Source of the DNA: Bacteroidota bacterium
Lineage (GTDB): Bacteria; Bacteroidota; Bacteroidia; AKYH767-A; JAHEYN01
Assembly: GCA_023251555.1 (NCBI GenBank)
Contig: JAHEYN010000003.1
Location: 1 to 64,000, forward strand
Length of the DNA stretch: 64,000 nucleotides
Direction of reading: 5' to 3'
The notes beneath the pieces were generated by a model that had not been told where the DNA came from, made no database searches, and worked only from the letters and a program-made list of their open reading frames with translations. Made by a program: the position numbers and the translations under genes. Shown piece by piece: positions 1 through 64,000 of this stretch (position 1 is its first letter; each line of letters starts with the position of its first letter).

Positions 1-1
1 A

Positions 2-226
2 CAGGATATACAGGTAACGCTTCCCTACGGTTCGGATGACGGAGTGCTGGTAGTGGTAAGAGACCTTACGGGGAGGGAGGCCTTCAGCAAGGTGATGCCG
101 CTTTCACAGAACAACAACTTCATCATTGCCAGGGACCTGCTGGGGCAGCTTACCGCAGGGGTGTATATTATCAATGCAAGTTCTGAAAACAAAGACTACA
201 GCAAGAAACTGATAATCAATAAATGA
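2..226 (+). CDS. C-terminal fragment of a T9SS type A sorting-domain protein (truncated by window start)
   Basis: Frame open from base 2; ...VLVVVRDLTGREAFSK...LTAGVYIINASSENKDYSKKLIINK resembles T9SS type A CTD and is closely similar to the C-terminus of the next gene. Confidence 0.8.
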   Translation, partial: QDIQVTLPYGSDDGVLVVVRDLTGREAFSKVMPLSQNNNFIIARDLLGQLTAGVYIINASSENKDYSKKLIINK

Positions 227-247
227 TCTACGATCTTTAAAAAAGGG

Positions 248-280
248 AAAAGGGAGGATTGATAATCCTCCCTTTTCTTT
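248..280 (+). terminator. Rho-independent-like terminator
   Basis: Perfect 13-bp stem AAAAGGGAGGATT-gat-AATCCTCCCTTTT followed by T-rich tail, just after the stop at 226. Confidence 0.8.
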
Positions 281-457
281 ATACAGTGCTTATTCCTCTC
301 TTAGCTTTTAGCAAAAAATAAACAGTTTAGTAAAAAATTTATAAATTATGAGCTCTTTTAAAGCACTGTTAAAGCATAGACTCCCACGTTTTAGAAAAAT
401 TTATTTTAGAAATCAGGAATAATTATTTATTATTGCATAAAGTAAAATTGCCATAAC

Positions 458-1705
458 ATGACTGTTTATTACCCCCTCTCCCGAATTAATTTTGGCTTAA
501 AAAAAATTACATTCCTGATTGCGGTATTAATTCCGCTCCTGTCGTTTTCCCAACCAACCTATGATCAGTCCAGTACAAAATCCGGAATGGGTGTTGGCAG
601 CAATAGCTGGAGCCATACCTGCTCGGGATCGGACGGGCTTCTTGTAGTCGGGGCTACCAGCGAAAACAAATCTGTTACCTCTGTTACATATAACACTATT
701 CCACTGACAAAAGGGTCTTCTGTTGTTGGCGGAGCCGCAATGGAGGTTTCATTCTGGTATCTTGTTAATCCTCCAACCGGTGCTCATACGGTAGTGGTAA
801 CCCAATCGGGCAATGCAGATTTATATTGTGGTGCTGTTTCTTTTAACGGGGTTGACCAGGGTACACCTTTGGGTACTTTCTCAACGGCCAAAGCCAACAG
901 TAATGCTCCAAGTTTAAATGTTACAAGCACTGCAAGCGATCTGGCGTTTGCAATTCTTGGTACTATTGTCAGCAATCCTACACCGAATGCGAGCCAGACA
1001 CAAACGCATGAAATAGGAAATACATTATATAATGCATCTTCTACTGCGCCGGGAGCAGCGAGCGTTACCATGTCCTATACCATGTCAAGCGAAGACTGGG
1101 TTCTTATTGGAGTTTCAATTCAGGCCGCCGCAGGGCTTCCTATACAGCTTGTTAATTTTAATGCAGTTCCTGCTAGAGAAAGCGTTGAGCTTTCCTGGAG
1201 CACGGCATCAGAAAAGAACAACGATTATTATACTGTTGAAAGAAGTGCTGAGGGTATGACTTATTCAGAAGTTGAAAAAGTTGACGGTGCCGGCAACAGC
1301 TCACACAATCTTTTCTATGATTATTTTGATTTCTCACCCCTGAAAGGCCTTTCCTATTACCGTCTTAAACAAACAGATTTTAATGGAGTTTCTACATATT
1401 CTTTTACCGTGTCAGTCAATATTGAACCTCAATTTGGCGAAACACTTTCTGTTTTTCCCAACCCGTCGAACGGGCAGGATGTGAGTATTTCAATTCCTGA
1501 TGGGGAGCCTCAGAAAGATCCCATTCTGGTGGTTATCCGTGACCTTACAGGAAGGGAAGCTTTTATAAAGGTACTTCCAGTCTATGAGGATAATAACTTT
1601 GTAATCGCGAGAGATGTGCTGGAGGAGCTTAATCCCGGAGTGTATATAATCAGCGCGGCTTCTGCAAACGAAGTTTACAGCAAGAAACTTGTTATCAGCA
1701 AGTAA
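458..1705 (+). CDS. T9SS type A sorting-domain secreted protein
   Basis: N-terminal signal-like hydrophobic segment; C-terminal 'FPNPSNGQDVSI...GVYIISAASANEVYSKKLVISK' typical of T9SS type A CTD. Confidence 0.85.
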   Translation: MTVYYPLSRINFGLKKITFLIAVLIPLLSFSQPTYDQSSTKSGMGVGSNSWSHTCSGSDGLLVVGATSENKSVTSVTYNTIPLTKGSSVVGGAAMEVSFWYLVNPPTGAHTVVVTQSGNADLYCGAVSFNGVDQGTPLGTFSTAKANSNAPSLNVTSTASDLAFAILGTIVSNPTPNASQTQTHEIGNTLYNASSTAPGAASVTMSYTMSSEDWVLIGVSIQAAAGLPIQLVNFNAVPARESVELSWSTASEKNNDYYTVERSAEGMTYSEVEKVDGAGNSSHNLFYDYFDFSPLKGLSYYRLKQTDFNGVSTYSFTVSVNIEPQFGETLSVFPNPSNGQDVSISIPDGEPQKDPILVVIRDLTGREAFIKVLPVYEDNNFVIARDVLEELNPGVYIISAASANEVYSKKLVISK

Positions 1706-1718
1706 GGAGCCTCTCTCC

Positions 1719-3944
1719 CTACCTTAACAGCAGGACTTGTCCATAGCGGATTTGTTTCCCTTCGTTATTTTCCCATTGCAGCAGAAAACTGAACATTCCC
1801 GGGTTAGCATTTTTGCCATGTTCTTTTCCGTCCCATCCTGAATCCGTGCTTGAAGTAGCAAAAACTTCCTCTCCCCATCGGTTAAAAACGTGAAATGTGA
1901 ATGTCCCTGAGCCGATTCCGCGTACATAGAGTACATCATTGATATTATCTCCGTTAGGAGAAAAAGCATTAGGGATGTAGGGGATATCTTCCTTGCAGGC
2001 AGCAAAGCCAATAGTGATAGTATCTCCCGCACTGCACAAACCATCATATATAGTTACCCAGTAAACTCCCTCATGATTCACTTTAACAATAGGTGTCGTT
2101 TCACCTGTTGACCACGCAAAAGACGAGCCGTTATTCCCCGCATCCAGTTGTAATGATTCACCTGAACAGACAGAGGTGTCTTTGCCCAGAGAGACTTCAG
2201 TAGTATGTACAAAAATTCTTACAGAATCCTTTACCGCACAGTCTGTGGTCAGATAATATGTCGTGGTCTGGGAGGGGGTCACGGTTATTGATGGTGTTGT
2301 GTCTCCCGTACTCCATGAATAAGAGGGGAGTCCGTTTACTGAAAGAGTCAGGGGTGTTCCCGAGCATATCAGGCTGTCTTTTCCGAGATCAAAGGATATA
2401 TTCAGAACAGTGACCCTGACAGAATCTGTAAACGAGCAGCCGGAATAAAGATAATAAGTTGTTGACTGGGAGGGGCTGACGGTAATAGATGCTGAGGTAT
2501 CTCCCGTGCTCCACAGGTAACCCGCAAGGCCACTGGCAGTAAGGATAGCTGTACCCCCCGGGCAAATGACAGTATCTCCGGGCATTGAAAACTGACTGGA
2601 GGAATAACAGTTTGTATTGGTCATCATTGAGACCGGGGAGGAAATCGTTAACGGGGATGCCGTAATTCCGATGGTATCCATATTCCCTGCGGGGGGTGTT
2701 GTTGTGATAAAACCTGTTGACCCGGAAGAAGATACTGGCGAAGATGTGGTGCAGCTGGTATTACAGGCTGTATTTGTTTTGATAAGGAACATACTGCTGG
2801 TGTTGGTGAACATCGAAATACTCTCCCCGAAAATAACATACTCTCCGATTGGGGTCTGGTATGCGGCATTTGCATATTCCCAGTCTGAGCCTCCAAAAGT
2901 TCTGTTCCATGCCATGTTACCGGCAGAATCAGTTTTCACGAGATACATATTCAGTGCACCCCCGAAACTGAAGGTATGCCCGCCGAGCAGATAGCCTCCG
3001 TCGCAGGTTGGGCTGAGGGAGACACAATAATCATCCTTGGTTCCTCCGTAGGTTTTTTCCCAGAGAATGTTTCCTGAAAGGTCAATCTTAAGCAGGTTAA
3101 AATCCGATGCATTGGAAAAGAAACCACCATTTCCCGCGAGGAGGTAGCCGCTACTGCCGGAGCTTATAACTTTATTGCAATAATTATCCTGTGAATCTCC
3201 ATAAACCCTTTGCCACTGAACGTTTCCGACGGTATCAGTTTTCACACAATAAAAATCATAATCCCCCCCGGAAGAAATGCTTGCTGTATATCCTCCGCAT
3301 ATATATCCTCCGTCGGCAGACTGGATTACGGAAGACAGGGCGTCTTCATTGGTTCCCAGGATAAAAATCTTTTCCCACAAAGGGGTTCCAAGTGAATCAG
3401 TTTTTACCAGATATCCATCCCGGTCAAAACCACCGTTTGTATAAGTGTTTCCTGCAATGATAAATCCTCCATCTGTAGTTTGATAAACAGACTCAAAGCT
3501 GTCATAACTTGAGCCGCCGAATGTTTTGCTCCACTGCAGCATCCCGAGAGAGTCCAGTTTAATAAGATATGCATCATAAACACCTCCCCCGGTGCAGTAC
3601 GATGAGGTCCTTCCGGTGAGGGCGTAACCCCCGTCGGCAGTTTGCACTATTGCATTGGCGACATCAGGGGAAAGTCCCCCGAATTTTCTTGAAAATACGA
3701 CATTCCCGCTGGAGTTCAGCTTAACCACATGAATACTTTCATCAGGCTGAAAGCTGTCATAAGAACCAAGAAAGACGTAATTCCCATCGGAAGTAACAAT
3801 GCCGCTTATATCATCATTCCTGTTAATTCCACCGTTAAACATTTTTTCCATTGTAACCTGCGCGGCAGATTGCCGGCCGGCAATCACGGAGAAGAAGATG
3901 AAAGCTGTGATGAAATATTTCGGGAAAGGCAGTGGAATCAGCAT
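1719..3944 (-). CDS. Secreted repeat protein with gliding-motility-associated (T9SS type B / CHU_C-like) C-terminal domain
   Basis: Repeats W.(K/R)TFGG...D......QT.DGGY; C-term 'YIPNAFSPNGDNINDVLYVRG...FNRWGEEVF...WDGKEHGKNANPGMFSFLL'. Confidence 0.88.
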   Translation of the reverse strand: MLIPLPFPKYFITAFIFFSVIAGRQSAAQVTMEKMFNGGINRNDDISGIVTSDGNYVFLGSYDSFQPDESIHVVKLNSSGNVVFSRKFGGLSPDVANAIVQTADGGYALTGRTSSYCTGGGVYDAYLIKLDSLGMLQWSKTFGGSSYDSFESVYQTTDGGFIIAGNTYTNGGFDRDGYLVKTDSLGTPLWEKIFILGTNEDALSSVIQSADGGYICGGYTASISSGGDYDFYCVKTDTVGNVQWQRVYGDSQDNYCNKVISSGSSGYLLAGNGGFFSNASDFNLLKIDLSGNILWEKTYGGTKDDYCVSLSPTCDGGYLLGGHTFSFGGALNMYLVKTDSAGNMAWNRTFGGSDWEYANAAYQTPIGEYVIFGESISMFTNTSSMFLIKTNTACNTSCTTSSPVSSSGSTGFITTTPPAGNMDTIGITASPLTISSPVSMMTNTNCYSSSQFSMPGDTVICPGGTAILTASGLAGYLWSTGDTSASITVSPSQSTTYYLYSGCSFTDSVRVTVLNISFDLGKDSLICSGTPLTLSVNGLPSYSWSTGDTTPSITVTPSQTTTYYLTTDCAVKDSVRIFVHTTEVSLGKDTSVCSGESLQLDAGNNGSSFAWSTGETTPIVKVNHEGVYWVTIYDGLCSAGDTITIGFAACKEDIPYIPNAFSPNGDNINDVLYVRGIGSGTFTFHVFNRWGEEVFATSSTDSGWDGKEHGKNANPGMFSFLLQWENNEGKQIRYGQVLLLR

Positions 3945-3957
3945 CTTAATCTGCTAG

Positions 3958-5874
3958 TCAGCGAAGGATGGAAAACCGCTGTGAGCTGTTGCCTGTGGGG
4001 GTGCTCAGCAGCAGGGAGTAGATGCCATTGGTAAGAGTGCCGACGTCAATGTTATCTGTGCAAGCCCCGTCCGTTGAGAGGCGGATTTCTTTTTTCAACA
4101 CCAGATTTCCTGACACATCATAAATATTTACCGGTACTTTACCGGTATTCCCGGCATCATAAACAGAGAGGGAAATATTATTTCCGGCCTGGTTCAGGAT
4201 GAGGGAAACTCCTGGCGGACGATTTTCGAAGATAGTGTATGAGATAAGAGAAGAATAAGATGCTTCCCCGTTAACTCCGGTACATTCGAGCCGGTAAAAT
4301 ATTATTCTGCCGGCACCACTCAGGTTATCATCTAGGAAAGCGTATTTTATTTCTGAAACGGAGTTGCCTGCACCGTTCACTTTGCCAATGGATTCGAAGG
4401 TTTGCCCATCAACACTCCTTTGCACGGTAAAGTACTGATTATCAGTTTCGCTGTAAGTACCCCATTCGAGCAGGCAATTTTCATCCTGTTTTTTGCACTT
4501 CAGGTATGCCAGTCCGATAGGCAGGGCAGAAGGGCACATAACAGTATTGGTAACTACCTGGGTGGATTCTGTGAAGCCGCTGGTAACGGTATTGGCTGAA
4601 GGGACAGGGGAGGAAGATGATACCACGGAAGTAACGGTATTTTCAACAATTGATGCAGTAACGTCATTCACAGGGCGGGCGAGGGCCATCTCATTGCATC
4701 CTGCGATGCCGGCCGCATCGGTTTTCACCACTTCAATATTGGTAGCCGATGCCGCATTGGGTCCAAAGCTGGAGGTATATCCCGTAAACATATATCCTCC
4801 GTCGCTGGTCTGGTCAATAAACCAGCTTCTTTCGTCATTGGTATCTCCGTAATTACGGGACCACTGAACCGTGCCTGCCGCATCCAGTTTCACGAGCCCA
4901 TAATCCCCGGCATTAAAACCGCCCCAGCCTTCTCCCGAGAACATATAACCTCCATCGGTGGTTTGGATGCCTGTGTATGCCTGGCTGAGGGTATTCCCGT
5001 ATGTCTTTGCCCAGCTCACCACACCTTTGGAGGTAGTTTTCATCACAAACATTCTTTGTCCTACCCAACTCATGGAGTATCCGAATACAAGGAACTCGCC
5101 TGCAGCATTCTGGATAACAGAATATGCATAATCGCCCCCTGTTCCTCCATAAGCTTTCGCCCAACTTACTGTGCCTGAAGCATTTGTTTTAAGCAGAAAA
5201 ACTTCCATACCTCCTGCTCCCGGCCAGTAGCTTGAGCTTACATATCCTGTTAACACATAACCGCCATCGGCAGTTTGTTTAAGGTCGTTACAGTAATCCT
5301 GGGAAAAGGATGAGCTGCTTCCGTATGTTTTTGCCCAGGACAGGGAGCCATCGGAAAGTGTTTTAATGAGGAACATATCTGTTCCACCGGATCCGTAGCT
5401 CGCCGTATTGCCTGCTATAGCAAAGCCGCCGTCGGTAGTTTGTACGAAAGAGTTCGGTGTTTCTCCCAGGGTTCCCCCGTATGCTTTTGCCCACTGGAGG
5501 GTTCCGTCCGAAGCCAGTTTTGTAACAAGAAAATCCGTTGATCCTGCAGCTCCCAGGTATGTTTGCCCGCAAAAAGCTATTGCTCCGCCTGCATTTTCAA
5601 CGAGGCCTTTTGCTCCCCATTCCACGCCGGTTGAAGCATATGTTTTTGCCCATAACAGGCTTCCGTCCGATTTTAATTTAGCAAGCAAATAGGCTGATGA
5701 GCCAGTATAACTGCCTGAGTATCCAAATACAGCAAAGGTGCCATCATTCAGCTGGATCGAAGCTCTTCCCACTTCCTGCCCTGCATCGCCGAGAGCAACA
5801 TGAAACTGCTGTGCCTGCAGAGCAGGCGATACAGCAATGGAAAAAAGACAAGAAAGCAGGATAAATTTGTTCAT
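3958..5874 (-). CDS. T9SS type A secreted repeat protein
   Basis: Signal peptide; multiple 'WAKTYGG...QTTDGGY...G' repeats; C-terminal T9SS-like domain. Confidence 0.85.
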   Translation of the reverse strand: MNKFILLSCLFSIAVSPALQAQQFHVALGDAGQEVGRASIQLNDGTFAVFGYSGSYTGSSAYLLAKLKSDGSLLWAKTYASTGVEWGAKGLVENAGGAIAFCGQTYLGAAGSTDFLVTKLASDGTLQWAKAYGGTLGETPNSFVQTTDGGFAIAGNTASYGSGGTDMFLIKTLSDGSLSWAKTYGSSSSFSQDYCNDLKQTADGGYVLTGYVSSSYWPGAGGMEVFLLKTNASGTVSWAKAYGGTGGDYAYSVIQNAAGEFLVFGYSMSWVGQRMFVMKTTSKGVVSWAKTYGNTLSQAYTGIQTTDGGYMFSGEGWGGFNAGDYGLVKLDAAGTVQWSRNYGDTNDERSWFIDQTSDGGYMFTGYTSSFGPNAASATNIEVVKTDAAGIAGCNEMALARPVNDVTASIVENTVTSVVSSSSPVPSANTVTSGFTESTQVVTNTVMCPSALPIGLAYLKCKKQDENCLLEWGTYSETDNQYFTVQRSVDGQTFESIGKVNGAGNSVSEIKYAFLDDNLSGAGRIIFYRLECTGVNGEASYSSLISYTIFENRPPGVSLILNQAGNNISLSVYDAGNTGKVPVNIYDVSGNLVLKKEIRLSTDGACTDNIDVGTLTNGIYSLLLSTPTGNSSQRFSILR

Positions 5875-5877
5875 CCG

Positions 5878-7743
5878 TTAATTTTTTATGAATCTGCACT
5901 GACTTTGGCGGTTCCCGTCGTCGATCCTGAGAAAATACATTCCGGCGGAGAGATTACTCACATTGATTTTACCGGACAGAGTACCGCTTGCTGCATGTTG
6001 TTCCTGTTCGGATAATACATTGCCGGACAATCCGAGCACATAAATTTTCAATGTGGAATTTGCAGGAAGCGAGAGGTGGTAATCAACGAAATGCTCTGTT
6101 ATTACAGAAGTAAGTCTTATGGAGAGAGAAGGACCTGCTTTTATTGAAATAGTGCGGGAGAAAGTTTCCCTGCCGTCATAATCTGATTGCCTGATCCTGT
6201 AATAAGTTATTCCGGTGAAAGGGTTAGTATCAATAAAGGAAAAGTTGCGGGAGAATGCAGTAACCGCAGGTATTTTCACCCTTCCTGCTTCTTCAAAGTC
6301 AATACCGTCAGCGCTTTTTTCAACAGCAAAATAATAATAATCATTTTCCTGAGAGGCAGACCAGTTCAGCATATTACCTTGCTCGGTGCTATGGCCGGTA
6401 AACGATAGAAAAGCAAGAGGGAGGGGTACCTGGCAGAGGATGCTCTGTGTAGATCCGGGAGAGGGATTACCTCCGAGGGCGGGGCTCCCCGTGGCGCCGC
6501 CTCCTGCCCCGGAGAGTGAAAGTGTCCCGGAAGACGGGAGGGGGACGGTCTCCGTCAGTGTACCGGTAACTTCATTACATCCGCTGGCCCCTGAGGCATT
6601 GGTCTTAAACACAAGGAAGTTGGATCCCACGCCTCCGGCTCCGAGGCTGCTGTTGCCGTTTACAAGAAATCCCCCGTCGGCAGTTTGTATTACTCCATAG
6701 CCTTCGTCCCAGTCGGTGCTTCCGGTTGCAGATGCCCACTGGACTGTTCCGGCGTTATCTGTTTTAAAAAGCAGGAAGTCAAACACTCCAAAGCCGAAGC
6801 TATAGGTATCTCCTGCGACGGCATAGCCACCGTCAGTAGTCTGGCACACACGCCTTGCATTTTCCTGGGTTCCGCCGAAGTAAGTTTTCATCCAGTCTAT
6901 ATTCCCGTTCGCATCCGTCTTCATAAGGAATGCTTCCGCTCCATAGTAGCCTGTCACCATATAACCTCCGCCCGAGGTGGTAATTATACCATAAGCTCTG
7001 TCATTGCTAAAAGGGTCTCCGTAGGTTTTAGTCCAGAGGAGAGTTCCGTTTGTAGAGACTTTTAAAATGTAGATATCTTCATTTAGTCCGGCGCCGGTAT
7101 ATCCTGCGATAACGAAGCCTCCGCTTACTTCTTTCACTTCATGTCCGTACTGGGTCCCCGTACTGTTGCCATAAGTTTTTGTCCATAGCAAAGTGCCGGA
7201 GGAGCTTACTTTCAGGAGGTACACATCCGTGGTGCCGCCGGTACCGAAGTTAGAGGTTTCGCCGACGAGGATAAAGCCACCGTCGGAAGTAAGCTGGCCA
7301 TCCCATGCGACATCTGACAATACGCCCGTTACAGTGCCTCCATAGGTTTTAGCCCATTGCACTGTGCCATTGCTGCTTGTTTTAAAAAAGAGGACATCGC
7401 TGCCGCCGGCTCCGTAACCCATAGTATGTCCCCCGACGACATATACCCCGTCAGTAGTTTGCCTCACAAAGCGGGAATATTCGCTGGCAGTGCTGCCGTA
7501 GGTTTGTGACCACTGAAGATTTCCGTTCAAATCTATTTTCATCAGGTAAACCTCATCACTGTTTCCCCAGCTGGAGGTATTCCCTGTGATGATGTAACCG
7601 CCGTCGGTAGTAGGGCTTATGCTTTGCGCAATTTCCCCGCTGGTGCCGCCGTAGCTGATCTGGAAGGTTTGGGAATCAGCCCGGGATGCAGTGATTAAGA
7701 ATACTATGGCAACAATGCCGGCATTAGGGAATCGCATACTCAT
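5878..7743 (-). CDS. T9SS type A secreted repeat protein
   Basis: Same TYGG/QTTDGGY repeats; 'LPLAFLSFTGHSTEQGNMLNWSASQEND' module; C-term 'NLSAGMYFLRIDDGNRQSQCRFIKN'. Confidence 0.85.
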   Translation of the reverse strand: MSMRFPNAGIVAIVFLITASRADSQTFQISYGGTSGEIAQSISPTTDGGYIITGNTSSWGNSDEVYLMKIDLNGNLQWSQTYGSTASEYSRFVRQTTDGVYVVGGHTMGYGAGGSDVLFFKTSSNGTVQWAKTYGGTVTGVLSDVAWDGQLTSDGGFILVGETSNFGTGGTTDVYLLKVSSSGTLLWTKTYGNSTGTQYGHEVKEVSGGFVIAGYTGAGLNEDIYILKVSTNGTLLWTKTYGDPFSNDRAYGIITTSGGGYMVTGYYGAEAFLMKTDANGNIDWMKTYFGGTQENARRVCQTTDGGYAVAGDTYSFGFGVFDFLLFKTDNAGTVQWASATGSTDWDEGYGVIQTADGGFLVNGNSSLGAGGVGSNFLVFKTNASGASGCNEVTGTLTETVPLPSSGTLSLSGAGGGATGSPALGGNPSPGSTQSILCQVPLPLAFLSFTGHSTEQGNMLNWSASQENDYYYFAVEKSADGIDFEEAGRVKIPAVTAFSRNFSFIDTNPFTGITYYRIRQSDYDGRETFSRTISIKAGPSLSIRLTSVITEHFVDYHLSLPANSTLKIYVLGLSGNVLSEQEQHAASGTLSGKINVSNLSAGMYFLRIDDGNRQSQCRFIKN

Positions 7744-7744
7744 A

Positions 7745-9832
7745 TTATTCTTTTATAAATTTAACCTGGCTGCAACTATTTCCTTTTTCATTTATTTTCA
7801 GGAAATACATTCCCGGGCTGAGGCTGCGGGCAGGGAGGCTGTAACTATTGATGCCCATGGAGGCAATTGTCTTATCATGCATGAGAATTTTGCCCCGGAT
7901 ATCAGTCACTTCTATATTCAGTTCAGAATATTCGTCGGAAGCGACGACAAAGTTCAGGTCATTGACCACAGGCATGGGATAAATCTCTGCAGTCAGCTTT
8001 TTGCCGGATTCTGTATTCAGGCTGATAACATTTGAATAGACTGAAACTCCATCGTAATCTGTTTGCCTGAGACGGTAATAAGACATTCCGGGAGAGGGTC
8101 CGAACTCAATGAAACGGTAATGGTTTGTTGCAGAGGGTTGCTCTTTGCCTTTGACATTTCCGATTTCAGAGAAGTTAATCCCGTCAGTACTTTTCTCTAT
8201 TGTGAAACGATCATTATTCACTTCGGATGCGGTAATCCATTCAAATACATTTTCATTGCCATTGTTTTTACCTGTAAATGAGAGAAGTCCGACAGGAAGG
8301 GTGACGGTAAATCTTGCGATATAATTCACATCGGGGCCTCCCGAGTTGAAGAAGAATCCGCCGGCATAGATTTCCGAGTTATATGCGGCAATAGTAAACA
8401 CCCAGTTATTCAGGCCTGCCCCGAGGGTCCACCAGTTAGTGCCATCCCATTTTGCTATACGGGAGGCGGGATTACAGTTGACAGCGGTGAACCATCCGCC
8501 GATATATAGTTCGGAATTATAAACGGTAAGCGCTTCCACAAAATTATTGGTTCCTGTTCCGAGAGATGACCATGCACTGCCGTTCCATTTAGCAATGTAG
8601 TTGGCAGAAACAGCGTTTCCAAATGTTCCGGTGAATTGTCCGCCGGCATACAGGTCGGAGCCGTAAACATTAAGGACTTTCACAAAATTATTCAACCCGG
8701 GACCCACCATAGACCATGCAGCGCCATTCCATTTGGCGATATAATAAACAAAACTGCCGGCAGCCATGCTGAAAGAGCCGCCTGCGACGAGGTCTGTGCC
8801 GTAGGTGCAGATTGAATTTACGTTTCCGTTCACTCCTGCGCCCAGGGCGGCCCATGAAGTCCCATTCCAGCTTGCGATATAATTGGCTGGAACTCCGCCG
8901 GCATTGGTAAATGCTCCGCCCGCGTATATTTTACCGCTATAAAGTCCGAGGGACATCACATCTGCATTTGTACCTGAGCCCACGGATGACCATGTAGTCC
9001 CGTTCCACCTGGCGATATAATCTGCGGGGGCGCCTCCGAGAGTAGAGAAAGAGCCTCCGGCATACAGTTCCCCGTTATAAACACACAGGGCATTCACCGT
9101 ATTATCAAAGGTATTTGAGCCGACGGCTGACCAGCTGGTGCCGTTCCATTTAGCGATATAGTTGGCAGAAACGCCACTTGCATTATTAAAGCATCCGCCC
9201 ACATACAGTTCGGAGTTATAAACGGCTGTGGCAACCACTCCGCATGCATCCATTCCCGTAACCACGGGTCCCCAGGTAATAGATACGCTATTCACAGTGG
9301 GGGCGGTGTAGGAGGTTGTGAGAGATCCGAAATTCGTAACATCGTTTGTAATCCCGGTGATAGTCGCATTTCCGGCATTTCCGGAGCTCCTTGTAATACT
9401 TCCGGCGTTTGAGGAGCATGTATTCATGGCTGCGGCAGTGGCACGAATCTGCAGGCCCGTGATGGTTAAAATATCCGTAAGGGCATTTGGAGTTCCGTTG
9501 GTAGAAATAGTTACTGTAATATCATTGGTATTCCAGGTTGAGATTGAAGCGCCTGTAAGGTCAGGGCCGGAGATGGTGCAGGAGCCTGTTGCCGATTTAA
9601 ACTCATAGTTCGAGGGGCATGTGAGTATAAGCGTGGTGTTTGTCTGGCTGGCTGCATAATCCGTAGAGACGCCTTCAGTTATAACAATATTGCCGAGGGT
9701 AGTCCAGGAGGCGTTGGTAAGATTGGTCCCGCCGGTGGCAGCGGTAACAGAAACGGCAGCCCTGACATCAGCGCCCGGGAAGGCAAATGCCAGCATAATT
9801 CCTGCAAGCAATCGGTATAAAATTTTATTCAT
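7745..9832 (-). CDS. T9SS type A secreted protein with beta-propeller-like YIAKWNG.(S/T)W repeats
   Basis: At least seven 'YIA(K/R)WNGT(S/T)W..(L/V)G.G....V..L..Y...LY.GG.F' repeats; C-term 'SLSPGMYFLKINEKGNSCSQVKFIKE'. Confidence 0.85.
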   Translation of the reverse strand: MNKILYRLLAGIMLAFAFPGADVRAAVSVTAATGGTNLTNASWTTLGNIVITEGVSTDYAASQTNTTLILTCPSNYEFKSATGSCTISGPDLTGASISTWNTNDITVTISTNGTPNALTDILTITGLQIRATAAAMNTCSSNAGSITRSSGNAGNATITGITNDVTNFGSLTTSYTAPTVNSVSITWGPVVTGMDACGVVATAVYNSELYVGGCFNNASGVSANYIAKWNGTSWSAVGSNTFDNTVNALCVYNGELYAGGSFSTLGGAPADYIARWNGTTWSSVGSGTNADVMSLGLYSGKIYAGGAFTNAGGVPANYIASWNGTSWAALGAGVNGNVNSICTYGTDLVAGGSFSMAAGSFVYYIAKWNGAAWSMVGPGLNNFVKVLNVYGSDLYAGGQFTGTFGNAVSANYIAKWNGSAWSSLGTGTNNFVEALTVYNSELYIGGWFTAVNCNPASRIAKWDGTNWWTLGAGLNNWVFTIAAYNSEIYAGGFFFNSGGPDVNYIARFTVTLPVGLLSFTGKNNGNENVFEWITASEVNNDRFTIEKSTDGINFSEIGNVKGKEQPSATNHYRFIEFGPSPGMSYYRLRQTDYDGVSVYSNVISLNTESGKKLTAEIYPMPVVNDLNFVVASDEYSELNIEVTDIRGKILMHDKTIASMGINSYSLPARSLSPGMYFLKINEKGNSCSQVKFIKE

Positions 9833-9856
9833 GGGAAATGATTATTAATATATAAA

Positions 9857-9864
9857 CAAATATA
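9857..9864 (-). promoter_or_regulatory. Candidate Bacteroidota -7 element (TATATTTG) for the 7745..9832 gene
   Basis: CAAATATA on + strand = TATATTTG on -, 25 bp upstream of the start codon. Confidence 0.45.
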
Positions 9865-9954
9865 GACAGAGCTTTTGTTTTTGTAAATACCTTTTTAAAA
9901 ATAAATGTAGAAGTCCAAATACATAAGATGTATCATAAAGTTTACAATATTGTT

Positions 9955-9962
9955 TATATTTG
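9955..9962 (+). promoter_or_regulatory. Candidate -7 element (TATATTTG) for the 9994..11529 gene
   Basis: TAnnTTTG match about 32 bp upstream of the ATG. Confidence 0.45.
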
Positions 9963-9993
9963 AGTTTATTTATAATATTTACTTATAAGTTCA

Positions 9994-11529
9994 ATGAACA
10001 GAAAGGAACAGTTATTTCTTCTTATCAGCTCGATGGACAAGCAGGAAAAACGGTATTTCCGGCTGCATGCCCTGCAGCATGGGCAGAAGGGAGAGAAGCG
10101 TTACATGGATCTTTTCAATCTTATCTGCAAAATGAAAGAATACGACGAATCGCTTATCCGCCGGAAATTCAGGGGAGAGGCTTTCATAAAGCAGCTTCAT
10201 GTGGCGAAACATTACCTGCAGAAAATTCTGCTGCGCAGCATGCATTCATACCACCTGGAAAATTCCGCTGACAGCAGGGTAAAGATGATGCTTCACCAGA
10301 TCAGCATACTCTTTAACAAAGGGTTGTTTTCATTGTGCCTTGATCTCCTTGGCAAGGCAGGAAAGATTTGTGAGCAGACGGAGAATTTTTCAACCCTGGT
10401 GGAAGTGTATAACTGGAAAAGGAAAGTTCTGAATGCACTTCATTATGAAGGTATTCGGGGGAAGGAATTTACATTACTTCAGAGGCAGGTGGAGAAATCT
10501 GTTGTCCGCCTTCAGAATATGAATCGCTTTTCCTGGCACCACAGCGCCATTTATTTCAAAAAGATAAAACAGGAGCGCTTTATCAGAACCCGCAGGGAAC
10601 TCAGGAAATTCCATGATGACATTTCCGTCATGGTTATGGATCCGTTTTTCAGCAATGAGAAGAATGCTTCGTCGGTTACGGCAAAAGCTTATTTCCACCA
10701 CACCATGGGCCTATACCACTTCATGATTGAAGAGGCGGTAAAAGGAAAGCGGCATGCAACAAAAGCATACAGCCATTACAGCAAGCTTCTTGGCATACTG
10801 GAGAATGCCCCGGATCTCAGCCAGGAGCATTTTGACATTTATTTCTCCACGCTCAACAACATGGTGGTATCCTGTATCCGGCTGGGGAGGCACAGCGAGG
10901 CATTCGGATACACGGCACGCATCCGGGATCTGAAACCTGCACAGGGAGTTTTCAAGGTGCAGGTTTTTCTTACCTATTGTTCGGCTCAGTTGTATTTATA
11001 CCTGGTTACCTCGCGTTTCAGGGAAGCGGAATCTCTTGTCAGGGAAATTGAAGAACAGATTGACCGGTTCGGGAAGCGGCTGAGCAGGCAGAATATTTTT
11101 TCCCTGTACTTCAACATTGCCCGGCTGTACTTTGAAAAAGAAGATTACAGGGCATCCCTTAACTACATCAACAAAATCCTGAATGATCCTTCGTGCCGTT
11201 CCCATCACGGGATTTACGTATTTTCCCGTATTATAGAGCTGCTCATTCATTACGAGCTGAGGAATAATGAAGTGCTTCCTTACCTTGTAAGGTCCCTGTA
11301 CAGGTTCCTCAGGAGCAGGCAGCGCCTGTTCAGGTTTGAAATACTGCTCCTGACATACCTGAGAAAATTTCCCGGCATTCAGTCCGGGCAGCAACTCATA
11401 CAGGTCTTTACACAGCTCGGCAGTGAACTGAAAAAACTCATGCAGGATCCTTTTGAAAGGCAGGTGCTTGAGTATTTCGACTTTGTTGCATGGGTGGAGA
11501 AAAAGAAAAAAGAAAAAAATGACAGATAG
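9994..11529 (+). CDS. Uncharacterised ~510-aa helical (TPR-like) cytoplasmic protein, paralog 1
   Basis: Shares LI.SM...EKRYF, LYRFL and DPFER..LEYFDF.AW(V/I)E signatures with ORFs 12265..13806 and 59870..61414; no signal peptide. Confidence 0.85.
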   Translation: MNRKEQLFLLISSMDKQEKRYFRLHALQHGQKGEKRYMDLFNLICKMKEYDESLIRRKFRGEAFIKQLHVAKHYLQKILLRSMHSYHLENSADSRVKMMLHQISILFNKGLFSLCLDLLGKAGKICEQTENFSTLVEVYNWKRKVLNALHYEGIRGKEFTLLQRQVEKSVVRLQNMNRFSWHHSAIYFKKIKQERFIRTRRELRKFHDDISVMVMDPFFSNEKNASSVTAKAYFHHTMGLYHFMIEEAVKGKRHATKAYSHYSKLLGILENAPDLSQEHFDIYFSTLNNMVVSCIRLGRHSEAFGYTARIRDLKPAQGVFKVQVFLTYCSAQLYLYLVTSRFREAESLVREIEEQIDRFGKRLSRQNIFSLYFNIARLYFEKEDYRASLNYINKILNDPSCRSHHGIYVFSRIIELLIHYELRNNEVLPYLVRSLYRFLRSRQRLFRFEILLLTYLRKFPGIQSGQQLIQVFTQLGSELKKLMQDPFERQVLEYFDFVAWVEKKKKEKNDR

Positions 11530-11577
11530 CCGGCGGCTTGTAATAAAAGTTTTATTTTTGGGACTGCAATTATTTTT

Positions 11578-12261
11578 ATGCACAAAGAAGAACATTTCGA
11601 ACAGCCGGATTTTGTAAGGGACATCATTATCGGCATGTCCGATGGCCTTACAGTACCTTTTGCGCTTGCGGCAGGGTTAAGCGGCGCAGTGAGCAGTAAT
11701 GGTATCATAATTACTGCCGGGGTTGCGGAGATCATTGCAGGATCCATAGCGATGGGGCTGGGAGGATACCTTGCCGGAAGAACGGAGATTGAACATTACC
11801 GTTCGGAACTGGCGAGGGAATACAGGGAGATAAAAGAATTCAATGAAGTTGAGCGTCAGGAGGTGAGGGATGTGTTTGCACAATATGGTCTTTCGGAAAA
11901 GTCACAGGAGATGATAGTTGAGGAACTTGTAAAAGACGAGGACAAGTGGGTGGATTTTATGATGCGTTTTGAGCTTGGGCTGGAAAAGCCGGATGAAAAG
12001 CGTGCGAGCAAAAGTGCCTTCAACATTGGCATTGCATATATCGTGGGCGGCATTATTCCCCTGCTCGGATACGTGTTCAGTTCAACTCCTCATGCCGGCC
12101 TGCTCATCTCCTCGCTTATCACTGTTGCCTGCCTCTTTATTTTCGGATATCTCAAGAGCCGGGTAATCGGTCAGAATCCTTTTGCCGGGGCCCTGAAAAC
12201 CTTGTTCATAGGAGTACTTGCCGCTGCCGCTGCTTATTCCATAGCAAGGATATTTTCCTGA
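11578..12261 (+). CDS. VIT1/CCC1-family Fe/Mn transporter
   Basis: 'DFVRDIIIGMSDGLTVPFALAAGLSGA...GVAEIIAGSIAMGLGGYLAGRTEIEHY' plus C-terminal TM helices. Confidence 0.9.
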   Translation: MHKEEHFEQPDFVRDIIIGMSDGLTVPFALAAGLSGAVSSNGIIITAGVAEIIAGSIAMGLGGYLAGRTEIEHYRSELAREYREIKEFNEVERQEVRDVFAQYGLSEKSQEMIVEELVKDEDKWVDFMMRFELGLEKPDEKRASKSAFNIGIAYIVGGIIPLLGYVFSSTPHAGLLISSLITVACLFIFGYLKSRVIGQNPFAGALKTLFIGVLAAAAAYSIARIFS

Positions 12262-12264
12262 AAC

Positions 12265-13806
12265 TTAACCGGCGGTTTTTGTATTTTCTTTTACCACCTC
12301 CGCAAAAGGCCGGTTAGAGATTTTGCTTTCCAGCCAGTAAATGAAATCAAAATATTCCAGCGCCCTGCGCTCAAACCGGTCTTTTGAAATAGCGGTGAGC
12401 TCTTCTTTTAACTCCCTGAAAGCCATGACCAGCTCAGCATCAGAGGTGACACGCAAAAGTTTTTTCCCTATAAAACTGAGGATTATTGATTCCGATTTAT
12501 AGAGGTGCCTGCTTTTATACAGGAAGCGGTAAGTGGATTTCACGAGGTAGTCGAGGGTGTCATAGTTTTTCAGCTGGAAGTGCGCAATGAGGTTCAGTAT
12601 CCGTGCGTAGATGGGAACAATCTCTGCTGTGTTCCATGTAGTATTCAGGATTTTATTGAGCCATTGTATCGCCTTGCGGTTATCGTCTGCAAGCAGGTAA
12701 GCGTATGCCGTATAGTAATAAAGAAAAAGTTTGTGCGTATCGCTTATCTGTTTATCATATGCTGACAGTCCCTGTTCTATTGAGGGAACAAGGAGAACCG
12801 CCTTTTTGTAGTTCCCTGTATCGAGGTATACATTGAGCTCCGCCAGGTTGGACCGGATGAATATTTTGATATAATCGTGTCCGGACTTCAGCTTATATTT
12901 CGCCGGCAGTTCCCGGAGTTTTTTTACCTGTTCAAGGCACTCATTGTATTTTTTCAGGTAAATTGCTTTCAGCGCCAGGTTATGCAGCCCGACAGTATAG
13001 TCGTTGGGAGACTCCGCAATATGTTGAGGCCGGGATTCAATCAGGTCAACAAACTTTTTATCGAACTTATAACTGTTCAGGTAATCTCCTTTAATGAGGC
13101 AGTAAGTGCTGAATGCTTTATAGAAGAAAAATCTTGATTCATAGGTGAGAGCATTTTTTTCGCTGCGGAAAACAGGATTTTTAATAACAGCCTTGTGTGC
13201 CTGCAGGTCGGCAGATTTTCTTGCAGGGCCCTGGTTCATGATAATTTTATTGGCAAGATTCCGGGTAAGGGCGGTGTTTTTGTATAGGTTTATCACATTG
13301 GTTTCTTCGGAAAAAATTTCTTCCAGCCTGTTATCAGGAAGCTTCATTTCACCTGTCCCGATGCGGATCTCCCACGCCAGTATTTCCATGAGATAAATAT
13401 GTTTTTCATGCCTGTAAGCAAATGCTTTGGCTGCGGCCAGCAGCTTCAGGCACTGGTCGTAAAGGGCTTTCCTGTAAAGTACTTCCACGTGGTGAAGCTG
13501 TTCTTTCAGCTTTGCGTCAGCAGAAGAGGAAATATGGAAAGAGTGGAGAGACTTCAGCACCAGCCTGTATAAATAATACTTGGCTTCGGCTATGTTTCCG
13601 CTGCCGGTTTCCGTTTTGAATAAGTGGCGGACTTCCTGCTCATTGTAATCCTGCATTCCGTCTATTATATTGAAAAGACTCACATAATTATTGCTCTGAC
13701 GGATAACATGTTTTTTTGCAAATACTTTGAAATAGCGCTTTTCAGAAGGCTTCATGGATTTTATAAGAGGAAATAAATGGGTGTTTATTTTATTATCACT
13801 TTTCAT
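12265..13806 (-). CDS. Uncharacterised ~513-aa helical protein, paralog 2
   Basis: 'LIKSMKPSEKRYFKVFAKKH...AEAKYYLYRLVLKSLHSFH...DRFERRALEYFDFIYWLESKI' shared with paralogs 1 and 3. Confidence 0.85.
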   Translation of the reverse strand: MKSDNKINTHLFPLIKSMKPSEKRYFKVFAKKHVIRQSNNYVSLFNIIDGMQDYNEQEVRHLFKTETGSGNIAEAKYYLYRLVLKSLHSFHISSSADAKLKEQLHHVEVLYRKALYDQCLKLLAAAKAFAYRHEKHIYLMEILAWEIRIGTGEMKLPDNRLEEIFSEETNVINLYKNTALTRNLANKIIMNQGPARKSADLQAHKAVIKNPVFRSEKNALTYESRFFFYKAFSTYCLIKGDYLNSYKFDKKFVDLIESRPQHIAESPNDYTVGLHNLALKAIYLKKYNECLEQVKKLRELPAKYKLKSGHDYIKIFIRSNLAELNVYLDTGNYKKAVLLVPSIEQGLSAYDKQISDTHKLFLYYYTAYAYLLADDNRKAIQWLNKILNTTWNTAEIVPIYARILNLIAHFQLKNYDTLDYLVKSTYRFLYKSRHLYKSESIILSFIGKKLLRVTSDAELVMAFRELKEELTAISKDRFERRALEYFDFIYWLESKISNRPFAEVVKENTKTAG

Positions 13807-13978
13807 CTTGCAATTATATAAAAGCTTTAATTTAATTAAAAAAAGACATTATATTTCATATATATTATATCAGATACTTCATCAAAAGTAAAAAAAAATT
13901 TTATAACCACACATCAGTTTGCTTCCTTTGAGTCCAATAACTGATGGGTGTAATAACACATATATACAACCGAACCAA

Positions 13979-16975
13979 ATGAAAAAAACCACCACCTTCT
14001 CCGCCTTTATTCTCTGCACCTGGCTGTATACAGCAGCCGGTGTTCCTGCCGTATACAGGACTCCTGCTGACATGACATCTGTGCAGCATATCAATCCTGC
14101 TGAAATTCCTGACAGGGAAGAGCAGGCTTTTGCAAAACTAATTGCGGGACTTAACCGTTATCTTGTTTCTGTTAAGGAAGTTTATAGCCGGAAAGCCGCC
14201 CGGCCTTCTTCCGGGGTGCAGAAAAAAGATGTTGAAGAAACTCTCAAAAATCTCCCTGTGGCTTTCAGGAAAAACATGGGCCAGTGGGATGAAAAAATTC
14301 TCTACCGGAGCAGCGATGCCAATACCAATGTATATCTTATGAAAAATGGCCTGAGTTTTGGAAGCCGCAGGGAGGCCGGGAAGGAAAATGAAGGAGAGGC
14401 ATCTTCACGAGAGGACAAGCACGAAACACTTGTATGGAATATGTATTTCATGAACACGAGTCCGGGAGTTGCCGTTGCCGGGGAAGGCATGCACGACAGC
14501 CGCTGCAATTATCTCAAAGGCAGCGACCCTTCGAAGCACGTTGTCAACGCTCCGGATTACGAGATGGTCAGTTACAGTCAGCTGTATTCCGGCATTGACC
14601 TCCGGTACTATAAGTCCCAAACAAAACTGAAATATGATTTTATCTTAGCCCCCCATGCTGAAGCGGGCTCAATAGCGCTTCAGTATGAAGGTATAAAAGG
14701 GCTGAACATCAATGCTTCCGGGCAGCTTGAGGTGAGCAATGAATGGGGTACTGTCATAGAAGAACGCCCATATTCATACCAGTTTGTTGAAGGGGTTAAA
14801 AAAGAAGTCAGGGTAGACTACAGGCTTATTGACAGGAACACCTTTGGTTTTACCACAGGAGAGAATTATGATCCTGCCTGTAAGCTGATAATCGACCCTA
14901 TCACCCTTCAATGGGCTACCTGGGTAGGCTCTACGATCTTCAGCGGGGGAGATGATGGCTATCTCACCGACATGACGGTGGATGTAAACGGGAACATATA
15001 CGGAACGGGTTTTTACCTTGACGGGTTTCCCACCATTGCCGGATCTTATGACACTTCATACAATGGGTTCGGCAGCGACAATGATGCCTATGTGTTTAAA
15101 CTCAGTTCTGACGCAAAGACGCTCATCTATTCTACTTACATAGGAGGATGCAATGAGGACAGGGCTAACAGCATTGCCATCAGCAGCGGTGGCGAGGCAT
15201 TTATTGGCGGATATACCAATTCCGGCAGCTGCGGGGTCACCAAGTTCCCTGCTGTCAATGCATTCCAGGGGACAGGCGGGGGAAGCAATGATGGCTTTGT
15301 CTCCAAGCTCAACGCATCGGGCACTGCGCTTGTTTATTCGTCATACATAGGGAACACAGGAAATGATTATGTGGACAGGCTTGCCGTGGGGGCGGGCGGG
15401 GAGGCCTATCTTGCGGGTCATACCAATTCTGCGAATTTTCCGGTTACAGGGGGGGCGTACGATACTTCTTTCAATTTTGCAGATGACATTTTCATAACGA
15501 AAGTTGCTGCAGGCGGTTCTTCGCTGTCGTATTCCACCTTTGTCGGAGGAACCAACTATGAAATTCCGTTCGGGATGTTTGTCAATACTTCGGGGGAGGT
15601 ATATTTTACAGGTAACACTTCGTCCGGTTCAGGGGCTGCCAATCCGTATCCAACCACAGGCGGATCATACAAACCTACCTCCAATGCAATTGGCGGCTCC
15701 CCGGATGCTGTTGTTACCAAGTTAAATGCTGCCGGTTCTGCAATTGTGTTTTCCACTTTTCTCGGTGGCAGCGCTGCACTTGGAAACACAGGCTACGGCG
15801 TAGCCGTGAATTCCGCGGACGAAGTGCTTGTTACCGGGCAAACCACTGCCTCTGCGTTTCCGGTTACAGGGGGATCTTACGACACTTCCTATAACGGCAG
15901 CGGTGACATCTTTATCCTGAAACTAAATTCGGCAGCTTCTGGCCTGGTGTTTTCCACTTTCTTCGGAGGCACGAAAATTGAAGAGACGGCAAGTCTTTCA
16001 GTCGGCCTTACCGGGGATATCTATGTGCAGGGGAATACAAAATCCACCACCACCACCAATGATATTCCTATGACCGGCGGGTCATATGACAGCTCTTTCA
16101 ACGCTTCAGCTTCCGCGCTTCCGAATTACGACACCTATATTGCGCATTTTAATTCTTCTGCAAGCACGCTGCTTTATTCAACCTATTACGGGGGTACCGG
16201 TAATGACTATTCTTTCAACGGCACTACGCCGCCGGCGATGAACATATATAACTGCGGAGGTGTTGAGCAGATGATAGGGGGGATTACCTCCCACTCTGAC
16301 CCGCTTCCTGTTACGGCCGGCGTTTACCAGAATGTTAAAGGGAACGGAGGTGTTGACCAGCCTTATCTTTTTAAGCTTTCTGATGCAGGATGCACGCTGC
16401 CTATCAACCTGCTGTACTTTAATGCAAAGGCGGTACGCAATGAATATGTGCATGCGGAATGGTCCACCTCTTCCGAAACAAATAATGATTTCTTTACCAT
16501 TGAACGCAGCGGGGACGGGGAACATTTTGAGTCCCTGGCAGAAGTACGGGGTAACGGTAACTCCGGCCTTATCAGAAGTTATTCATATAATGACATGAGT
16601 CCGCTGCAGGGGATATCTTATTACCGCCTTAAGCAGACTGATTATGACGGGAGAAACTTTTATGCGCCCAACACTGAACAGGTGAATATCAACCCCGCCG
16701 GAGAGGTGAAGGTCGTTGATATATTCCCCAATCCCGCCGGGGAAAACGTTACCATCTCCATGTTCATTCCCCATGAGATGCGCCGTGGTGTCCGTATATC
16801 TGTGAGCAGTGTGCTGGGGCAGGTGATAATGGAGTATGACATTACAGGGCTTCCGGCCGGCATATACAACCACCTTATCAATTCTGCCTCATGGAGCAGC
16901 GGGGTTTATTTTGTAACAGTTTCTTGCGGGCCAAAAAAGGACGTCCGGAAAATTGTTGTTCGGGAGAATAAATAA
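13979..16975 (+). CDS. SBBP-repeat T9SS type A secreted protein with DUF7948-like N-terminal domain
   Basis: Start moved to MKKTTTFSAFIL (signal peptide); 'FRKNMGQWDEKILYRS' N-terminal domain; SBBP repeats 'LVYSSYIGNTGNDY'; C-term 'FPNPAGENVTISMF...GVYFVTVSCG'. Confidence 0.88.
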   Translation: MKKTTTFSAFILCTWLYTAAGVPAVYRTPADMTSVQHINPAEIPDREEQAFAKLIAGLNRYLVSVKEVYSRKAARPSSGVQKKDVEETLKNLPVAFRKNMGQWDEKILYRSSDANTNVYLMKNGLSFGSRREAGKENEGEASSREDKHETLVWNMYFMNTSPGVAVAGEGMHDSRCNYLKGSDPSKHVVNAPDYEMVSYSQLYSGIDLRYYKSQTKLKYDFILAPHAEAGSIALQYEGIKGLNINASGQLEVSNEWGTVIEERPYSYQFVEGVKKEVRVDYRLIDRNTFGFTTGENYDPACKLIIDPITLQWATWVGSTIFSGGDDGYLTDMTVDVNGNIYGTGFYLDGFPTIAGSYDTSYNGFGSDNDAYVFKLSSDAKTLIYSTYIGGCNEDRANSIAISSGGEAFIGGYTNSGSCGVTKFPAVNAFQGTGGGSNDGFVSKLNASGTALVYSSYIGNTGNDYVDRLAVGAGGEAYLAGHTNSANFPVTGGAYDTSFNFADDIFITKVAAGGSSLSYSTFVGGTNYEIPFGMFVNTSGEVYFTGNTSSGSGAANPYPTTGGSYKPTSNAIGGSPDAVVTKLNAAGSAIVFSTFLGGSAALGNTGYGVAVNSADEVLVTGQTTASAFPVTGGSYDTSYNGSGDIFILKLNSAASGLVFSTFFGGTKIEETASLSVGLTGDIYVQGNTKSTTTTNDIPMTGGSYDSSFNASASALPNYDTYIAHFNSSASTLLYSTYYGGTGNDYSFNGTTPPAMNIYNCGGVEQMIGGITSHSDPLPVTAGVYQNVKGNGGVDQPYLFKLSDAGCTLPINLLYFNAKAVRNEYVHAEWSTSSETNNDFFTIERSGDGEHFESLAEVRGNGNSGLIRSYSYNDMSPLQGISYYRLKQTDYDGRNFYAPNTEQVNINPAGEVKVVDIFPNPAGENVTISMFIPHEMRRGVRISVSSVLGQVIMEYDITGLPAGIYNHLINSASWSSGVYFVTVSCGPKKDVRKIVVRENK

Positions 16976-17074
16976 GAATCCGGTCGAACCCGTTCCGTTG
17001 TAACACAGCCTTGACTGCATTAATTTTGAAGCAGAGGGGAAAGGCCGGATCAAAGTCGCCAGGGAATAAAGAAG

Positions 17075-19645
17075 CTACTTCATGTAATTTTCCTGAAAAA
17101 AGGTGAGATACTCTGCTGAATTTTTCCGGCGGTAGAGTTTTGCATAATTACCTGCGGAGATGGTAAACTGCATGAGGGTTTCAGGCGCAAAAGCCCCGAA
17201 TACTTCATTACTTTCCCGTATGCCGTAGAAATAATCCATGGCCTGCTGCCGGTTTGAAAAATCCTTAACGGAAATAAGCTGGGTATTTTTGTCGAAGGTG
17301 AGATTTTCAATCAGCAGATCTGCAGTGCTGTAGTACTTCCCGTTGTAATCGGAGATTTTCACTTTCAGTTTGTTGAGGTCGGTTTTCTCATCTGTAATTA
17401 ATACCACATAAAAATGAGTGGTATCGGGGAGGAGGGAGAAGGGGTCGTTATTCCGGGAAGCAGAGTCGGGTTTGCCTGTGCTGCCTGAAGCAGCGATAAA
17501 CGCAAGGATCTCCTTCGCCTGGTCCCTGACGGGATCGGCAGGATAATCCCTCGTTACATCATTCAGTGCGGCCTCAAAATATTTTACATCCTTTGTTTTT
17601 CCTATGGAGAGTGCGCGGAGGTAGGCAAACTTGGGCATGAGTTCATTTCCGGGATAGAGGGAGTCGGCTGCGGATTTTCTGCGGATAACATCTTCATATT
17701 GCTTATCGCGAAAGGCGTTAAAAGTTTCTTCGTAGAAACTACGGGCTTTCTCTTTGTTTGACTGGGCGTCTTTGAAAGCCCCCGGGTTTTTTATCAGCAG
17801 GCTGTATTCGCTCCCCGGGTAATTATTCAGCAGTATGTTCTTGTAATGCTCAGCCTTGTCTGTTTGCCCAAGGCCGGAGTATATCCGGTAGAGCTGGTAA
17901 TAGCAGGGCAGCTTGTATTTATTATCGGGGAAACGTTTCAGCAGTTCTTCAATTGTCTTAGCCGCCTCCCGGTCATCATCGAGCTGTTCTTTATAGATAC
18001 CGCCTATGGCATAGTAGGCATCAATTATTTTCTGGTTGGACAAATCCACCTGTGCAGGGGAGGAGGGAATATTTTTCAGGTATTTTTGTTTATCTTTTAG
18101 TGCGTCGAGGGAGGTATCTTCCTGTGCTGCTGAAGTGCTTTCATCCATAGATTCCGCAATCACAGACTCTTTGTTGCTTCTTCTCCAGTTATCTTCGAGG
18201 GGGCGGTTTCCCCATTTCTTTACGAACTCCGTTAGGCCCATACTCACGGTATTGGGATTATAAAAATACCAGGCTCCTCCAAACTGGTTCAGGGGCTGAT
18301 TATTCTGGATCGGGGGTGTGCTTTTTGCTTTTTCTTCCGCTTCTCTCTTCTTCTGTTCCTGTTCGGATAAAGCTTTCTTAATGGCTTTGTCAATGGCTGC
18401 ATCTCTTTCCTTGGGGCTCATACCTGCTATTTTCTGCAGGCTATCTTCGGCTTCAATGATATTCAGATTTCTGACAAGGCTTCCGAGCACTGATTTGCGT
18501 TCGAGAATTGTTTCATAATCGGGATAATCTTTTGTGAGGAGGGAGGCAGCACTGTCGTAATAAGTTTCTGCCAACTTATACCGGTGTTGTTCAAAGCAGA
18601 TGTCTGCCAGTTCAAGGGATGAGAGGGCTTTCTGGTTGGTGTTGGTGATGCTGGACTGTATGGAAAGATTAAGATATTTTACGGCTTCTTCGGTATTTTT
18701 CTCCCTGCGGGCAAGGCCTGCGAGGGCATAGTATATCTGGTCAAGGTACTCTTTGTTCTTCTCATCTCTCCGCATTTTATCGAGCTCTTCCTTGATGGTT
18801 CTGCTGTCCTGCCCTTCCACGTCAAAAGAACGGGCCATGTTGATTTTTGCGTTGAAAGCCATCTCGTATGGCGGATTCATTTTGATGACCTGCTGGTAGT
18901 AAAAGGTAGACTTCCTGTGGTCGTTCTCGTACTGGTAAACCTGCGCGAGAATAAAGGTATAGCGTATCCTGTCGGATTTCTTCTTTGCAAACACTATAGC
19001 TTTGGTGAGGCAGTCTTCCGCTTTGATGTAATCTTTTTTCTGGAGATAGAAATCGGCTTGCACGGCAAAAAACGCTCCTTCCAGTTCCCCCGGGAATTTC
19101 TTGTCATTTTTCAGGAAGTCAATCAGGTTCTCTGCATCAAGCTGGTTTCCGAGGCGGGCATGCGTTTGTATCATCCATAGTATCGCCTGGTAGCGGATGG
19201 GGTCTTTTTTGTATTGGGAAGCGACGAACTGGAATGTTTCGAGGGCCTGGAATGTTTCATATTTATAGAACCGCGCTTTCCCGATCAGGAGCCAGCTGTC
19301 GTCAATCCACTTCACGGCACCCGGTATTTCGTTGCCGCTTTTTTCTTTGATGGTATGCCTTTCAATTACGAGGGAGAGCTTTTTGATTGCTTCATCCATC
19401 TGGGGGAATACCGATTTTGCTTTAGTCGCATCTGCATATTTAAAAACAGAAAGGATGCGGTCATATTTATCTTCATGAGCCTGTGCCAGCTTGTTTGCCC
19501 CGTCTTTAATTTTTTCTCTTGCATTAAAAAATCCGTTGTAATGCGAGGTGACATTATGGTAGCCGCGGGTTATAATGGTGTTTTTTTCTGTGGAGCAGGA
19601 TGATAAAACAATCCCTGCGGGAAGGCAGAGCAAAAGAAATTTCAT
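17075..19645 (-). CDS. sprE: T9SS periplasmic TPR lipoprotein SprE/PorW-like
   Basis: Lipobox 'GIVLSSC'; 'TRGYHNVTSHYNGFFNAREKIKDG...DKYDRILSVFKY' and TPR-rich body as in SprE/PorW; start set to MKFLLLC. Confidence 0.85.
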   Translation of the reverse strand: MKFLLLCLPAGIVLSSCSTEKNTIITRGYHNVTSHYNGFFNAREKIKDGANKLAQAHEDKYDRILSVFKYADATKAKSVFPQMDEAIKKLSLVIERHTIKEKSGNEIPGAVKWIDDSWLLIGKARFYKYETFQALETFQFVASQYKKDPIRYQAILWMIQTHARLGNQLDAENLIDFLKNDKKFPGELEGAFFAVQADFYLQKKDYIKAEDCLTKAIVFAKKKSDRIRYTFILAQVYQYENDHRKSTFYYQQVIKMNPPYEMAFNAKINMARSFDVEGQDSRTIKEELDKMRRDEKNKEYLDQIYYALAGLARREKNTEEAVKYLNLSIQSSITNTNQKALSSLELADICFEQHRYKLAETYYDSAASLLTKDYPDYETILERKSVLGSLVRNLNIIEAEDSLQKIAGMSPKERDAAIDKAIKKALSEQEQKKREAEEKAKSTPPIQNNQPLNQFGGAWYFYNPNTVSMGLTEFVKKWGNRPLEDNWRRSNKESVIAESMDESTSAAQEDTSLDALKDKQKYLKNIPSSPAQVDLSNQKIIDAYYAIGGIYKEQLDDDREAAKTIEELLKRFPDNKYKLPCYYQLYRIYSGLGQTDKAEHYKNILLNNYPGSEYSLLIKNPGAFKDAQSNKEKARSFYEETFNAFRDKQYEDVIRRKSAADSLYPGNELMPKFAYLRALSIGKTKDVKYFEAALNDVTRDYPADPVRDQAKEILAFIAASGSTGKPDSASRNNDPFSLLPDTTHFYVVLITDEKTDLNKLKVKISDYNGKYYSTADLLIENLTFDKNTQLISVKDFSNRQQAMDYFYGIRESNEVFGAFAPETLMQFTISAGNYAKLYRRKNSAEYLTFFQENYMK

Positions 19646-19740
19646 ATAGCGCCTGTATACCAGCATAATACCTGCGGTGTTTCCAGAGAGGGAAGTTATA
19701 ACTGAAAATACATATAAATAGTATACAACTCAGTGTCTGT

Positions 19741-19748
19741 CAAAGGTA
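19741..19748 (-). promoter_or_regulatory. Candidate -7 element (TACCTTTG)
   Basis: CAAAGGTA on + strand, about 95 bp upstream of the sprE-like start. Confidence 0.4.
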
Positions 19749-19792
19749 GTTATTTTTGAGACCGGGTGCGGACGGCAGTAAAAACCTTTCCG

Positions 19793-19880
19793 TTTAATCT
19801 GCCTTCGCGTTCCACCTTCGCGTTCCGCTACGGCGGACAAGAAGGTCCGGGGCTGGCTGAAGGATTAATACCAATTTATA
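19793..19880. repeat. Palindromic repeat element copy R1
   Basis: TTTAATCTGCCTTCG...CCGCTACGGCGGACAAGAAGGTCCGGGGC...GGATTAATACCAATTTATA, related to copies at 28605, 36640 and 41751. Confidence 0.75.
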
Positions 19881-21636
19881 TTTTTCTCATCCTGAGGCTT
19901 TTTGGGGTTATCTCAAGGTACTCATCATCCCTGATATACTCCATTGCTTCCTCGAGCGAGAAGCGGACTTTCGGTGTTATCTTCACGCTTTCATCTTTAC
20001 CGGATGCCCTCATGTTTGAAAGCTTTTTCCCTTTGGTAACATTTACTTCCAGGTCGTTATATCTTGAGTTTTCTCCCACTACCTGTCCTTTATAGACCTG
20101 TTCCCCTGGATCAATGAAGAAACGCCCCCTGTCCTGCAGCCTGTCAATGGCGTATGCGAGGGCCTGTGCTGTTTCCATGGACACGAGAGATCCGTTCTGC
20201 TGGAGGTCAATAGCTCCTTTGTGAGGCTCATAGGAGCGGAACCGGTGTGTCATGATGGCTTCGCCGGCGGTAGAAGTGAGAATGTTGCTCCTCAGCCCTA
20301 TCAATCCTCTTGAAGGAATATCGAATTCAAGGTGCATGAGATCGCTTTTAGGTTCCATCACGAGCAATTCTCCCTTGCGGTCGGAAACCAGTTCCACGAC
20401 CCGCCCTGTGTATTCCTGCGGGACATCAATCACGAGCGTTTCAAAAGGTTCGCAGGTAATGCCGTTTATTTCTTTGAGGATCACTTTTGGTTTCCCGACC
20501 TGGAACTCATAGCCTTCTCTTCGCATGGTTTCGATGAGAACGGAGAGATGCAGCACTCCTCTTCCGTACACGGTGAATTTGCTTTCGGTGTCAGTGTCTT
20601 CGACACGGAGAGCAAGGTTCCTTTCAGTTTCTTTATAGAGGCGTTCTCTCAGGTGGCGTGATGTTACGAACTTTCCTTCTTTTCCGAAGAAAGGCGAAGT
20701 GTTTATGGTAAAGAGCATGCTCATGGTAGGTTCGTCCACCTGGATTCTTTCCATAGCTTCGGGAGTATTGAGGTCGGTGATGGTATCCCCGATATCAAAA
20801 TCTTCGAGCCCCACTACGGCGCACAGGTCGCCGCTCCGGACTGCATTAACCTTTTCCCGGCTGAGGCCCACGAATACCAGGAGTTCTTTAATCCTTATTT
20901 TTGTTTGTATTCCTTCGCGCCGGCATAACAGGTAATCTTTGCCGGCATCAAGTACCCCGCGGTACACTCTGCCTATAGCGATACGTCCCACGAAGCTGGA
21001 GTAATCGAGCGTAGTGATTTGCATCTGCACGGGCCCTTCGTTGTCGGGGGCAGGGGGTATTACCTCAAGGATTGTATCGAGCAGAGGGACTATATTTTCG
21101 GTTCTTTGTTTCCAGTCTCTGCTCATCCATCCCTGCTTGGAGGAGCCGTAGATTGTCACAAAGTCCAGCTGGTCTTCCGTAGCACCGAGGTTAAACATCA
21201 GTTCAAAAACTTTTTCCTGCACCTCGTCGGGTTTGCAGTTTTCCTTATCTACCTTGTTAATAACTACAATAGGCTTAAGGCCGAGTTCCACAGCCTTATT
21301 CAGCACAAAGCGGGTTTGGGGCATAGGGCCTTCGAAAGCATCCACGAGAAGGAGTACACCGTCGGCCATTTTCAGGACACGCTCCACTTCTCCCCCGAAA
21401 TCGGCATGCCCGGGGGTGTCAATAATATTAATTTTAACTCCCTTGTAGTTAACCGAAACATTTTTGGCCAGGATGGTGATGCCCCTTTCTCTTTCGAGAT
21501 CGTTGTTATCGAGGATCAGTTCACCCATATCCTTGCGGGGATCGAGCGCTTCACACTCCTTGATGATTTTATCCACGAGGGTCGTTTTTCCGTGGTCCAC
21601 ATGGGCGATGATAGCGATATTACGGATGAGCTGCAT
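19876..21636 (-). CDS. typA: Translational GTPase TypA/BipA
   Basis: '[25 protein letters not shown]...[11 protein letters not shown]...[28 protein letters not shown]'; start moved to MQLIRN. Confidence 0.97.
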
Positions 21637-21660
21637 AAGGTGTTTTTCAGAATGAGCCTG

Positions 21661-21668
21661 CAAAGGTA
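21661..21668 (-). promoter_or_regulatory. Candidate -7 element (TACCTTTG) for typA
   Basis: TAnnTTTG on - strand, 25 bp upstream of typA start. Confidence 0.5.
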
Positions 21669-21858
21669 GAAATAGAAAGGGAAAGAAGATGCTTGCCCTT
21701 GCGTTGGCGGGATTTTGGAACATTCAATTGTCTGCCCCGCACTGGAACATTGGAGCCGGGTTTCGGTAACCCGATCAATTACTACGGGCTGAGAAAAATA
21801 AATGTGAAAGGGAAGGAGGGAGCGCACAAATGCATAATCATGTCAGGCAGCCGAAACT

Positions 21859-23001
21859 TTAAATAAGACTTTTGATTAGCCGATAAAAGACCTTATTCTT
21901 ATTAGCCAAATTAATGCTCATATTAATGGGCCATGTCTTTTCATTGATCATTCTTTGAACCAGGTATCTTTTTTGATGAGGTTTCCAGAGTTTATCATAA
22001 ACCATCTTATCGTATTGTTTCATAAATGAGGCCGAGAAATTATTCTCCTTAAAACATTTGGCAGCCTGCCACCCGGCATATCTGCCCGAAATTATTGCTT
22101 GTCCGATACCTTCTCCTGTGAGGGGATCTATCAATGAAGCAGCATCTCCGCAAAGCATAAAACGCTCTCCTGAAATAGTTACTTTACGCGAGCCCAAAGG
22201 AAGCCCATGCCCTTCTACAGGGCTGATTATTTCGGCATTTGCAAAACGCTCTTTTAATGCAGGTTCGCTTTCAATAATTTCTTTCATTTTGTCACGCAGG
22301 CTTAGTTTTCTTTTGGAAATGGAAGAAGATAACATCCCCAAGCCCACATTAGCCTGGTTATCGGGCAATGGAAATATCCAGAAATAACCAGGGAGAATAT
22401 TTTTAAGAAAATGCAATTCGAAAGTTTTATCCGGAATCCCTTTAACATTTTTATAATATGCACGCACTGCACCGGAATGGTGTTTCAGGTCGACTTTATT
22501 ATTACTTAGTTTTTTACTGATTATTCCATTTGCGCCATCACAGCCGATCACAAGCGATGCTTCCAATTCAAACCCATTGCCCTCAACTCTTACAACATGA
22601 TTTTTTACAGAGACATTTTGAATTGTTGAGTTAAGAAACACTTTTACATTCGGAAGTTTTGCAACCTGCTCAAACAAAAAATTATCAAAATGCAGCCGTT
22701 TGCTTATAAAACCATTTTCAGAACAAGGGAAATCAAGAAACTTTTCGTTGGGAGCAACTATGCGGATAGTATTGACAGTTTCTTTTTCAGCGAACCCCCC
22801 CAGTTCTTTTACCAGCAAAGGATTTATTGTATTTAACACCTTTGGAACATAATTAGCTACCGCATCTCCACATGTTTTGTCACGGGGGAAAACAGCTTTT
22901 TCTATTAAAGCAACTTTTAATCCTGAGTTTCCCAGAGCCAAGGCACAAGTACTGCCAGCCGGGCCGGCACCACAGATCAGGATGTCGAAGATTTCAGCCA
23001 T
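21859..23001 (-). CDS. Geranylgeranyl reductase-family FAD-dependent oxidoreductase
   Basis: 'FDILICGAGPAGSTCALALGNSGLKVALIEKA' Rossmann motif; 'FMLCGDAASLIDPLTGEGIGQAIISGRYAG'. Confidence 0.88.
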   Translation of the reverse strand: MAEIFDILICGAGPAGSTCALALGNSGLKVALIEKAVFPRDKTCGDAVANYVPKVLNTINPLLVKELGGFAEKETVNTIRIVAPNEKFLDFPCSENGFISKRLHFDNFLFEQVAKLPNVKVFLNSTIQNVSVKNHVVRVEGNGFELEASLVIGCDGANGIISKKLSNNKVDLKHHSGAVRAYYKNVKGIPDKTFELHFLKNILPGYFWIFPLPDNQANVGLGMLSSSISKRKLSLRDKMKEIIESEPALKERFANAEIISPVEGHGLPLGSRKVTISGERFMLCGDAASLIDPLTGEGIGQAIISGRYAGWQAAKCFKENNFSASFMKQYDKMVYDKLWKPHQKRYLVQRMINEKTWPINMSINLANKNKVFYRLIKSLI

Positions 23002-23057
23002 TAACTTTTATTGCCACTAACGTTTGGATTTAAATACACAAAACCGTAAAACCGCTG

Positions 23058-23065
23058 CAAAGATA
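23058..23065 (-). promoter_or_regulatory. Candidate -7 element (TATCTTTG) for the 21859..23001 gene
   Basis: CAAAGATA on + strand, about 57 bp upstream of start. Confidence 0.45.
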
Positions 23066-23123
23066 ATTTAAAGCATATATTTTTGAGATGGCTTCTAAAA
23101 ACCTGGCTGTGTAAAGAGATTTA

Positions 23124-23762
23124 TTATTCCTCTTTAATGTTAATACCATAAATCAACCAGAAAATCCAGATTGCAGTAATTGTAATTGCAATGACAAGAG
23201 GAACCCAGAAAGCAAGAATTGTACATATAGTATAAATTACCAGCACAAAAAGAGCATCCTTCTTCATTTTTCGCATTTGCAGGATAGTCTTTTCACCTCT
23301 CACCAGCTTACCTTTAAGAGCTGTCTGAGCCAGTAAAATCCATCCAATGCCCTGCAGTCCATTCATTGAACTATAAAGAACAACTGCCGGAGCTGCATGA
23401 TCTGTAAAAATATATTCACCCAGCAAGGCGGTTGGAAAAGGCAGAAAGACAATCGTGAGAAGCAAGAACCCATTAGCGTAAGCAAAAGGATGGGATGATG
23501 CCGTCACTGTTTTTAGTATAGCATGGTGATTAACCCATGTTATTAAAATAATTCCAAAACTTAAAAGAAAAGCAAAAACCGAAGGCAGCATATGTTTAAG
23601 TGCAATCCAAAGGTCTTGTGAAGTGGAAATTCGATCCATTGCAGGGATTCTGATGTCCAGGATCAATAAGGTGATAGCAATTGCAAAAACACCATCGCAA
23701 AATGCTTCGAGTCGTGAATTAGGGTTATGCATAATGATATTTCTATAGGATTCCATAGACAC
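23124..23762 (-). CDS. TMEM175-like (DUF1211) potassium channel-family membrane protein
   Basis: 'RLEAFCDGVFAIAITLLILDIRIP' motif at N-terminus plus further TM segments. Confidence 0.85.
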   Translation of the reverse strand: MSMESYRNIIMHNPNSRLEAFCDGVFAIAITLLILDIRIPAMDRISTSQDLWIALKHMLPSVFAFLLSFGIILITWVNHHAILKTVTASSHPFAYANGFLLLTIVFLPFPTALLGEYIFTDHAAPAVVLYSSMNGLQGIGWILLAQTALKGKLVRGEKTILQMRKMKKDALFVLVIYTICTILAFWVPLVIAITITAIWIFWLIYGINIKEE

Positions 23763-24111
23763 AATTTTTTATGAAGTGATAAGATTGTTTGCCTTTTGCT
23801 GAAAGCGATTCCGCATATCCTTTCCAATTAAGAGAAATGGCAATAAGGATGCAAACAATTAGGTCAATAATTCTCCATACAGTTTCGCGAAAATTAATGT
23901 CAACAAAAGGATTGAATAATATTGCAAGTGCTGAATAAACAAATACTCCAAATTTTCCTGTCGTCTTTTTGGAATTGTAAGCAAAATAGATTGATGAACT
24001 AAAGAGAAGCCAACGAAGAAAAGGAGAGTAGAAATGTTGTTCCGTCAACAGTCCGTAAATGAAAGTTACGATAACTGCAAGTTTTAATAGTCGTTCAAAA
24101 AGGTTGTTCAT
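23743..24111 (-). CDS. Hypothetical small membrane protein
   Basis: 122-aa ORF overlapping the TMEM175-like start; several hydrophobic segments. Confidence 0.6.
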   Translation of the reverse strand: MNNLFERLLKLAVIVTFIYGLLTEQHFYSPFLRWLLFSSSIYFAYNSKKTTGKFGVFVYSALAILFNPFVDINFRETVWRIIDLIVCILIAISLNWKGYAESLSAKGKQSYHFIKNCVYGIL

Positions 24112-24175
24112 TGCTCGTCAGTTTGATGTTAGCACTGCCGCCATAGCATTGCCGCTAACAATTAATTATCGGCTA

Positions 24176-24183
24176 CAAATATA
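24176..24183 (-). promoter_or_regulatory. Candidate -7 element (TATATTTG) upstream of 23743..24111
   Basis: CAAATATA on + strand, about 65 bp upstream of start. Confidence 0.4.
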
Positions 24184-24336
24184 ACCCATAATAGCGTATA
24201 TCAAGCACATGTTGTGGAGTATCACGCAATATAGAGGTGGATATACGCGGGCTTAGATATCAAGCTTGTCGAGGGTATTTTATGTCAATCCCAAATATAA
24301 AAATAGCGAAACCGGAAAGTCCTTTTTTTACTCCTG

Positions 24337-25848
24337 TCAGATGTTGTTATCTAAATACATTTCCAGCAACTTCATTTTATCAATTTTATGACTGTTGCCA
24401 TAAGGAAAGTTTTGCAGTACAAGAATTTCTGAAGGTATCATGTAAGCTGGTAATGCAGATTTCAGATGTTGAGTTATTTTTTCAGTCAAAGCAATTTTAC
24501 TTTCTGCTTCATTTTCAGGTTTAACGAAACTAATGATTCTCTTGACCTCTCCACCCCTTCTCAAGGGCACTGTAGCCACTTCGGCCACTAATTTGGTTTT
24601 TAAAAGTTGAGCATTTATATCTCCCAGCTCAATTCTATAACCATGCAATTTAACCTGTTCATCTTTTCTTCCCAAAAAATAAATTACATCATTTTTGTAA
24701 TAACCATAATCACCTGTTTTGAATGCACGTTCACCATTTATCAAAGTAAATTTTTCTATATTTAATTCAGGGTTATTGCAATAGCCAACAGAAACAAGAT
24801 CCCCGACAATCACAATTTCACCTTCATTATTCTCAGCGGTAGCATCAGGTTGAATTAAAATTTTACTTCCCAATTTAGGATACCCGATCGGCAAAGAGCG
24901 GCTAAATGCAATAATTTCAGGAGTGATTTCAATTTTGGCGGCATAAACTGTTGCTTCAGTTGGCCCGTAGGCATTCACTACTTTACAGCCAGGAAAAAGC
25001 TTCCAAAGTTGTTCTACAACATTTGGCATCAACACTTCGCCTGCAAAATAAAATGTGTTTAAAGAATGCAAATAATTTTTGTTAAAATCGGGATGCTTAA
25101 GATATTGATATGCAAAGCCTGGTGTTGAAACCCAGGTGTTGCAGTTGTATTTTTTGATGTTATTGAAAAACACATCAGCGTTGGCAGCCGTTGAATTATC
25201 CGTCAAAAGAAGTGTGCCACCAAACAATAATGCCGAACAATAATCAAATACTGACACATCAAAAATAAACGGTACCCGGTTAATTACAGCAATATTTTCA
25301 TCGAACTGATAATCTTTTGAGATCCAATCAGCAAATGATTGTAAAGACTTGTGTGTGATTTGAACTCCCTTTGGCTCGCCTGTGCTGCCGCTTGTGAAAA
25401 TGACATAAGCCAGTGGGTCAACTTCGCTGAAATAAATATTTATATACGCTGAAATGGTATTTGAAAATACAATTCCGTTTTCATCTATCACTGTTTTGAA
25501 AAGTGATTTTACCACTTCATTCTTTTCAAAATAAAAACAGGCTTGCGCTGAACTCGCTGACATTATTTTTTGAATTCTGTTAATCGGCATTACAGGGTCA
25601 ACAGGAATATAAGGCCGCCTGGTGATGAAGCAGGCTAAAATAGCGGGTAAAATATTCCCCTGTTTATGTCCGTAAATAATTACAGGGCTGCCTAATGGGA
25701 TGCTAGCATTTAAAATACAATCAATAAAAAAATCAGTTCGTTGCTTTAATTCATTCCATGTATAAGCTTTATCGGAGCCAATTACAGCCGTTTTATCCGG
25801 CCGGTAATTTTCATCTTCAAATTGGCATGTAAAAAAATTAAATTTCAT
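24337..25848 (-). CDS. dltA: DltA-like amino-acid adenylation enzyme (D-alanine--carrier protein ligase)
   Basis: 'YVIFTSGSTGEPKGVQITHKSL', 'NAYGPTEATVYA', 'KTGDYGYYKNDVIYFLGRKDEQVKLHGYRIELGDI'; dlt gene context; start set to MKFNFFTCQ. Confidence 0.88.
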   Translation of the reverse strand: MKFNFFTCQFEDENYRPDKTAVIGSDKAYTWNELKQRTDFFIDCILNASIPLGSPVIIYGHKQGNILPAILACFITRRPYIPVDPVMPINRIQKIMSASSAQACFYFEKNEVVKSLFKTVIDENGIVFSNTISAYINIYFSEVDPLAYVIFTSGSTGEPKGVQITHKSLQSFADWISKDYQFDENIAVINRVPFIFDVSVFDYCSALLFGGTLLLTDNSTAANADVFFNNIKKYNCNTWVSTPGFAYQYLKHPDFNKNYLHSLNTFYFAGEVLMPNVVEQLWKLFPGCKVVNAYGPTEATVYAAKIEITPEIIAFSRSLPIGYPKLGSKILIQPDATAENNEGEIVIVGDLVSVGYCNNPELNIEKFTLINGERAFKTGDYGYYKNDVIYFLGRKDEQVKLHGYRIELGDINAQLLKTKLVAEVATVPLRRGGEVKRIISFVKPENEAESKIALTEKITQHLKSALPAYMIPSEILVLQNFPYGNSHKIDKMKLLEMYLDNNI

Positions 25849-25858
25849 TTTCAAAAAA

Positions 25859-26995
25859 TTAAATACCGCTGCGCCCGCTAAATACATAAATGGCAAACAC
25901 CGCTGCGCAAATCATAACAAGTGTTGAAATTAACTGCACCCATTTAGGGTTTAATTTCCCGAACAGAATATCGTTATCTTTCTTTTTGCACTCAATCAGA
26001 TATGTGTTGTGAATCACTGAATACAGGCCGAAAATCGAACCACTCCAAATATAATTGTGTTGTAAACCATTCCAACACCCCATCAACGCAAATGTGAAAA
26101 ACAAAGAAAGATTTTGTTTCGTCAGCGGATATTTTTTCAACGAATAAAAACCACTCAGCCATTTATAAATTGGCCTGAAAAAATAGTCGCGAAGCCAGTC
26201 ACCCAATGTGATATGCCAGCGCCGCCAAAAGTCCTGCGGATTCACCGCTAAATAGGGATGATTGAAATTGTGCGGTACTTTTATTCCCAACATGTTTCCA
26301 AACCCGACTGCTAATGATGAGTAACCTGCAAAATCAAAATACAAATAAGCGGTGTAAGCAAAGGCGGCATTTATATGCTGCAGAAATGAATGAACATTAT
26401 CTTCGGGCTGCAACCAATATCGCGTAACGATTTCAGCCATCACATACTTCTGTAAAACACCCAACGCAATATTTTGCCAACCTTCAGCAAACAAATTTGA
26501 GTTGAGGTTTCTATAGCCTTCCTCCAGATTGTTTTTGAATCGTTGCCAGCGGTCAATAGGTCCGATTAAAAGTGTTGGTGTGAAAACTAAAAACGAAAAA
26601 TAATCTCTGGGGTGAACTGGTTTTTCATCAGGCTGACGGTCAATAAAAATTTGAATTGTCCGGAAAGTGATATAAGATAATCCGGCAAAATTAAGCCATG
26701 AAATGTTCAATTGCACTTTCAATAAAATCATTGGCAACGCCAGCAATAAAGATACCCAAAGCCGATGCGGGTTTTTGAATTTGAAACTAAAGATGTAGTA
26801 AATTAAATAACTGTAAATGGCAAAACCAATTAGTTGCAGGTGCCGTGTAAAAAAAAACAGCACATAAAATAAAGTTATCGCAAATAATAAATTAGAGTAG
26901 GAAATGAATCTGGAATAAATCGGTTTCAGCAATTGCACTCCTAAGATCAGCACTCCCAAAAGGATATAAAAATCAATGCTGGTAAATGGCAACAT
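25859..26995 (-). CDS. dltB: DltB-like MBOAT acyltransferase
   Basis: 'GNMLGIKVPHNFNHPYLAVNPQDFWRRWHITLGDWLRDYFFRPIYKW' MBOAT signature, multi-TM. Confidence 0.92.
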   Translation of the reverse strand: MLPFTSIDFYILLGVLILGVQLLKPIYSRFISYSNLLFAITLFYVLFFFTRHLQLIGFAIYSYLIYYIFSFKFKNPHRLWVSLLLALPMILLKVQLNISWLNFAGLSYITFRTIQIFIDRQPDEKPVHPRDYFSFLVFTPTLLIGPIDRWQRFKNNLEEGYRNLNSNLFAEGWQNIALGVLQKYVMAEIVTRYWLQPEDNVHSFLQHINAAFAYTAYLYFDFAGYSSLAVGFGNMLGIKVPHNFNHPYLAVNPQDFWRRWHITLGDWLRDYFFRPIYKWLSGFYSLKKYPLTKQNLSLFFTFALMGCWNGLQHNYIWSGSIFGLYSVIHNTYLIECKKKDNDILFGKLNPKWVQLISTLVMICAAVFAIYVFSGRSGI

Positions 26996-26998
26996 TCG

Positions 26999-27139
26999 TT
27001 AAAATTGTTGATAAACAAAAGGAATCTTTGATTTTGTTTTTTTATTCTCATTTTGATGAAAATACAAAAAATAAAACCCAACAATTATGGCTGTGTAAAT
27101 AAAAATATCAGTAAAAAATGCTTTTAAATTGACTTTCAT
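26999..27139 (-). CDS. dltX: DltX-like microprotein, 46 aa (absent from ORF track)
   Basis: MKVNLKAFFTDIFIYTAIIVGFYFLYFHQNENKKTKSKIPFVYQQF*; one TM helix, C-terminal FxYxxF; ATGA start/stop overlap with dltD-like gene; located directly upstream of dltB-like gene. Confidence 0.85.
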   Translation of the reverse strand: MKVNLKAFFTDIFIYTAIIVGFYFLYFHQNENKKTKSKIPFVYQQF

Positions 27140-28341
27140 TTCTTTTGAAAATAATGGTTATAAATTTCCCTGTCAATTAAATACCAACCATATTCGCCCG
27201 TATGCATCAGATCTGTAAGCAATCCCTTTTGATATTTTTCTTTTGCAGGTTGCCACAGATTAAACACCTGAAACCCTTCATCTGCAATAGTTTTCTTTAC
27301 TTCATTCATCATCGGATTTAATTCTTCTAAATTCGAATAGGCATACGGATTTAAAGCCTGAATGATAAAAAGTGCATCAATGTTTTCATCTTTACATAAT
27401 TGTACCAACAACTTTAAATCGTTTAACTCCTGATTAGGAATTGTAGGTGTATACATCATTTTAGGCAAATTGCCTATGACATATTTTTTATAGTAATCAT
27501 CATTCACACCGAAAACATTACTGCATTTATTTTTTTCATTCTGTAATCCGGATTGCAGTAATGAATCCCATTCTGGTTGAGGAACAAGAGATTCGTATTT
27601 ACTTTTTAACGTGTAAATATTTGGCAAACTAAACCGAGTAGGTTTTGTCTTTGAAAATTGAGCCCATACTCTGTAAAGCAGTGCTGATGGAGCATAAAGA
27701 GTTTTATCAATTAAACTTTGCATTTGCAATTTTTGATAAAAAAGATACTTAATACATGGCGTAGGATAATAAATATTCTCAAAATTGCTGCTGATAAAAT
27801 TCAACACACTGTTTTTAAAATTCTCAGAAATTGAATCGTCATGCATAATTTTATTCAACATACCATCATCAACAAATTCTAAAAACGAACTTATTGAAGT
27901 TCCTTTCCCTGATTCACCTGCAAACCAACCCGGAGAAATAATAAATACAATTTTTGATGATGAAGATTTTTTTTCTTTCAATGCTGCTATTTCACAGGCA
28001 TAATTAAAAGATTGATTGCCTGCATGACCAAAAGAAAGCATTGGAATATTTAATTGTTCATTAAAAAAACGATTAGGAATACTTGCAAACTGTTGATTGG
28101 TCAGTTCTGATGAGCCAAGCATTACAAGCTGATTGTTATTCAGGGCATTAAATAAATCTTGCCTGGCTGCCGAACTGCTTTCAAAATTGCTATAAAAATT
28201 CCTGTGCGCTGAGGATATTTCAATTTGTGTGGCAGTGGCAGTATGAAAATAATTCCAGCTTTTAATAATCCCGAGACTGATAAATAAAGCAATAACAATC
28301 GAAAGCAGCTTTCTGGACAATAACATTATTGATGCTTTCAA
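27136..28341 (-). CDS. dltD: DltD-like protein
   Basis: N-terminal TM helix; 'LVMLGSSELTNQ' catalytic-Ser-type motif; 'LLTDLMHTGEYGWYLIDREIYNHYF' Asp/His motif. Confidence 0.87.
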   Translation of the reverse strand: MKASIMLLSRKLLSIVIALFISLGIIKSWNYFHTATATQIEISSAHRNFYSNFESSSAARQDLFNALNNNQLVMLGSSELTNQQFASIPNRFFNEQLNIPMLSFGHAGNQSFNYACEIAALKEKKSSSSKIVFIISPGWFAGESGKGTSISSFLEFVDDGMLNKIMHDDSISENFKNSVLNFISSNFENIYYPTPCIKYLFYQKLQMQSLIDKTLYAPSALLYRVWAQFSKTKPTRFSLPNIYTLKSKYESLVPQPEWDSLLQSGLQNEKNKCSNVFGVNDDYYKKYVIGNLPKMMYTPTIPNQELNDLKLLVQLCKDENIDALFIIQALNPYAYSNLEELNPMMNEVKKTIADEGFQVFNLWQPAKEKYQKGLLTDLMHTGEYGWYLIDREIYNHYFQKK

Positions 28342-28348
28342 AATAATT

Positions 28349-28594
28349 TTATTTATGGCTGATTTTTAATTCAATGTATTTGGTAATTGTTTTCACGGTT
28401 TCAAAATGATGTTCATTAATATCAACAAACGGAATACTAATACCAAACTCATTTTCCAGTTCAACCGCCAAATCAACTATAACGATAGAGTCTAAAAGTT
28501 TTGAGGACACTAATGCCTGATTCGCATCAACTTGTTTGAAGCAAATTTGTTTAATTACTTCAATTATTTTTAACTCGATACCTTGATAATCCAT
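28349..28594 (-). CDS. dltC: DltC-like acyl carrier protein
   Basis: 81 aa; 'SSKLLDSIVIVDLAVELENEFGISIPFVDIN' with DS phosphopantetheine site. Confidence 0.88.
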   Translation of the reverse strand: MDYQGIELKIIEVIKQICFKQVDANQALVSSKLLDSIVIVDLAVELENEFGISIPFVDINEHHFETVKTITKYIELKISHK

Positions 28595-28604
28595 TTTATC
28601 AAAA

Positions 28605-28679
28605 TTAATCCGCCTTCGTGTTCCGCTACGGCGGACAAGAATGTCCGGGGCTTGCTCCGGGGTTAATACTAATTTATTG
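28605..28679. repeat. Palindromic repeat element copy R2
   Basis: TTAATCCGCCTTCGTGTTCCGCTACGGCGGACAAGAATGTCCGGGGCTTGCTCCGGGGTTAATACTAATTTATTG; internal TCCGCC/GGCGGA and CCGGGGC/GCTCCGG stems. Confidence 0.85.
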
Positions 28680-28742
28680 CTTTAATGTTCGTATTCGCAC
28701 GTTCGCTTCGCTTTTGGCAAGCTGCTGTTATATGCCGTAACC

Positions 28743-29180
28743 CTATTTCAAGTTGTTCAGGTCATCAAGATCTTTTAATCGCCCAGATTTTCTTTTGTTT
28801 TTCAAAAGATCCTGATAACCTATAAAATTTACCATTATGCCATCAATCTCTGCTTCCTTGCGGTTCCTGAAACACTCTTCAAAAGTAACACCATCAATAC
28901 TCACAAGAAGATCAATTCTCAGAGGAGGATATCCAAGCTGAACAACGTTTGATTCCTTTGTGAAATCGTCTTCAGTTAGCCTATAAGAAGAAAAGCCAAA
29001 CTCATTTACACAGTTTAATATCCTTTTTGCATTCTCGGGTGTAGGATTTAACCAAATATCCAAATCGCCAGTATATCTTGGATGACCGTGGATGCCAACT
29101 GCATAGCCACCGACGACAAGATACTCAGCTTTGTTTTTGATTAACAATTCTACAAACTCTCTGAAATCCCGGCTGAACAT
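28743..29180 (-). CDS. Nucleotidyltransferase-fold protein (toxin-like)
   Basis: 'YLVVGGYAVGIHGHPRYTGDLDIWLNP' GG...DxD motif. Confidence 0.75.
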   Translation of the reverse strand: MFSRDFREFVELLIKNKAEYLVVGGYAVGIHGHPRYTGDLDIWLNPTPENAKRILNCVNEFGFSSYRLTEDDFTKESNVVQLGYPPLRIDLLVSIDGVTFEECFRNRKEAEIDGIMVNFIGYQDLLKNKRKSGRLKDLDDLNNLK

Positions 29181-29313
29181 CTTTGCTAAAGTTAATGTAT
29201 TGGCTTCTTAAAAATTCAACTGCATCCAATCGTTCCTTAATGCTTTTTGATGTCCAATAAGTATAATCAGATTGAACATCCTTTAATGACACAATCTTTA
29301 ATACTTTATCCAT
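29125..29313 (-). CDS. Small partner protein of the nucleotidyltransferase
   Basis: 62-aa ORF overlapping the nucleotidyltransferase start; CAAATATA (-7 TATATTTG on -) at 29318..29325. Confidence 0.6.
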   Translation of the reverse strand: MDKVLKIVSLKDVQSDYTYWTSKSIKERLDAVEFLRSQYINFSKDVQPGFQRVCRIVNQKQS

Positions 29314-29612
29314 AGATCAAATATAGCATTTTTTTAGGATATGCGAAAGTGCAAGAGGCGCAAAGGGTATCAGTGTGCGGTCACGGCCACCGCCCGAAAG
29401 CTGGCCGTGATAGTTTATAAGATGCTCACGCAAAAGGAGCAGTTCAGATTCGTTGCGGTATCAATCAAAAACTTATAAAGAGTTTTTGCACAGTGTGATG
29501 GTTCGGACATTGGGGATGGCGGGCTGTTCGCAGTCATCTTTCCGTCCTCCGATATTTGGGTTGCTAATGCCCGCCCTCTATCCCTAATACCATTTTATGG
29601 GCAGCGTATTCC

Positions 29613-29921
29613 TTATATCTGAAGCGTCAACTTTAGATGGCCTCCAAGTCCTTGCTGAATAATCTTCATCAATGTAGATAAGCGGATATCAGATGCATTA
29701 TGCTCAATCCTTGAAATATATGCCTTGTTGGTTCCGCATTTACTTGCAAGCTGTTCCTGTGTCATGCCGCGTTTTGTTCTTGCCGCCTCAAGTAATACCC
29801 CAAGTCGGAAGGCCTCGAATTCCTGCTCCCAGTTTTCACGCCTGGAAACTCCACGTTTCCCGTATTTGGAATCAAGAATTTCGTCCAGGGAGGTAAGGTT
29901 CTTACTTGCTTTTGCTTTCAT
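29613..29921 (-). CDS. higA: HigA-like XRE-family antitoxin
   Basis: 'RTKRGMTQEQLASKCGTNKAYISRIEHNASDIRLSTLMKII' HTH_XRE. Confidence 0.85.
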   Translation of the reverse strand: MKAKASKNLTSLDEILDSKYGKRGVSRRENWEQEFEAFRLGVLLEAARTKRGMTQEQLASKCGTNKAYISRIEHNASDIRLSTLMKIIQQGLGGHLKLTLQI

Positions 29922-30249
29922 GTTTATAGTCCTCCATTATTTTAAGTGCTTTCACGATTTCCTCTTTTGGTGTCCTTGTCGTCTTTTTCTGAAATGCATT
30001 ACCCGGAATTATCAAATTTCCCTTATCAAAAAATGAGAAGATGCGGTATATGTTGCCACCTGCTTCAACACGAATTTCATAAAGGCCTTTGGTGCCTTCC
30101 ATGTGTTTAAAATATTTCTCGGGCACATGCTGTGTCACTTTTATCAACTTCAGCGTCCACTCAATTTTTGCCTGAACGATTTCTGTCTGACTTTGGTAAA
30201 AGTCGAGAAAGTATCGCTTATAGGCTACAACTTCACGTTCAAAACTCAC
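29902..30249 (-). CDS. higB: HigB-like RelE-superfamily toxin (Gp49-like)
   Basis: 'YFKHMEGTKGLYEIRVEAGGNIYRIFSFFDKGNLIIPGNAFQKKTTRTPKEEIVKALKIMEDY', directly upstream of and overlapping the HigA-like gene. Confidence 0.88.
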   Translation of the reverse strand: MSFEREVVAYKRYFLDFYQSQTEIVQAKIEWTLKLIKVTQHVPEKYFKHMEGTKGLYEIRVEAGGNIYRIFSFFDKGNLIIPGNAFQKKTTRTPKEEIVKALKIMEDYKHESKSK

Positions 30250-30281
30250 TTTGTAAAGTTAACTAATCAGACAACAATATC

Positions 30282-30289
30282 CAAATATA
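30282..30289 (-). promoter_or_regulatory. Candidate -7 element (TATATTTG) for higBA
   Basis: CAAATATA on + strand, 33 bp upstream of higB-like start. Confidence 0.5.
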
Positions 30290-30455
30290 AAAATCGCCCC
30301 GATCACTGAAGGGGTCTTTTCGTGCGTACTGAATCTCCCCAGGAGATACACCATGCTGCATCAAATTATTATTTTTCATGTTCTTTTGAATTCTTTCTAC
30401 TGTTAAATTGCCCCCCCCCAACCCTCATTGTCGAGGCTGCGGCACCCGATTGCTT

Positions 30456-31994
30456 TTATTGCCCCCAATTGTCTCTGTCCAGCGAACGGTATTGGATAGC
30501 TTCAGCAAGATGGGTAATTTGTATTTCTTCTGCCGAATCCAGGTCGGCAATGGTGCGGGAAACTTTCAGGATGCGGTCATAAGCGCGGGCAGACAAACCC
30601 AGTTTTTCAATAGCACGCTTCAATAATTCCTGCCCTTCCGCATTTATCCGGCAAAAATCACGAATCATTTTTGAGGACATCTGGGCATTGCAGTAAATGC
30701 CCTGAAAAGGCATGAAGCGTTTCTCCTGATTTGATCTTGCTTTAATAACCCGCTTTCTCACCACTTCACTTTTTTCACCCGAACGTTCAGATGAAAGTTC
30801 GGAAACAGGCACAGGTGTTACCTCAATATGAATGTCTATCCGGTCAAGAAGCGGTCCTGAAAGTTTATTCAGGTATTTCTGTACCATTCCCGGGGCGCAA
30901 ACACATTCCCTGGCCGGATGGTTGTAATATCCGCAAGGGCAGGGATTGCAGGCAGCGACCAATAGGAAACTGCTTTGGTATTCAACTGAAAATTTTGCAC
31001 GGGATATCGTCATTATTCTTTCCTCCATGGGTTGACGCAATACCTCTAATACACCACGGTTAAATTCCGGCAATTCATCTAAAAACAAAACGCCGTTATG
31101 GGCGAGGGATATTTCACCGGGTCGCGGATACGCCCCACCCCCGACAAGTGCCACGTCTGAAATGGTGTGGTGCGGAGCACGGAAAGGACGTGTTGTGATG
31201 AGACTTTGAGAAGGAGATAATTTCCCGGCAACGGAATGAATTTTTGTCGTCTCCAATGCTTCATCTATATTCAAAGGCGGCAGAATAGTGGGTAATCTTT
31301 TTGCAAGCATTGTTTTACCGGCGCCAGGCGGGCCGATAAGAATTACATTATGTCCTCCTGATGCGGCAATTTCCAAAGCACGCTTTATATTTTCCTGCCC
31401 GCGCACATCGGAAAAATCGGGTTCTCCGTCAGATACGCCATGAGAAAATTCCTGTTCAATATTGACATTTGTTTTTTCGATTTCACATTCTCCATTTAAA
31501 AAATTTATTACTTCAACGATATTTGATGCACCTAATACTTCAAGCCCTTCAACAATTCCGGCTTCACGGGCATTTTGTTTTGGCAGAATAATTCCTTTGA
31601 AACCAAGCTTTTTTGCGCTGATGGCAACTGGCAAAATGCCTTTTACCGGATTTAACCCGCCATCAAGCGACAATTCTCCTATAATGAAATACCGGCTGAG
31701 TAAATCTTCTTTGACTTTTTCCGAAGCTGCCAGTATTCCTATAGCAATAGGCAGGTCGTAGGCAGAACCTTCCTTGCGGATGTCGGCAGGGGCCAGATTC
31801 ACCGTAATCCCTTTCCCGGGAATTTTATAACCATTGTTTTTTAAAGCAGCATCAATGCGCTGATGGCTTTCCTTAACAGCGCTATCAGGCAATCCAACAA
31901 GAAAAAAATTAATGCCTCTGCCGATATTTACTTCGATGGTAACGGTAGTGGCATTCACGCCGTAAACGGCGCTTCCGAAAGTTTTGACAAGCAT
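30456..31994 (-). CDS. YifB/ComM-family Mg chelatase-like AAA ATPase
   Basis: 'MLVKTFGSAVYGVNATTVTIEVNIGRGINFFLVGLPDSAVKES', 'LIGPPGAGKTMLAKRLPTILPPL', 'CNPCPCGYYNHP'. Confidence 0.95.
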   Translation of the reverse strand: MLVKTFGSAVYGVNATTVTIEVNIGRGINFFLVGLPDSAVKESHQRIDAALKNNGYKIPGKGITVNLAPADIRKEGSAYDLPIAIGILAASEKVKEDLLSRYFIIGELSLDGGLNPVKGILPVAISAKKLGFKGIILPKQNAREAGIVEGLEVLGASNIVEVINFLNGECEIEKTNVNIEQEFSHGVSDGEPDFSDVRGQENIKRALEIAASGGHNVILIGPPGAGKTMLAKRLPTILPPLNIDEALETTKIHSVAGKLSPSQSLITTRPFRAPHHTISDVALVGGGAYPRPGEISLAHNGVLFLDELPEFNRGVLEVLRQPMEERIMTISRAKFSVEYQSSFLLVAACNPCPCGYYNHPARECVCAPGMVQKYLNKLSGPLLDRIDIHIEVTPVPVSELSSERSGEKSEVVRKRVIKARSNQEKRFMPFQGIYCNAQMSSKMIRDFCRINAEGQELLKRAIEKLGLSARAYDRILKVSRTIADLDSAEEIQITHLAEAIQYRSLDRDNWGQ

Positions 31995-32039
31995 AAAAAA
32001 GTATTAAAAAATAATAAATCCCTGCAGGTGCTTTAACTG

Positions 32040-32615
32040 CTATAGTCCGTTCTCTATAAAATTAATGAGACAATGAATAACCTTGATATGGATTTCCTGT
32101 GCGCGGTCGGCAAAAGGCGAATGGGGAGCCCGCACTTCCGCGTCACATAATGGAGCAAGTTTTCCGCCGTCTTTTCCGGTGAGCCCGATCACGGCCATAC
32201 CTTTACTCTTTGCTGTTTCCGCTGCTTTCAGCACGTTGGCGGAATTGCCGCTGGTGCTGATGGCAAGCAGTACATCACCGCTTTGCCCGAAGGCTTCCAC
32301 GTACCTGGAAAAAACATTCTCATAGCCATAGTCATTGGCGGTGCATGAAAGGTAGGAGGGGTCTGATACTGCCAGGGCAGGGAGGGGTTTCCTGTCTTTC
32401 CTGAAGCGTCCCGACAGTTCTTCTGCGAAGTGCATGGCATCGCACATGGATCCGCCGTTTCCGCAGGAGATTACTTTTCCCCCGGCCCGGAAGCAACTTA
32501 CCAGCAGGGAGCCTGCCCGTTCTATGGAAAGAAAATTTTTCTCTTCCGAAAGAAAAGATGCCAGAACGCGCTGTGCTTCCTGAAGCTCTGACCTGATATT
32601 TGTCCCGGAGGTCAT
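32040..32615 (-). CDS. gmhA: D-sedoheptulose-7-phosphate isomerase GmhA-like (SIS domain)
   Basis: '[64 protein letters not shown]'; start set to MTSGTNIR. Confidence 0.92.
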
Positions 32616-32635
32616 TTTATCTTTGCAAACGCAGG

Positions 32636-32643
32636 CAAAGATA
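32636..32643 (-). promoter_or_regulatory. Candidate -7 element (TATCTTTG) for gmhA
   Basis: CAAAGATA on + strand, 21 bp upstream of start. Confidence 0.5.
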
Positions 32644-32814
32644 ATGTATTTCGCGATGACGGGTTTCGCCGAAGCAGTAATCGATGCCAAGCAATATTTT
32701 ATAATTACGTTCCGTGCTTTGTACAAAGCCTAATGATAAATTACCACGGAAAGGGGTTCCGAAAATTTTGTACCTGAAGATTCTGGCATTAACTTGGCAC
32801 AAAATTATTGTCTT

Positions 32815-34467
32815 ATGATGGCTGCAGATTGCTTGTCAGCTTCCGGCCGTGTTCCTGCCATCGGGCGGGCGTGTGAGAAAGTCTTTGATGTTCTCGTTAC
32901 AGGAGGCGGCATAACAGGCGGTGGTATTGCTCTGGATGCCGCTTCCCGCGGACTCAGCGTGCTGCTGCTTGAGAAGCTGGATTTTGCTTCGGGTACGAGC
33001 AGCCGGTCGACCAAGCTGATACACGGAGGACTGAGGTACCTGAAAAATCTTGAGTTTCGCCTTGTGCATGAAGTGGGGAAGGAGAGGGCTGTCTTATGTA
33101 AAAATGCGCCCTACCTTGTTTACCCGGAAAAGATGCTGCTGCCTGTATACAGGGGAGGGCAATACAGCAGATTTTTTACGTCACTTGGTCTCCGGGTATA
33201 TGATCTTCTTGCAGGAGTGAAGAAGAACGAGAGAAGAAAAATGCTCACCCTGAAGGAGGCTTACAAGAAGGAAAGCATGCTGAGTATTGACGGGCTGACC
33301 GGGGCGGGTTTGTATTATGAGTACCGAACCGATGACGCAAGGCTGGTGATGGAGCTGGTTAAAACGGCATGCACCGCGGGGGCGCAGTGTTTTAACTATA
33401 TAAAAGTACAGGAGTTTATATACCGGGATAAAAAAATATGCGGAGTCAAAGCTATTGATAAGGAAACCGGTAAAGAATATCTTTTTCATGCGAAGCATAT
33501 CGTCAATGCCACCGGCCCCTGGGCTGATGAGCTTTTAAAACAGGATGATACAGGGAGAAAAGGGATGCTTCATCATACCAAAGGGGTGCATATTGTGCTT
33601 CCCCATGCCAGGCTGCCCGTAAGCCAGTCGGTTTATTTCGGCACCCGCGACAGCAGGATGATCTTTGCGATACCCAGGAACGGCACCACCTATATCGGCA
33701 CGACTGATACTGATTATCGCGGTCCGCTTGAAGATCCTGTGGTAAGCGGGAAAGATGCAGACTATCTCCTGGAGGCTGTCAATAAAAAATTTCATGGTAC
33801 CAGGTTAACGAGGGCAGACATACTTTCCGCCTGGGCCGGCATACGCCCGCTTATACACCAGGAAGGGAAATCTCTATCGGATATTTCAAGGAAGGATGAA
33901 GTGGTGGAATCTTCTTCGGGGCTCATAACTATTACAGGCGGAAAGCTTACCGGCTACCGCGCCATGGCAGAGAAGATAACGGACCTGGTGATGAAACGAC
34001 TTGCCGCTGCGGGAGAAAAGAAATTCATTGCATGTAAGACTAAAAATATTCCTTTTGCCGGGAACGGCTTCGCGAAGCATGGGGGTTTCAAAAATTACAA
34101 GGAAAGTCTTGCAGAAAAAATTCTTCCGTACGGGTACACCAGGGATGATGCTGTGATGCTCGCAAGAAGGTATGGGAATAATGCAGATATAATTGCAGAA
34201 AGATTTTTATCGGCTCCTCAAGGCAATGCCTTTGGCCTGCTTGAAGCTGAAGTATGGTACGCTGTAAATTTCGAAGCGGCGCGCAACATCACTGACTTTA
34301 TGGCAAGGAGAACAGACAATCTCTTTTTCCGTACAGACAAAATACCTGTGCGGCTTCCCGTGGTGGCATCGGCATTTGCTGCGCTGCTGGGCTGGGATGA
34401 AGAACAAAAGAAACAGCAGGCGGATGCTTTTGCCGGAGAATTGCGGAATGCCACTACCTTTGCCTGA
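32815..34467 (+). CDS. glpD: Glycerol-3-phosphate dehydrogenase GlpD
   Basis: 'FDVLVTGGGITGGGIALDAASRGLSVLLLEKLDFASGTSSRSTKLIHGGLRYL'; ORF track uses a TTG at 32794, first ATG at 32815. Confidence 0.93.
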   Translation: MMAADCLSASGRVPAIGRACEKVFDVLVTGGGITGGGIALDAASRGLSVLLLEKLDFASGTSSRSTKLIHGGLRYLKNLEFRLVHEVGKERAVLCKNAPYLVYPEKMLLPVYRGGQYSRFFTSLGLRVYDLLAGVKKNERRKMLTLKEAYKKESMLSIDGLTGAGLYYEYRTDDARLVMELVKTACTAGAQCFNYIKVQEFIYRDKKICGVKAIDKETGKEYLFHAKHIVNATGPWADELLKQDDTGRKGMLHHTKGVHIVLPHARLPVSQSVYFGTRDSRMIFAIPRNGTTYIGTTDTDYRGPLEDPVVSGKDADYLLEAVNKKFHGTRLTRADILSAWAGIRPLIHQEGKSLSDISRKDEVVESSSGLITITGGKLTGYRAMAEKITDLVMKRLAAAGEKKFIACKTKNIPFAGNGFAKHGGFKNYKESLAEKILPYGYTRDDAVMLARRYGNNADIIAERFLSAPQGNAFGLLEAEVWYAVNFEAARNITDFMARRTDNLFFRTDKIPVRLPVVASAFAALLGWDEEQKKQQADAFAGELRNATTFA

Positions 34468-34473
34468 GATCTC

Positions 34474-35832
34474 ATGAAATTACGCCACTGGATACCCGCA
34501 TGCATTGCAGTTTTTTCTGCCGGCATCCCGTTACTGCTGCATCATTACAGGCTGGCTGAGACGCCTTCTTCCCTGTCCGTTTCCCTGAGATGGATTGCTG
34601 CGGGGACCTTTATTTATGCGGGTATAAAGTCAAAATCTCTTTCGGCATGGATTTTCGCAGGAATGGCTCTCGGTATCGTAACGGGGATAGATTTTCCCGG
34701 TGCTGCAGGCAACCTCGGCCTGCTGAGCCAGGTTTTCCTGCGGCTTATCAAAACGATCATTGCGCCCCTCCTGTTCGGAACGCTTGTGGCAGGCATAGCA
34801 GGGCATCCCAATCTCAGGCAGGTAGGACGCATGGGTTGGAAATCACTGGTATATTTTGAGATAGTTACTACCCTTGCATTATTCATAGGCCTTGCAGCAA
34901 TCAATATTTCAGGAGCGGGGAGGAATATCCCTGTCCACGCTGCTGCACCTGCCGGAGTCCCTGAAATAAAGCAACAATCTCCCGCTGACATCATCCTGCA
35001 CATTTTCCCTGAGAATGTTGCCAAATCGGTTGCAGAAGGGCAGGTGTTGCAGGTGGTGGTTTTCAGTATTCTTTTTGCTGTCGGGCTTGCGATGGTGCCG
35101 GAAGGGAAGCGCAAACCAGTGCTTGCTTTTGCCGAAGGGCTTTCGGAAGTGATGTTCCGGTTTACCAACATCATCATGTACTTTGCCCCTTTTGCCGTGG
35201 GGGGAGCCATTGCATATACCATCGGGAAATACGGGACAGAAGTGTTCGGGAACCTGCTGAGCCTTCTGCTAACGCTTTACATTGCCCTGGTAATTTTTGT
35301 GTTCTTTATATTTTTGCCTGTGGCGCTGCTGTTCAGGGTTCCGCTTAAAAAATTCACTGAGGCGGTTGCCGGTCCGGTTTCCCTTGCATTTGCTACCGCC
35401 AGTTCGGAGGCAGCCCTTCCGCGCGCAATGGAAGAGATGGAAAAGCTGGGAGTTCCCCGTAAGATAGTATCTTTTGTAATCCCGGCCGGTTACAGTTTTA
35501 ACCTTGACGGTACCACCCTTTACCTTTCGCTTGCTTCGGTATTTGTGGCCCAGGCTGCGGGAATTGAGATGAGCTTCGGGATGCAGCTTCTCATGGTTTT
35601 TACCCTTATGCTTACCAGTAAGGGAGTGGCCGGGGTCCCGCGTGCATCGCTCGTAATCCTGCTTGGGACAGCAGCCTCATTTAATTTGCCTGCAGAACCG
35701 ATATTTCTCCTGCTCGGTATAGACGCCCTCATGGATATGGCGAGAACATCGGTGAATGTTCTCGGCAATTGCCTTGCTTCCGTGGTGGTGGCGAAATGGG
35801 AAGGCGAATTTCATTCTTCCTCCCGCAGCTGA
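34474..35832 (+). CDS. Dicarboxylate/amino acid:cation symporter (DAACS family)
   Basis: 'FLRLIKTIIAPLLFGTLVAGIAG', 'SFVIPAGYSFNLDGTTLYLSLASVFVAQAAG', 'LTSKGVAGVPRASLVIL'. Confidence 0.93.
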   Translation: MKLRHWIPACIAVFSAGIPLLLHHYRLAETPSSLSVSLRWIAAGTFIYAGIKSKSLSAWIFAGMALGIVTGIDFPGAAGNLGLLSQVFLRLIKTIIAPLLFGTLVAGIAGHPNLRQVGRMGWKSLVYFEIVTTLALFIGLAAINISGAGRNIPVHAAAPAGVPEIKQQSPADIILHIFPENVAKSVAEGQVLQVVVFSILFAVGLAMVPEGKRKPVLAFAEGLSEVMFRFTNIIMYFAPFAVGGAIAYTIGKYGTEVFGNLLSLLLTLYIALVIFVFFIFLPVALLFRVPLKKFTEAVAGPVSLAFATASSEAALPRAMEEMEKLGVPRKIVSFVIPAGYSFNLDGTTLYLSLASVFVAQAAGIEMSFGMQLLMVFTLMLTSKGVAGVPRASLVILLGTAASFNLPAEPIFLLLGIDALMDMARTSVNVLGNCLASVVVAKWEGEFHSSSRS

Positions 35833-37283
35833 CGGCTGTCCTGTGCGTATTTTGCAAGAATAAGCGGGTGTAAAATAATGATCGCGGCGAGAGGCAGCAG
35901 CCAAATCACTCTTCCTTCGTAGCGGTTCACCGTGCCTGAGAAAGTGGCACAGACTGCTGCATTTATCAATAGTCCGGATATAACAGCCATCAGCAGCAAT
36001 GACACATGTCCCGGAATTTTTATGCGGGTTCTCCGGAGAACACAGGCACATGTAATGATAATCAGCGAGCACAGCACAACAAGGTGTTGCCGGGAAGAAA
36101 GAGCCACAAAATACAGGGTTCCATGCGCCTGTTTCGCATCAAGATATCTCGCGTATTCATCCGGGTAATATTGTTTTATACCCCCTATAACAGGAGAGCC
36201 TTCGGTCATAGGGGTGAGGTGCCCCACATCAAAAGTGATAAGCTGCCGGAAAGATTCTTTTGCTGAATAAACAGCGAAGCGCTTTCGGTAAACAGGATCA
36301 GACAGGATATCGCGTATAACAGGCCCATACTCTTTGTCTTTTTCTACCCAGCAGTTGCCCCATCCCTTTTGCATACACCCTCCCCCGTACAGGGGGCCGC
36401 TGTAGTCCCAGAAAAACTGCCATGCAAATGCAGGGAATTTCCCGCGGTATTCACAAAGAGGAAAAGTATCGTTTGTACATTTTTTTTCCAGGTACGATTC
36501 GAGAATCCCGCTTTCTGACATTCTTCCCGCCAGGAAAACATTGTTTGCGCTGTGAAAGCCGAATCCGCCCCCGTACATGAGATTCACCGATGGAAGCAGC
36601 AGCCAGGATAGCGCAACCGGGAAAAACGCGCGCGCCGGGTTAATCCGCCTTCGAGTTCCGTTACAGCGGACAAGAGTGTCCGGGGTTAATACCAATTTAT
36701 TGTTTTTCTTTTTTTGCCAGGAGATTAAGACTGCCGTGATTCCTATTAATATTACAAGGCATGAAGATGTCAGCAGGTTCGAGGAGTGCGACAGGTTAAA
36801 AAGTATCACAAGGAGGAACAGGTATATTATTGTGAGCACAGAGAGGTTTTGGGCACAGCACAGGAGTGCAAGCGAAATTATCACCAGCCCGGAAAAAATA
36901 TCCGGCATGACCTGGCTGGTGTAGTTGGAAATACCTGTAACTGATGACAGGAAGAAGACCATGATAAATGTCCTGAGATAACTATGGCCCGCTTTCACAA
37001 AGTGCCTGAAACATAACAATATTAAAGATGTTGCGATAAATGCCTGGGTGGCTATAACGAACCACAGGCTGTATGACATGCTGATATGCCTTACGAAAAG
37101 GCCATACATAATGGGGCGGTCAACGGGAACTATTCCGCTGTGCCCGGAATACAGGTAGGTTCCCGTGTCGGAATAAACAAGAGGGTAGCCGTTTAGAAGG
37201 GCGGGAATAATGAGCGAACCCGATGCACAGAAAAACAGTAAGGTGTTGATTAAGGCGGCCCTGTATTTTTCCTTTATGCTCAT
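35811..37283 (-). CDS. Multi-TM membrane protein (unknown function) carrying an in-frame palindromic repeat
   Basis: 490-aa hydrophobic ORF; residues NKLVLTPDTLVRCNGTRRRIN are encoded by repeat R3. Confidence 0.75.
   Translation of the reverse strand: MSIKEKYRAALINTLLFFCASGSLIIPALLNGYPLVYSDTGTYLYSGHSGIVPVDRPIMYGLFVRHISMSYSLWFVIATQAFIATSLILLCFRHFVKAGHSYLRTFIMVFFLSSVTGISNYTSQVMPDIFSGLVIISLALLCCAQNLSVLTIIYLFLLVILFNLSHSSNLLTSSCLVILIGITAVLISWQKKKNNKLVLTPDTLVRCNGTRRRINPARAFFPVALSWLLLPSVNLMYGGGFGFHSANNVFLAGRMSESGILESYLEKKCTNDTFPLCEYRGKFPAFAWQFFWDYSGPLYGGGCMQKGWGNCWVEKDKEYGPVIRDILSDPVYRKRFAVYSAKESFRQLITFDVGHLTPMTEGSPVIGGIKQYYPDEYARYLDAKQAHGTLYFVALSSRQHLVVLCSLIIITCACVLRRTRIKIPGHVSLLLMAVISGLLINAAVCATFSGTVNRYEGRVIWLLPLAAIIILHPLILAKYAQDSRQLREEE
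36640..36702. repeat. Palindromic repeat element copy R3 (inside CDS, 63 nt)
   Basis: TTAATCCGCCTTCGAGTTCCGTTACAGCGGACAAGAGTGTCCGGGGTTAATACCAATTTATTG; same as R2 minus a 12-nt internal segment. Confidence 0.85.
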
Positions 37284-37296
37284 TTGGTTCCTGCTG

Positions 37297-38487
37297 TCAC
37301 GATTCCTGCATCACCCGGCTGTTGGGGTATCTTTTGAAATAAATCTTTTTTACTTCTTCCAGCAACTTCTTCCTTAGTTCTTCAATGTGCGTGCGGTTAA
37401 GTGCCGATATAAAATGGCAGGAGCTGCTGTATCTTGCTATCCAGGTTTTCTGCATCTCTTCAAGACTTATATTTTCTTTAAGAAGGGGGCCGAGGTCATC
37501 TTCATCTTTCTTTGTAAAACGGTACGCATCAATCTTGTTAAATACAAGCAGCGTAGGCTTATCAGCAGCTTTCAGTTCAACGAGGGTCTCGTTGACAACT
37601 TTTATCTGCTCCTCGAAATTGGGATGTGATATGTCTGCAACATGAATTAAAATATCAGCTTCGCGCACCTCATCAAGGGTTGATTTGAAAGATTCCACCA
37701 GGTCGTGGGGCAGTTTTCTTATAAACCCTACCGTATCTGAGAGAAGGAAGGGAATATTGTCAATCACTACTTTTCTTGTCGTGGTGTCAAGGGTTGCAAA
37801 GAGCTTATTTTCAGCGAACACGCCTGCTTTGCTGAGCAGGTTCATGATGGTGGATTTTCCCACGTTGGTGTATCCCACAAGGGTTACACGTATCTTTTCC
37901 CTGCGCTGCTTCCGCTGGGTTTCATTTTGCTTTTCTATATCTCTCAGCTTGTCTGTGAGCCGCGCGAGTTTTTCCTTGATCGACCGCCGGTCTGTTTCGA
38001 GTTCCGTTTCACCGGGGCCTCTTCCTCCAATGCCTCCTCTTTGTTTTTCAAGGTGTGTCCACATCCTGGTAAGGCGGGGCAGCATGTATTTGTACTGGGC
38101 AAGCTCTACCTGTATCCTCGACTGGGCTGTCCTGGCCCTGTGTGCAAAAATATCCAGGATGAGGTTGGTGCGATCAATGACTTTGCACTGCAGGATTTTT
38201 TCAATGTTCCTGATTTGAGATCCCGAAAGCTCGTCATCAAAGATGACCATATCCGTTTTATGGTCTTTCACAAATGCGGCAATCTCAAGAAGTTTTCCTG
38301 AACCGATAAAAGTTTTCACATCAGGCTGGATGAGTTTCTGGGTAAAGGTTTTTACGGCAGAAGCCCCGGCGGTGTCAGCGAGAAATGCAAGCTCTTCAAG
38401 GTATTCCTTAAGCTGATCTTCATCCTGGTTTTTGTGTACCAGGCCTACCATCACCGCCGTTTCCCGCCTTGAAAGGTTTTGATTCAA
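37297..38487 (-). CDS. hflX: GTPase HflX
   Basis: 'GGIGGRGPGETELETDRRSIKEKLARL', 'VTLVGYTNVGKSTIMNLLSKAGVFAENKLFATLDTTTRKV'. Confidence 0.96.
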   Translation of the reverse strand: MNQNLSRRETAVMVGLVHKNQDEDQLKEYLEELAFLADTAGASAVKTFTQKLIQPDVKTFIGSGKLLEIAAFVKDHKTDMVIFDDELSGSQIRNIEKILQCKVIDRTNLILDIFAHRARTAQSRIQVELAQYKYMLPRLTRMWTHLEKQRGGIGGRGPGETELETDRRSIKEKLARLTDKLRDIEKQNETQRKQRREKIRVTLVGYTNVGKSTIMNLLSKAGVFAENKLFATLDTTTRKVVIDNIPFLLSDTVGFIRKLPHDLVESFKSTLDEVREADILIHVADISHPNFEEQIKVVNETLVELKAADKPTLLVFNKIDAYRFTKKDEDDLGPLLKENISLEEMQKTWIARYSSSCHFISALNRTHIEELRKKLLEEVKKIYFKRYPNSRVMQES

Positions 38488-38496
38488 ATGTAAAAA

Positions 38497-39114
38497 TTAT
38501 TGCTTGAAAAGCTCCGTATATTCCGCTACCGACCGGACCTGTTCGGGGCTCAGCTTGTCTTTAAAAGCGGGCATGTCCTGGTCGTCATCTCCATTGGTGA
38601 TAATAGAAATTTTCTGGTCCGTGGTTTTCTGTGAAAGGCTTAAATCCATAGGACTCCCGGGGGCAAGTTTCCCGTCAGCACCATGGCAGCGGGCGCAGTT
38701 ATCATTAAAAACAACCTTTCCCGCGCTTTCAGGGGCGGAGAATTTTTTTTCCTTCTTAAAGGATAATTGTTTAGTCTCGGCAAAGCGATAGGCTGTAAGC
38801 AGAAGGAGCAGGGAAATAAGTGCGAGAATTTTATTTTGTTTTTTGAATCCGATAACCGCAAGGGGAATGGAGGCAATAACCAGAAGAACCTTCACCACCA
38901 GCCACGTGCTCATTATTTCCAGTTCCACCCAAAGGTAAGTGCCGCTTGCCAGGAATAGTGTGCTTACAATCATGTCGGGAACCCTGAAGGTTTTTGTGAA
39001 GCGTGAAAGTGCTTTTTTCCTGCCGGTGAGCAGAAGCACCAGCTTGATAATAAACAGTAAGAGAAAAATCCATACTGATATTTTATGAGTGAGGAGGGTT
39101 GTTCCGAAGTCCAT
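38497..39114 (-). CDS. Membrane-anchored c-type cytochrome domain protein
   Basis: CxxCH haem motif 'NCARCHGADGKLAPGSPMDL'; N-terminal TM helices; start set to MDFGTTLL. Confidence 0.82.
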   Translation of the reverse strand: MDFGTTLLTHKISVWIFLLLFIIKLVLLLTGRKKALSRFTKTFRVPDMIVSTLFLASGTYLWVELEIMSTWLVVKVLLVIASIPLAVIGFKKQNKILALISLLLLLTAYRFAETKQLSFKKEKKFSAPESAGKVVFNDNCARCHGADGKLAPGSPMDLSLSQKTTDQKISIITNGDDDQDMPAFKDKLSPEQVRSVAEYTELFKQ

Positions 39115-39195
39115 ATTTGAATTTTTAGTGAATATGAGGTGAAGCAAATGTAACAAAAATCGCATATCAAGATTGAGGGTCACCGATTATTTAGG

Positions 39196-39203
39196 TATAT
39201 TTG
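39196..39203 (+). promoter_or_regulatory. -33/-7 promoter for the SLBB gene (TTG at 39173, TATATTTG at 39196)
   Basis: TTG-N20-TATATTTG spacing fits the Bacteroidota consensus. Confidence 0.6.
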
Positions 39204-39222
39204 CCGCCTCAATCCGAAAAAA

Positions 39223-41577
39223 ATGAAAACCCATTCCCTGATAGTCATTTTCCTGTTGTGTTTTGCCGCTGCTTTTGCACAGACTGATAAGGCATCGCTG
39301 CTTAAGCAGTATGAAGGCATGAGCAGTGATGACATCAGTAATTTCGAGAAGCTGAAATCCATGGGGGCATCTCCCGAGGAAATACAGACATTTATTGAGG
39401 CACAGCGCTTAAAACAGGCAAAGAAGAAAGGAACAATAAAAAAAACTTTTACTGACAGCACGAGGACCACTTACCAGGACACCTCAAAACTGCGCTTTCT
39501 CCACCCTGATTCCCTTGAAGAGAAAGAAAAAGCTCCCCCTGCTAATATTTTCGGGCAGGAATTTTTTCGCAATAAGGATATCAGGCTGTTTGACAAAGCC
39601 CGTGAAGCCAAAGCCCCTGAAAATTATGTTCTCTCTGTGGGGGATGAAATAAGTATTTCCGTATGGGGTTTTTCGGATTACAATGAAGCTTTTACTATCG
39701 AAAATGACGGTTCCATACAACCTTCGGAGACAGGCAAAATATACCTGAAAGGCCTCACCTTTGCCGATGCAAAAACCCTCATAACAAATAAATTTTCGGG
39801 GGTTCTTAATCTGCGTAACTCCAAAATTGATGTTGCCCTCGTTTACTCGCGGGTCATTACAGTAAACGTGGTCGGGGAGGTTTTCAACCCGGGATCCTAT
39901 ACCATTCCCGGCATCAATACCGCTTTTAATGCCCTGATGGCTGCCAATGGCCCTACCGACGGAGGTTCCGTAAGAAAAATTTATGTGAAGCGCGGAGGTA
40001 AAACAATAAGAACCCTTGATGTTTACCAGTTTATGTTTAACCAGGACGGGCAGGAAGACTTTTTCCTCGAAGACAATGATTATGTGGTGGTTCCTCCCGC
40101 CGAAAAAATCGTTACCATTGCAGGAGAGGTAAACAGGCCTTTCAAGTATGAACTTGTTGACAAGGAAGATGTCAGCAGCCTGATCCGTTATGCCGGCGGG
40201 CTTACCCCCGTTGCCTTCACCAGAAATCTGCAGGTGGCACGGGTAACCAACAATAAGCGTAACCTCATAGACATCAGCCTTGATTCCCTGAAGCTGAATA
40301 AAAAAACATTTGAGCTGTATACCGGAGATTCCGTTATGGTAAGGCGCCTGCCCGATGTGATAGAAAACTATGTGGAAGCCCGCGGAGTGTTTGCCGTTCC
40401 GGGGAAATATGCTTTTAAGCCGGGTCAAAGAATTTCCGACCTCGTGAAAAAAGCCGAAGGAGTGCTTGACGATGCTCACCTCGGAAGAGCTTACCTGATA
40501 CGCCAGGATGAAAATCTCCGCAACCAGTATATCGGCGTAAACATCGGAGAAGTACTTAAGGACAGTATGAGCCCGGGTAATTATGAGCTCAAAAGGTATG
40601 ATGTGCTGCTGCTGCTTTCCAAGAGGAGATTCATTGACCCGGACAGCATCTCTGTTTTCGGGTCTGTCAGGAATACGGGGAGTTACCTTTTCGGGGAAGG
40701 GCTTACCGTGAAGGATGCCATTTTCCTTGCCGGAGGGTTTAAGAAAGAAGCTGCCAATAACCGGATTGAGATATCCCGCCTGCTCAGTTTCGGGAAAGGG
40801 AACTCCGACAGCGCTTCGAGGGTGATTATCAAATCAGCCCAGGTAAGTGCTGACCTCAGCATAGAAAAAGGAGTCGAAGAATTCCGCCTCCAGCCTTATG
40901 ATCAGGTTTTTGTGAGAACCATTCCCCAGTTTGACTACCAGAAAAATGTGACAGTGATTGGCGAGGTAAATTACCCGGGGACATATTCCCTTGTGAGCAA
41001 TGGTGAAAAAATTACGGACCTCCTGGTGCGTGCCGGGGGTGTTACGTCATTTGCATTCCCGGAAGGATCCCGCCTCCACAGGATGCAGGATAGCATAGGA
41101 TATCTCTTCCTGAACCTGAAAGAAGTGCTGCAAAACAGCTATTCTCCTACCAATTATGTGATGAAAGAGGGGGATACCCTCTTTGTTCCCAAAGTTAACG
41201 AGCTTGTTAAAGTTAAAGGTGCTATCAATTATCCCAGCCCGGACTCCCTTAAGCAAATCAATGCACCTTACGTGAAAGGGAAAAGAGCAGGTTATTACAT
41301 CCGTAATTACGGAATCGGCTATGCCAAAGGCGCAAAACGGAATGCGACATATGTAGAACTGGCAGGGGGCTTTATCCGGAGAACCGCATCCCTCGGCTTT
41401 ATCCGTTTTTATCCGAGGGTGCAGAAGGGAGCTACTGTTCATGTGCTTTACAGGCCGAACAAAATCAAGAAAGACAAGGAGAAAAGCACTCCCGTGGACT
41501 GGAACAAAACAATTGAAAGCCTCACTGTAAAAGCTACCGCTATTCTGACTTTGCTGGTGCTTGTCAGCAAACTCTGA
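39223..41577 (+). CDS. Polysaccharide export protein with SLBB repeats (Wza-like)
   Basis: 'ENYVLSVGDEISISVWGFSDYNEAFTIENDGSIQPSETGKIYLKGLTFADAKTLI' plus repeated 'V.GEV..PG.Y.......(I/L)..L...AGG'. Confidence 0.92.
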   Translation: MKTHSLIVIFLLCFAAAFAQTDKASLLKQYEGMSSDDISNFEKLKSMGASPEEIQTFIEAQRLKQAKKKGTIKKTFTDSTRTTYQDTSKLRFLHPDSLEEKEKAPPANIFGQEFFRNKDIRLFDKAREAKAPENYVLSVGDEISISVWGFSDYNEAFTIENDGSIQPSETGKIYLKGLTFADAKTLITNKFSGVLNLRNSKIDVALVYSRVITVNVVGEVFNPGSYTIPGINTAFNALMAANGPTDGGSVRKIYVKRGGKTIRTLDVYQFMFNQDGQEDFFLEDNDYVVVPPAEKIVTIAGEVNRPFKYELVDKEDVSSLIRYAGGLTPVAFTRNLQVARVTNNKRNLIDISLDSLKLNKKTFELYTGDSVMVRRLPDVIENYVEARGVFAVPGKYAFKPGQRISDLVKKAEGVLDDAHLGRAYLIRQDENLRNQYIGVNIGEVLKDSMSPGNYELKRYDVLLLLSKRRFIDPDSISVFGSVRNTGSYLFGEGLTVKDAIFLAGGFKKEAANNRIEISRLLSFGKGNSDSASRVIIKSAQVSADLSIEKGVEEFRLQPYDQVFVRTIPQFDYQKNVTVIGEVNYPGTYSLVSNGEKITDLLVRAGGVTSFAFPEGSRLHRMQDSIGYLFLNLKEVLQNSYSPTNYVMKEGDTLFVPKVNELVKVKGAINYPSPDSLKQINAPYVKGKRAGYYIRNYGIGYAKGAKRNATYVELAGGFIRRTASLGFIRFYPRVQKGATVHVLYRPNKIKKDKEKSTPVDWNKTIESLTVKATAILTLLVLVSKL

Positions 41578-41750
41578 CGGGGATTTTGAAGCTTGGAAGC
41601 AGGGAAACTGCTTTTACCCGGGAACAGGTATGATTTTCAGTTTACTTTGTTATCAGCGTAAAATCTCCTTGTAAGATCTCTCTCTTTATGATAGTAAGGG
41701 TTGTGCTCAGCCTGTCCTCATTCCTGTTCAAGGTCTGCGGTTGAAAGAGT

Positions 41751-41850
41751 TTAATCCGCCTTCGCATTCCGCTTCGGCGGACAAAAAGGCCTGGTTTAAT
41801 TCTCCGCGGCTTGCTGCGGCCGGAGCTTGCTCCGGGGTTCATACCATTTG
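41751..41850. repeat. Palindromic repeat element copy R4 (extended)
   Basis: TTAATCCGCCTTCGCATTCCGCTTCGGCGGACAAAAAGG...CCGCGGCTTGCTGCGG CCGGAGCTTGCTCCGG GGTTCATACCA. Confidence 0.8.
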
Positions 41851-42977
41851 ATCGGAAAAACCATCATCCGGTATTCAAACACCATCCACCACAGTAATGC
41901 CGGCAGGGCTTTGAGTGCATAGGGTACAACATAATGATCCCTGGCGAATTTTGGGAAAATGTCCGTAGGCGACAAGGAGATAAGCACTATTGCAAGGATT
42001 ATAAGCCCTTTGTCGAAGATGCCCGGTTGCCGTATGCTGCAGTACCCGGTAACAATGCCTGCCATGGCAATGATAAACGTAGGGGATTCTGCACGGTGAT
42101 TAAAGATCACAACCCAGATGAGCATGGCAGAAAGAAAGAGCAACCGGAAAGCTCTCTCGCCGTACGCTTTTATGTTTATCAGTGGAAGCATAAGCAAGAT
42201 TAGCCCTGACAACTGCACCCATATTTTAGGCGGATCATAACCTGACCATGACCTGATGATTCCCATGACAGACAATCCCCAGGATGCCTGCTGGTCATCT
42301 TTAAGTAATGAAACCCACTGTTTATAAAGGAAAATAAGCTGATCACAGGAAATAATGAGAAGGGGCAGTGCAAAAAGAGCAAGCGTACAAAGCAGGAAAA
42401 AGGAAATAAATTTTTTCTTCCCGGGATACAGCCATGCGAGGAGCAGGAATGCAAGGCTGAAAATTTTTATGTAGGCGGAGAGTGCAATGAAGAGGGCGGC
42501 GGCGGCAGGTTTTTTTCTTTCAAAAGCATTAAATGCTCCTATCATCAGTGCAGCCATCAGTATGTTGCTCTGGCAGTTCTGGACGGAGGTAAGGGTTTCT
42601 ATAACCATTAGCCATGCGGCTATCCACCGGGGCCTTCCTTCGGGCAGCAGCTTCCGGAGTGCCGCCAGCAGGCAAATCACATTGAATAGGTTCCAGGCAA
42701 TTACTCCTGCCCGGTCGGGCAGGAGGGCCCAGGGCGCAAACAATACAGAAAAGGCAGGACTGTATTTGAAGAAATCAAGCGGAGTGTTCCCGTAGCTTTG
42801 AGGGGAATAAAGATCATGATTCCCCGCAAGGTTATAAAAAGAAGTTCTAAAGATGAGATAATTCTTATAATGATCGGGGCCAAGCCACACAAGGTGTATG
42901 CCTGCAATCAGCGTAATTACAATGTACGCTATGAAAATAAAAACAGGACTTTTCAGGAATGACAACCGGGCTGCCAT
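41796..42977 (-). CDS. GT87-family (DUF2029-like) multi-TM glycosyltransferase
   Basis: Hydrophobic 393-aa ORF; 'LYSPQSYGNTPLDFFKYSPAFSVLFAPWALLP', typical of GT87-like proteins; last ~15 residues fall in repeat R4. Confidence 0.75.
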   Translation of the reverse strand: MAARLSFLKSPVFIFIAYIVITLIAGIHLVWLGPDHYKNYLIFRTSFYNLAGNHDLYSPQSYGNTPLDFFKYSPAFSVLFAPWALLPDRAGVIAWNLFNVICLLAALRKLLPEGRPRWIAAWLMVIETLTSVQNCQSNILMAALMIGAFNAFERKKPAAAALFIALSAYIKIFSLAFLLLAWLYPGKKKFISFFLLCTLALFALPLLIISCDQLIFLYKQWVSLLKDDQQASWGLSVMGIIRSWSGYDPPKIWVQLSGLILLMLPLINIKAYGERAFRLLFLSAMLIWVVIFNHRAESPTFIIAMAGIVTGYCSIRQPGIFDKGLIILAIVLISLSPTDIFPKFARDHYVVPYALKALPALLWWMVFEYRMMVFPIKWYEPRSKLRPQQAAEN

Positions 42978-43469
42978 TTATATATTCCTGATAAACCTTT
43001 CTATAAATTCTCTTACGCAGCCTTCTCCCCCTTTGCAGCGAAGCACCACGTCAGCTATTTTTTTTACAGCGGGCATGGCATCTGCGGGGCAGGCGCTGAA
43101 GCCGGCATATGTCATTACTTCCCGGTCATTGGTGTCATCCCCTATGTATGCAACCTGGGAAAACTCAATGCCAAGCTTCCGTGTCCATTTATCAAGCACT
43201 TTCAACTTTTCTTCGTTTCCCACATATACGAATTTCACACCGAGAAATGAAGCTCTCCTGCTGATGAGGTTCACATTTTTACCTGAGCTCAGGAATGCAA
43301 TGTCCATGCCCGCCTTAGCGAGGTTCTTAATGCCCCACCCGTCTTTGGCGTTGAATTTTTTGAATTCTTCTCCGCCTTCGGTATAGTACATTCCTCCGTC
43401 GGTCAGCACTCCGTCCACGTCGAGTACGAGGAAGCGGATATCTTTTTTGTTATTGCTTTTTTTTGCCAT
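42978..43469 (-). CDS. kdsC: KdsC-like HAD phosphatase
   Basis: 'IRFLVLDVDGVLTDGGMYYTEGGEEFKKFNAKDGWGIKNLAKAGMDIAFLSSGKN...VAYIGDDTNDREVM'. Confidence 0.92.
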   Translation of the reverse strand: MAKKSNNKKDIRFLVLDVDGVLTDGGMYYTEGGEEFKKFNAKDGWGIKNLAKAGMDIAFLSSGKNVNLISRRASFLGVKFVYVGNEEKLKVLDKWTRKLGIEFSQVAYIGDDTNDREVMTYAGFSACPADAMPAVKKIADVVLRCKGGEGCVREFIERFIRNI

Positions 43470-43480
43470 GGGATCTTCAA

Positions 43481-44479
43481 TCAGGTGATATTTCTGCCTA
43501 TTGCTTTTGCAATGGGTTTCAGGCTTTCGTAGAGGCGTGTAAATTCTTCGTGGTTGAGTTGCTGGGAGGCGTCGGATTTAGCCGAGGCGGGGTCGGGGTG
43601 GGTTTCAACCAGGAGGCCGTCCACTCCCATGGCCATGCACGCGCGGGTGAGATCGGGTACTCCGTAGGCGTAGCCTATGGCGTGACTCGGGTCAAGTACA
43701 ACGGGGAGATTGGTATAGTGCTTCAGGTAAGCGGCGCCGCAGAGGTCAAGGGTAAAGCGTGTCTTGGTTTCGAAGGTGCGTATCCCCCTCTCGCAGAGGA
43801 TAACCTGTTCATTGCCTCCGGAAAGAATAAACTCCGCAGCCTGAACATGCTCCTGCAGCGTGGTGCCGAAACCGCGTTTGAGCAGCACGGGCTTTCCTGA
43901 CCGGGCACAGCCTTTCAATATGCCGTGGTCGTACATGGCTTTGGCTCCGATCTGTATGATGTCGGCATATTCAATTACTTCCTCAAGGTGGGTGGAGTCG
44001 CGTACTTCGGTGATAATCTTTAATCCGTACCTGCTGCGGATTTTATCAAGGAGCTTCAGCCCTTCGGTACCGAGCCCCTGAAAAGTATACGGAGACGTGC
44101 GCGGCTTGAAAGCACCCGCACGCAGCACGCGGATGCCGAGGCTTATACATAACTCGGCCGAGCGGGTGATCTGTTCCTCACTTTCTACGGAACAGGGGCC
44201 GGTGATTACAAGCGTGTTGTTTGTTGAACCGCCGACCGCAAAATCCCCCACGCGGATTTCCCGTGTCTGCGGGTTGTACTTCCTGCTGGCAAGCTGAATG
44301 TCGTCATCAAAAACGAAGAATTTATCAGTCCAGACATGATGCTTCGGCTCCAGCTTTTTTATCTTCGAAGGGGTAACAAGGATATTCTGTCCGCCGGCAT
44401 TAAGGATAAAGGCATCCAGATCTCTGGCCATCTCCTCAATCTTCTTCGGCTCTGTTCCCGGTTTCAGTTGAATAATCAT
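43481..44479 (-). CDS. aroF: 3-deoxy-7-phosphoheptulonate synthase
   Basis: 'VITGPCSVESEEQI...LRAGAFKPRTSPYTFQGLGTEGLKLL...VVLDPSHAIGY'. Confidence 0.95.
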   Translation of the reverse strand: MIIQLKPGTEPKKIEEMARDLDAFILNAGGQNILVTPSKIKKLEPKHHVWTDKFFVFDDDIQLASRKYNPQTREIRVGDFAVGGSTNNTLVITGPCSVESEEQITRSAELCISLGIRVLRAGAFKPRTSPYTFQGLGTEGLKLLDKIRSRYGLKIITEVRDSTHLEEVIEYADIIQIGAKAMYDHGILKGCARSGKPVLLKRGFGTTLQEHVQAAEFILSGGNEQVILCERGIRTFETKTRFTLDLCGAAYLKHYTNLPVVLDPSHAIGYAYGVPDLTRACMAMGVDGLLVETHPDPASAKSDASQQLNHEEFTRLYESLKPIAKAIGRNIT

Positions 44480-44482
44480 AGT

Positions 44483-45490
44483 TTAAGATTCTCCTTTAAT
44501 AAGGTTATTGAATGTGAGCGTTCCCGTAAAAATGTTGTCATCATCAACTACAGGGATAAACAGCACAGGGAAGGATAAGCGTTTAATCATCTGTATTATT
44601 TCAGACACAGACTGTCCCTGGGTTACTTTCACCGGACTCCTGTTGACAAGGGCGGAAGCTTCTATTTTATTCAGGTCGCCTGTATGCCTGAGCAGTCCTC
44701 TTCTCACATCCGCATTGGTGATGATTCCTTCCAGTTCGCCCTTTCTCCCTGTTACCGTGGTGAAGCCCATGTTATATTTTTCGATGGACTGGAGCACGTC
44801 GCGGAAAGAGAACTTTCCTGTTTCGAGGACCGGGCATTCGTTTTTGTCGATCATAAAATCCCCGGCGAGAATATGATCACTTCCTGTTTCGCTGCGCAGG
44901 CGGTGAAGTGCGATTCCCATGTAATCGGCGTTTACGAGGTAGGATCCCGATACAACAAGAGAAACGCCCATATTGCGCAGCACAAAAGAGATTTCATCAT
45001 TTACACCTCCGTCTACATGAATCTTTGCCCCGGGGAAAAGGGATTGAAACTGGCGTATTCTCCTGAAATTTTCCCTGTTGAACTTTCCCCCGCTCTTCCC
45101 GGGAGTGGTGGTCATGAAAAGCACAAAATCAAATTGATTTTTCAACCTGCTGAAACTTTCGGGGGGAGTCCCGGAAACGATGGCCAGCCCTATTTTTGAA
45201 GTGATGCCGGCCGGGATGTCAAGGGGCCCGGTGAGGTTTTCAAACTGGAAGGAAACCATCTCCGTGCCGGTTTGCCGGATACCATCAAAGAATTTCTCGG
45301 GATGAGGGGATATGATATGAAGATCAACGGGAGTTTTACTTATGCTGCGTATTTTTCTTATATCTTCAAATACAGAGAGATCATCATTGCAGTCAATGTG
45401 AAAATAATCAACATGGTAGCCGTCCAGTTCTTTTACCAGTTCATCAAGCGGTCGGGAAATGTTTGAGTAAACCGAAGCGGAGATTTTCAT
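44483..45490 (-). CDS. Ribulose-phosphate 3-epimerase-like domain fused to a CBS-domain pair
   Basis: 'MKISASVYS...DYFHIDCND', 'PVDLHIISPHPEKF', 'TTPGKSGGKF', 'IHVDGGVND...VVSGSYLV' followed by KdsD-like CBS 'GFTTVTGRKGELEGIITNADVRRGLLR'. Confidence 0.85.
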   Translation of the reverse strand: MKISASVYSNISRPLDELVKELDGYHVDYFHIDCNDDLSVFEDIRKIRSISKTPVDLHIISPHPEKFFDGIRQTGTEMVSFQFENLTGPLDIPAGITSKIGLAIVSGTPPESFSRLKNQFDFVLFMTTTPGKSGGKFNRENFRRIRQFQSLFPGAKIHVDGGVNDEISFVLRNMGVSLVVSGSYLVNADYMGIALHRLRSETGSDHILAGDFMIDKNECPVLETGKFSFRDVLQSIEKYNMGFTTVTGRKGELEGIITNADVRRGLLRHTGDLNKIEASALVNRSPVKVTQGQSVSEIIQMIKRLSFPVLFIPVVDDDNIFTGTLTFNNLIKGES

Positions 45491-45515
45491 TGACAGCGGT
45501 AATGCTTCATTCCTG

Positions 45516-45523
45516 CAAAGATA
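45516..45523 (-). promoter_or_regulatory. Candidate -7 element (TATCTTTG) for the RPE-CBS gene
   Basis: CAAAGATA on + strand, 26 bp upstream of start. Confidence 0.5.
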
Positions 45524-45570
45524 TACTTTCAGCGGTTTTTTGCGGGCGCGTACATAAGAATTTTGTCATT

Positions 45571-45621
45571 TGAGAGTGAAAAAACAAGAACTAAATAATA
45601 TTTTTTGACAAATTGAAGCTA
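45571..45621. repeat. Left copy of imperfect direct repeat flanking the AbiE module
   Basis: TGAGAGTGAAAAAAC...CAAATTGAAGCTA, matching 47699..47748. Confidence 0.8.
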
Positions 45622-45702
45622 CACTTATTACCTTTTGATGGTATGAATGACCGTAATACGCTCGATTTTGCAGTCAAAAGGCAATAAATTACAGCCCGAA
45701 TT

Positions 45703-45759
45703 GACATTTTGTTGTAGGATAAGACCCAAAAATTGGGGCGTATCTCACAGTAAAATGTC
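45703..45759. promoter_or_regulatory. Long inverted repeat upstream of the AbiEi-like gene (candidate operator)
   Basis: Arms 45703..45721 and 45741..45759 match at 15 of 19 positions, including a perfect GACATTTT/AAAATGTC outer stem. Confidence 0.65.
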
Positions 45760-45762
45760 ATT

Positions 45763-46638
45763 ATGCCCACAGTAAAAAATATTATGTCATTTTATACAAA
45801 CATAAATAAATTAGTATTAGATTTGCTTGCTCAAAATGACATGAAGAAAGAAGCTGAAATAAAAGATGTAAGGAAGCAGCAGCTTGAGTTTATCCGTCTG
45901 CTGGATGAATACGAAGTGAATATATTCACTATTGCGAATATAGGAAAGCAAATACACCACCCGTTCAAAAATGTGCAGGGCATAGCGGACAGGCTCACAA
46001 AAAAAGGATTGCTCACCCGGATCGAGAATGGAAAATACTGCCGTCATAATTTCCGGGATGAATGGGTAATCGGGAATTATCTCGTGAAAGACGGAGTGAT
46101 TGCCTATTGGTCGGCATTAAACAGGCATGGGCTAACGGAACAATTTCCCAATACAATATTTGTACAAACAGCAAAAGAGAAGCTGGACAAAAATGTATTC
46201 GGAGTAGATTATAAGTTTATCCGGGTTGCAAAAAGAAAACTCATCGGTTATGAAATGTACGGAGTGGGTAATAACCAGTTCCGTATGACCGATGTCGAAA
46301 AAACCATTGCGGATTGCTTCGACCTGCCTGAATATTCCGGTGGATATGCAGAACTGATCCGGGCTTTCAAAACTGCCAAGCCGGATGCGAAAAAAATGAT
46401 AAAATATTGCAAGGCCATTAACAACATAGCAGTAACAAAGCGAATTGCATTTTTAGGAGAGCTTTTAAAAAAAGAAAACTTTGATATGTTTCTGAAATAT
46501 GCCAAAGAGGCGATAAACGAAAGGTATATTCTTTTCGACCCCATTGGATTAGCTACCGGAGAGTATGTAAAGGAATGGAAAATACGATTGAATGTAAGCA
46601 GTGAAGAAATATTGGAAATAGCCAATAAGCAGTATTGA
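45763..46638 (+). CDS. AbiEi-like type IV antitoxin
   Basis: wHTH-like N-terminus and 'RMTDVEKTIADCFDLPEYSGGYAELIRAFKTA'; overlaps a nucleotidyltransferase partner. Confidence 0.87.
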   Translation: MPTVKNIMSFYTNINKLVLDLLAQNDMKKEAEIKDVRKQQLEFIRLLDEYEVNIFTIANIGKQIHHPFKNVQGIADRLTKKGLLTRIENGKYCRHNFRDEWVIGNYLVKDGVIAYWSALNRHGLTEQFPNTIFVQTAKEKLDKNVFGVDYKFIRVAKRKLIGYEMYGVGNNQFRMTDVEKTIADCFDLPEYSGGYAELIRAFKTAKPDAKKMIKYCKAINNIAVTKRIAFLGELLKKENFDMFLKYAKEAINERYILFDPIGLATGEYVKEWKIRLNVSSEEILEIANKQY

Positions 46639-47495
46639 TGATTTTACAAAGAGAAATAACAGCCTTAGCACAAAAAGCAGGTGTTTCAAAAACCACCATT
46701 GACAAGGACTGGGTATTAGGACACTTCATTGATGCGATATACTCCGTGAAGGGACTGAAAGAAAATCTGATCTTCAAGGGCGGAACCTGTTTGAAAAAAT
46801 GCTACCTGCCCGATTATCGTTTTTCGGAGGATTTGGATTTTACGGCAACGGATGAAAAAATTATTCTTACCGAAGAAATATTTAACAAGGTGGTAACGCT
46901 TGTTACTAAACGCACCGGCATAGCTTCACATATAATTTCGTTTCGGGATTTGATTTTTAAAAATCAAAAAACAGGATATGAAGTAATTGTAAAATACTGG
47001 GGAGCCGATCATCAGATTAACTCGGCAGTTCCACCGCATGAAAGGTGGATGACAAGCATTAAGATTGAAGTAATCAAATATGAATTGTTGTTATTTCCTC
47101 CGGTAAAGAAAAAAGTAGCACATGCTTATTCCGATAAACTTTCAGATAGTGCAAACCACATTCCCTGCTATTCGATTGAAGAAGTAATGTCCGAAAAGAT
47201 AAGGGCATTGATGCAGCGCAAATATACTGCACCACGGGACTATTACGATATATGGTATTTAAGCAGGAATTTCAAGCTGAATAATGAAAAGATTGTTGAG
47301 GCATTTCACAAGAAAGTGAAATACAAAAACCTTGAGTTTACAGGAATAGAGCAACTGATAAATCCCCGAAACGAAAAAATACTCCGGCACAACTGGCAGA
47401 ATAGTTTGGGTCATCAGATTACGAAGGGGAATTTGGTGGACTATACTGTTGTTATTCCTGAAGTGAAGGAATATTTTGAAACAATATTTGAGTAG
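46635..47495 (+). CDS. AbiEii/AbiGii-family nucleotidyltransferase toxin
   Basis: 'LIFKGGTCLKKCYLPDYRFSEDLDFTATD' and 'YSIEEVMSEKIRALMQRKYTAPRDYYDIWYL' motifs. Confidence 0.9.
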   Translation: MMILQREITALAQKAGVSKTTIDKDWVLGHFIDAIYSVKGLKENLIFKGGTCLKKCYLPDYRFSEDLDFTATDEKIILTEEIFNKVVTLVTKRTGIASHIISFRDLIFKNQKTGYEVIVKYWGADHQINSAVPPHERWMTSIKIEVIKYELLLFPPVKKKVAHAYSDKLSDSANHIPCYSIEEVMSEKIRALMQRKYTAPRDYYDIWYLSRNFKLNNEKIVEAFHKKVKYKNLEFTGIEQLINPRNEKILRHNWQNSLGHQITKGNLVDYTVVIPEVKEYFETIFE

Positions 47496-47698
47496 TGTTG
47501 AAGTGCTTTTTAATAAAAAAGCATAATACGTATGAGTTAAAATCCTTTCCGAAAATGGTCTCAAGCTGGACGTCAATATTTACAAACCATTTCTCGGTTA
47601 AAAAATTGGAGGTGTTCTGATCGGTGAGAGAGGGATTAATGTGAGAGCATATTAAAAATTCTCTCATGTTTTTTGGACACAGGTTATTTAGCCATGAG

Positions 47699-47748
47699 TG
47701 AGAGTGAAAAAACTAAAAATAATAATACTTTTTAGCAAATTGAAGCTA
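47699..47748. repeat. Right copy of imperfect direct repeat; also the tRNA-Arg upstream region
   Basis: TGAGAGTGAAAAAACTAAAAATAATAATACTTTTTAGCAAATTGAAGCTA, leading into TATCTTTG at 47747. Confidence 0.8.
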
Positions 47749-47754
47749 TCTTTG
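47747..47754 (+). promoter_or_regulatory. -7 element (TATCTTTG) of the tRNA-Arg promoter
   Basis: TAnnTTTG match 39 bp upstream of the tRNA. Confidence 0.55.
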
Positions 47755-47792
47755 CAGTTCGGTTTTTGAGCCGAAAAATTGCTGAAACGCCT

Positions 47793-47864
47793 GGTCCCGT
47801 AGTTCAACGGATAGAACACTGGTTTCCTAAACCGGGGATAGAAGTTCGATTCTTCTCGGGACTA
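47793..47864 (+). tRNA. tRNA-Arg (anticodon CCT)
   Basis: Cloverleaf by eye: GGTCCCG/CGGGACT acceptor (one G-U), GTTC/GAAC D-stem, CTGGT-TTCCTAA-ACCGG anticodon arm, AGAAG-TTCGATT-CTTCT T-arm. Confidence 0.92.
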
Positions 47865-48005
47865 CAAGATCAGAGTGAGTGTGGGAGTGAGAGTGGGACT
47901 GTGCCTTTGCGAAGCTTCAGCGAAGCAAGGGTGAGCGCGAACACTCTGATTCTTCTTCATTGCTCACCCTCAAAACTCACACTTTCTTAAACAAAGCGAA
48001 TTTTT

Positions 48006-50030
48006 CTAAAACAGTCTTCCCCCGGCTTCAACGCTTTTCTCAGGTTCCACGAGGATGCATTCATTGTTCTTATCGGGAAGTCCGAGTGTGAGAACTTCAG
48101 AAACAAAAGGTCCTACTTTTCGTGGAGGGAGGTTTACGACGGCAAGGATCATTCTGCCTTTCAATTGCTCTTTGGTATAGTTTGCACAGAGGCGTGCGCT
48201 GGAGGTTCTGATCCCGATCTCTTTCCCGAAATCAATCCTGAGCTTATAAGCGGGCTTTTGTGCTTCGGGAAAATCTTCGGCCTGGATAATTTTTCCTACC
48301 CGTATGTCAAGCTTCTGAAAATCAGTAATGGATGCTCCGGGCTCTGTGTGCCCGCCTGATTTTTTCCCGGCGGATAATTTATCCATCTGCTTTTCTATTA
48401 TGGAACTTTCAAGTTTTTCGAAGAGAAGGACTGCTTCCCCGAGCAGGTGGCCGTCAGGGAGATTATCTGTTCTTGAGGCATCAGCCCACCTGCGTGCCGG
48501 CATCTGCAGGATGGAAGTGAGTCTGGTAGCCGTGAATGGGAGAAAAGGTTCCATGAGCACGGAGAGGTTTGCTGAGATCTGGAGACAGATATTCAGAACC
48601 GTTTTCACCCGTACCTCATCGTTTTTAATCGCTTTCCAGGGTTCGTTATCGGCAAGATATTTATTGCCTGCCCTTGCAAGGTTCATCACTTCAGCCAGCG
48701 CTTCACGGAACCTGAAGCGATCGAGGCAGCCGGCAATTTTTGAAGGATACGCACTGATCTCCCTGAGCAGGTGCAGGTCAGCGGAAGTAAGGATTTCAGC
48801 ATGCGGAACGCGTCCCTGAAAATATTTTTGAGTAAGTACAATTGTTCTGTTCACAAAATTACCGAGGATGGCCACCAGCTCATTATTATTTTTTGCCAGG
48901 AAGTCCTTCCAGCTGAAGTCGTTGTCTTTTGTTTCGGGCATGTTGGAGCAGAGAACGTAACGGAGGATATCCTGCTTCCCGGGAAAATCAAGAAGATATT
49001 CATGCAGCCACACCGCCCAGTTGCGTGAGGTGGATATTTTCTCTCCTTCCAGGTTGAGGAACTCGTTGGCAGGGACATTTTCGGGGAGAATGAAATCTCC
49101 GTGGGCCATGAGCATGGCAGGAAAGACGATGCAGTGAAATACGATATTATCTTTTCCGATAAAATGCAGGAGGCGGGTTTCATTGCTTTTCCAGTATTTT
49201 TCCCATCCTTCCGGAAGCAGCTCTTTGGTTGCGGAAATGTATCCGATGGGCGCATCGAACCATACATATAAAACTTTCCCGTCTGCTCCGGGCAGGGGAA
49301 CTTTGACACCCCAGTCAAGGTCGCGGGTTACAGCCCTGGGCTGGAGACCTTCGTCCAGCCATGACTTGCATTGTCCGTACACATTGGCTTTCCAGTCTTC
49401 TTTATGATCCCTGAGAATATATGCCGAAAGTTTTTCCTGGAATTGATCAAGGGGCAGGAACCAGTGGCGCGTCTCCCTGAGTACAGGGGTTTTTCCGCTC
49501 AGGGCGGATTTGGGGTTGACAAGGTCAGTGGGGTTGAGTGATGTGCCGCATTTTTCACACTGGTCTCCGTAGGCATTTTCATAACCGCACCGGGGACAGG
49601 TACCCGTGATATAACGGTCGGCAAGAAATTGCTTTTGCTCCTCGTCAAAGTATTGCCGGGTAACTTTTTCTGCAAAAATCCCTTTATCATAAAGTACTTT
49701 GAAAAAATCAGATGCCGTCCGGTGATGTGTTGTAGATGAGGTGCGGGAGTATATGTCAAAAGAAATTCCGAAGGCAGCGAATGATTCTTTCATCATCCCA
49801 TGATATTTATCCACCACCTGCTGGGGGGACACATTCTCCTGCCTTGCTTTAATCGTGATGGGAACTCCATGTTCATCCGAGCCGCACACATAAATCACTT
49901 CTTCTCCTTTTGAGCGGAGGTAGCGTACATAAATATCGGCGGGGAGGTAGCATCCTGCCAGGTGACCTATGTGCACGGGGCCGTTGGCATAGGGAAGCGC
50001 AGCGGTAATAAGGTGGCGTTTAAATTTCAT
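48006..50030 (-). CDS. metG: Methionyl-tRNA synthetase with C-terminal tRNA-binding domain
   Basis: '[33 protein letters not shown]', '[11 protein letters not shown]', C-terminal '[29 protein letters not shown]'; start set to MKFKRH. Confidence 0.97.
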
Positions 50031-50063
50031 TTCCGGATTCTCCGCATATGGGACTGTACGTGG

Positions 50064-50071
50064 CAAAGGTA
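50064..50071 (-). promoter_or_regulatory. Candidate -7 element (TACCTTTG) for metG
   Basis: CAAAGGTA on + strand, 34 bp upstream of start. Confidence 0.5.
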
Positions 50072-50212
50072 AGATAAAGCGGAAAACTGAAGCGGGGAAA
50101 ACCTCTTTGCATGTGACAGGTGATACAGATCAGCCCTGTGTTTGATTTAAGTCATTACCGTCAAGGCGGAACCGGAGATATCTTCGCATTACCACTTTAA
50201 ATTATTGCTGCC

Positions 50213-50686
50213 ATGCCTATGCACTTTGAAGATTACGCCGTAAAGGGAAATGAATTCCTGAATTCCCTTGCCTTTGAGTTGGGCGGAAAAAACTACAAGG
50301 AGAGTGCCGCACGGCTCACCCGCTGCGTGTTCCGTGTGCTGAGAAACTGCTTAACCCCTGAAGAATCCCTCGAATTACTTGCCCAGCTCCCCATGGCACT
50401 GAAGGCGGTGTATGTGGATGGATGGCAGTTACCCAAGAGAAATGCCCACCCCCGGAGAGAGGAAGATTTTATCTCTCTCGTGATGAAGGAAGACGGGCTT
50501 GCTGCTTACCGCGACTTCAGCAATGAAGCCGATGCGCGGCAATCGGTGAAAATTTTTTTCGGAGTGCTCGGGAATTATGTCTCCGGGGGACAGATGCGCG
50601 AGATGATTGGGGTGCTTCCCTCAGGCATCAGGTCCCTGCTGGAGGATGACGCAGTGAGTAATCGTATAAATTCATTAAACCTTTAA
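50213..50686 (+). CDS. DUF2267-family protein
   Basis: 157-aa, 'NEFLNSLAFELGG...AARLTRCVFRVLRNCLTPEESLELLAQLPMALKAVYVDGW' DUF2267-like. Confidence 0.82.
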   Translation: MPMHFEDYAVKGNEFLNSLAFELGGKNYKESAARLTRCVFRVLRNCLTPEESLELLAQLPMALKAVYVDGWQLPKRNAHPRREEDFISLVMKEDGLAAYRDFSNEADARQSVKIFFGVLGNYVSGGQMREMIGVLPSGIRSLLEDDAVSNRINSLNL

Positions 50687-50691
50687 TCAAT

Positions 50692-51813
50692 ATGAACAAA
50701 TACATACTGGAACCTGACCTGGCCGGCATGATGACCACGGGCAGAGGGCTTTGCGTATCTCTTGTCATTCCGACGCACCGCACTTCCCCTGCCCGGCGCA
50801 GTGATGAATTTACCGCCGGAAAAATAATTGAGTTTGCAAAAAAGGAATTGTGCGGAAAGTACAGAACCCGGGGAGGAGAAGCCCTGGCTGCAAGAGTGCA
50901 GGAGCTCGCAGAAAAAATAGACTTTGTACACTCTTCGGAAGGGATAGGAATCTTTGTTTCAAAAAACCATGCCAGGCTGGTTAGCTTCCCTTTCCCCGTG
51001 AAAAAAAAGTTAGTGATAGGAGATTCTTTTGAAGTGAGAGACCTGGTTTACAGGGAAAACTTTATGGCGGATTATTATGTGCTTTCGCTCAGTGAAAAAA
51101 TTGTCCGCCTGTTCAAGGGGAATGGGCCTTCCCTCCGTGAGATAAAGGACGGGACTTTTCCTGCACGCTACAGGGATACCTATGAATATTCCCGCCCTGC
51201 CCGCGGGAGTTCAGTGAGCAGCTCCCTTAAAGGAGCAGAGAAGGATAAATCGGTGGTCGAAGAAAAAAGACTGCAGGCCTTTTTCCATGAGCTGGACAAG
51301 AAACTTTCTGCATATATTAATAGTGCAGTGCCCATGTTGCTGGCGGGTGCCAGGAAAGACAACGGGTACTTTATGAAAGTAAGTGTCCACGGGAAATCAA
51401 TTATAGGGAAAGTGGAAGGGAATTTCAACCACGGCAGTACACAGACGCTTGCTGATGCTGCCTGGGTAAGGATGCTGGGATTCCTGAAAAAGAAAGCTTC
51501 CTCTGCAGTGGAAGAAATCAGGGAACAGGATAACGGCAGGAAGGTGTCGTCGGGGATCAGTAATGTGTGGAATGCCGCAACCCAGGGGCGGGGTTTGTCG
51601 CTCGTGGTGGAAAAGAATTTCACCAGGCCTGCATTCCTTGGTGAGGATGGGTTTACACTCCTGATGCATCCACCCCGCGGAAAGCATAAGGTGCTGGCTG
51701 ATGCCGTAGACGATATTATCGAGATTGTTCTTTCAAAGAACGGGACTGTAAAGTTCGTGGACGACGGTGCTCTTGCCGGGCATGAAGGGATTGCTCTCAT
51801 TAACAGGTATTAG
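50692..51813 (+). CDS. baeRF/Balon-like (aeRF1-related) ribosome-hibernation factor candidate
   Basis: 'CVSLVIPTHRTSPARRSDEFTAGKIIEFAKKEL...EGIGIFVSKNHARLVSFPFPVKKKLVIGDSFEVRDLVY...YVLSLSEKIVRLFKG' baeRF-type pattern; stress-gene context. Confidence 0.72.
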   Translation: MNKYILEPDLAGMMTTGRGLCVSLVIPTHRTSPARRSDEFTAGKIIEFAKKELCGKYRTRGGEALAARVQELAEKIDFVHSSEGIGIFVSKNHARLVSFPFPVKKKLVIGDSFEVRDLVYRENFMADYYVLSLSEKIVRLFKGNGPSLREIKDGTFPARYRDTYEYSRPARGSSVSSSLKGAEKDKSVVEEKRLQAFFHELDKKLSAYINSAVPMLLAGARKDNGYFMKVSVHGKSIIGKVEGNFNHGSTQTLADAAWVRMLGFLKKKASSAVEEIREQDNGRKVSSGISNVWNAATQGRGLSLVVEKNFTRPAFLGEDGFTLLMHPPRGKHKVLADAVDDIIEIVLSKNGTVKFVDDGALAGHEGIALINRY

Positions 51814-51822
51814 CCGCAAAGC

Positions 51823-52629
51823 ATGAAGAAGATTCTGGTCCCGGTTGACTTTTCCGAGAATTCCGCTGATGCGCTCCGGTATGCAGTTTTCTTGGCCGGA
51901 AGAATGAAAGCCGCATTGCTGCTTATGCATGTCTGTGCCTCAGGTCACGGGGCAGACGAACGTACAGCCTCGGGCAAACTTCAGGCATGGGCCGCAAAGG
52001 CAAAGGAGGAGAATCCCGGACTTGAAGCCGAAATCCTTCTGAGCACCGGGGAAACAGTAAAGAATATTACCGAAGCGGCTGCAGCAGACCACTGTGAACT
52101 TACGGTTACAGGGATGCACGGCTCCGGTGGAGTGGGGGATAATCTTTTTGGCAGTACCTCTGCACGGCTTGCTGAACATCTGTCTTGCCCGCTTATTATG
52201 GTTCCTGCGGGATACCGCTGTAATGAAGTCGGCAAAATTGTATTCGCAACGGATTACCGTTCCACTGACCTTGATTCAATCCGTTTCATGGTACCGCTTG
52301 CGGAAGCTTTCATGTCGGATCTGATCATAGTTCATGCTGATGAAGGAGAATACCGTGGAGGGTATGAGCGCAACATGTTGAATGCATTCAGTGCAAAGGT
52401 GCGGGAAGCATTTCCTTATCCCTTGTTGAAGTTCGAATTACTTGAAGGAGGAAATGCAGCTAAAATTCTGAAGGAATACCTTGAGTATACAAAGCCGGCT
52501 TTGTTTGCCCTTGCCTCAAGGAAAAGAACGCCGGCCGAAAAAATTTTTACTTCAAGCCTTACCCGCCGCTTCGATGGGCAAATAAAGGTTCCTCTGCTGG
52601 TATTTCATGCAGGAGCAGCGGCATTGTAG
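51823..52629 (+). CDS. Universal stress protein (tandem Usp domains)
   Basis: 'MKKILVPVDFSENSADALRYAVFLAGRMKAALLLMHV', 'GMHGSGGVGDNLFGSTSARLAEHLSCPLIMVP'. Confidence 0.93.
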   Translation: MKKILVPVDFSENSADALRYAVFLAGRMKAALLLMHVCASGHGADERTASGKLQAWAAKAKEENPGLEAEILLSTGETVKNITEAAAADHCELTVTGMHGSGGVGDNLFGSTSARLAEHLSCPLIMVPAGYRCNEVGKIVFATDYRSTDLDSIRFMVPLAEAFMSDLIIVHADEGEYRGGYERNMLNAFSAKVREAFPYPLLKFELLEGGNAAKILKEYLEYTKPALFALASRKRTPAEKIFTSSLTRRFDGQIKVPLLVFHAGAAAL

Positions 52630-52632
52630 CCA

Positions 52633-53913
52633 TTATACAGGCTGCGGTGCTCTCATCACGAATTGGGCAGTGTGCCGGCTTTTCTGTTCAAGCAGTATTT
52701 CTTTTCCGGCAGTGCAGTTGTCAATCGCTGCCTGGGTATAGTGGCGGACAGTAACCAGTTCCATTCCTCTGTTGTACCGCACTTTAAACTGTTTCTGCAA
52801 ATCCCTGACCAGTGCGGGAATCCTGGAGCCGTCATCGTCCATGCATACAGAGAAACTCAGGGCGGAGTTCTGCATCACGTTTATCTTTATCCTGTGCAAT
52901 GCAAAGAGCCGGAAGATCTCGCTGAGGTTCTCTTCAACGATAAATGAAAAATCTTTGGGCGAGAGTGTGGCAAGAAGCTGCCCCGGCTTGAAGATGAAGC
53001 AGGGAACAGTAAGGGGAAACTCTTCCACGTCAATGAGGGTGCCGGGCTCAGACGGGGAAGCAAAAGATTTTACCCTCAGCGGAATCTTTTTGTTCTGCAG
53101 GGGTTTTATTGTTTTGGGATGTATCACGGTAGCCCCGTAGTATGCCAGTTCTATGGCATCGAAGTACGAAAGCCTGTCAATCTTTACTGCAGCCGGGTAG
53201 CGTTTGGGATCTGCATTAAGGACACCGGGTACATCTTTCCAGATAGTTACCTCTGAAACATCAAGGCAAAAAGCAAATATGGCAGCTGAGTAATCCGATC
53301 CTTCTCTCCCAAGTGTGGTAGTATTGTTTTCCGGGGTGCACCCGGTAAAGCCCTGGGTGACAAGGGTGTTTACTTCAGGGGTAAAGAGGGGAGGAATGAT
53401 ATCCTGCACCCGGGCCGCCGTAGCCTCCCAGTTGACTTTCGCTTCCCGGTATGTATCATCAGTGCGGATGCAATCCCTTACGTCCACCCAGCGGTTATTT
53501 ATTCCTGAGGTGCCGAGGTATGCACTTACAATGGCAGAGGATATAAATTCCCCCACCGGCACTATCTGGTCATAAAGAAAATCATAATTTTTTCCCGGCT
53601 TTTCCTCAAGCACCCATTCAATCTCGGTGAAAAAATTGTTTACCTGGTCATATACAGGATGGTTCTTGCCCGGGAAAAGATCGTTCATGATCCGGAGATG
53701 AAATTGTTTTATCCCGTGAAGCAATTCCTGCACCTCCCCTTTGCCTGAGCAATATGCATGCAGCAGCACCTCGAGGGTATTGGTGGTTTTTCCCATGGCC
53801 GAGATCACCGCTAATATTTTTTCTCCGGGATATAAACGGAAAATACCGGCAACATTCCTGACTCCTTCTGCATCTTTCACCGAGGCCCCGCCGAATTTAA
53901 AAACCTTTATCAT
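52633..53913 (-). CDS. Aspartate kinase
   Basis: 'MIKVFKFGGASVKDAEGVRN', 'TQGFTGCTPENNTTTLGREGSDYSAAIFA', 'WKDVPGVLNADPK'. Confidence 0.95.
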   Translation of the reverse strand: MIKVFKFGGASVKDAEGVRNVAGIFRLYPGEKILAVISAMGKTTNTLEVLLHAYCSGKGEVQELLHGIKQFHLRIMNDLFPGKNHPVYDQVNNFFTEIEWVLEEKPGKNYDFLYDQIVPVGEFISSAIVSAYLGTSGINNRWVDVRDCIRTDDTYREAKVNWEATAARVQDIIPPLFTPEVNTLVTQGFTGCTPENNTTTLGREGSDYSAAIFAFCLDVSEVTIWKDVPGVLNADPKRYPAAVKIDRLSYFDAIELAYYGATVIHPKTIKPLQNKKIPLRVKSFASPSEPGTLIDVEEFPLTVPCFIFKPGQLLATLSPKDFSFIVEENLSEIFRLFALHRIKINVMQNSALSFSVCMDDDGSRIPALVRDLQKQFKVRYNRGMELVTVRHYTQAAIDNCTAGKEILLEQKSRHTAQFVMRAPQPV

Positions 53914-54395
53914 ACCCTGTGTCTGAATTTTTTAATCCGGTCATGTTCCAGCTTGCAGGTAATCCATTCCCCGTCAAATGAAACTTTGTATTTTTTATAA
54001 AAACTGATGGCCGGGGTGTTCCATTCCAGTACATGCCAGCGGAGCTGCCTGGCCCCGGAGCTGGCTGCAATCTTCAGTAGTCTTTCAAACAACAGCGTAC
54101 CTGTTCCGCTTCGCCGTTTCGCCTCAGTGACAATAATATCATCAAGGTATATGTAGCGGCCTTTCCAGGTGGAATAGGCATGGTAAAAAACAGCCGCCCC
54201 GGTGATAATGCCTTTCTCCTCGGCCACAAGAAAATCAAACGCAGGGTTTTCCCGGGAGAAGTCCCGCTTCATGTCCTGCAATGTATTAGTGACCTCCCCG
54301 GGAGCCCGCTCATATGCCGCAAGTTCTTTAACAAGCTGCAGCACCCGGGGCAGGTCCCCCGTACGGCCTTTGCGGATGCGGATAGTGTGTTTCAT
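53910..54395 (-). CDS. GNAT-family N-acetyltransferase
   Basis: 'IRIRKGRTGDLPRVLQLVKELAAYE...IYLDDIIVTEAKRRSGTGTLLFERLLKIA'; start set to MKHTIRIR. Confidence 0.92.
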   Translation of the reverse strand: MKHTIRIRKGRTGDLPRVLQLVKELAAYERAPGEVTNTLQDMKRDFSRENPAFDFLVAEEKGIITGAAVFYHAYSTWKGRYIYLDDIIVTEAKRRSGTGTLLFERLLKIAASSGARQLRWHVLEWNTPAISFYKKYKVSFDGEWITCKLEHDRIKKFRHRV

Positions 54396-54503
54396 CACAA
54401 ACAGATATCCAAAAGTAGGCAATAGAATTTTGCTCACCGTAAAGTAAATACGGATTTCTTTTCCATGCGATTTTCCCTACCTTCACGGGCAAAATTAATG
54501 AGT

Positions 54504-55193
54504 ATGAAAAAGTACGGGCTGTTCATGGTTTTAAATTGCTGCGCCTTGTTGTCCTTCGCACAGGAACAACCGGCGGATGCAGCGGGGAAGAAACTGGTAC
54601 CGAAAGACGTTCATATCATTATTGATGTCATGAGCGACAACTGGCTGAACTCCCCCGACAGCATCAAAAACAAAGTGCTGAAGTCAAGGGGGGTGAATGT
54701 ATATGCAATGTATGATATCCCGGTTGGTAGCAGTGGCTTCAGCTTTGCGGCAGGCGCAGGAATCAATTCCTATAATGTGAGCAACAATGCGGCTGTTTCC
54801 TACATTTCGGATTCCATGAATAAAGTCACCACCGCTTTTGGTCCTCTCAGCGGCAGTTATAAAAACAATAAGCTGTCAGTAAGCTACCTTGATATTCCCA
54901 TTGAGCTGCGTTATAAAACTCCTGCCGACCGGAGCGGGGGCTGCTTCAAGTTTGCTCTTGAAGGAAAAGCAGGTTATCTTTTTAACAGCCATACCAAGTA
55001 TGTTACAACTGCTTCCCGGACCAAAACCTATGACATTATCAATCTTACGCAATATCGCTATGGCGTTGGCCTGCGAATAGGTTACGAATGGTTTGCCCTC
55101 ACAGGCTTTTATTCACTTTCTCCCTTGTTTGAAAAAGACAAAGGCCCCGGGGTAATACCTTTTTCTGTGGGCATCTCCATTAATCCATACTGA
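54504..55193 (+). CDS. Outer-membrane beta-barrel protein (PorT/OmpA-like barrel)
   Basis: Signal peptide (MKKYGLFMVLNCCALLSFAQ) and alternating beta-strand pattern ending '...VIPFSVGISINPY'. Confidence 0.75.
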   Translation: MKKYGLFMVLNCCALLSFAQEQPADAAGKKLVPKDVHIIIDVMSDNWLNSPDSIKNKVLKSRGVNVYAMYDIPVGSSGFSFAAGAGINSYNVSNNAAVSYISDSMNKVTTAFGPLSGSYKNNKLSVSYLDIPIELRYKTPADRSGGCFKFALEGKAGYLFNSHTKYVTTASRTKTYDIINLTQYRYGVGLRIGYEWFALTGFYSLSPLFEKDKGPGVIPFSVGISINPY

Positions 55194-55204
55194 AGGGCCT
55201 CAAG

Positions 55205-57310
55205 ATGTTAAAGGTGCAGGATAAAACCATTGACCGGTACAAATATGCTATCATTACCGGTGCTGTTTTGCTGGTTTATTTCAAGTCGCTGCTTTTTGGT
55301 TTTACCTCTTTTGATGACAATGCCCTGATCACCGACCGCCAGGATTTTCTCAGCCATGCATCAAGCATTATCAAAGCTTTTAAGACTGATGTGTTCCTGT
55401 CCGGGTCGGATAATTTTTACCGCCCTATGCAGACGGTATCATATATCATTGATACGCAGTTGGGCGGAGGGGGGGCACTCATGTATCACCTCAGCAACGT
55501 GGTGTTGCACATAGTGATGTCCTGCCTGCTCTTCATCTTTTTTACCCGCCTTGGCCACAGGAAAGATCTTTCTCTCCTTGCCTGCCTTGTGTTTGCAGTG
55601 CATCCAGTGCTCACACAGGCGGTGGCATGGCTGCCCGGCCGGGGCGATCTCCTGATGGGGGTGTTTGTCATGCTGTCTTTCTTCTCATTCCAGGATTATA
55701 TGAAGAAAGAAGAAACCGGGCCCATGCTGAAACACCTCTTCTTTTTTCTCCTCGCTTTTTACAGCAAAGAGACGGCGATAGCGCTTGTCCCGATTTGCGT
55801 CCTGTATCTTTTTTTTCTCGACAGGAAACGCCTGCGTTCCTTAAACAAAATTCGCCTGGGGGCGGGATGGGGTGCAGTGGCGCTGGTATGGTTTCTTTCA
55901 AGGCAGGCTGCAATACAGCACGGGGTGCCGTTTTCCTTTACCACCTCTTTCAAATCCATCTTTCTTAATTTTCCTGCGGTAGTGCAATATGCGGGAAAGA
56001 TTATTTTCCCTTTTAACCTTTCGGTGATGCCGCTGATAATAGATACCGCTGTAATTCCGGGTGTGCTTGCAATTGCGGGTATGCTTGCCCTTGTCTTGCT
56101 TTCAGGGGAGGCCCGGAGGGGATACCTTCTTACGGGTCTTGCCTGGTTTCTGCTGTTTCTGCTTCCTACCCTGATTCTTCCCGGCGCCAACGGTAAACCT
56201 CACTTCTACGAGCACAGGCTCTACCTTCCGATGGCAGGGGTTCTCCTCATATTTATGGAAATGAATCCTGTACGCAGGATCAGGAGCGAAATCCCAAAGT
56301 CATTGCTTGCTCCCGGAATTGTGATTCTTTTTTTGACCTTCATCACCATAAAGCACAGCAGGGTTTTCGGCAATCAGGAGCTTTTCATGAAGCAGGCTGT
56401 TTCCGATGCGCCTCATTCTTCACTTGCACACCGTAATCTCGGGATATACTACCAGGCTGAAAACCTGGTGGATAACGCTATTCCTGAATATGTACGTTCC
56501 CTTGAACTGAATCCGAAGGAAAAGGATCTTCACAACAATCTCGGTTGCATCTATATCGGGAAAAACAATTACACATCTGCCGAAACGGAGTTCAGGAAAG
56601 AACTTGAAGTGAATCCTTCCAATGACCAGCCGTATTACAACCTCGGCATTATGGCTTCAAGGCAGGAGCGCTGGACAGAGGCCGAATCGCTCTGGAGGCA
56701 GACTGTTGCGCTGAATCCCCGTAATATGGACGCCTATAACAGGCTGATTTATTACTACAATAATGCCGGGAGAAAAGAAGATGCAAAGCAATGGTATAAC
56801 CGCATGGTTGCTGTGCAAAATAATCAGGCACCTCCTGCTGCGGGTGGCCTGCCTCCCGTTAATCACCAGGAACTGGCACAGGAGCCGAATCGTGCCAATG
56901 CCGAACAGGAGCTGGTAAAAAGGGTCCGGGCAAATCCCATGGATGAGCAGGCGCTGCTTAACCTGGGCATAAGTTACTACAGCCAGGGGAAACTTGATGA
57001 AGCCGCAGCTTCATGGCGCAGGATCACGGAGATCAATCCTAAAAACCTTGACGCGTACAACAACCTTGCTATTTATTATGCCAGGCAGGGAAAGCCCGGG
57101 GACGCGATTGCTGCTTTTGAAAAGACTATCAATATTAATCCTGAGTATATAAGCGGCTATTATAACCTTGCCCTTTTTTATGCGAGAAACAACAACTCAG
57201 CGAAAGCCATGGAGTATGTCGGGGAATTAAAAAAGAGGCACGTAGGGCCTGAACAGCTTGGAGCCAAAGGCATTAAGGTTGACCCGGCCTTACAAAAATA
57301 TTTCGAATAG
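55205..57310 (+). CDS. TMTC-like multi-TM protein with two C-terminal TPR blocks
   Basis: N-term GT-C/TMTC-like 'FTSFDDNALIT', 'MYHLSNVVLHIVMSCLLF', 'FAVHPVLTQAVAWLPGRGDLL'; C-term TPRs (NP.....YYNLG......). Confidence 0.87.
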   Translation: MLKVQDKTIDRYKYAIITGAVLLVYFKSLLFGFTSFDDNALITDRQDFLSHASSIIKAFKTDVFLSGSDNFYRPMQTVSYIIDTQLGGGGALMYHLSNVVLHIVMSCLLFIFFTRLGHRKDLSLLACLVFAVHPVLTQAVAWLPGRGDLLMGVFVMLSFFSFQDYMKKEETGPMLKHLFFFLLAFYSKETAIALVPICVLYLFFLDRKRLRSLNKIRLGAGWGAVALVWFLSRQAAIQHGVPFSFTTSFKSIFLNFPAVVQYAGKIIFPFNLSVMPLIIDTAVIPGVLAIAGMLALVLLSGEARRGYLLTGLAWFLLFLLPTLILPGANGKPHFYEHRLYLPMAGVLLIFMEMNPVRRIRSEIPKSLLAPGIVILFLTFITIKHSRVFGNQELFMKQAVSDAPHSSLAHRNLGIYYQAENLVDNAIPEYVRSLELNPKEKDLHNNLGCIYIGKNNYTSAETEFRKELEVNPSNDQPYYNLGIMASRQERWTEAESLWRQTVALNPRNMDAYNRLIYYYNNAGRKEDAKQWYNRMVAVQNNQAPPAAGGLPPVNHQELAQEPNRANAEQELVKRVRANPMDEQALLNLGISYYSQGKLDEAAASWRRITEINPKNLDAYNNLAIYYARQGKPGDAIAAFEKTININPEYISGYYNLALFYARNNNSAKAMEYVGELKKRHVGPEQLGAKGIKVDPALQKYFE

Positions 57311-57321
57311 CAGTTGGGGGC

Positions 57322-59718
57322 TTACCTCGGATTTTCTACAACCAGTTTCTGTACCAGTTCGCCGGCGGAAGAAGAGATTTTCACAAAATAAATTCCGGGC
57401 AGAAGGAAGCTGATATCAACTTTCGGGTTCACATCTTTCAGATATTCTTTATAAAGACATTCTCCCACGGGGCTCAGCAACTGCAACTCTGCGGGAAGAG
57501 AGATGCCCGAAATAAAGATATTTTTCCCCGCAGGGTTGGGCGCCACTTTTACCATACGGGAATTGCCGCCTGCAGAGATGCTGATTGTATTCGAATAGGT
57601 GTACCGGCCGTCATAATCCGCCTCCCTGAGACGGTAGTAACAGGTTCCTGTGAATGAGCTTGTTCCCTTGTCGGCAAAGAAATAATACTGCCCGGAGCCT
57701 GCGTTACCTGAAGCCTTAATCTGCCCTGCTGGAGAAAAAATTCTTCCGTTAAGACTTCTTTCCACGATAAAGTAATCAGTATTAAATTCTTCGCCCGTCA
57801 CCCACTCAAGGACATTGCCGTTTTCTGTATGGCGGCCGGTGAACGAAATCATCCTCAGGGGCAGTGCCGGTGGTGGCGTTGAACACACCACGGTGGTTGT
57901 GGTGGCAGCGTCAGCCCCGGTTGTGGCAGGGGCTATTGTATTCGTGCCTATGCCTCCCGCAGGAATAATATCTGAAAATGTAATGTAGTTGTATGTGGTG
58001 GTGCCTGCTGTGGCAGAGCTGGTGGTGAGTGTACCGACCGCAGCTTCATTGCAGCCGGTGTTCCCATTCCCGTCAGACTTAGTCATAAACAGGTCATAGT
58101 TACCCGCCCCGGCGGAGAAAGTGTACCCCATGGTCACAAGTCCGCCATCAGCTGTGGGCTGCACAACGGCAGGCCGCTCGTCGTTATATCCTCCGTATGT
58201 TTTAGACCACAGGGCAGTTCCCGCATTATCGGTACGAACGAGCAGCGTGTTAATTGTAGGGGATCCCGGTGAACCGAAAGATCTTGTACTGCCAACAATG
58301 GCATATCCCCCGTCGGTGGTCTGGGTGGCAAAGCCGCCATTTTCTATCGTGGTTCCTCCGTATGCATAAGCCCATTGCTTGGTGCCATTGGCAGAGACTT
58401 TCAGGAGGTAGAACTCATCGCCGCTTCCGAAGGTATAGGTTTCCCCGCCGAGAATGTATCCGCCGTCGGTAGTCTGTTTCACAGAATAGCTGAGTTCCCA
58501 GTTGGTTCCTCCGTAAGCGTTAGTCCATTGTATGTTCCCCGAAGCGTCTGTTTTCATGAGAAACAGGTCATAGCCGGCATTGACTGTAAGTCCGCTTACA
58601 GTCTGCCCTGCGACAATGTATCCGCCGTCGGTGGTCTGTTGTACGGCAAAGGCATCATCCAGGCCCGAAGCAGGTGTTGCATCCTGGGTGTCATAGGTTT
58701 TTTCCCAGGATACCGCCCCGGTGCTGCTCACCTTGGCAAGGTAGATATCCATGGAGTTGGCGGGCAGGCTGTAGGTGTGTCCCGCCACGATACAGCCGCC
58801 GTCGGCCGTTTTTGCGACAGCCTGGAGATAGTCTTCGAAATCCGTTCCTCCGAAAACTACCGCCCACTGGTAGGCCCCGGTGGCGTTGGCTTTCACGAGA
58901 AATCCATCAGCAGCTCCCGAAGGGCCCCCGTTGTATGTGTATGAATACCCGGCCATAACATAACCCCCGTCGTTAGTCTGGTCTAAAGCAAGCGCCCAGT
59001 CAATATCAGGTCCCCCGTATGCTTTGGACCAGCTGATGGCGCCATCGCTGGCGGTCTTGGTAAGATAATAACCATAGCCCGACTCATAGGTGTTGGAGGT
59101 GCCGAGTATGATGTAACCACCGTCAGTAGTTTGTTTCCCGAACCCGCCTTCTTCAGTGTTCATGCCGCCGAACACATTCTGGAATCCACCTGTGGAGGGA
59201 GATGTCGGACAAGCCGTAAAAGTAAGGTTTCCGAATCCGGAAGCGTGCTGGTCCCATCCCGCCGTAAGATTTTTCACTTTTACCGTGTTGGCAGGGAAAG
59301 CAGGATTGTAAACTCCTGCGGCAGGATTCATCACATTGTTGATAATGATCGTGAAAGCTGCGCTGGAAGCTATAAACGGGCAGGCGAAGCCGGGAACGTT
59401 GAAAGTGAGTACAGTGCCTGCCTTGGTAACGGCCCCGAAGGCAGTACCGTTGACAGAACCTGTCACATAACCGAAAGTGGTTCCTGCCGGAAAGGTAATG
59501 GAAACGGTTCCTCCGTTGCCGCTGGCACAGGAAAAACCCCGGATAGCTGCATTGGCATTGGCGTTATTGGTGAGGCTGAAAGTGTAGGTGGCATATACGC
59601 AGCCACCCAGGTTGCTTACAGCAACAGAGTTTGCGGCCCAGTCGTAGTTGGTCTGGGCGTGCAGGCTTGTTCCAACGGCGAGGGAGAAGCCAATCAACAG
59701 GTGCAGTATTTTTTTCAT
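57322..59718 (-). CDS. T9SS type A secreted repeat protein
   Basis: Signal peptide; TYGG/QTTDGGY repeats; 'LPLRMISFTGRHTENGNVLEWVTGEEFNTDYF'; C-term 'FLLPGIYFVKISSSAGELVQKLVVENPR'. Confidence 0.87.
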   Translation of the reverse strand: MKKILHLLIGFSLAVGTSLHAQTNYDWAANSVAVSNLGGCVYATYTFSLTNNANANAAIRGFSCASGNGGTVSITFPAGTTFGYVTGSVNGTAFGAVTKAGTVLTFNVPGFACPFIASSAAFTIIINNVMNPAAGVYNPAFPANTVKVKNLTAGWDQHASGFGNLTFTACPTSPSTGGFQNVFGGMNTEEGGFGKQTTDGGYIILGTSNTYESGYGYYLTKTASDGAISWSKAYGGPDIDWALALDQTNDGGYVMAGYSYTYNGGPSGAADGFLVKANATGAYQWAVVFGGTDFEDYLQAVAKTADGGCIVAGHTYSLPANSMDIYLAKVSSTGAVSWEKTYDTQDATPASGLDDAFAVQQTTDGGYIVAGQTVSGLTVNAGYDLFLMKTDASGNIQWTNAYGGTNWELSYSVKQTTDGGYILGGETYTFGSGDEFYLLKVSANGTKQWAYAYGGTTIENGGFATQTTDGGYAIVGSTRSFGSPGSPTINTLLVRTDNAGTALWSKTYGGYNDERPAVVQPTADGGLVTMGYTFSAGAGNYDLFMTKSDGNGNTGCNEAAVGTLTTSSATAGTTTYNYITFSDIIPAGGIGTNTIAPATTGADAATTTTVVCSTPPPALPLRMISFTGRHTENGNVLEWVTGEEFNTDYFIVERSLNGRIFSPAGQIKASGNAGSGQYYFFADKGTSSFTGTCYYRLREADYDGRYTYSNTISISAGGNSRMVKVAPNPAGKNIFISGISLPAELQLLSPVGECLYKEYLKDVNPKVDISFLLPGIYFVKISSSAGELVQKLVVENPR

Positions 59719-59869
59719 TGGATGGTGGTATAAATATGCTGCAAATTACATCAAACAAGGTTGCTGCCAAAAGCTAACCGGTCTTATTCTTTGAAACCAT
59801 TGCTTATTTTAAATTCGAAAAAATAAATTATTTTTACAAAAACGAAGTAATAACCTCTTTATTCTTTAT

Positions 59870-61414
59870 ATGCCTTCAGCCGGTACAAAGGATCTGTTTT
59901 GGCTTGTTAAATCCCTGACCAAGTCCGAAAAAGGGTTTTTGAAAGTTTATATTGCCCGGCGCAGCCCCCGCGGAGATAACCTGATCTACCTCCGGATCTT
60001 TGAACGTATGGAAAGGCAGGATCAGGGTACGTATGACGAAAAAGCACTTATCCGCGAGACGGGGATCAAGCCATCCCGCCTTCCTAATCTTAAAAATTAT
60101 CTTTCCGGGCTTATCCTCCAGAGCCTGAGGGAGCTTTATTCGAAACATACAGTTACCGGATTGATACGGGGGTGGATTGCCGATGCGGAAATTCTTTATA
60201 AGAAGGCACTTTACAAACAGGCGCGGAAAATTATAACCCGGGTAAAACACCTGGCTTATGCTCACGAGAAATGGATTCTTCTCCTTGAAATCCTGCACTG
60301 GGAAAGAAGACTTGTTACTGCAGAAACATACACTTACAGTCTCGACAATCAGCTTACCAGCCTTATAGACGAAGAAAAACGCATACTGTCGAAATTATCT
60401 GCCACCGGAGAATATAAAGCCCTTTCCGAAAAAATATTTGTTCTTCTCAAAAAATACGGGGAGCCGAGAAACATGGCGACAGCGGAAGAGTTCAGGAAGA
60501 TACTGCGAAACCCTCTTCTGAAAACCAGCGACAAAAGCCTGCCGGTGGAAGCAAGATATTATCTTTATTTTATCCTCGCCAACCTGTATTACGGGCTGGG
60601 TGATAAGCAGAAGGACTATATCTACAGGAAAAAAATAGTGGAGCTGAGCGACTCCAGTCCCGAATGGATTAGGGAAAACACCGAACAGTACACGGGGCAG
60701 CTGAACAACCTCCTGATCAGCCAGACAACACTACGGAAATATGCGGAGATATTAAGCGTGGTGAAAAAACTCCGTGCCCTTCCGGCCAGGTCAGTGATTA
60801 CCCAGGCCAATATTTTTGCCAGTGCATCTTTCTATGAACTTAATGTGTACATTGACACGGGAGATTTTGCGAAGGGCATTCCCCTTATCCCCGGTATTGA
60901 AAAGGAACTCCTGAAATACTCCGCTAAAATCAATAAGGCCAAAGAGCTCCTGCTGTATTATAACTGTGCCTGTATTTATTTTGGTACGGGAGAGTATAAC
61001 AGGGCGCTTCACTGGCTTAACAAAATCCTGAACGACACACCGGTACAGCTTCGCCAGGATTTATATTGCGTGGCACGTGTACTAAGCCTCATCATCCACC
61101 TTGAACTGCACAATATTTCTCTTCTCGAATACTCAGTGAAGTCCACGTATCATTTTCTATACAAGCAAAAGATGCTTTACCGGTTTGAAGCACTCATCCT
61201 CGATTTCATCAGGAAGAAAATCCCGAAGATTATCACAAGGCCGGAGCTTGTTGCTGAGCTTAGAGACCTGAAGGAAAAGCTGGTTAAGGTTTCTGAAGAT
61301 CCTTTCGAGAAAAAGGCACTTGATTATTTCAACTTCATCGCCTGGATCGACAGTAAAATCGAAGGCCGCTCTTTTGCAGAGATGGTCAAAAGAAAAGTTC
61401 GAAAAAATTACTGA
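59870..61414 (+). CDS. Uncharacterised ~514-aa helical protein, paralog 3
   Basis: 'LVKSLTKSEKGFLKVYIARR...LKNYLSGLILQSLRELY...DPFEKKALDYFNFIAWIDSKIEGRSFAEMVKRK' shared with 9994 and 12265 ORFs. Confidence 0.85.
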   Translation: MPSAGTKDLFWLVKSLTKSEKGFLKVYIARRSPRGDNLIYLRIFERMERQDQGTYDEKALIRETGIKPSRLPNLKNYLSGLILQSLRELYSKHTVTGLIRGWIADAEILYKKALYKQARKIITRVKHLAYAHEKWILLLEILHWERRLVTAETYTYSLDNQLTSLIDEEKRILSKLSATGEYKALSEKIFVLLKKYGEPRNMATAEEFRKILRNPLLKTSDKSLPVEARYYLYFILANLYYGLGDKQKDYIYRKKIVELSDSSPEWIRENTEQYTGQLNNLLISQTTLRKYAEILSVVKKLRALPARSVITQANIFASASFYELNVYIDTGDFAKGIPLIPGIEKELLKYSAKINKAKELLLYYNCACIYFGTGEYNRALHWLNKILNDTPVQLRQDLYCVARVLSLIIHLELHNISLLEYSVKSTYHFLYKQKMLYRFEALILDFIRKKIPKIITRPELVAELRDLKEKLVKVSEDPFEKKALDYFNFIAWIDSKIEGRSFAEMVKRKVRKNY

Positions 61415-61439
61415 CTGGAAATTTCCGCGGGATATAAAC

Positions 61440-62282
61440 TTATTCTCCTGCAATAACTACCCTGGCAACCTGACCCCTGCCGGAATTGAGCCTTACAAAA
61501 TAAATCCCGGGGCTGAGTTTTAGTGCCCCCGCTTCAATCCGCTTCCTGTAATATCCTTTGTTGTACCTGCCGATATTTTCTTCGCATACTTTATTCCCCG
61601 GCAGGTCATACACCGATACAACTACATCCCTGCCGGTATTATCCGTTACATTGAAACAGAGTATAAAATAAGAAGTTGCAGGGTCGGGATAGATTTGCAG
61701 GGATGCCTGTGCCTGGTTTTCCGGGTTTTGAATGGATGCCCCGCCAGTATTGATGATGGTTACTGTATAATCTTCGGTTTCCCCGGTAGCAAAAGAAGTG
61801 CAGGCATCATTGGGGCCGTTGGAACTTAAGCTGGCCCTGCTGCGGATGCGCATCCTTGTTGCCCCCGGCAGTGCATTGGAAGGAACGGTGAAAGTGCAGG
61901 TATCAGGAACGCTGTCGGTGGAGCTGAGGGCTACCTGTGTCCATTCTGAAGCGTCAAACACAAAATCCTGGTTATAGTCAATCCATACGGATGTTTTTCT
62001 TGAAGGAGCAGGAATGGTCACCACGAGCTGGTATGAGTTTCCTGCCGTGAGAGTGGCCGTGGTATTGCCGGTGGCAGGGTAGACGGAATAACTGGCACCG
62101 GTAAGGTTGGCGCAATGGGTATTCAGATTAATCAGAGTGGTGCCTATCAGTTCCACGTCATTGATATTGTCAATGATGGTGCAGTTCCCGCCGAGGGAGG
62201 TGCAATAGCTTTGTGCATAGAGTGCAGAGCTGCCGGCCAGTGTTGCAGCCAGGAGCAGGCCAAATGTTTTTTTTGATTTCAT
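61440..62282 (-). CDS. GEVED-domain T9SS type A secreted protein
   Basis: 'SVWIDYNQDFVFDASEWTQVALSST...GATRMRIRSRAS...GETEDYTVTI' GEVED pattern; T9SS CTD. Confidence 0.88.
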   Translation of the reverse strand: MKSKKTFGLLLAATLAGSSALYAQSYCTSLGGNCTIIDNINDVELIGTTLINLNTHCANLTGASYSVYPATGNTTATLTAGNSYQLVVTIPAPSRKTSVWIDYNQDFVFDASEWTQVALSSTDSVPDTCTFTVPSNALPGATRMRIRSRASLSSNGPNDACTSFATGETEDYTVTIINTGGASIQNPENQAQASLQIYPDPATSYFILCFNVTDNTGRDVVVSVYDLPGNKVCEENIGRYNKGYYRKRIEAGALKLSPGIYFVRLNSGRGQVARVVIAGE

Positions 62283-62302
62283 GGAATTATTTTTAAGAAA
62301 TT

Positions 62303-64000
62303 TTATTTTAAGAGAGAGATGTTGCCTTTCCTGATAATGGTGTTTCCGTTCTGAAGAATGGCTTTCAGGTGATAAACAAAGACTCCGGAATTCATTGTTT
62401 CTCCCTTATATGTTCCATCCCATCCTTTGGAAGGGTCCGGGGTTTCAAATACCTTGTTTCCCCATCGGTCGTATATTTCAAAGGTAAGTGTTTTTATACA
62501 ATTGCCGCGGACATAGAGGATTTCATTCTCTTCGTCTCCGTTGGGAGAAAATGCATTGGGAACGAATACTTCCCCGCATACTACCTGGGTTGTAGTGTCC
62601 TGTTTGGGGTTAATTGTAATGGTAATAGAATCTGTTACGGTACATCCGGATCCATTATCAGCCGTGAGCACGTATGTTATAGTGTTGGCCGGGATGGCCG
62701 CAGGGTTGGGGCAGGTAGTACAGCTCAGCCCGGAAACAGGACTCCAGGAGTATGAGTATCCGGCCATAACGGTAGCGTTGAGCAGCACGGTATCACCGGC
62801 ATTAATGGTAGTGTCGCCGGGCAGGATTGTGAATCCCTGGGGAGGGGTATTTCCTATCACCACCTGGTGTACTGCGGTATCCATAGGGCAGCCGACAATA
62901 AGGGTTACGGTATAGTTTCCCGGAGAGCCATACACATGTGAAGGAGATTGTGCAGAGGAGGTATCCCCGTCTCCGAAATCCCAGAGCCACATGCCCGGAC
63001 TCCATACACCGTTTTTCCAGATGCAATTCCCGGTGGGAGTACCCGTAAACTGAACAGTATCCGAACAGTTTGGTGCAGCGGGCGAAGACGTAAAATCAAT
63101 GTTTGTTCCCTGTATGCCCATCTTGAAAATTACAGGCTGATCCTTCCCGGTGCCATTGCCCTTTCCTGACATCATCGAAGGTATCGTAGTGGGAAAACCC
63201 GTGGAATGGCTGCTTTGTCCTACCATTACTTCCTCCCTGCACTTGTCCGGCATGGCAATGGAAGGCCCGGCAACAATATTGTTGTAGTCATCCCTGTCTC
63301 CGCCGAAATAAGAGGAGTAATAGAGAGAATCTCCTGAGGCAGACAGCTTGAACAGTATAATGTCCAGCATGCCGTTGTATGAGTTATCATAAGCGCAGCC
63401 GGTGGTCGGGAAATTTCCGGATGACTGGAACAGGTCCGACTTGCCCGCCACAAAGGCTTCATTGGCGTTGTTCACTTCAATGTCGCACCCGTAGTCCTCG
63501 TCAGAAGCTCCCACATAGGTCGCATATATCATGGAAGACCCGGCGGCATTGAGCCTGCATACAAAGGCATCGCGTGAGTCTGCTGAGGTGTGTATGGTTT
63601 TATGAGCACCTGCCGTGGCGGGGAAGTTGTCAGAGGCAGTAAATCCTGTGACGAAGGATTCATTGTTTGAATTAATGGTAACACCCCATCCTCCGTCGGT
63701 GTTATTACCCCCGATATAGGTGGAATACACCAGGGAAGAGCCTGCTGAATTTAACTTTACGAGGAAGGCATCATCACTGAATCCTGAACTGGGGGCAGTG
63801 GTACAGAATGAACCGGGTGTAACCGGGAAGTCCGTGGAGGAGGTGCCCCCTGTGACAAAGGCTTCTCCCGCACTGTTTACGGTAACGCTGGTGGCGGCCT
63901 CGGCATTCCCGCCCCCTATGTAGGTGGAATACAGAAGTGTCCCGCTGCCTGCATCCATTTTCATGACATAGGCATCCCCGGAAATGGCCGACAATCCTGC
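62303..64000 (-). CDS. SBBP/PKD-domain protein with T9SS type B (gliding-motility-associated) C-terminal domain, N-terminus outside window
   Basis: SBBP repeats 'LVYSTYIGG', PKD 'WLWDFGDGDTSSAQSPSHVYGSPGNYTVTL', C-term 'VFVPNAFSPNGDEENEILYVRGNCI...YDRWGNKVFET'. Confidence 0.88.
   Translation of the reverse strand, partial: AGLSAISGDAYVMKMDAGSGTLLYSTYIGGGNAEAATSVTVNSAGEAFVTGGTSSTDFPVTPGSFCTTAPSSGFSDDAFLVKLNSAGSSLVYSTYIGGNNTDGGWGVTINSNNESFVTGFTASDNFPATAGAHKTIHTSADSRDAFVCRLNAAGSSMIYATYVGASDEDYGCDIEVNNANEAFVAGKSDLFQSSGNFPTTGCAYDNSYNGMLDIILFKLSASGDSLYYSSYFGGDRDDYNNIVAGPSIAMPDKCREEVMVGQSSHSTGFPTTIPSMMSGKGNGTGKDQPVIFKMGIQGTNIDFTSSPAAPNCSDTVQFTGTPTGNCIWKNGVWSPGMWLWDFGDGDTSSAQSPSHVYGSPGNYTVTLIVGCPMDTAVHQVVIGNTPPQGFTILPGDTTINAGDTVLLNATVMAGYSYSWSPVSGLSCTTCPNPAAIPANTITYVLTADNGSGCTVTDSITITINPKQDTTTQVVCGEVFVPNAFSPNGDEENEILYVRGNCIKTLTFEIYDRWGNKVFETPDPSKGWDGTYKGETMNSGVFVYHLKAILQNGNTIIRKGNISLLK

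Follow-up and report, generated by a model that had tools for sequence, protein, structure and literature searches.

The locus considered here raises the question of whether a member of the Bacteroidota, a phylum in which we know of no teichoic acid, employs a DltX-type microprotein, and what such a protein would do there. The locus lies in a stretch of 64,000 nucleotides (called the window below, at its full length) from a genome assembly of 2.84 Mb, within a complete minus-strand operon of the order dltC-dltD-dltX-dltB-dltA (Table 1).

Read on the minus strand from 27139 to 26999, the open reading frame (ORF) in question translates as MKVNLKAFFTDIFIYTAIIVGFYFLYFHQNENKKTKSKIPFVYQQF, i.e. 46 amino acids, followed by TAA. 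It comprises a transmembrane (TM) helix (residues ~5-27), a basic/polar linker and the sequence FVYQQF at the very C-terminus, which would be located on the non-cytoplasmic side. The Kyte-Doolittle scale shows a single hydrophobic segment, with a best mean of 1.88 over 19 residues at residue 7, and among 1,816 stop-to-stop ORFs of at least 20 codons in the window this is the only one that ends in F.Y..F. Its start codon shares the tetranucleotide ATGA (27139-27136) with the stop codon of dltD, and its TAA, which is in frame with dltB, is separated from the ATG of that gene (26995) by 3 bases. A sequence-only reading of this DNA had proposed a minus-strand microprotein with one TM helix and an FVYQQF end, overlapping the dltD stop and lying 3 nt from dltB; the translation, the helix at residues 5-27 of the structural model and the two junctions bear out this description, and the coupling to dltD and dltB that it considered probable can be regarded as supported. 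Its statement that the gene is unannotated holds for curated families, whereas on enterobacterial plasmids the equivalent ORF carries the label 'hypothetical protein'.

Table 1. Features of the dlt operon in the window and the evidence for their assignment.
Feature	Position	Strand	Basis
dltC-like carrier protein, phosphopantetheine Ser36 in LLDSI	28349..28594	-	Pfam PP-binding 1.2e-6, NCBIfam DltC 3.6e-9, alignment
dltD-like SGNH acyltransferase	27136..28341	-	Pfam DltD 4.8e-50, NCBIfam LTA_DltD 5.5e-36
dltX-like microprotein gene, 46 aa	26999..27139	-	translation, ortholog alignment, hhalign, model
codons of motif F41-V-Y43-Q-Q-F46	27002..27019	-	sequence
Tyr43 codon, predicted acyl carrier	27011-27013	-	acylated residue is Tyr in DltX/PatA (PMC12148441)
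dltB-like MBOAT, 378 aa	25859..26995	-	NCBIfam LTA_dltB (TIGR04091) 1.1e-72, phmmer to StDltB 6bug/8jem, Foldseek
DltB His261 codon CAT (= StDltB His289, RRWH), conserved	26213..26215	-	alignment
DltB Asn309 codon AAT, at the StDltB His336 position ('invariant' MBOAT His)	26069..26071	-	alignment
dltA-like amino-acid:carrier-protein ligase	24337..25896	-	NCBIfam D-alanine--poly(phosphoribitol) ligase 427 bits (best model); PDB 3fcc 4e-97

Alignments find the A-domain motifs of DltA, the LDS serine of DltC and the Ser/Asp/His residues of DltD all intact, the latter with the Ser in GSSEL (residues 77/78) and the DxxH motif (377/380). The window DltB scores 245 bits against NCBIfam LTA_dltB (TIGR04091), under the 375-bit equivalog cut-off of that model. 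The dltD ORF starts with TTG and has an ATG five codons downstream; the dltA ORF also opens with TTG, and, judging by its relatives, the ATG at 25848 is the likelier start. Upstream of the operon, on the same strand, lie a nucleotidyltransferase-like ORF with weak matches to DUF6036/DUF2204 (28743-29180) and what appears by eye to be a pair of a RelE/HigB-type toxin and a helix-turn-helix antitoxin-like protein (29613-30249), while downstream of dltA two small membrane proteins with DUF6804 and TMEM175-type channel domains are encoded (23124-24111, minus strand), homologues of which were not found beside other dlt operons. Elsewhere the window encodes a Por_Secre_tail (T9SS) protein (13919-16975), as would be expected of a member of the Bacteroidota.

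Without exception, the complete diderm operons examined, a set of about 32 genomes that covers Bacteroidia, Alcaligenaceae including Bordetella hinzii, other Pseudomonadota and, in addition, enterobacterial plasmids, have the microprotein gene next to dltB, mostly with dltD on its other side, and the C-terminus of the microprotein always has the form [FY]xYQ[QK]F. When the window DltB was used as query, 12 of the 395 genomes searched in the class and 4 of the 42 in the order were found to encode a DltB (the window's own genome being counted in both), and a further phylum-wide sample of 396 Bacteroidota genomes yielded no additional operon. All 12 other Bacteroidia loci that were fetched have the order C-D-X-B-A, one of them cut by a contig end, and their short ORF ends in F[VI]YQQF, so that, with the window included, 13/13 Bacteroidia operons have the microprotein gene flanked by dltD and dltB; it is present in the split locus L006 as well. 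The named matches among GTDB genomes belong to the Alcaligenaceae (Paralcaligenes, Achromobacter and Bordetella hinzii; L007-L016), where the gene order is that of Bacteroidia and the ORF ends in FQYQQF or YEYQQF. Five other Pseudomonadota genomes have the order D-X-B-A-C with ORFs of 39-40 aa ending in FEYQ[QK]F, and in genome G1049 an ORF with the end FVYQQF lies ahead of the genes, which are ordered B-A-C-D. The microprotein has been also identified on plasmids of Klebsiella electrica, Enterobacter cloacae and K. pneumoniae (dlt operons L163, NZ_CP041250.1; L164, NZ_CP071862.1; and NZ_CP063883.1). The two plasmid records inspected show the order D-X-B-A-C with insertion sequences on the flanks, a 40-aa DltX labelled 'hypothetical protein' and a DltB labelled 'MBOAT family O-acyltransferase'; a search of E. 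coli genomes for the plasmid operon, at the sensitivity of megablast, found no match.

Codons of the motif differ synonymously between these genes (TTT/TTC, TAT/TAC, CAA/CAG) while the residues remain constant, and in Achromobacter/Bordetella the pooled pN/pS over the 38-codon tail is 0.09. The Tyr and the Gln that follows it are invariant in an alignment of 18 orthologs, as is the whole YQQF in alignments A1 and A3, and conservation peaks in the exposed tail and not in the helix.

Seven operons from Bacilli served for comparison with Gram-positive DltX; in these, dltX precedes dltA and its product ends in [FY]IYN[DEQ]F. Alignment of the diderm and Bacilli profiles with hhalign pairs both the helix and the motif of these ~46-aa proteins with a TM helix (probability 94.3%, P 1e-7). 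The Pfam DltX family (PF12459; curated cut-off 25 bits) does not match the window microprotein and places none of the operon microproteins over its threshold; it matches 6 of the 18 diderm orthologs weakly (best E 4.6e-4), being the family matched by the most members. Its one above-threshold match in the same genome (contig C24) falls inside a 1305-aa frame and looks spurious. Nine Gram-positive genomes reached through MBOAT loci yielded no DltX match over the cut-off, and neither phmmer with DltX nor profile searches against the PDB retrieved a DltX structure. On these sequence comparisons the microprotein is best described as a divergent DltX; common ancestry with the Gram-positive protein is likely and not proven, because the proteins are just 46 aa long with a TM helix. 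The proposal of the sequence-only reading that a Gram-negative-type genome encodes a DltX-type microprotein whose C-terminal FxYxxF is conserved is thus upheld by the profile match and by conservation that is complete in the related operons, where it had named loss of the ORF or of its terminal motif as evidence against itself.

The partner MBOAT protein departs from the textbook in a way that the sequence-only reading did not mention. The MBOAT His has been called invariant, with Asn, Asp or His as the second residue (PMC12979248), and universally conserved in a 2025 paper (PMC12148441), and His336 has been described as the active residue of DltB (PMC11035591). At this position Asn is present in 31/31 diderm DltB sequences checked: the resulting WNG occurs in 13/13 Bacteroidia and 10 Alcaligenaceae, and further in three relatives from the order search, five other Pseudomonadota and one plasmid copy, while WHG is kept in 7/7 DltB from Bacilli and 70/70 AlgI-type MBOATs. 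In the set used for the phylogenetic tree, Asn is found in 24/24 diderm DltB and His in 7/7 Gram-positive DltB and 10/10 AlgI; two more active-site positions have switched in the same 24/24 versus 7/7 pattern (StDltB Tyr345 to Ser, His349 to Phe). Diderm DltB form one side of a branch (support 98/95) and are sister to Gram-positive DltB, with AlgI outside and separated from the DltB clade at 100/100. The simplest history on this tree would be that His gave way to Asn once, at the origin of the diderm branch, and the 31 Asn sequences should therefore not be counted as 31 independent events.

According to the alignment, the catalytic pair is reversed in diderm DltB, where the loop bears the His and the helix the Asn. 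It is unlikely that these enzymes are dead, because their operons are complete as well as conserved, and because D-alanine is added to the surface by the dra locus of Bordetella pertussis (PMC4448142, PMC9410548), a relative of the B. hinzii whose DltB was compared here. However, since the 'invariant' His is Asn, the Gram-positive mechanism cannot simply be copied to these proteins, nor can transfer to Tyr be assumed to proceed alike. Diderm Dlt systems may represent a separate branch in which the MBOAT is active with its catalytic pair exchanged, the His being located on the re-entrant loop and the Asn on the core helix, in which two more active-site residues have changed, and in which a co-adapted YQQF/YQKF shuttle peptide serves a non-teichoic-acid acceptor in the envelope; this is a combination that we propose tentatively and would not yet favour as a whole. 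The window DltB, 378 residues long, lacks the C-terminal extension of two helices and FxYxxF that is typical for AlgI/PatA; among AlgI-type MBOATs, a C-terminal motif was found in 68 of 70 loci. A second MBOAT of the same genome (L002, contig C53) has its own FIYNQF end and WHG, and adjoins an ORF of ~310 aa.

Structure prediction was carried out for a DltX-DltB readthrough fusion, in which TAA was read as Gly. The model (mean pLDDT 88.5, pTM 0.87) supports a well-folded DltX helix (pLDDT 87-96), and a Foldseek search returned the known DltB structures 8jem (TM 0.77) and 6bug (0.75), both among the first three matches. The motif and linker have pLDDT ~55 and the motif is not placed, and the fusion forces it near the N-terminus of DltB; the short artificial link itself may prevent its placement.

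As regards the cargo, Cys269 contributes to the choice of D- over L-alanine in DltA of B. cereus. In the pocket alignment its equivalent in the window dltA ORF is Ala285, so the window protein lacks this mark of a D-Ala-selective pocket, while it resembles DltA in the pocket Asp and the motifs nearby. Of the 11 other Bacteroidia DltA, 8 have Met or Ile at this position and three keep the Cys, as do the Alcaligenaceae. D-Ala should not be assumed as the cargo, because the residue that aids D/L discrimination is altered. Comparison of the flanks of dlt operons revealed no conserved partner gene, and hence no acceptor candidate from the neighbourhood; the only cluster it yielded was a weak one, of large secreted-type proteins at four loci. 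LPS, capsule or a glycoprotein are candidate acceptors. The possible acceptors include a surface polysaccharide, and a Wza-type polysaccharide export protein with SLBB domains is encoded at 39223-41577 (plus strand), at a distance of ~11 kb, but nothing ties this gene to the operon.

Taken together, we consider it highly probable that the ORF encodes a divergent DltX ortholog, which spans the membrane once and is the acyl-shuttle subunit of an MBOAT/SGNH machine for aminoacyl transfer, specified as a whole by the dltCDXBA operon. The likely cycle is as follows. DltA would adenylate D-Ala or a small related amino acid and load it onto Ser36 of DltC; DltB would take over the aminoacyl group at its cytosolic face and channel it via the pore to the periplasmic side, onto Tyr43 of DltX; and DltD would receive it on its serine and esterify a non-teichoic-acid acceptor in the cell envelope. 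Diderm DltB would carry out the transfer with His261 and Asn309 instead of the usual His/Asn/Asp plus invariant His. The shuttle role of the microprotein is suggested by its homology to DltX, and the acyl-Tyr step by chemistry that has been demonstrated for the FxYxxF motif of PatA and reported for Gram-positive DltX (PMC12148441); catalysis, cargo and acceptor are likewise predictions.

An ORF this short, under gene-caller cut-offs and without a curated family match, might be dismissed as a chance or non-coding frame in an intergenic gap, but its presence beside dltB in all complete diderm operons, the low pN/pS and a motif unique among the ORFs of the window already refute this, leaving it a negligible probability; the microprotein is probably a translated gene under selection. 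It is improbable, too, that the microprotein is a convergent shuttle peptide, e.g. one that began as the C-terminal helix in an AlgI-type MBOAT, that has nothing but the motif in common with Gram-positive DltX. Such an origin would agree with the missing Pfam match of the window protein, with a gene located between D and B and not before A, and with the similar motifs at AlgI-type C-termini; however, hhalign aligns the helix as well as the motif, and the DltB tree, which groups diderm with Gram-positive proteins and keeps AlgI apart, makes a shared DltX the simpler reading and ranks recruitment from an AlgI C-terminus low.

Granted that the microprotein is a DltX relative, it could serve as a structural subunit that merely stabilises DltB-DltD, with the acyl group passing directly from DltB to DltD or to the acceptor, now that the catalytic residues of diderm DltB have changed. 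The three replaced active-site positions and the lack of a confident place for the motif in the model are in line with such a role, but an invariant C-terminal Tyr would be superfluous in a scaffold, and the retention of this residue and the next Gln in every ortholog, with conservation centred on the exposed tail, renders it quite improbable. As to the amino acid, the operon could work like Dlt and yet move L-Ala or Gly, for instance, which would not be D-alanylation. The Ala, Met and Ile residues in place of the selective Cys in Bacteroidia favour this, whereas the DltA-like pocket Asp and motifs, the best matches to DltA models and the Cys kept in Alcaligenaceae and three Bacteroidia speak against it; we regard another cargo as rather unlikely, and as compatible with the DltX shuttle proposed above.

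If correct, the DltX shuttle extends an acyl-transfer mechanism from Gram-positives to Bacteroidota and several Pseudomonadota, supplies a missing component of Gram-negative Dlt/dra systems, and offers a named Tyr for testing how diderms esterify their surface. The 'universally conserved' MBOAT His (PMC12148441) is broken in 31/31 genomes checked, which makes the textbook catalytic assignment directly testable. Dlt systems affect resistance to antimicrobial peptides, and some of the operons, those on enterobacterial plasmids, have insertion sequences on either side.

Gram-negatives with dlt operons are already known, and a DltX of the same topology has been mentioned for them. According to PMC5541007, the dlt operon of Dickeya/Pectobacterium (Pandin et al. 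2016) is Gram-negative with an antimicrobial-peptide phenotype, and one sentence there states that Gram-negative DltX has the same topology and no sequence similarity; these bacteria, unlike the window's, are not Bacteroidota, and the text consulted mentions neither homology of the motif nor the DltB substitution. The Dlt-like dra locus of the Gram-negative Bordetella (Taneja et al. 2013, J Bacteriol 195:5102, as cited in PMC4448142 and PMC9410548) transfers D-alanine onto an unidentified outer-membrane component; the sources consulted do not mention DltX there. The operons of B. hinzii (L015) and Achromobacter (L008-L016) share with the window the C-D-X-B-A layout, the microprotein and a WNG DltB, and differ in that alcaligenacean DltA keeps Cys269. 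Our literature search, which covered largely papers free of subscription, found no report of the Bacteroidota microprotein, of diderm-wide homology of the motif, or of the His to Asn replacement in DltB.

With DltX (PF12459) of the Gram-positive dltXABCD operons, the microprotein shares its size (~45-50 aa), a positive N-terminus, one TM helix, an exposed FxYxxF tail and an operon that also encodes DltA/B/C/D. It differs from Gram-positive DltX in scoring under the Pfam threshold, in a tail of the form FxYQQF instead of [FY]IYN[DEQ]F, in gene position, as it is flanked by dltD and dltB where the Gram-positive gene precedes dltA, and in a partner DltB with Asn at the His336 position. The split arrangement of DltB and DltX seen in the window has been reported for Gram-positives (PMC12148441). 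PatA/PatB and other AlgI-type pairs also use an acyl-Tyr shuttle in a C-terminal FxYxxF, from which the group is handed to an SGNH partner (PMC12148441); unlike in the window, however, their motif is fused to the MBOAT on extra helices, their donor is acyl-CoA with no carrier protein, and the His of WHG is kept (70/70).
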